64,000 bases of DNA from Chrysomallon squamiferum (Eukaryota > Mollusca > Gastropoda > Neomphalida > Peltospiridae), in contig CM022670.1 of the NCBI GenBank assembly GCA_012295275.1, forward strand, positions 32,821,938 to 32,885,937, given 5' to 3'. Below are positions 1-64,000 of this stretch, piece by piece (positions within the stretch are counted from its first letter, which is position 1; each line of letters opens with the position of its first letter). A program made the translations under genes and the position numbers. The notes under the pieces were generated by a model that was not told the origin of the DNA, did not search any database, and saw only the letters and a program-made list of their open reading frames with translations.

Positions 1-3000
1 TGCCGTTTGTGTCAGACACTAATAAAATTTCTTACACTGAAATACTTTTTTTTAGGAAAATGAAACTTTTTTTTATTTATATATTTTTTTATTATGCTGT
101 CTTTCAGTGCATACATATGGATGTGTGTATTTAATCTAGATTACAACACTTGGGGAAACAAATAGCAACAAACAAACAAAAAAGGTGTTTATTATGAAAA
201 TCCTGTGGAAAGATAATTACATAACTATAAATATTTCTTTAACTGGTTCAAAAACAGAAATAACAAACACACAACTAAAGTGAAATCTTTTCTGATTACT
301 TTGTCATGGTGCATGTTATTTGTTATTTATTATTATTAGGTTTTTTTTAAAGTGTAATAACTCTTTTTTATTCTTATTGATTGCAACTGATTTTTTTCTG
401 GTCTCTAAGTCATTTTGATGGTAACATTAACTATCATGAATTATAGTCCTGCCATTGTAATTTGACGTCATACTGTATGTGTTATATAAGTTGATTGTAG
501 CTGAAATAAAATTTATTACACTCAAAGCTATTTAGAGATTAAATTACATCAGAAACTGCAGTATTTATAGCTTAAAATAATCTAGTGTTTGAGAGAAGGT
601 TAAGTATGAAAGTAACATTATGTTTAGTAAATGACAGAAGATTTAATATTTTGCTCCAATTATGAATCCTGGAAAATTATATATAATTTTTCACTAATTT
701 AAATTTTTGATGATCTAATGATTTGTTAATGTTACATTTTTAAAATTATTTTTACAAGTTTATTTTGTTTTTGTTTTTAAAACAAATTATTATAATAATA
801 ATTATTATTGTTATTACTGATTAAAATCTAAGACAGAATAACCACAGACAAACACATAATGATTTTGAAATTTTTGAATAAATAATAAATCTCCTGACCT
901 TCTCCTCACACCTGAAAACTGAAGAAGGGGGAAAAAAAAAAAAATCCAACTAAAAGAGATCGATATACTCCAGAATTAAATTCTAGTAATAAATAAAGAC
1001 CATACAAGATTAAAGGCACATTTCTCATTAATTTTCTTGCTTCAGATTCACGATAATGAAATTTGCACAACTGATGTGAAAGTTTTCTCAGTTACTGGTT
1101 TTAAGCAGTGTGATAAATTGGGAAGTGAAAAGAACACAAGAAACTGAATTACATTTTTTTGCTTCAGAATATTAAAAATACAAAATAATATAAACAGAAT
1201 GAAACAGTTTTATAAAAAAAAAAATCTTTTTTTGAAGCTACAGAGAAAAGCAATAAAAAGCTTTTGAATTGTAATAGATTATTTTCATCTAGTCTATTGA
1301 TAAAACTGTAGGATCATGGCAGGCATTTTATAATGTTTGTTTTCTTTGTAAAGGAATGCATACATTCATTATCATTATAGCTGGAAAAAAAGAAAACTGA
1401 TATTATAAGCCCACCTTTTTTTTTTTTTTCTTTTTTTTTAAACATTGGTTTTTAAGTTAGGTAGAAAATACATTTATTTTGAAATATATTTTTGATTATA
1501 GAATTAAAGATTTATTATAACGTGAAGCCATTATTTAGGAATTCATTTTAATTTTTGTTTACAATAAAATGATTATAATTTGTTTATGTATAAATTGAAA
1601 ATCACCAAAAAATAAAAAATAGAAAATCATCAAATGTAGGGTATTTTCCATGGCCAATCTGTAAACTTGATTTTATTTGGAATAGAACATTTTTGGCATT
1701 TTCTTGAACCCTTCTTGCTCTTAAGGAAAGGTTACTACGAAAAATGGATAGGTCTTTGTATGTAGGACAAAATTAATTGAGACAGAAATGAATGGTTAGT
1801 AATTCATATTGATAATCTATGACACTGTCTCTCATACAGTACTGTGTTCACACTAATGGCCACTTTTAATTCCATTTACAGCTAATGGTTCTCACATTTC
1901 TTGTCCCCTGTGCCAACTTTAACAGGGATAGGAATAGTTTCATAGGCCCAAAAACATTTAAAAGAAATTTCTTTACTTTCAAGCATTTCATTTTCACACT
2001 TTGTGTCTGAAAGCATTGTGTTGTTAAGAAATGTTAATAAAATTGATTCCAAAAGAATTTAAAAAGATATATAATTGATATAATACATACATAAATGAAA
2101 CTAAATAAAAGTAATTTTACATTAACCGAAAATCTGTTGTCTTGATAAAGATATATACTTATTTAAAATATAAAAATGAAAATTAATTCAAAACGTCGGT
2201 AATTATTTTAAAAGTAAATCTTTAAGTAATAATAATTTTTAAAAATCATTGTTAGAACATAAAAATAAACATTATTTTACTCAACAGTCAATAGAATTGG
2301 TGAGAATGCTTTTTTTTCTTCTTTTTTTTTTTTTTTTATTATTTTTCTTTCTCCCCTGTGCGTATTAAATACAATGGTTGATAATGCTATCAGATTTTAT
2401 GTTCAGAAATTTTTATTTTATTTTATTCATTGGTGGCTTAATTTGACATATAGTCCTTGTAAAGAAATAAGACAAAACCGGAAAGAAGGAAAAAAAAAAA
2501 AAAAAAAATGTGAATGTGGTAAACACCATGTTATTGTTCTTATTATTTAGTAAAAACATAGTGTTATTGTTTACTCTTATTGTAATTAAGCACCTGCTTG
2601 TTCTTAAGAATTTATGTACAGAAAAAAACATAATAATGAGAATAATTACCAGGACTCATCAGGAGGAAAATTGATCAATTTGAAAGTGTAGGTAGTTATT
2701 TGCTCAGATATCCTAAGCTCTGAATAAACAATATAATGGTAGTGAAACATGCTAGCACAATTTTCCCCTCAGATCTGTATTATTACATTATATGTATAAT
2801 TACCACAAATACAGTAATAATAATGATAAAAAAGATGATGTTGTTGTTATTATTATTATTATTATTTTAAAGGAACATCATTTCTGAAGCTCACTTTTAA
2901 AGTTACTTGTTAAATTTATTTTTAAATTTGGCAAAACAAAGTGCATGTTTTTTTTCTTAAAAATGACATTACCACCATGTTATTGGTTTTTCAAAGAAAT

Positions 3001-5214
3001 CATCCTGCTACTTGTTGAATTTTATGGATGTTGATTTGGTTTTAATTTCTTCTTGAAGATTTCTGTTTCATCATAATCAACATGTATTCAACATGGCACA
3101 GGTTTAATTATCTTCTTAATCAATATAGCTAATTAAAGCTCTTCGTGTTTCAACTGTAATTTCTAGTCTCAAATTGCCTGATTATAACCATTTGCTCTTT
3201 ACATAGATACATCTTCTGAACTTTTGATCTCATTACATGGTCTCCAGCTGAAACACATCCTCTGAACATTGTTAACCCTGCTGGCACATTGTTTTGAAAC
3301 CCCAGGTTATTAACACTTGTCTTGCTGAAAAATCTAAACATAAAAATAAAGTTTGGATAAGAATATTTATATTATGCATATAATAATATAGAAAAACATA
3401 TTTTTGTTTTTATGTTCTGTAATTAGTATTCTCAATACACAAGTATTTTCAAGAATGAGTATATGAGCGAGTGTAAGTGTGTGAGGAGAGGGCGACAGAG
3501 ATGGTTATGACTAGTAATGTGATGCCCTGTCATAGTATAACAGTTTTGATTAAAGGATGTGTGCATGTAATGTTAGGTTTTATTAAAACGAAAATAAAAA
3601 AGAAAACAAGTTTTTATACCTCGAGGAACTTTCAAAAATAAATAATTTTCTTATCCTTTTTAAATTGAATTTTGAATGAAAAATGAGTGAATGAGGAAGT
3701 GAAGTTCATTGGAAAGTATGTGACAAAATCCAAAACAGATTAATCTGATGAAGTCCACAGGAAATTATTTTATAGTCAGAAAAAGAACAGTGATGAAGCA
3801 TACTTACGTGGTCTGCTTCAAGCTGTAATGACGCAGAAGACTATGATTAGTAAATGAACTGTTGGCAAGAGAAGTACAAGAAGAATGTGGGCAGAATAAC
3901 AACTCCATGTTTTCACTTGCAGACATTGTTATGTGCAGCTAGCTTCAACAATTAATTTAGTCACATTAGTGTTCATGGTCTATGTCCTGTCTTTGGTAAT
4001 TGAATTTGATAATGCTTCACTTGATGGTCTGAACTGTAAGCCTGTTGGAGAAAACAAAATTCATCTTATTGTTTATACGACTTCTCAAGATGGAATATGA
4101 AAGGTCTTCTATATTGTCACAGAAAATAATTATCAGTTAGATGGGGTATGAAAATAAGAGAAAATACATGATTATGGAAGAAACTTGTTTAAACAAAAAG
4201 TTCTGAGTTGTCAAATTTAAACTTCAAGAATTGTTTTTTATGTTTTAAAATGATCACTTTGGTTATTTGCAACTACTTTTGTTTTGTTTTTTAAGTATTA
4301 ATAAAAGTTTATACATGGTATTTATTTTACTTGTCATAAAACATGATGAAAATCTTTTACTTTACAGATCTGGTTAAAATATTACAATCTAATGAACAAT
4401 TCTTTTTGGTATTGTTCATAAAATCAGTTTCCAAAGCATATTAACTGCAATGCGTGAAATCTTAGAAAAATCCACTTAACTGATGATCAACAAGCAATAA
4501 AAATCTGTCCTTATTTATCCAGTAATTTTTATCTGCTGTCATTTATCGAATGACAGATGGACACTTTTATGAGAAATTGTGAACCTTTCAGCCAAATTGT
4601 TCTGTCATGTAAAGTGTGTTAATTTATTTCTCTCTGCCTTCATGTATATGTGTTTGATGTCACTGCATTCCAATAAAACTGCTTGCCTGACAGAAGCAAA
4701 TGCATGCACTCTGTGTAAAGAGATATAAATGTCAAATGCATTTACTCAGTTCCAAACCTTAAATGAATTGATCACATTTCTCTATTTGCATGTGTACTTT
4801 ACAATTTGTCTGTTTATATATCATTCTTTAAATGTGCTTCCCATTATTTATAAATAAAACCTTCAATTACTGAGATTATTAAGATCCATTGTTGTTTGTG
4901 TCCTTTTTAAACAACAACAAAAAAAAAAAAAAAAAAACCCAGAAATTTAATGTTAATAAATATATATGATTGGGATATTTGTGTCTTGAAAGTGTAAGTA
5001 TTACTGTGGCATGGATTTAGAAACTATTAACTTCTTAAATCAATAAAGGACTGTATAAAAAAATATGAATTTCTGAATATATATTTTTTTGTACTGACTT
5101 AAGTAACTGTTATTTTGAATAGAACTGACATTTTAATAGATTGGATATAATGTATTTACTTTTTTCGATATTTTTTATTACTTGTTTTGTTTCATTTTTT
5201 ATTTTTATTTTTAG
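1..5214. other. Gene-free AT-rich stretch, probably intron or 5' flank of MAST
   Basis: I see no exon with recognisable protein similarity here. The sequence is AT-rich with poly-A/T runs and short ATT repeats. The first recognised MAST exon begins at 5215 with a split codon, so this stretch is most simply the 3' part of a long MAST intron. Short unrecognised upstream exons cannot be excluded. Confidence 0.5.
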
Positions 5215-28655
<23,441 letters not shown>

Positions 28656-31115
28656 TGGGAACGTCATGGATTTGTAGTGTAATATTTGTTTGCTTTAAAC
28701 TGATGAATAGTGGGGATAATGACTTAGAACGTTAAAGTTGTTTCTGTGTTCTGGTGATATCATTTAGTTTGAAAAGGCTGTACATTCCAAGCAGATGTTC
28801 TTTATCATAGTCAGTAACAGGAATCCCTGATGATAGTTACGTCAAAATTTGTACAATTACATTTTTAAAAAGTGTTTCAGATGATAATTTGTTCTCTTTT
28901 TCTTAGGTAAAAGTATAATATAAAGGTCCAAATAGATATGCAAGAAAAATGAAACCAACATGAACAGAGTGAATAATTTACAGTATAAAACTTTGTGTTT
29001 TAAATTGAAGTGGAAGAAGATCTGTAAACCTGCCATGTACCATATTACTTGTTCTTAGAGAAATGTGTTTGCTTTATATTTCCTAAATGTGTTATTAATC
29101 CATCTAAATTTGAATGTGTACAAACGTATTTTTCGGATTGTATAGGCAAAATGTTCAATGTATAATATTTCATGACAGCTGTTGATTGTGATGATAAAAC
29201 TGTAGGGCTTTGAAATCAACCTTGTTTTTACATAATTTTACATAAATTTTAGCCCAAGGGCTAAAGATTAGTTCTTAATGATAAAATTTACAAGCGTGAG
29301 CTTAAGGCTGCATGATTTAGTTCTTAATGATATATGTTTAGAAAATGTGCTGGAGATCAACAAAATTAAAGAAAAATGTTCATAAGAATGAGCCTAGAGA
29401 CTACAGGTTTAGTTGTTAATGTTATATATTTACCAGAGTATGAGCGTGCACGCTACAAGATTAATTCTAGAAAATACATGTTTGACGTCAACTTGATCTT
29501 TCTGTGTGACCAAGGAGTTCAAAGTTCATCTTGCACTGATGTATGGCAGAATCTTTCAAGAACTTTGCCACATGGCAAAAACTTTCAAGAATTAGCTTTC
29601 TGAATTCATGATTGTTCCTGGCTGAAGGATAAGGCATTAAGTAAATCCGTTTTATTATTCCAAGGAATATGTAATGGAGCTGTTGATCTCAAACCAGACT
29701 GGGGCTAAAGTAGAATTAAAATGGCATTTGCTGTGTTACTTGCTCAATACCAACAAGATGAAAAAAAAAAATGAAAAAAAGGTAAAAGAGAACTGAAGGT
29801 GCTGCTGTTGTAAATGCACTTTATTTCTGTATTTCAAAATGTTTGTAATTTTTTTTTTTTTTTTTTTTTATATTGCTCATGTTTTTTTCAATTTCTGTTT
29901 TTCTTGAAAAACAGTTGTACAGAAATATTGTTAGTCATTGATGTGTTCATATGCCAAAACCACATTACATTTGCTTTAAATTTTGTATCTTGATGATTAC
30001 TTTGTGAAAGAAATGATAACCAGTTTGTGGGTTAATACTTTGTTTTATTTTTTCTTCAATAGAATTCAGTAGAGGGTGATAAATTGTTCTCTGTCTTTTT
30101 TTTTTACCTCTTTTTAAATGATACTGGTCACATTTTAAAAGATACAACACAGGCATATGCATTAATATATTATCCAAACTAAATAATGATAATCATAAAA
30201 ATTTAAAAACATTTATAACATGATTTCAATATATCAATAAACACTGAAAGTCTTAAATATTTTTTAATTTGGATCTTAGTAAAATTTCAGGTTTTTAATC
30301 TTCTCTTTTTTTTCTTTTTTTTTTAAATTTTATAAATTGACATTATTTAAAAAAAAAATTTACATTACTGTTCTTAAAAAGCAAATATTTGGGGTTTATT
30401 TAATAAAAAATGGCAAGTTAGAAAATAATCTGATATTTTTTTTTTTTTTTTTTTTTTTTTTCAAATAAATGTTGCAGTCTATTTTGAAAAATATCTAATT
30501 AGGAAAGAATCTTTAGAATGTTGTTTTACTGGCTTTTTAAAAAACAAAAGAAAAGAAACAGAGTATATTTTTTTAGGAAAGTATCTTTAATACTTGTTTT
30601 AAAAAAAGAAAACAAAAGATGGGGAATTTGACAAGAGGGAGGTGAGAAAAACCTATTGTATTTCACTAAGGCTGTGATACTAATTCAGGAGAATTTGTAC
30701 AGGTTGTTTACTATGTTGTGCTGTCTGCTGAGCTTGCTAGTCTGTTGTCATTTTATCATTCATTTAAACAGTTCATTCTTATTACCATGTAGTTAGCTGT
30801 CATTATATACATAGACACAAATATATACATATATATATACACATATACACATATACATACATATATATACTGACTTGAAAAAGTCTATTTTTGTATGGCT
30901 TGAATTGTTTTCAATATGTATGTAAATAAGTGTGTGGTTTCTTTCTTTGCGACATAAAATTTTATTAGTATATATTCAGTAAAATGCAGGATGATTTGAG
31001 AAATTTAGTTACTGTAATTTTAAAGTTGTAATTTTGTTTGAAAATGTAGGCTGTATATAATTTGTTTGGGGTTCTTTTTCTTGAAATTGTTGGACAAAGA
31101 AATTAAAAATATATA

Positions 31116-31121
31116 AATAAA
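31116..31121 (+). promoter_or_regulatory. Candidate MAST poly(A) signal
   Basis: AATAAA about 2.46 kb past the MAST stop, followed within 20 bases by a GT-containing stretch (gaccggtgtc). One of several candidates. Confidence 0.3.
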
Positions 31122-31450
31122 CTTATTTTTGACCGGTGTCAGAATTTATAGAGATTCTATTAAAACTTTTGTTTTATGAAATTTGCAGTTTTAATGCTGA
31201 AACAATGTTGAGTTTAATATCTGCTTGTTTGACCAGGTCACACAAATAATTTATGTTTAAGAATAAAAACAGTTTTATATGCTGGTCGTAATTTTGATTG
31301 TTACTTGATAAAATATTCTGGCTGTTTAAGCATGATAACAACATTTGTATACTATACATAATTAATGTTTACAACATAATGTTTGAATTTACATAGTACA
31401 TTTGATTATGAAACTGACTTATTGTGATGAAACAGCTTTATCTTTTGTGA

Positions 31451-31456
31451 AATAAA
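31451..31456 (+). promoter_or_regulatory. Alternative candidate MAST poly(A) signal
   Basis: AATAAA followed by a T/GT-rich downstream element (tgtattttttctgttg-like). It is as plausible as the one at 31116. Confidence 0.3.
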
Positions 31457-34400
31457 AACTTGTATTTTTTTCTGTTGTTTAATGTAATGGTAAATTGAAA
31501 GTCTGTAAATACATAATGGCATAAATTTTGAAATATTTTTAATTTGATAAGAGAATTAATCATTTTGCTTTTACCTTTAAATGATATATTTTATTTTTTT
31601 TGTAATTTCGTGGTGATATTTTGGTGTCAGTGTGGAAATACAAAACCATTTTAAAAAAGGTATACTGCTGATAATGTGGATACTGGAAAATGGTGAAAAA
31701 AGGCTGAATCATCAAATATTTACTCAATATTTGTTAGCAAATAGCAAGTGCTTAAAAAGGTCATAATACATTTAATACCAGTAAGTTTTTGCACAATGGT
31801 TTATATCCATTTATTAGATCGTCCTTTTATTTTATGATGGAAATTTTATTTTTTTGTGTGACACTAATCTACATATTAAAAACATGGTCACAGTCATGTT
31901 ACTGGGATGCAGCAATACAACAACACATTTCAGATGTGGAAATGTTAGAACTTATTTCCTGAGCATTTTTGTTACAAATATAAAGAACTTGTCTTTCAAT
32001 AGCTAATTTGATGTCTGATCATACCTCTTTCAGATATAGATTTTTTTTTTTTTTTTTTAAATAATCAAAATTTAATGATTAAGAAATGTACTGGTACATG
32101 CATTCATTGTCATTAATACTGATAAGACACTGTGCTTTTAAATTGGTGGATATATAACAGCTGTTGAAATTATAGCTTAATTTGTTTTTACATTTTATTT
32201 TAATTAATTTTGATATAATATCTTATCTAGGTTGTGGATGTTGTGCCCATTCACTGTTTGACAGTATCTACATTGTGATCTATACCCAAACATAATAAAT
32301 ATTTTAATTGCACCTGGATTTCTCTGGAGCAGTTACTTAACTTTTTTGTTTATATTTTTTTTTTTTTAAAGTAGAAAAAAAGAGTAAATATTCTATATGA
32401 TCTGTACATATTTTAATATCAGTTGAAACAGCCAGAAAAAATCATATAATGACTAATATAAAGAATTACTTAAGCTTGTATCAAATCAAACAAAACCTCC
32501 TAAAACCACTATAAACATGGGATTCTTATTCCGATTTTTTTTACATAACTGTCTCATTTTATGAGTTTTCGGTTCAGATAGCCTAAGATGGCAGAAACAA
32601 AGGACATTAAGACAGATTTTAAGAAAATATTTTTTGAATGTTCTTGGCTCATAAGAGGAATTTATTAAAGCTCTTGTATAAAGCTCTTGTACAAACAATA
32701 TGATGTGAATTTGTGATAAAACGTTTATCTTAATGCTCATAGCATAATATTTGTTTTGCATATATTGAATATAGCCTGTCAGAAATATATCACACCATGT
32801 ACATAGAGATTTAACGTTTTGTGTGGGTTTTTTTGTCATGTGATAATGTACCAGTATTCCACAAGTGAAATATATTTTAATGGAGTTTAGCTTTTTTTTT
32901 TTTTTTTTGTTGAAAATAGTGATATTTTGTAAATATTTTCCTATTTGTGATGAACACAAGTTGATAGGCGATATAGAAAATACATTGGTATGTTAACAAT
33001 GTGGTGTGTCCAGAACTCAAAAGTGTGAGATAAATTTTGTTATTATAATCTGTCAATTAGTGTTAAAATATTAATAGAAAAACTGTGCTGGTTTAACTTT
33101 AAATAAATAAAAAGAAAAAAAAATGATGAATTTTATGGGAAATTCAATTTTAATGAAATCTATGAGGCATAATGTGAAAAAGAAAAGAAGTAAGAAGTTA
33201 TATATATGAACCAGATTTTAAGAAAAAAAATCAGAAAAAATTACAGAAACTGAATTTGAAATGTTAAAGAAAAAAGCATTATTTATATTTTGTTAACCAG
33301 ATTTTTTTTTTTTATATAAGAAAATTCTTATCTATATTCAGAATCTATGTTCAGGGGTTTTGACAAAAGAATAACTATACTGAAAATTTCTATTTTCTTA
33401 GTGTAAGTATTGTACTGAGTGATAATGTTCAAATCAACTGGACAGGAAGCCACAACTATTAAAACTTAAGATCAGTTAGTTTTTGGGATCAGTTTTTGAT
33501 GGTTGTCTATTGTTCAGCAAAGCTAAAAGTCTGCAGTTTGCTTTACTTACACAGATATTACTGTTTACTATTGCCTATTGGATGTTATTTTATAACTGTT
33601 GTCACTGCCAGTATGTCTTCTTTATCTGTGAATGAATTTAATTTTTATTAAGAATTATGTTTTTTTTTTTTTTTTTTTTTTTTCTTCAATGTCTCTGTAC
33701 TAAAGAATTTTTTTTAAATTTTTTTAATTTTGGCTAGAAAACAGCAATTTCTTTTTCAACAATTATAATAATAATAATTGATTTTAATATTTATTATTTT
33801 CAGAATTTCTTTTTTTAAACAAAAATAATTTTAAATGTTAGATCCGGTCTTCATTGTGATCATATGAATGTCAAAACTCATATGTGGTGTTATTGCACAA
33901 CTAGATGAAGAATTTCTTACATGATCATTTAAAAATTAAAAAAATAAATAATTTATTCTGCCAGATTGATTTTTGTTATTGGATTTCTTTCAGTGATTCT
34001 GTTATCCAAAATGAATTTTTTTACCTGGGATTTACATTTATTTAAAGACAAATGAAAATATTGTATTATGATTTAAATCACTACACTGATGATGAGGTGC
34101 ATTAGGTTTTGTTTAATAAAAGATTTATTAATAGATAATGAAATAGCTTGTATATGTATTTATTGTTAAAAAAAAAAAAAAATCAAATTAAAAATTATAA
34201 ATTAAAATATCTGCCCACACAGAAAAAACAAAACAAAAAACAACACATTTTAAGAGCATGATGTGTGTTAAAAAATGACTAAAAATGCAACAAATGAACC
34301 ATTTAATTGATTTAATAAATTCATACATCCCAGTGAATTTGTTATTCTTATTAAATATAATCTGTAGTCCCTATGGACACCTTTATACTGGACTGAATTG

Positions 34401-35959
34401 GTGTAGGGTATTTTTTGAAAATCTTTTAAATGAATATGTAAAAAAAATCTACTTGTACATCATTTTTATATATTTTTTCATCTTCTGTTAAAAGTCTTCT
34501 GTTCTTCAAGTCATTTGTTGTTTATTGTTAAATGCAGGAAAACATTTTCACATCCTCAATTCCTTCATAATCTTTGTCACTCAGTATTTGAAAAGATTGA
34601 AGGAAATTTTTCATTCATGTACTTTTCATCCTCTGTGGCTTTATCTACTTAAACAGCATTATACAGATCGCTAAATACTGAACAGTTAATGAGAGAGGAA
34701 TTCTGCTGTTACCATCATCTGGGCTATTTTTGTAACAGCACTTGGGGAGATTACACATCGCAGCCTTTGTTACACAAATTACTGAGCATTGGCTGGAATG
34801 AGTAAAAACTACATTTGCCATATTAATCTGCTTTATCTGATTCTTTCATCGTAGCTACATCCAAATAACAATATATCCATTAAATGAATGAATCTTTAAA
34901 TATTGCCTAAAACTAAACATTTAAAAATAAATTATGATAAACAAATTATCAAAATAAAAATAATAATGATAAGCCATTCCAAGATCAGATCCTTAATTTA
35001 AAAAATAATTTAAACAAAATGATAAAAAGAATGTCATGTTTTGGGGTTTTTAGACTGAAGATTTATAATTTACTTTGTTTTTTAATCACAATTAAAAAGA
35101 ACACAACTAAAGAAAATCAGCCATGGAAATTTAAAAAAAGAAAAAGAAGATACTTTTTTGTTTGTATTTATGGTGCCTAAATAAATTAAATTAATAACAT
35201 ACACAATAATATTAAAAATCTAATTTATTTCTTCAGTTTTTATTATTATTATTAAATTTTTACTATGTATATATCAAAAGTGAAAATGGGACTAAATCTG
35301 ATTCTCCTGCAATGATCACCATACACAAATGATGTTTGTTAATGTAATAGAGAAATCCAAAGCTGTTCTCATTAAAACAAGGAATCAAAAAGTATCAAAA
35401 ACACAATAAAATGCCTTCATGATTGTTAGCTATTAGGCTAACTTTTTGTGATTGAAATGTATACAAAAAAAAATACAGTGGAGTAAATTATTTAAAAGAA
35501 TACAATAAATAAGTCTCTTGAATTTTTTTATTTAAGAAATATTTGTCAAAAAGCTCTCTTATGTAAGTCATGTTTGCATATATATATATAAAAAAAAATA
35601 AAAAAATAAAAAATAAAAAATTAAAATAATTTTAAATCATAAGAAAGAATGTGAAGACAATTATTTAAATGTGTAAAAGAGTAAGCCTTCAGAATTATCT
35701 ACAATTTAAAAAACCCACAAAAAACAATCAAACCTGAAAATAAAAAAAAATTAAAACATTCTTCACAATATAAAACATACATTTTACCCAGAGTTTAAAT
35801 CAACATGTATCATATAGATTATTGAAATAAGTACTTCTTTCTTTGTTTAACAACACCCCAGCACAAAAAAAAAAAACAGCTACCGCAGTTTGAAATAAGT
35901 ACATGTAAAAATACCCATATGTTTGTTATATTCTGATGGCAGGGGAAATACGTATGATT

Positions 35960-35965
35960 TTTATT
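35960..35965 (-). promoter_or_regulatory. Candidate NAGLU poly(A) signal
   Basis: AATAAA on the - strand, 67 bases past the NAGLU stop codon. This gives a short 3' UTR typical of invertebrate genes. Confidence 0.55.
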
Positions 35966-36031
35966 GCACATGGTCTTTTATGTTTTATCATTCAACTAAT
36001 TATCACAGAAACATATGGAATGTTTATGTTG

Positions 36032-39000
36032 TTAAACACTTCTGTATCTGGAGAGTGGAGATTCCCACTCATCCTTGTTTTTGTACATAGCTGACCACTT
36101 CTCAAAATGCTTCAAAAATACTGACTGGGTCTTTGGACGCCATTTTGAATGAAGGGCTGTTGCTATTTTTATAGAATCTCCTAAAAAGAAAAAAAAGAAA
36201 AAGGATGGAGATGAGTCACTATTTCAGTGGTTAAACTGGAGAAACACAAAAAAATATATATATATATATATATAAAACAATTATTAATAAAAAATAAATA
36301 AAACAAAACTTAAAATAAAAATATCACTGTTACAATTGTTATATTTAAACAGTAAAATCAAAAAAAAATTAAAAAAAAAGAATAAATATAAAATAGAAGT
36401 GAAATAATGAAATTGTTTATTATTTAAAGTACAAAACCCCCACATACTGTAAAAGAAAAACATATATTAAGACCAAAAAAAAAAAAAAAAGATCGAAAAA
36501 CAAAATAGAAAATGAGATTAATAAAATTAAGAATTAAAATTCATATCACCTGTTGTTGTTGTTGGATAATCTTTAACAGAAAATGTAAATGGCTGTTCCA
36601 CCTTCAGAAATACTTCCTTGTCATATGTCTTTTGATTGAAAGGCTGTTGCTGCAATTAAATCGTATATTTTTTACCATTTAAAAAGTATAATAATAATAA
36701 TAATAATTATAAAAATATAAAAACAAAATTTAAAAACAAATTATAATAATAATTAAAAACAGATTCTTTTTTTTTGGTCAATACTAGAAAAGTTCAAGTA
36801 AGTTTACATAATCAGTAATAAACTGAAGAAAAAAAATTGTAAAAAAAGAAAATACTTTATTGAAGATATAACTGATTGCTGAATAACTGATATACAGAAT
36901 GAATCTTACAATGGTGACATAAATAAGGAAATGAACCGTATTTTTACTGCAGATTATACTAAAATTGGGTTCTGAAACACCAAATTTGATTCCAATGTTT
37001 TCAGACAAAAATTAACAAATGTTCTCAACAGAAAAAAAAACAACCAAAACCTCCTAAGATTTCTTAATAACCAATATACTCAACATCATAGCATTAAGAA
37101 GGTCCCGAATTTTGTAATGATTACACCCAAATCATAATAACAAATATTTTGTGTTCTTGCTGTTTATAATGTTTCGTTTTGTTTGATATTCTTACTTGTT
37201 TCAGACTTTCCAGTAACATGTCTACAAAAAGCAGCCACCTCTGTTTATAATAACTGAAAAAGAAAAGAACATTTTATTGTTGGTGAAAAAAGGAAAAAGT
37301 GTATTAAAATACTTGTGATTAGGATTTAATTACAGTAGAAAAGTAGAAAAAAAAAATCCTTATTATTTGAAAGTTCAGATTATTTAGGCTCAATGCTTTG
37401 TGTTAAGCTATATTTTAAATATGTAAGTATGATTAAAAGTTCAGATGTCACAAAAACATTGAAAAGTGAACAAATGTGTATATTTTACTGAATATTCTTG
37501 TTAAAAGCAATAATAATAAAAATAATAAAAATAAAAATAAAAATAATTAAATACATTCAAAGTTGCAAATAAATCTGTTTTTATGTTGCATTAAAAATAA
37601 AAATAAAACTTAATATTTGTATTCAAAAACAAAAATATCAAAACAACCTGTATTAAAAATAAACTATTCCTTTTTTTAATGATGATATTAAAATGACTAT
37701 AATTTTACAAATTATGGAAATATCACAAAAACAAGTAATTTGTTTCAAAATAAAAATTAAAAACTGTAAAGATTAAAAGTACATACTCGTTTATTAACCC
37801 TGACCACTGCTTTGCTGCATAATCAAGAATCTAAGATAACAGAGGGAAAAAAACCATTTATAATTTTATTTTATGTAAATATCAGAAAACCACTAAAAAA
37901 TATAACAGAATTTTTTTTTTTTTATTAAATGTAAATAAAAATTTAAAAGATTAGTAAAAAACACTTGTTACAGAAATTTCAAGACAAAATATTCTTAAGT
38001 ATTTTTTAACTGACTGAATGATGATTCTGTTACTACTACTAAAATATATAAACAAAACCAAATTCATATTTTGAATTAAATAATTATAAAAAGTAATTTT
38101 ATAGCTTAGAAAAGTAATTAGAGATGATAATTCAAAATGAGCCACATTTAGAAATACTGTCATGGATGATAATTCAAAATGAGGTAGATTTAGATGAAAT
38201 TATTTTTACTTCTTACTTCACCATTGGGTCCCCACAGAGTAACCTGGTTCTTGGCATTGTATATGTAGAGAATGGCTTCTTCAATGTCCAAACCAGCAAA
38301 CTTCTTAGCAGCTTCAACCCAGTTTCCCAACAGAAAATGGTCGTCTGAGGCAAGAAGCATGTCCAGATCAGCCAGCAAGTCAACAATGTTTGTACCTGCA
38401 GATCTGAAACAAAGTTCAAAGAAATTTACTTTAAAGGAATCATTCACATAAATTTTGGTTGTCATTTGAGAACAAAATGCAGGATTCCTTGAAACTTTCT
38501 TGAATATATAAATGCAACATATTGCTATATTTTTTTTTTTTTTTCATTTAAAATATAATCACATATCAATATCTCATGAGTAACCATTTTATTTACCTAA
38601 TTTTATGATGAACAGAGTAAACTTTAAATATAAAAAACCAACTAAAAATCACATGATTTCATATAAAAAACTAGTAGTAATTTTTAAATAAAATGTCAGA
38701 TATGTTACTTACAAAACAGCCACAGAGTTGTTTGTTGAGTAAGCCATCACTAAATCGTGGTAGAAAGACATAGAAGCAATCTGCAGACTGTTTCTAGTAA
38801 CATCAACAAGATCATATCTACAAAAATAAAAATAAAAACATCATTTTATCAATGGAAAAATTAACATTTTAGTAAACTTTTTTCTTTAAACCTCCAAACC
38901 AAAACAGCCTTGCTTCCTTTTTGGTGCTGAATACTGAAGATAGAATTGTGAGAAAGATACTGGTGTGTTTTTGTGTACATATATATATATATATATATAT

Positions 39001-39906
39001 AATACATTTCATATGTTGGCCCTCCTTCAAAACCTGCCTAGTTGTCTGGCCCCTTCTCTCCAAAAGTTTGCTGACAACTGGCTTGTCATACAGTGAAAAT
39101 GCATCTTTAACTCAAAGTACAGTTAAATATCAATTTACATGAGTTTAAAACTGAATATTTCTTTAGGTGATAAAATACCTAAACAAAGAACTGTCACCAA
39201 GTTCTGCAGCAGCCTTCACCATGCTGTCCCATGCCTCAAACAGAGTTTCAGGTTTATACCACACCTGCAACGACATTATACTGTAGAGATGATGATGATA
39301 ATAATAATAATAACAATAATAATAAAATTAATGATAACAAGCATGAAAAATAATTCATATAAAAATGTAAACCATAAATTTTAAAGATTAAATTAAACAA
39401 GAAATGCATGTTATATTAATTATAAAATCATTTAATTAAATAAATATATCTTCAGTTAAAAATATCCGAGATAAACTATTAATACACTTTTGCTTTTGAA
39501 ATTTGCTAAACGTTTGAAATGAAATTACTTTATTCTGTTGAACTATATTACCAATAAATGATTTACTACAATAAAACCAATTAATAATTAATAAATAACA
39601 TAACAATAAAACTTTAAAAAAACAAATAGTATTTTTAACAGTAGAAAAATATAAGCAAGTATGAAGCTGGGATTTGCTTATAAACCTCACATACATGTTA
39701 TATTTATCATGCTTAAAAGTACACAGATACTAAAATAACAAAAACTAAGTTTAACAGTTTACATACTTGCACTAGCAGGAAGTTAATATTATCATGCAGT
39801 CTACAATAAATATGCAGTACTTACTTAGATATTAATGGTATATCACATACTTAATGTCTTTACTGTTTAATAATTGTCCACTCATTTTATTTTGTTTATT
39901 ATGGAT

Positions 39907-39942
<36 letters not shown>

Positions 39943-42900
39943 GTTTATTATTATATATTTTTTATATACTTTTTATTCATTTTAATTTCAATATTTTTAA
40001 CATTATTGATGTTATTAAGTTTGAGAAGATACTTACGCTTTCTGCATAAGAAAGACTTGGTAATCTTGTAATAAGAACAGTATTAAAATCTCGATGACCA
40101 GTAGAGCAGTTGTAAACACTACCCTACAACCACAGGTGAAACAAAAACAATATGTAGACTGCTAGACAATGCTAATGTTTAAAGCTATTTGCTCTCAGTC
40201 ACCCCTAAGCATGTTTCCAAGATAATAAAATAATACCCAGACATGTTAGAATTAATCTTAATTTCACTGTGCATGTATTTGATGCAGCTAGTATAAGCTT
40301 CAGGGCATGGTGGGCTGCCTTTATTACTTATAGCCACAAATGTTAAACTTGTCACCAGACCTCAGTGTATGTAAGAGCACCATGTTTGTGCTATTTCACA
40401 AAACTGCCTGAACATATTTATGGACCCAAAGATTATTACTTCAGTGATGCTATAACTCAAGTAACAACAACGTAACAACTTTTCTTTTTTGACCAGTGCT
40501 GACTGCAAGAAAATACCCAAGTGCAGAAATCTATGCTGAAACTTACTGACCACATATTGTAATTCATGTAAAATTAATGTTTCTTGTCATTTATTCAACT
40601 TTGTGGCTACAGTGGAACAAAGACTGACCATAAGTGAGATGAAAAATAATGCATACACACACACAAACCCACAAACTTGAAGCAACAGATAAAGCAGATT
40701 TTATCAACAAATTACATTTAAAAAGATGAAAGCATTTTAAGACTTAGGAGTCAGGGATATTTTGACATTACAAAAGAAAATTTGGAAAAGAATGTTAAAA
40801 AATACACTTTTATATTATTATTTTACTATTTTTAAAGCGATAACTGTATCTTAATTCAAAATGTTTAGAATTCTCCATTATCATTTGCTATTGCAAAAAT
40901 AAAATTATTATTTAAAGAAATCAAAAAGAAAATTAAATAAAAATGTTCTGTTTTAGATATTTCATAATGCAAATATTATTAGAACAAAAGAAAGAGCTGT
41001 GAAACCAAGCTTGGTTCAGATGTATTTAATTAACAAACTGTGTCTCCTGAAGTCTGTGTGTTTGCATTTGCAAGATTTAGCAGGTTTCCAGTAGAAAACA
41101 GCACACAGAAGTCTGCCGGGGACACTGTCTCTGACTCTGCTTGTACCCAGTACTTACATTTGGTCTCAGAGTTAACTTGGGAAGGGAGGTAACTGTAACA
41201 CTGTCACCATGACCTCTGTACCCATCAGTATAGTTGTACACACTTGACTTGTAATAAAAGAAAATATTTTTGTTGAAAAAAATTATATTTTAGTATTTAC
41301 CTTTGTTTTCTTTTTTTTTTTTCTTGTTGTTTTTGTTTTTTTAATTCATCATTAAGTGTAGAAAAAAAGAAAGTTTTTGGCTCCATAATTTGTCAAATAT
41401 GTACAATGCTATTAAAGTATTGTGAATAGCTTTTCCTCAGGATCTAAAGCAGAACAAAGATTTTCAGACAATTTAAATAATAATATTAACTGCAACCATC
41501 CCCTTACCAATCAGTGAAAAAAAAGAAAATGGAGATTTTTGTAATTTTTGTTATTCAGAAAGAGAGAGAGAGGAATAAAACAAAACAAAAAGGAAAGAAA
41601 ACAAAACAAAAAGAAAGAAGCAGAAAATAAACAAATTCTGATCAGGGTGTTACTAAAGAAATTTCCAAACAATACAGCAAACTACCTAACATTCATATTC
41701 CGTGAGACAAACTGAAACAGATAAATCTATGTATCAGTATAAATCATTGAATCAGTATAAATCTTTGATGGAAAACACCTTCTTAATCAGTTTTATAATT
41801 GTCTCACTGAATTGTGTTATATATCCAGAAGTGGTTTTATTCTAAATATGCTTCCTTCTCTTAATAAATTAATTGATATTAGTATAATCATTAAATATAA
41901 TTAAACTGTTGTATTTTTGTTTTTTAAAAATGTTTATATTTTGCAAAACAAATTTAAAACAATTACATTTTGGGGGGTTTGTAGCATATGCAGGAAAGTG
42001 CATAATGTTTTGGTCTACTTTTTGTCTAAAAAAATATGTTTGAAACTCAAACCCATGCTTTAGAGGAAATGTTTCTAAAAATATAAAGGAATTTACAGGA
42101 ACCCATGCACTTATGTTAATGAAAGCCAGAAATAAATATTTATAAGTAAATTAGAAACAATCCAACATGGCTGCAGTTTTGAGAAACAGCTGCATCAAAC
42201 ATGCACGGTGAAACAACCTACTCGCTGGTGAATGTGTAAAGAAGGTCGTTTGACAAAACCACCTTTCCCATGAAATCTAACAGTAGATTTGTAGCCATAG
42301 ACACTTTTCTAAATAAATAAATCAACCAAAAAAATCAGTTAAAATAAAATAACTTGCATTTTTTTATCATATAAAGCTGACATTTTAATCAAATGTCTAA
42401 AAATTGAAGCTATGATAAATGTAATAAGATGCTAAAACCATTAATTTAATTAAAATACATTAAATATAAAACAACAAATATATAGATATAATATATATAT
42501 ATATATTTACAAACATATTCATTATTAACAAAATATTTATTAATTTAAAGAAAATTTTGAAAACTGATTATTTAGTACAACATTCTAGCATGAAATAAAA
42601 AAATAATTAAAATTAAATAAAGATCAAATATTTTTCAGTGAAGGTCTTTGATTATCAATTTAATAGAATAAAAAACAGATACAATTTTTGTTAAATGAAA
42701 GGTTATATAAATCTGAGATAATATTATTAATTACTGAGTTTTTTTTTGTTTTTTTTTAAATATCAATAGTTTCTCTCTCTTTGTAAATAAATAAATAATA
42801 TTCCAATTACAGATTTACGAAAATTAAAAAATAAAATATAATAAACAATAATATTTGATTGTGGTTGTTTCTGTTCTTTTGTTGTTGTTTGTTTTGTTTG

Positions 42901-45458
42901 TTTTTTGTTGTTTTTTGTTGTATTTTTTTTAGTAATTTAAAATAACATTGGACAAATCCGATATCATGATGTATTGAAGTAAACACAAAATGTTTAACAT
43001 TTACCTTCAAAGCCTGCCAGGCAGATTCAGCATTTTCATCAAACATTCCATAACGCTGATGATGAAAAGATGAGATCCTGTTTGGATAAAATGTATGTAT
43101 TAGTTAAAATAAAACATAAGCTGAAACTGTTTTAAACAGGTCAGTTACTGCAGATAACAAAATCTGAGACATGTTTAAATCAATTATAGTGGGTAATTAA
43201 GTAACAACAATGATCTAAAGAAAAAAAAAAAAAAAAAAACATAATAAAGAAGGAACATGTCATATAATGATAGGCATGCATAATATCCATCAAAGTCACA
43301 TTAAGTGGGATTATTATCTATTACAAATAATCTGTATTACATCCATCAAAATCTGAATAGTAAAATTATACAACTCTAACATCTCATTAATATTATGTCC
43401 TGAACATTTCATCATTTCCACATCAGTTACCTAAAAACAACTGGTTATGCTGGAGTTAAAATCATGAAACAAGTCCTCTTCTAACAGCAATTTTTATTAT
43501 GTTTATGACTTTATTATTGAAAACAACTGAATGTAAGTCATAGCAATAGATGTTGGTAAGATCCAGCAGTTTCAGAATAGTCTAATCATACCCTTTAATA
43601 ACTTTATGAATGGTAACTTTAAATTTTATGTATTTAAATTTATAAGTAATAATGCTGAAGTTATTATTTATCTATCTGTCTGTCTATCTATCTATCTATT
43701 CTATCTGTATCTATATCTATATCTATATCTATACATATTCAAAGCTTCTTCATTAATTATCTAAAAACCCAGACAGTGCTGTTTTAAATCTTTCATACAG
43801 TTATCCTCACCAGTCAGAGATATTTCTGGGCTGTTTCCTCCAGGCATTTTCATTCATGAACTCATAAATCACTTCATTCTGGTTAATTCCTTCCGGAGTC
43901 AGTCCTGTTCCTACCATTGTGCTATTTGCAAATTTGCGACCAACAAAAGGACCCTAAAAAGAAAAAACACTATTGTGTTCTTTCTAATATATACATGTAA
44001 ACAATACAGAAATAATAACGAATCAATAATAAACTGACATATGAATTTGTTATTTGGTTTTTAAAGAAACATAAAACAACCATTAAAATATTGTTAATCA
44101 GTAACAGTTTTATTTGGTATTTTGTTTTAGTTTTGAAATTCTTGTTTCAAATTAATATATAATAATTAATATAAAAACCTTTTTTACAGCCAAATTTAAT
44201 AATAATAATAATAATAATAATTATAATTATAAGTCTAAAAATCCATAATAGGATTAATCAGAAATGGATGCTGCTTTTTATTTTTTTTATTTAGACATAA
44301 AGAAGCACAAGGTTATTAAAAAAATAATATTTTCCACTCACTGTATTAATATTATCCAAAGCTCCATACAGCTCCATTGTACCACCAAAGTTATGAAGCA
44401 TGCACCAAATAAATGGCTGTCCATAGAATGATTCTGTTCTTTCATAGACTGGAGCTAACTCAGCCTGCAGATCAAGAATTATCATCTTTCCCTGTAGAAC
44501 AAATCAATGACATAAAATAAGTTTGCATGAAGAATTAAATTTCATACTAGAAAATTAATGAATGAACATTTAACAAAAGTCCAGTGTGTATATATGTAAA
44601 ACAAAATTAATTAATTAAAACAAGCAAGTAAAAATTGTTTTTAGACCCAACCATAGATTTTATCAGTTGTTATAATCAAACAGTAAAACAAATATCCTGT
44701 GATACATCACAGAAATATTAGTCACTGAGGTTTTTCATTGTTTTTTTTCATCTTTCACATACCCGTGGAACTCCTGTTAACAAAGCTTTTATTTGTGGTG
44801 GTTTCCAGAATCCTCTTGCCATGAATAGCCAGCCTTGCATAAGCCTAAAAAACAGAATGAAATTTTTTCTTAGAAACGTAGAGAGAAATTTTTGTGTGAA
44901 TAAAGCAAATGTTTGTACATATAATTGTATTGATATCAGATTTCTATTTCATTTATATGGCATTCTTATAAAAGTTATGTCAATCTATAGCTTCCTGAGC
45001 CATCTAAATAATAATAAAAAAAAAAAAATAAAAATAAAAAAATAACAGTAGCAATGAAAATAATAACAATACTGGCAATAATAAAAAAGAGGAAATCCAA
45101 TATTCAATTTATCAAATTTAAATATTATTAAAAAAAAAAAAAAAAAATCATCACAGTAATTTATAAATAATTTTCTAAATAGTGGCATAAGTAAATTATT
45201 TGTTTTTAGTGCTTTAACTATAAATGTGTTGGTGCATAACTAACCAGATGGCTTTGGGATCACCTGCTACCAGTGCACCATAGACAGCTTTGGATGCAGA
45301 TGCCAAATAGCTTGGCTCACTGCAAAACAATTGAAAACATGAATCATAAATAAATATACAAAACTTTAACTAAAAAAGAGAAACATAATTTTTAAATCTA
45401 GTGTTAATTAGGTTCCTATTTTATATTAATCAGACAGTTACAAAACTCATTATCTCTG

Positions 45459-45523
<65 letters not shown>

Positions 45524-47974
45524 TAAACAACAACAAGAGCAGCAATAATACAAAATACTACTTCTCAACAACTATCTTTTCTTAAATAAGCTAAAAGCCT
45601 GAAATGTTTGTTATGGTCTTTTTCTGAAATATGTTACCTGGATTTTGGTTCCATTTCATTGAATGTGTCTGCATTGTAGATATGATCTATACCAAACTCA
45701 TTCTGCATCTACAGATAATTGAAAATTAAAATCTATTACTTAAGTGTATTCTCATTCTGCCTACATCTCCAATTAACTTTACACATGATCTAGTGTTACA
45801 TTTTTTATACACCATGTACCAAAAATATTAAGATCCATGTTTTCAAAATCATTAGTAAAATATCTCAGTTTCACTTTTAACTTTCATATAATTATTTCTA
45901 TAGAGTCTATTTCAAGAACTACAAATAGTTTTTAAGTGTTACAGATTTCATTAGTAATATTTAAATATGATTATTAAATATAACTGAACTGTATGGTTTT
46001 TACGAAAAATATTTTTATTTACATTTTATAATAAGCTTGATTTTTTTCATTAAAAAAACATTTAACATGTGATACTTACAGCTGTAATAAAACTTCCCCC
46101 AATTTTCTTAAACAGGGGATCACTGAAGTCAAGTAAGTATGTCCTAAAATAAAAAAATCAGTTTGAAAACCAGAACAACCCCAATCATTTAACTGTTTTG
46201 AGATTTGAAATTCTATGCACGTGTTATATGATAGTTGTCAAATTTCTTTACCATATTCTAAAGATAAAGAGATTTTTTCCTAGGATGAAATGAAATAGCA
46301 CTTATAACAAATTTATTATTATTGTTTGACTAATTATCACCTTTGCAAAAAACAAATAAAAACAATAAATAAATAAATAAAATGATGAAAAATAAACAAA
46401 AGACAAATAACACACCAAAAACAAACAATAAAAACAACAACATTACTGTGAATTACTGCAGTATAAAAATACAAGTAGAGGTATCAGTTAACACAATGCA
46501 AAAAAAAAAAAAAAAAAAATTGTTATTTTCTAGTGCCTAAAAGTAAGAGATCAGAAACATTTATTACAATGAAACTAATTTAAAATATTTTTATTTCATT
46601 CTTAGTCTAAATATTTAAAACAACAACAACAAAAACAAAAAACAAAAAATCATTTATATCAGCATCAACTTTTACAATTTTAAAATATAAGAAGAAAAAA
46701 GATTTTTCTTTTATAAACTTACTCTGAATAATTAGCACCAAAGTTTGACCATCTTCTAAGTCGAGTAACATTAGCTTTTGGAAAAACCCTGGAAAAGAAA
46801 GAAAAAAATTAAAAAGCTAAAGGTGAAGAGAAGTAATGTGTTTAATCTGGGATTTTGTTACAACTTTTATAATTTGATTTGTAAAATTAATGTGGCCACT
46901 AAAATGTCTGCTTACCTTGTAATGGCTGCAGGAACATGTCCGGCAAATCCAGGTAGTACAGGTATCATTCCAAGAGATCTCATCCTGTTCAGTATCTTGT
47001 GCTGCAGTATGAGCTGGTTGTTTATCCAGGTGAGGGGCAGAGGACCTCCCCATCCATGAATGTTACCCATTCTTGCCCTTGAAAATCAAACACTTTTAAA
47101 AAGCTATCATTTCTATGAATATGTATTTGCTCTGTTGCAGCATGAATTTTTCATAAATTTAGTTTATGTGTATTGTGAAGAAATTAAGTATAGGTAAATT
47201 ATTTTAAAGTAATTAGATTTAAGAAATGCCTATTTAATACATTAATAAACTTGATACTGGTTTATTTGGTTTGAGTTAGGCCACAGACAATATATGGTAA
47301 AATAAAGTATATATCTTCTTATTAATAATAGTAACATAATAACTATTTTAATGTGTGTCTTGTTAGTCAGTTTTATATTTAATTCCTCACCAAGCTAAAA
47401 ATGCTGGGCCTCCAAAGTGATCTTCCACATCCTTCCAGGTGAAACCCATAGACATGTACACCTACAGTACACAGAAAACATCAGTAGTACCTTCATATCA
47501 GTGTCAAACATAAGTAATATTTTTATTTAGGTATTTAAAATGAAATCGAACATGTTTTTCCAGTCCTAATTTTGTATAATGACATTTTATATATTAAAAT
47601 AAATCACAAAAACGTTAATCATAACATCTCTCTTCATCTCTCTCTGTTTGTCTCATTCTTTCTTTCTTTATGACTTACTCTCTCTCTCTCCTCTCTCTAA
47701 AACATATGTAACATTATAAAATTTTATAAATACACCAACAATGTGCATATGACCAATATTAGTGTGTACCCTTGAGAAAATTGCTTCTTGTCCTGTGAAG
47801 GCAAGTGGAAGATTGATTCCTTGGAGAGCCATCCAGTCAATCTCCCTCTGCCAGCGAGTCCAGTCCCACCACACAAAAGAGTAGCTCACTGTACACACAT
47901 TCTGATAGTAACGGAACCTGAAGATTAAAACTAATTATTTAAAAACTAATTTGTGTGTGTGTGTGTATACACAC

Positions 47975-48005
<31 letters not shown>

Positions 48006-49593
48006 CACACACACATATAGTGACTAAAAGTGAGCAGTAGATGGGTTGTAAAAATTTTAGTCATAAAAACTAATGTAATATTTGTCTGTATAGGATTTTA
48101 AAATAAACACATATACACACATATATATAAAAATATACAAACATATATATATAATCATATTGCTATTAGAGTATAAGAAAATGCACTAAATAATTATTTG
48201 AAGCTCTGTAAAGAGTTATAGTGATAAAAGTGCTATCTGCATTCCAGTGGTTGTTTTTCCATTGCCACTTGATACAGAGTAAATATAGTAATTTATAAGT
48301 GTACTGTGCACTTACTGGTCGTTAGACGTTATCTTGATGCCTCCTGAAGGAAGGTCTGGGAGGATGTAAGGTAGTCTAAGATTTTCACCTGCCCAGGTGT
48401 ATTGACAACCACAGTAATTCTTGATGTAGTAGTAAAAACCCATTGCAGCAGCCACTCCACTAGTCCCTGTGATTGTTACCTGGTTTTTACCTGTTGTTTT
48501 CAGCTGAAAATTTAGTAAAAAAAAGGTTACATGTAATAAAATAAAAAGTTAAAGATTTACTTACACATCATGGGAATTATCTATATGTAATTTAACTTAT
48601 TTCTTAAAATATATATATATTTTACAACTCTTCAGTATTTTTAAAAATTAAAATAAAATTAAAATTTTTCAAATGTCATAGTCTTATAAAAATATAATAA
48701 TATTAAAATGTAAAGGAATATAAAACAGATCTTTTAATGATAATACTATTAAAACCCCCATCAAAACATGATTATTATTTTCTTTATGAATCATATTTTT
48801 TATACTTATTTTTATTTTTATTTTCATTATTTATATTTTGTTACCTGAAAGGTGTCTCTGAAGGGTGGACCTATGTATGAATCTATTCTCACTGGAAACA
48901 TACTGGACTGAGTTCCTATCAGCCGGGCAAGCATTCCTTCCACTGCCGCTTTCTGTTCAGCTGGTGATGCTTTCGACCTGAGATGGTGTAAGGTCTCAAA
49001 ATCTAAAACAAAATTGAAAGAATATTAATTTATTTTCATTTTTATATTTCACAATTTCATTACAATTCATTTCACTCTTTTTATTTTATTTTATTATTTT
49101 TTATTTTATTTTATTGTTTTATTTCATTTTATTTTATTTTATTTTATTAATTTGCTTTATTTCAATTCATTTTATTTATTATTTGATATAATACTGAAAT
49201 ATTAATAAAACAAAATAATTTGTTCATATTTATTTGAGGGTAAATGTAAATTGTTTTGACAACAACAAAAAATGCTTATTTATAAAGATACAATACTGCA
49301 GCATGTACATATTTTATATATTTAAAATATAACCAACTAATAATTAATACAATAGTTATTTTAAATCATCAAAGTATGGCTAATTTTTTGTCTTTACTTT
49401 AATTACTTAATGACTAGCAATGGTTTTTCACCAAATTGCATACTATATGATAAATAAACATTAACTAATTTTGTTTTTTTTTTTTTATAGAAAATGTAGC
49501 TTTAATTTTTTTTAATATTATTTTTATTTATTTAGTTTTTTACCTGCAGCATCTGTTGTTGGCACCAGTGGCACCCCAAAAATTAACTGAAAT

Positions 49594-49627
<34 letters not shown>

Positions 49628-50266
49628 ATAAAATAAGAAAATAAAATAATAACAACAATAATAAATAAAAAGAAAAGAAAAAAATGGTTTCATTAAAATT
49701 AAATATTCGGTGCAAAACAAATGAATACTAATAAATAACACAAATTTATAAACATTAATTACAGCTCTTGTTTTTACATATCTAAAGTTAAAACATGCTG
49801 CCCTGGCTTTTTATATTCAAGTATACTCAACAAGTATAATAATTTGGGCTGTCAAATCTTCACTGAACGCAATAAAAAGTATAAAGTATAAAGAAAGGGC
49901 AATATTTTCCATCAGGTATAATGTTTAATGTTGTTATTATTAAAATACATAAAATGTCTGTATATATGAACAGAATACAATTTACATTACATTTATTATT
50001 TTTGTCAATTTAATGAACATGTCGTTGTTACCATCGAGATTATGAAGATAAATGACAAAGTTTTATTATCACTTTATAAAAGTTTATAATACAAAAATGA
50101 TTTTGATTGAATAGATAATCTTCAGTTTCGTTTTATGCGCAAAAAAAAAAAACAACAGCATTTAAATGTCAGTGATTTAAATCAGTTTTAAGCTGATGAA
50201 ATAATGTGTTTGTACGAATTCTAGTAATATAACAATTACCATAGCAAATGTCAAACCGAAAAACAT
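36032..50266 (-). CDS. NAGLU: Alpha-N-acetylglucosaminidase, complete gene
   Basis: Lysosomal GH89 exo-glycosidase that removes terminal alpha-N-acetylglucosamine in heparan sulphate breakdown. Exons (5' to 3'): 50266-50240, 49586-49544, 49002-48845, 48503-48316, 47917-47770, 47461-47391, 47077-46916, 46788-46723, 46143-46080, 45708-45638, 45319-45245, 44844-44763, 44491-44342, 43953-43811, 43077-43005, one of three alternatives (42308-42222, 41247-41158, 40123-40037), 39264-39179, 38817-38713, 38403-38217, 37830-37787, 37253-37196, 36649-36550, 36180-36032 (TAA). With one alternative exon the frame closes exactly at about 778 residues (human 743). Signatures: [38 protein letters not shown] (Glu about 327, probable catalytic acid), [28 protein letters not shown] (contains the probable second catalytic Glu), [12 protein letters not shown]. 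The start is the only ATG giving a signal peptide in phase. Confidence 0.96.
37787..38403 (-). other. NAGLU: NAGLU C-terminal helical domain exons
   Basis: Exon 38403-38217 encodes [20 protein letters not shown] and [11 protein letters not shown], followed by 37830-37787 ([14 protein letters not shown]). These match the conserved C-terminal domain of NAGLU. A 19-base direct repeat (gatgataattcaaaatgag) occurs twice just past the 38217 donor, at about 38122 and 38165. Confidence 0.9.
40037..40123 (-). other. NAGLU: NAGLU alternative exon 16c (87 nt)
   Basis: Acceptor tggttgtag, donor GTAAGT, phase 0 on both sides. It encodes [13 protein letters not shown]...[11 protein letters not shown]. It lines up with human SVYNCSG...RRPSL and keeps the NCS glycosylation sequon and cysteine. 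It is homologous to the exons at 41158-41247 and 42222-42308 and is the closest of the three to the human form. Confidence 0.85.
41158..41247 (-). other. NAGLU: NAGLU alternative exon 16b (90 nt)
   Basis: Acceptor attacaag, donor GTAAGT, phase 0 on both sides. It encodes [17 protein letters not shown]...[10 protein letters not shown]. It shares SVYN, an N-x-T sequon (NYT) and the (S/R)LP(K/S)L ending with its sister exons, and has one codon more. Confidence 0.85.
42222..42308 (-). other. NAGLU: NAGLU alternative exon 16a (87 nt)
   Basis: Acceptor atttatttag, donor GTAGGT (weaker than its sisters), phase 0 on both sides. It encodes [14 protein letters not shown]...[10 protein letters not shown]. 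It is homologous to 16b and 16c by SVY and the RPSL ending, but lacks the N-x-S/T sequon and the cysteine. Confidence 0.82.
43668..43732. repeat. (TATC)n tetranucleotide and related repeat
   Basis: Tandem TATC/TGTC units merge into ctatat units, 79 bases 3' (on the gene strand) of NAGLU exon 14. Confidence 0.85.
45460..45520. repeat. (AAT)n microsatellite in NAGLU intron
   Basis: About 20 interrupted ATA/AAT units between exons 10 and 11. Confidence 0.92.
47952..48018. repeat. (TG)n-(CA)n palindromic microsatellite with (TA)n
   Basis: A TG run changes directly to a CA run (gtgtgtatacacac), so one strand can fold into a hairpin, followed by TA and CA units. It sits 35 bases upstream (gene sense) of the NAGLU exon 5 acceptor. 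Confidence 0.9.
49080..49190. repeat. TTTTA-type pentanucleotide-like repeat
   Basis: Imperfect ttttattttatttta units in the intron between NAGLU exons 2 and 3. Confidence 0.8.
49544..50266 (-). other. NAGLU: NAGLU signal-peptide exons 1 and 2
   Basis: Exon 1 (50266-50240) is only 27 nt, nine codons: MFFGLTFAM. Exon 2 (49586-49544, 43 nt) adds [14 protein letters not shown]. Joined, they give a short hydrophobic secretory signal before [10 protein letters not shown], where mature NAGLU similarity begins. Both boundaries follow GT/AG (donor GTAATT; acceptor taatttcag). This matches the known lysosomal targeting of the enzyme. It also explains why the start would be missed by ORF scanning. Confidence 0.85.
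49598..49626. repeat. (CAA)n microsatellite
   Basis: About ten CAA units, lying about 10 bases upstream (gene sense, as TTG) of the NAGLU exon 2 acceptor. Confidence 0.9.
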
Positions 50267-50304
50267 CGCTTTTGTTTTTGTTATTAACCACCCACAAACC
50301 GGGA

Positions 50305-50312
50305 TCACGTGA
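50305..50312. promoter_or_regulatory. TCACGTGA palindrome, candidate CLEAR/TFEB-HLH-30 element
   Basis: An 8-base palindrome 39-46 bases upstream of the NAGLU ATG. The TFEB/MITF-class CLEAR core is GTCACGTGAC, and NAGLU is a known member of the mammalian CLEAR lysosomal network. Position and core match; the flanks (A..A) do not fit the 10-mer fully. Function is inferred. Confidence 0.5.
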
Positions 50313-50413
50313 ATTATCAGCTTTCAGAGTTATTTCCCCTCAATCAGAAAGGGAATTAATTTTCTTGAAGACTATTAATTTTTATTTATACTAGAAATGA
50401 CATTAAATTGGTG

Positions 50414-50451
<38 letters not shown>

Positions 50452-50854
50452 GATGAACAAATTATATTTAGGAAGAACAGTAGACAAAAGGTGTGTGTGT
50501 GTGTGTGTGTGTTATCATCAGTAAAATTATCCATGACTTGGCGTCAGTTCTGCAGATTTCTCCGAGTTTTATTTTGGCTTATATTTTGTGAAATAATCGA
50601 AATGAATGGAAAGATTTTTGAAATCCAGTGAGCACCTCAATATATAAAATAAAAAATAATAAATAATTTAAAAAATATAATAAATAAATATAAAAAACTA
50701 AACAATAAATAATTAATGTGTGTGCGTGCGTGCGTGTGTGTGTGCGTGTGTATATATATATAATACAATAATAAATAATTTAACATTATAATTAATAGAA
50801 CAAATAAATAGTAAAATAAAAAAATATTAATACTATTTTTGTTTTTAAATGATA

Positions 50855-50888
<34 letters not shown>

Positions 50889-51365
50889 TTCACAATAGCT
50901 TTAATATTAGTTTGCGATGGCAGAGCAAAAAAAGAAAGAAAAGAAAAATTAAATCCAGGTAGAGATCGATGGAAATCGTACTCTCCATACAAATGGCCAG
51001 AAGGAAATGTTATTCTGTCAGCTTTGGTCATAAAAACCAAATACCAATCGATTAATGAGCTGTATCAAAGAAAAGAACTGTCGCTCTTCATATAATAACA
51101 AGTATTTTCTTCAGAAAACATTTCGTCTGACTTGCTTTCTGAAGAGCTGATAAAGCCGATAAATCAATGATCACAGGGGATCACGGGAAATATCGGTTAA
51201 CTCCTTGGTTACTTGAACAGACAACAGTAGCATTAATATTTTTGTCACGGATCCGAAAGAATAGCCAGCCCTTGTATGACGAACCTCTACGCTTCGCTGC
51301 GTTACATTTTATAACGAAGTTTCTCAGCAGCTTTCTTCTGTTACTTTCTGGCGTCTGTAAGCGAC

Positions 51366-51413
<48 letters not shown>

Positions 51414-54341
51414 AAGATTCTATATTTGTTAAATGTATGAACATAATTCTGTTTCTATTAAATAACGAGTATGGAACACTGTATTAATGTACACGCGTGT
51501 GTATGAATGTGTAATTATTTTATTTTTTTTTTTGTATTTGTCAAATGTGTTTTGTTTTAAGAAAAATTGTTACCTTTATTTGTGCATTTTAAATGTATGT
51601 ATTTATATGTATAAAGTATTGTTCTGTATATTTTTTTAACTGCGACTGGAGTTCGATTTCATGTTCGTATTTTGTAGGGGCTGTTTGTGTTTTGTAGGGG
51701 CTGTTTGTGATAAATATATTTGGTTTTTAGGTATCTTATTTTTTAATTTTGTAATTCATTATTATTATTATTTTTATTAAATTTATTACTATTGTTGTTT
51801 GGTTTTTTTTTTTTTTTTTTTACAAAGGATCATTGTATAAGTGTATAATTATGTATGTACGAGACTGCCCGACAGCAATTTTTTTTTTTTTAATTTGCTT
51901 TGTCATTTTTTACTTAAAAAAAGCACTTATACATTATTTTATATGTCAGTTCTAACATTCATCAAACACTTAGGTTTTCTTCCCACTCACCAGTACAATA
52001 TCAAATAACGGTGTTTGAAATGTGTCCATGATTAACTGCAGAGGATTACGTTACGAATATAGGTATAATTAATTTTTCCATATTTCCCTAGTTCTGAATA
52101 ATTCATTGCAACGTGATACATAATCGGTTGGTCTGTGAATGCGAAAGTGGATAATAAGGTACTAGGCATACACCAAAGAGTATTCATATCTCCTGACAAA
52201 AGTTCTCAAATGAATTTCATGAAATCAATAGGGCTTTGTTGAGATACGCTTTTAAAGAAATGCATGTTCCTTCATAAAATGTGTATGTCTTAGTAGTGGT
52301 TCACGGACGATTTAGCCTGAACAATAATTTTACAACGTGTTCTATCTGAACTCATAGGCAGTTCAGTCTAATAAAGATGCTCTTATGCTTGTTGGTTTGT
52401 ATGTGTTAGATTCTGTGTGAAGGTGTTTGTTTGTTTGTTTGTTTGTTTTAGTTACGTATACATCCACTCAGTCAACATCACATCCATTCACAAACATCTG
52501 CGCACATGCACGTTCATGTAAACATAGAGAAATAAATATAACGTTTGCAGTTAAGACAAAATTTTATTAGCAAAAATATAAAATATAAAAATAAAAATAA
52601 AAATAAGAAAATAATAAAAACTCACTAACAAACAAATGAATAATTTTTCTGTGATAGTATGATATTTAAAGCTCGTAACAGTAAAAAACCAGACAAAACT
52701 AATCATATAATTATATCTATAGTTTCTAAGATATATACACTAAAATCTATGAACTACAATATATGGCGAAATCAGAGATTTTTCTTTGATTGTTCTCTGA
52801 CGAAAGCATGCCAAACAGTTTCAATCCAACATAAACGAAATCAGTTCAAAATGGAGGTTGACAAGATGAAAACTAAACCGTTTCAGTCAGACATCGTTAA
52901 CATGAGAGGCATGTTTAAACCACTGAACTGATAATTAAACTACATGGAATTTTAACTGCTTTGAAGTCAATGCTAGATATTCAACATATGCTGAAGAAAA
53001 AGTGAATTTACTTTCTGTCTGTTAGAAATTACAAAACAAACACATATTCTATTTCAGACTAACACGATTCAACAATTAGTGGATATAAAGATACGACGTT
53101 ATTATTATGGATTTAAGAAGTACCAGTAGGCTTAGTATATTGATGGATGTTATTTTATTACGCTCAATATATTTCGATATACAAACTTGAAATACAAATA
53201 AATGTGTTTTATGAATTATGTAAACTTTTATCTAAATATTTTAGTTTAAATTAGTTTAAAAGAATCACATTTCGTTTAATCCCAGTGTAACATGAATTTA
53301 GAGTATTTTAAATTAAACGTATTTTATTTTTAAAACAGATAATCATTATAATGATAACTAGCGATCGTATATCTATTAAGAATATGAACTCAAATAAATA
53401 AATTTAAAAACAAAATGTACAAAATTAAAAATAAATAATAAATAACAAAAACAAATATTAAATAATGAAAACAACTATACAAAGTAATAGAAATATTAAT
53501 GTTTGTTATTTGTTTATTTGTTTTTTTGTTTTTTTGCACTATTTATCTACTATGTTTCTAGCAATCATTTATTACAAATTTCACGATGTTACTTTTGTAT
53601 AGAAAAAAAAAAAAAAAAAGACGAAAAATAACGGAATACATTACATTTCAATAACTATCAAAATTCTAAGTTACAGACAAGTATATGTTAAACGTATACT
53701 GGTATTTCTTTCCTGCTGAAATACATAATAATGTATATAAAAAAATGCAACACACTGATAAAGACAGCTGTCAAATTTGAAAACAGGATATATGATTTAA
53801 TAGTTGTTTTCAAAAATATTTTTTATTGCGGTTTTCTTGAAAGAGGTTTCAAAAATACTCTTTATTATTGTTTTCTGAAAGAGGTACCACATATAATTAT
53901 CATAGATTCCATAGAGGATGTTACATATATAGATAGACAAAACTAGGCAAACAATTGCGCATGCCCATACAGATCACCCGCTTTTATAATAACGGTGTCG
54001 GGCGTGCTCTTGAATTTCTTTTTTATAGATACGTCTTTGTGCTGTTATTCAACTATATTGTAAAGACGTATGTAAAAGTCATAAACTCGTCACGTGGTGT
54101 CATTTTCTTTCGGGGTAACGGGACAACGGTGCGAATGTATCGTCAGTTCGACTGACACGTTGTGTAGTTGCATTTCCCTTTAACATCTGGCATGGAAAAG
54201 GTTGTCTTAATACATACATTAATTTAATGAACTACAAGAACGTCGTAAGTGAAACTTGTGTTTATTAAATTCTCGATCAAATTTGAAAACATTATAAGAC
54301 AATTTAGTATTGTTCTCTGGAATACTGAAAACGGATTCAAA
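50313..54341. other. Intergenic region between NAGLU and Tctex1 copy 1
   Basis: No recognised gene. It contains AAT and GT repeats (50419-50448, 50489-50513, 50718-50760, 50855-50884, 51367-51410) and a short tandem repeat of tttgtaggggctgtttgtg at about 51675-51712. A less AT-rich island lies at about 51120-51360; it has overlapping open frames on both strands but no protein family I recognise. The NAGLU promoter must lie at the left end and the Tctex1 copy 1 promoter at the right end. An E-box CACGTG is present at 54091-54096. Confidence 0.6.
51367..51410. repeat. (TG)n microsatellite
   Basis: An uninterrupted run of 22 TG units. Confidence 0.95.
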
Positions 54342-54953
54342 ATGATGAGGAAAGGTTCTAATATTGGATTAATGCCACCAGTTGAAAATAGGAGAATGTC
54401 GGTAGCCAAGGGTCTGCTTTCTCCTGGAGATACTTCCAGAAGGTCCAGCAGTTTTGCCGGATCAGGGCCAGTACGGTCCAGTCTTCCTGGGCCATCCCTT
54501 ATTGGCCTTCTTGCTTCCAAACGTTTGGCAAGACGACTGACCACCAGACTTTTTGGCCGAAAGGGTTCGTCCAGACTTTCCGGTTACTCCATACCCGTGA
54601 AAAAGGAGCCGTCTTATCGCATGGAACCACACCGAAAGTTCCAGCCGGAGAGAGTTAGAAGTGCTATACAAGAGGTTTTAGAAGACAGATTAGAAAAATT
54701 TACCTACAGAGCCAAGCTGTGTGCGAATCTTAGCAAGGTTCTGTGCGATGAGATTAAGGATAAAGTGAAACTGATGAACTTCGACCGCTACAGAATTATT
54801 TGTGAAGTTCACATCGGACAGAAGATGGACCAAGGGATGATGGTTACCAGTCGCTGTGCCTGGGATCCTAAAGTGGACAATTTTGCCACGTACACTTTCC
54901 AAAACAATCACATCTTCTGCACAGCTACGGTTTTTGGAGTGTATCATGAATAA
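54342..54953 (+). CDS. Tctex1-domain protein, copy 1 (intronless)
   Basis: Tctex-type dynein light chain relative, 203 residues. The first in-frame ATG pair is at 54342/54345; the frame upstream is open but has no ATG. The N-terminal 90 residues are basic and Ser-rich (PSLIGLLASKRLARRL, LFGRKGSS). The Tctex1 domain spans about residues 90-203: YRMEPHRKFQPERVRSAIQE, LSKVLCDEIKDKVK, RYRIICEVHIGQ, TSRCAWDPKVDNFATYTF, ending VFGVYHE. The layout (linker, Y-x-hydrophobic-E-P, domain) resembles TCTEX1D1/DYNLT5-type proteins, which associate with dynein and cilia. The domain assignment is firm; the subtype is a guess. No intron is present. Confidence 0.9.
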   Translation: MMRKGSNIGLMPPVENRRMSVAKGLLSPGDTSRRSSSFAGSGPVRSSLPGPSLIGLLASKRLARRLTTRLFGRKGSSRLSGYSIPVKKEPSYRMEPHRKFQPERVRSAIQEVLEDRLEKFTYRAKLCANLSKVLCDEIKDKVKLMNFDRYRIICEVHIGQKMDQGMMVTSRCAWDPKVDNFATYTFQNNHIFCTATVFGVYHE

Positions 54954-55064
54954 CTTTGATACAGAACAGCTGAAGATGCGCAAAGAGGTCTTGTTTAAAA
55001 ACAGTTCTTTTAATCCATTTTGGTTTCATGGATTTTCAGTACAACGGGTGAAAAAAAAAAATCA

Positions 55065-55070
55065 AATAAA
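55065..55070 (+). promoter_or_regulatory. Candidate poly(A) signal of Tctex1 copy 1
   Basis: AATAAA 112 bases past the stop codon of copy 1. Confidence 0.5.
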
Positions 55071-56320
55071 GAAGAAGAAACAGAAAACTTTACAATGAAA
55101 CAAACGATGTTAAAGTTAATTCAATGCACTGAAAATCTCCAAACTGTTTTTTAACTATGTACGCCTTCAAACGTGGTTGCGTGCCAAACCATGTTTCATT
55201 ATCGTGTGTAATTTTAGTTTTTAGTAGTAAATTATTTATTCACATTCTTATTCTCTTTATTGTTGTATTTATTATTATTGTTATTGTCATCAACTAGAAA
55301 TATTTTTACAGGCCTGCTTTGTAACGCTAGTTACGTATACTTACGTTATTTATAAATAAATGCAGGTTTTTATCAAATGGTAATATAATTATATTATTAC
55401 AGAATCTCTCAAACGGTTTAAAGATAGGAATAACATTAGAATAATAGCATTTCAAATAGAAAATCATAAAATGATCATTGTGATAAATATAAAGTTGTCT
55501 TATAGGAAAAAAGAGATGACGACCGCAACTATGAGTGTCCCTCCTACTTTTAACATTTAAACTTAAACTTAGATATCTGACTATCATCATTATCATCATC
55601 GTCATCATCCTCATCATAACGTTCATCATCATTATCATGATTATTGTTTTTATAATTGTCCTCATTATTATTATTATTATTATTAATTCATATTTTCATT
55701 AAAATTATCACTCACAAAAAAAATAATAACAACAACGAAACAAAACAAAAACAAACAATAACAACAACAACAACGAAAAAACCCAACAAAAAAACAAAAC
55801 AAAACAAAGAAAAACCCAACCTAAACATTCAAACTCTGTAAATACTTTCGATGTTCGAGATTTTCATAAAAACAAAGTGTACGACAAACAAAATGCTATA
55901 AAATTATAGCAGAATGTTTATTGATTGCTTACTCTTTTCTTTTTGCGCACAACAACATATCGCGAAAATATGTGCTGATTTATTGAAAATGGTGGGTGGA
56001 TTAACATTTGACTGTCACCTGAAATAGTTCTCGTAGTGCTAGTAAAAATACCGAAATGGATACGTGCGTGGCAACACGGGTCACCATGCAATAACAAGTG
56101 TTCTTTTACAGCGTGCTCATTATTTTACGTTCCAGTCGCTTTAATGTTTTCATTTTATTTATTTTTTCTTTCAATCTGTTATCAGTAAATAATTATGGAT
56201 ATTTAACTGGCATGCCTTAAAGTGTAGTGTTTCGTTCTGACTAATTTAATAAAATTGACGTTCATTCAGAAATAGATCACTGAAAGGAGTTGTTAAACTA
56301 TTCCCAATTTCTGTGATATG

Positions 56321-56612
<292 letters not shown>

Positions 56613-57284
56613 TTTGGGATTATGCGTTAACTGTACTGGAGAAATGTGTGAGATATATTTCCTATTATAAAGCTGTGACCTATTCTTTCCGCATTTCTTA
56701 TTCCCTATTTCCATAAAAGTTTGTCGAGCCATACATTTTCACAGCAGTAATGTGAGAGATATAATATTCACTGTTACCATAATGTAAGCGAAGTTATCCC
56801 TATTTCTATGAGAAACATTCTGTAAATCACAAAAGTGACATAACCTATATATTCTCTATTTTCACTTAGAAATTCACTATCCATAGATAAAATGACAAAG
56901 TAACAAATGCAACAGCAGTATCATTAAATAATCTAGAACATCAATGATATTAAAAATAATAACGAAGATGACTGATGATGACAATCATAAGGTTAGTTAG
57001 CAACCTCTGTAACAGTCTGATAAAGTAATAAAATAATACTCTAATTAGGACGTTCTTACCACGTGGCATCAGTTTAAGTGTCTGCGCGGAAGGATTCACG
57101 TGTGTTTTTCAAGGACTTTTACAAGTCGCTGGGAATTTCCTTTCAGACAACTATATTATTTAAAATTTTAATACAAGGAAAATATTTTCTTACGTACGGT
57201 GTTTTCTTTGACTTTTTATTTTATAATGTATTTATTTATGTTTTAAATTGTGAAAAGTAAAGATAAAAAAAAATAATAATAATA

Positions 57285-57322
<38 letters not shown>

Positions 57323-57759
57323 GATAAATAAATAAATAATAAAAAAATTATAAAAATTATAAAAATAAAGAGGATTAAAAAAGACTAATAAATTATAATA
57401 GTAAATAGGAAAAAAAAATATTACCTGAAATTCAAAGAAAACAAACAATTACAAAAAATGAAATTATAAAATAATAAAATAAAATGAATTTAAATATGGC
57501 GTAATATATATATATATTTTTTTATCATAAACACAACGTTTTCTTTTGTTTATTTATTTATTTATTTTTTTTCTACTACTACTACAGCTGCTATTACAAC
57601 AATTACTACTCCTACTACTACAACAACAACTACTACTACTATTATTTCAACCCATGATAGGTTAGGATTCTGTTTTAGAAAATATTTTATATATTTTGGT
57701 TTACGCACTTAGAGAAGTCGGAATACAAAACAACATCCCAGACCATACCACCCTCCATC

Positions 57760-57761
<2 letters not shown>

Positions 57762-57844
<83 letters not shown>
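57762..57844. repeat. (CT)n tract
   Basis: An 83-bp pure CT dinucleotide run on the + strand. GT repeats follow at 57901-57942. Confidence 0.95.
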
Positions 57845-57846
<2 letters not shown>

Positions 57847-57900
57847 ACATATCTACATTACACAGACATAGAGAAACTATAATACAGACATCCAAAATGT

Positions 57901-57942
57901 TTGTGTGTGTGTATGTGTATGTGTGTGTGTGTGTGTGTGTGT
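57901..57942. repeat. (GT)n microsatellite
   Basis: GT run with two TATG interruptions. Confidence 0.92.
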
Positions 57943-59479
57943 ATATGTATTTATTCTTGTAATATGCAAATTAGCATACACAAGACATCTGATATTAGTA
58001 CTAAGATATTTATTAAACAAAGACCAAAGATTTACTGCTGAATTATAATTTGTTCTTGAATTATATGTGCTTAGTTTTATGACAGGTTCCTATGTTTATG
58101 ACAGGCAGTAAGTAAAAAAAAAAAAAAAAAAAAAAAAACATTAGAAGAAAAACAAAAAAGAAAGTGATATAATTCAAAGAGCTTTCTTCTAATTTTGTAT
58201 TTCTCAGGTTAATCTTGTTATTTATGGCATTTATGAAAATACAGGAAAATAAATCAACTTTTGTATGTGTGAGTGTGTATTGGTGTTTGCATCTTTGTGT
58301 GTGTGTGTGTCTGTATGTGAATGTATATATTGTTTGTGTGAAAGAGAGAGAGAAAAAGAGAGGATAAGAGAGAAAGAGCGATATAATGAGAAAAAGAGAG
58401 AAAGTGAGTTGGTGTCATTTGTTTTCTATCGGATTTATAAAAAGCGTTATAAATGTTTTTACTAGCAAAATGTTTCTTCATTCATTATTTTTATTCAGAG
58501 GATCACGACAACGCATTTTCTGAATAATAAACATTTATTTATTTATTTATTTATTATGTAAAATAATCCAAATATAAATTAATTGAATCTGGCATTTTTT
58601 ATTCGTTTCTTTTTCTTTTTTTCTCCATCATTCAAAAGATGGAGGAGGTATTCAGATATCTGATAATGAAGATTAAATGTACGAGTTAGGGTCATATTTG
58701 CAGACAGTCCTCTATCAATACACATAAACATACAAGCGAAACAGATATTTAAACGTAATAAAAACAACATGAACCAGTAAACAAAATAGTATGTTTTATT
58801 AAAAGATGAAGTCGTTACAAGTACCTGTCACATAATATGTATTACTTAATACATCAAACTGTGTTAAATTCTAACTTAATATATATTTAATATTATTGGC
58901 TGCAAATGATATTGGTTCAGAATATGTTTTTGATAATATCTGGATATGTTACATTATTAACCGATTATGAATTACATCACATTGGTCTTTCTAACCCTTA
59001 TACCATTAAACCAGTTTTTAAATCTGTTAACGTAAATTATTTCATACACATAAATGATATTTTCTGAATTACTGATATAAATTATTAATACTCATTTGCA
59101 CATATTACTTAAGCAAGTTACATATGGATAATATATTACTTAACTTAAGCCTAAATCAGAAAGTATTTTATTAAGTTCTCTTTTATTATTATGTCTCGTC
59201 TAAAGAAAATTAAGAACAAAATATTGTGAAAAGAATCCATTCTGTTTTTATCTCTTTTTTTTGTGGCGGTGAGTAAAGTGAAAACTAATATTTCCGCTTT
59301 TTTTTTTTATCAATTATTTTCACTGTTTTTTTTCAACACAGCTTAAATATTAAAAGAAAAATAATGTCGGCAAAATTCAGTTTGTTTTTTTGCTCTTATC
59401 AGAAATCTGTTAAATTGAAACAAAATATCTGTCACGCCATAAGAAAACTGACATAACGTCTTTATCCAGGGTTGCTTGT

Positions 59480-60069
59480 TTAATCTGTATACACACCATA
59501 CACAGAGGCGAAGCACACAATACCCTTGCTGCTATAGGAATAACTAGCAAATGTGTCGTATTTCGGCTCCCAGGCGCATCTGCTGGCGGCCAGAATGCAC
59601 TGTCCTGTGTTCTGGCTGATGGTCACTGCGACTATGATTTTGTATCTTTCATAATGCAAGTCTTTCACTCTCTCTTTGATCTCTTCACACAGATAACGTA
59701 TAAGAGGCTGCGTCGCTCTGGCGTTGTACGACAATCCTTCTAGACGCTCGTCCACAACTTCCTTGATGATCTTCTCCGTTTCATCGCACTGAACGTAACT
59801 TTGGGTTCAAGCCTGTACGTGGGTTCATAATGAATCTGAATTTGCGTGCTTTCGTGTCTCAGATCTTGAATCCTCGGCATCATCCTTTTCATCATAGATA
59901 GCCGTTTTGTGGCCAGGACGCCCAGAAAGGACGCCGCAATACTGGGCCTCTTGTGCCCTGTTGGAAACACACTCATTTTTCTTTTTTCGGCAACTTCTCC
60001 TTTTTCTGGAACTTCTGTCAGCAATGCATGGCCCACAGCCTCACTCAACAACGACTCCTTTCCTGCCAT
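59480..60069 (-). pseudogene. Tctex1-domain protein, copy 2, with one-base frameshift
   Basis: Intronless Tctex1 paralogue. ATG at 60069 (MAGKESLLSEAVGH), stop TAA at 59482-59480. The first frame gives a Ser/Lys-rich N terminus (PSIAASFLGVLATKRL) and YEPTYRLEPKVTFSA, then drifts into nonsense and stops at 59740. From about 59788 the next frame carries TEKIIKEVVDERLEGL, RYLCEEIKERVKDL, RYKIIVAVTIS, SRCAWEPKYDTFASYSY and the terminal VYGVYTD. A one-base deletion near 59781-59790 explains the break; otherwise the copy would be about 196 residues. The rest is intact and well conserved, so an assembly indel is as likely as a true pseudogene. Confidence 0.75.
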
Positions 60070-61349
<1,280 letters not shown>

Positions 61350-61931
61350 ATGACGACTAAAAAAGTGCTTGTAATATCGGGCGATAATTCTCCTATTAAC
61401 CTGAATCCGCTGGCTTTCGCCACAGACGAAAGAAAAAGGAGCCTATTTCCAGTGGTGGATTCCAGAAGAAGTAGCGTTTTCCAGTCACAGATAAGTAGTT
61501 TAATCACGCCGAAAAAACCTGTCAAAAAACTGGTAAAGTTGGATAAAAGAGAAACATCGCCATTCCAGCCTGTCATCAACTACGAACCAACGTATCGCAT
61601 GGAACCGAGCGGTAGATTTCAGACTCACAAGATTCGCAATGTCCTTCAAGAAACAGTCGACTACAGGCTTCAAGAGTTTCAATATAATTCCAAGATGGCG
61701 CCCACGATGAGTCAAGTCCTGACAGATGAAATCAAGGACAGGGTGAAACAGCTTTGTTTCGACAGATATAAGATAATTGTAACTGTGATTCTTGGTGAGA
61801 AGAAAGAACAAGGTATCATGGTAACTAGTCGATGTGCCTGGGATCCCAAGTTCGATGACTATGCAACATACTCGTTTCAGAACAAAACCGTTTTCTGTAC
61901 TGTATCGGTATATGGCATATATATGGAGTAA
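61350..61931 (+). CDS. Tctex1-domain protein, copy 3 (intronless)
   Basis: Tctex-type dynein light chain relative, 193 residues, intact. ATG at 61350 (MTTKKVLVISGDN), stop TAA at 61929-61931. The N-terminal ~80 residues are Lys/Ser-rich (KKPVKKLVKLDKRE). The domain begins at INYEPTYRMEPSGRFQTHKI and continues with LTDEIKDRVKQL, RYKIIVTVILGE, VTSRCAWDPKFDDYATYSF, ending VYGIYME. It is closest to copy 1 in the domain (shared VTSRCAWDPK) and to copy 2 at YEPTYR. No introns. A role in dynein or ciliary complexes is inferred from the family. Confidence 0.9.
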   Translation: MTTKKVLVISGDNSPINLNPLAFATDERKRSLFPVVDSRRSSVFQSQISSLITPKKPVKKLVKLDKRETSPFQPVINYEPTYRMEPSGRFQTHKIRNVLQETVDYRLQEFQYNSKMAPTMSQVLTDEIKDRVKQLCFDRYKIIVTVILGEKKEQGIMVTSRCAWDPKFDDYATYSFQNKTVFCTVSVYGIYME

Positions 61932-62212
61932 TCTAATGCAGACAGTTTTTCATTAGAAGAAGTCAAAAATTCAGTTTCATTCGTGTGTTTTTTTCTTTTT
62001 ACTAATTTACCAGGTGTGCCACACTAACATTAACACTGTTAGGAACTGATCCCATAGTCAAGAATAGTGTGCGATAATGTTGTCAGCATTATGAATACCT
62101 ATTTTGTATTTAGGTAAACCGATTTATTATTTGCTAATTAGAAATTATATTTTTATTTCAAATTTGAACGTGAGCAGATATGGTTGCTTTCCATTTCATG
62201 TTATGAAAGAAA

Positions 62213-62285
<73 letters not shown>

Positions 62286-64000
62286 GAGAGTTTCTGAGAC
62301 ATAATTTATGTCCTTTATCGATTTAACCATAATTTATCAGGGATCAATTTTATGAAAATGTCATCTTGTTCATTTTATGTGAACGTCATAGTTATTGTTT
62401 CTTACCATGGATTCTGTTATTATTAAATCTAATGTTCAGTAATTTGTAAATCTCAATCCGACTGAAAATTCTCAAATTTTGTATTTTTTTTTTTTATAAC
62501 GATTGAAAGCATGTTGTAATCATTTTATTTTTCTTCCTGGGTAAATAAATGTATATAAATGATCTGCGTTGTTTTTTCAATTGATTAATTAATATTGATA
62601 TTAAAGAAGAGTATATCAATAAAAAGAGATCGGAATACGTTTTGTCTTGAAAGAAATAACAACTTGAGTTGACCTCAGCTGTTTGGTACAGCGCGTTCAC
62701 ACAAGGAGCGGTATGAAAGGTGAATCCTAACAGGATTACATCTTGGTTCGTCCGTTGTCCACTTTCAACAGACTCGTTGATTAAAACCGTTTTAACACTG
62801 CGGGCTGATTTCTTCTGCTTACATGTTGCCACTGGGTGACTGAATTTCATGTTGTTGTTTCTTGATTGCTTTTTTTTTTTTTTAAACAGAAAAAGAAGAA
62901 AAAAGATCAAGGGTATCCACGTAGTTTCGCTAACATGTAGTGGAGACTATCATGCAAAGATGAATATTTATAAATGAGCACAGAAATTCATATCAGTTGT
63001 GAGTGGCAAACTCAGTATGGGGCGTTTCTAATTTTGAAGGCATGAAATTTGTTTTCGTGACTGTACTCAAATGCATATAAAAGAACTATTGTCATAAATC
63101 GAAAAGATTAATTATAAAGAGGCGACAATGAATTGTTGTTTTTATCTTTCTCAAGAAAAAATAAATAAAGGTAATACGAAAATTGTTTAAAAGTTTATGA
63201 ATTAATTCATTCCGATTATGAATATTTTCAATTAAGCACATTTAAAAGAAAATGAAAAGAAGCACTTAGTATTATATATCATGTTACTGAGTTTCCCCCG
63301 ATAAATGGTGAATCATTTTTTCTGAGCTGTCTTAATGAATTAAACTATTCAACAGTTTCGTTCATTCCCTTAAACCTCCCAAGACGTTGTCGCCGACAGA
63401 ATTTCTGATCTATCCTTTAACTTCTAATCCTGAAGTTTCGCGAATAACAAATAATAATGTGTTCAAGTATCTAAATGTTTGTGTGTATAGTATAAATAAA
63501 TGTGTGCGTGTGGGATATTCTGTGGCGCAAATAAAACTTGAAATGATAGCTTTATGAATTATTGATTTTTGTCTTATTCATTTTGCAGATACCTTATCAG
63601 TTTATGATTTCAAATATTTCACAGAAAATTTATACACTCTACATATTATCTACAAATGTTTTGTTTGAACTTTAATTGCAAACTCTAATCCAAACATATT
63701 GAAGAATCATGTTTTTTTGTTCGTGCAATTTAGACTTTACAATTAAATTATCAAAGATTTCAGTAATAAAATTATAATTTAAAATTAACAATATACGTCA
63801 AAGTGAATTTATTTTGTAAATAATACTTATCTTTTCATACTATTTTTTTGATGAATCGATAAAACTAAAATATTATGGAACTTACCTTAATTACTTTTAA
63901 AAAATGATTAAAATATTTGCACGACATAACATTTAATCATTTTAATAATAGTAACATCTGAACACATTTAAATTTATTTATGTAGTGATTATTGGGACAT
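61932..64000. other. 3' flank of Tctex1 copy 3, no further gene recognised
   Basis: It contains a GA tract (62216-62290) and an AATAAA at 62544. A less AT-rich patch lies at about 62640-62850, with a weak tRNA-like box resemblance that I did not accept. Otherwise AT-rich and featureless. Confidence 0.6.
62216..62290. repeat. (GA)n tract downstream of Tctex1 copy 3
   Basis: A 75-bp GA run on the + strand starting 285 bases past the stop codon. Confidence 0.95.

Follow-up and report, generated by a model that had tools for sequence, protein, structure and literature searches.

Three tandem, probably mutually exclusive exons in the single NAGLU gene of the snail Chrysomallon squamiferum

NAGLU is lost in Sanfilippo syndrome B and is commonly regarded as a single enzyme with a single task. 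Human NAGLU and the bacterial GH89 enzymes resemble the snail protein considered here in their domains, in the fold (as modelled for a relative of the snail) and in the catalytic glutamates. In the bacterial enzymes, however, the loop near the segment discussed below differs between genes and not by splicing, according to the account of a Clostridium enzyme (PMC8225759), and human NAGLU possesses the segment once. The nearest functional parallel of the snail exon cluster is COQ-2, for which exclusive exons are reported in C. elegans, parasitic helminths, annelids and molluscs (PMC7434440). The shared features are tandem enzyme exons of the same phase, an occurrence across phyla and the swapping of a piece near the substrates. 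The COQ-2 account describes two versions, the quinone pathway and a product switch that was tested, whereas NAGLU has at least three versions, is a lysosomal glycosidase and has a putative role. Human tandem duplicated exon substitutions (PMC9741552) likewise comprise homologous exons of old origin, used, as is probable for snail NAGLU, one per mRNA; the stress of that work is on ion transporters and channels, and its main text contains neither ‘lysosom’ nor ‘glycosidase’. An alternatively spliced duplicate exon is also described for a molluscan enzyme, the oyster alternative oxidase (PMC5589949), which, unlike snail NAGLU, is a mitochondrial oxidase with two forms. Long-range pairing between the introns of a cluster is a feature of the Dscam-type docking-site/selector clusters (PMC6071210, PMC8042237); as described, several selectors compete there for one docking site, whereas snail NAGLU has one strong candidate helix, seen in one species. 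No published description of such exons in NAGLU was found among open-licence full texts, in line with an earlier note on this DNA, which knew of no exclusive exons described for this enzyme.

The window, a stretch of 64,000 nucleotides of C. squamiferum DNA, contains a NAGLU gene that is complete from its start codon to its stop codon (Table 1). When the minus strand is spliced, all 24 introns are of the GT..AG type and the frame is open throughout; exons 1 and 2, which encode the signal peptide, are placed by frame and splice signals only. Three Pfam families, NAGLU_N, NAGLU and NAGLU_C, match the spliced protein far above the cut-off, and residues 38-746 align with human NAGLU (PDB 4xwh). 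The catalytic glutamates of the human enzyme are E316 and E446 (PMC13207710); both are kept in the snail protein, as the aligned E in FNEM and TPEG (chain numbered from the 4xwh alignment). When the 404.6-Mb genome was searched for members of the family, there were four matches, every one an exon of this locus; gene copies instead of isoforms are ruled out in this snail by the absence of a second NAGLU locus from that search. The locus is a single-copy gene for NAGLU, a GH89 lysosomal alpha-N-acetylglucosaminidase, the activity being predicted.

Other parts of the window contain further features. A Tctex-1 (dynein light chain) domain occurs in each of two open frames, at 54249-54953 (+, E = 2.2e-30) and 61350-61931 (+, E = 4.6e-30), which are likely to be a tandem gene pair upstream of NAGLU. 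A 320-aa open frame lies at 27693-28655 (+), and its residues 10-52 match a PDZ domain. Long GA/CT simple repeats occupy 56300-57800 and 60780-62205, where mutual pairing over more than 1 kb is possible.

Table 1. Coordinates of the NAGLU gene, of the exons discussed and of the arms of the candidate RNA helix, in positions of the window
Feature	Position	Strand	Characteristics
Complete NAGLU gene	50266-36032	-	start to stop codon; A, B and C in addition to 22 constitutive exons
Exon 8	46723..46788	-	66 nt; single in the window
Constitutive exon 15	43005..43077	-	5′ of the cluster; end phase 0
Alternative exon A	42222..42308	-	87 nt; net charge +7; no N-glycosylation sequon
Helix 5′ arm	42187..42214	-	starts at intron position +8 after the donor of A
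Alternative exon B	41158..41247	-	90 nt; net charge +1; sequon NYT
Helix 3′ arm	40261..40290	-	about 140 nt upstream of C
Alternative exon C	40037..40123	-	87 nt; net charge 0; sequon NCS
Constitutive exon 3′ of the cluster	39179..39264	-	start phase 0

The earlier note had proposed three tandem homologous NAGLU exons of 87, 90 and 87 nt, in phase 0 and with splice signals, encoding versions of the same segment (SVYGYK..KRPSL, SVYNYT..SLPKL and SVYNCS..RLPSL). GT..AG splicing and the profile matches agree with this arrangement, and a segment HMM finds exactly these three places. This HMM, built from 130 relatives with the window left out, was run against 2,866 stop-to-stop fragments representing the whole window in six frames; it matched C with E = 1.2e-13, B with 8.6e-9 and A with 9.6e-8, and chance homology is ruled out by these three matches, the next best having E = 1.4. 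No fourth copy of the segment was found by the HMM in the six frames of the whole window. A homology search confined to the region of exon A yielded 22 candidates, none of them at E 0.001. The three exons are adjacent, homologous by profile and similar in length, each running from phase 0 to phase 0, and they encode versions of one segment of 29-30 residues that corresponds to residues ~499-528 of human NAGLU. In the 4xwh alignment this segment is present as a single copy in the human enzyme, as had also been claimed. VY and a proline are kept in A, B and C. The proline is invariant in 56 aligned relatives, and the segment, with this one invariant column only, belongs to the less conserved parts of their alignment. 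The sequon of B and C sits at the place of human N503 (numbering from the 4xwh alignment).

Used singly, A, B and C give full-length NAGLU of 778, 779 and 778 aa, respectively. When all three are joined, the spliced product has 837 aa, confirming the calculation of the earlier note (in frame, about 837 residues), and all eight combinations, including the one with none of the exons, stay open. Joint use is not punished by a frameshift, because the lengths are all multiples of 3, and exclusion by frameshift is impossible for the same reason. Exclusion by short introns, that is, by crowding, is an unlikely cause too, since the A-B and B-C introns flanking B measure 974 and 1034 nt; the three longest introns of the gene are of 1034, 974 and 772 nt. 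The acceptors of the three exons score 3.48, 4.31 and 5.45 against a gene median of 8.58, with 4-5 of the 21 other acceptors lower still. Among the donors, for which the median is 6.83, that of B scores higher (7.25), and those of A (5.50) and C (5.19) score lower. Taken as a whole, the locus is probably a single-copy NAGLU gene with three old tandem mutually exclusive exons that supply one segment of the C-terminal helical domain, and the choice of A, B or C is likely to be exclusive. As a rule, one of the three would connect exon 15 with the exon at 39264, so as to give three full-length enzymes with a common catalytic core and a different loop.

Related proteins were taken as the best 120 of 6,029 found with isoform C as a query and the best 120 of 2,222 found with an octopus protein; the isoforms of these relatives are mostly computed gene models. 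Segment versions differ among octopuses, abalones and whelks, and the models of Octopus sinensis and O. bimaculoides have different versions. In a tree of 92 segments, which uses 32 columns only, has an unsettled bootstrap and contains A-type rows assigned beforehand by the author, the nine A-type rows form one clade (100/92), comprising chiton, limpets, abalone, periwinkle, whelk, one further record and this snail. An octopod version joins this clade (99/81), and one mussel, one pearl-oyster and oyster versions cluster (100/89) apart from the other mussel and pearl-oyster versions. Snail A has an alignment score of 87 with the chiton version versus 17 with its own neighbour C. Of the three exons, which the earlier note would look for in relatives, A and C have, at the protein level, close counterparts across gastropods; B belongs to no supported clade and has one of two Ruditapes versions as its best match.

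The introns flanking A, B and C show similarity within that of shuffled sequences in six of six comparisons (the observed score being reached by 8 to 94 of 100 shuffles), and the likeness of the exons at the DNA level is small (4, 28 and 9 of 100 shuffles as high); a recent duplication is ruled out by these dissimilar flanks and by the little likeness of the exon DNA. Because of the A-type clade, the scores of 87 and 17 and the dissimilar flanks, the versions are considered to be old and to have been kept apart. The exon cluster appears to be ancient and widespread in molluscs and not private to this snail, which is reported here for the first time. One NAGLU gene probably provides several enzyme forms, since three exon versions are present here and matching sets exist in related molluscs.

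Exon choice may involve RNA structure. A duplex scan gave a long-range helix with a core of 27 bp (42214-42187 with 40261-40290), containing one mismatch and one 2-nt bulge; one arm has two weaker partner sites in the same intron. The wider duplex has 65 bp and an energy of -65.4 kcal/mol; 500 shuffles of the arm averaged -38.3 (sd 4.6) and went no lower than -55.1. The energy of the whole arm is nearly equal at the partner (-61.4) and at 28540 (-61.1). RNA folding of a 2.2-kb piece of the cluster, 42330-40100, assigned probabilities of 0.79-1.00 to five core pairs and near 0 to the outer parts of the 65-bp duplex; the donor of A was paired at 0.83 and the acceptor of C at 1.00. If formed, the pairing of the start of the A-B intron with the intron upstream of C would loop out B and help the choice.

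The significance of the helix depends on the scoring. By the first scoring, the helix is reached in 3 of 200 shuffles and also in at least 14 of the 33 control stretches; by another, too lenient one, 285 of 300 shuffles are above it. Under a strict scoring, set after these two, the helix has a score of 37.3, which none of 400 shuffles reach (mean 21.4, highest 32.0), and four of the 33 control stretches are above it. The helix is a lead, because only this strict scoring, set after the other two, singles it out. It is rather likely that the helix is a chance inverted repeat and that exon choice is set by proteins alone, as two of the three scorings do not distinguish it and the acceptor of C is paired too; this explanation has to contend with the strict scoring, where the controls above the helix are all simple repeats, and with the place of one arm, 8 nt past the donor of A, in a 76-base stretch that occurs once in the genome. 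That the pairing helps the choice by looping out B, in favour of either A or C, is a tentative and somewhat doubtful proposal. The A-C helix is presented here, for the first time, as a candidate splicing switch. The intron preceding C also contains a hairpin (40634-40590 with 40349-40305, minus strand), with a score reached by 4 of 400 shuffles; it could compete with the long-range helix, because the outer part of the duplex shares bases with the 3′ arm of the hairpin.

The position of the segment was considered in the model of an abalone relative, Haliotis rubra X2 (mean pLDDT 90.4; TM 0.97 of target versus 4xwh). The segment is located between two helices, mostly lacks regular secondary structure and is mostly well ordered, its single copy having pLDDT values of 93, 70, 92 and 88 by block. 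R514 and N526 of human NAGLU, which a figure legend assigns to the active-site region (PMC13207710), fall inside the segment (numbering from the 4xwh alignment). In the GH89 enzyme of Clostridium, a loop by which Trp685 enters the pocket was proposed to play a part in the recognition of GlcNAc-alpha-1,4-Gal, and cutting this loop doubled the activity on a heparosan disaccharide (PMC8225759); by the same alignment numbering, Trp685 falls just after the segment. Substrate tuning is plausible because human active-site residues lie in the segment and because of the effect of the Clostridium loop. The loop could border the substrate cleft, with A favouring polyanionic heparan-type ends and B and C less charged alpha-GlcNAc ends, a possibility rated somewhat below even. 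A literature search for papers on two MPS IIIB variants of the segment found none.

Charge, calculated as K+R-D-E, separates A from B and C. A-type relatives have +5 to +10 (8/8) and the C-type segments of non-heterobranch gastropods have -3 to +1 (10/10 listed), both lists being picked by similarity; the heterobranchs, left out at first and counted afterwards, have -3 to +2 in all 13 named segments. The values are +4, +3, -3 and -3 in mussels, 0, +1 and -3 in Pinctada and +2 and +6 in octopods. The versions of Ruditapes (2 and 1) and of Mercenaria (0 and 0) differ little, and 15 vertebrate segments range from +1 to +5, so charge is not simply mapped on heparan use. The sequon, absent from snail A, is kept in five of the eight A-type relatives. 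The versions appear to differ in charge by type, with A basic and C near neutral in relatives as well as in the snail, which is new here. The choice of exon might be real and the versions functionally equal, with a tolerant loop in which differences drift. The weak conservation of the segment, with its one invariant column, and the widely varying charges of bivalve versions are consistent with this; from chiton to whelk, however, the A-type versions resemble one another and are distinct from C, and the charges of A and C are split without overlap, and equality of the versions is considered unlikely.

The mutually exclusive layout proposed in the earlier note is backed by isoform swaps in mussels and by the presence of one version per short-contig protein, and joined versions predicted in six species speak against it. 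The mussel evidence consists of Mytilus isoform pairs from one contig, drawn from the predicted isoforms M. californianus X1-X5, M. trossulus X1-X4 and M. galloprovincialis X2, X4 and X5, with M. galloprovincialis X7 (without the ~259-278 block), one partial record and one divergent record left out. All 19 pairs differ only at ~259-278 and/or ~500-531. The latter block is the segment of A, B and C, of which the predicted isoforms of M. californianus contain four versions; versions are swapped and never joined in these models. Short-contig, intron-free proteins contain exactly one version in 37 of 37 cases (24 + 13), their contigs being too short for introns (36 below 6 kb, one of 10 kb) and several of the proteins being vertebrate- or arthropod-like, not molluscan.

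Among the matches listed, the predicted proteins of six species have joined versions: two in a row in Haliotis asinina X2, Ruditapes X1, Mercenaria X2, Nucella and the annelid Dimorphilus, and three in tandem in Pinctada. These proteins, which include the NCBI models of H. asinina, Ruditapes and Mercenaria, would fit cassettes that can be joined, so that mRNAs carry one, two or three versions and longer enzymes have extra loop copies; every combination is in frame in the snail. Joinable cassettes are nevertheless improbable in the face of the mussel swaps and of the single version in every short-contig protein. The added A copy of the joined H. asinina X2 model (residues 507-531) is disordered, with pLDDT <50, perhaps partly as a result of the alignment, where most rows have one copy. 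Moreover, gene predictors often join such exons.

The other variable block of the mussel proteins, ~259-278, is the counterpart of snail exon 8. In Mytilus and Ostrea, this counterpart is a second swapped cassette of 22 aa, located in the TIM barrel (P0036-P0064, P0043, P0046). It has three versions in M. californianus, and the block matching exon 8 is the only difference between Ostrea edulis X1 and X2. A second cassette in bivalves, as predicted by these comparisons, is new here. The window contains no second version of exon 8, the profile of which matches once in six frames.

Same-species pairs of Babylonia, Patella caerulea, Argopecten, Mercenaria, Aplysia, Haliotis rubra, Pomacea and Candidula differ throughout; since the differences span the whole protein, these eight pairs look like separate gene copies and not like isoforms. 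In P. caerulea, P0007 and P0008 have neighbouring locus numbers on one contig, one with an A-type segment and the other with a different one; in limpets, the segment versions may have become divided between two copies of the gene. The short-contig proteins P0144 and P0145 have near-identical flanks and different segment middles, which may mean that exons are swapped in non-molluscs as well, or that the proteins come from two species. A predicted protein of Dimorphilus gyrociliatus (P0096) has a zwilch domain (PF09817) fused with NAGLU and contains two segment copies.

The acceptors below the median, the lack of a clear counterpart clade for B and the absence from snail A of the sequon common in A-type relatives might suggest that C, or one exon, works and that at least one of the others is a relic in decay, rarely spliced in. 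This is highly improbable, since the frames of A, B and C are all open, each exon retains VY, the invariant proline and GT..AG signals, and A and C are closely matched across gastropods.

The exclusive choice of one of three old exons in a single NAGLU gene remains the preferred reading. In its widest form, rated decidedly unlikely as a whole, mollusc NAGLU would have been switchable since the ancestor of chitons, gastropods and cephalopods, with exclusive exons that exchange a basic cleft loop, suited to polyanionic heparan-type ends, for neutral or acidic ones that serve other alpha-GlcNAc chains, with a TIM-barrel cassette added in bivalves to allow combinations and with a choice in the snail that is gated by the helix looping out B. 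The natural loop variants, which differ by as many as seven charges and seem to have been held apart for as long as molluscs have existed, would reveal the cleft residues that set substrate choice and constitute a ready-made test set for NAGLU. If the reading is true, a lysosomal glycosidase would join the few enzymes for which exon choice may determine the range of substrates.
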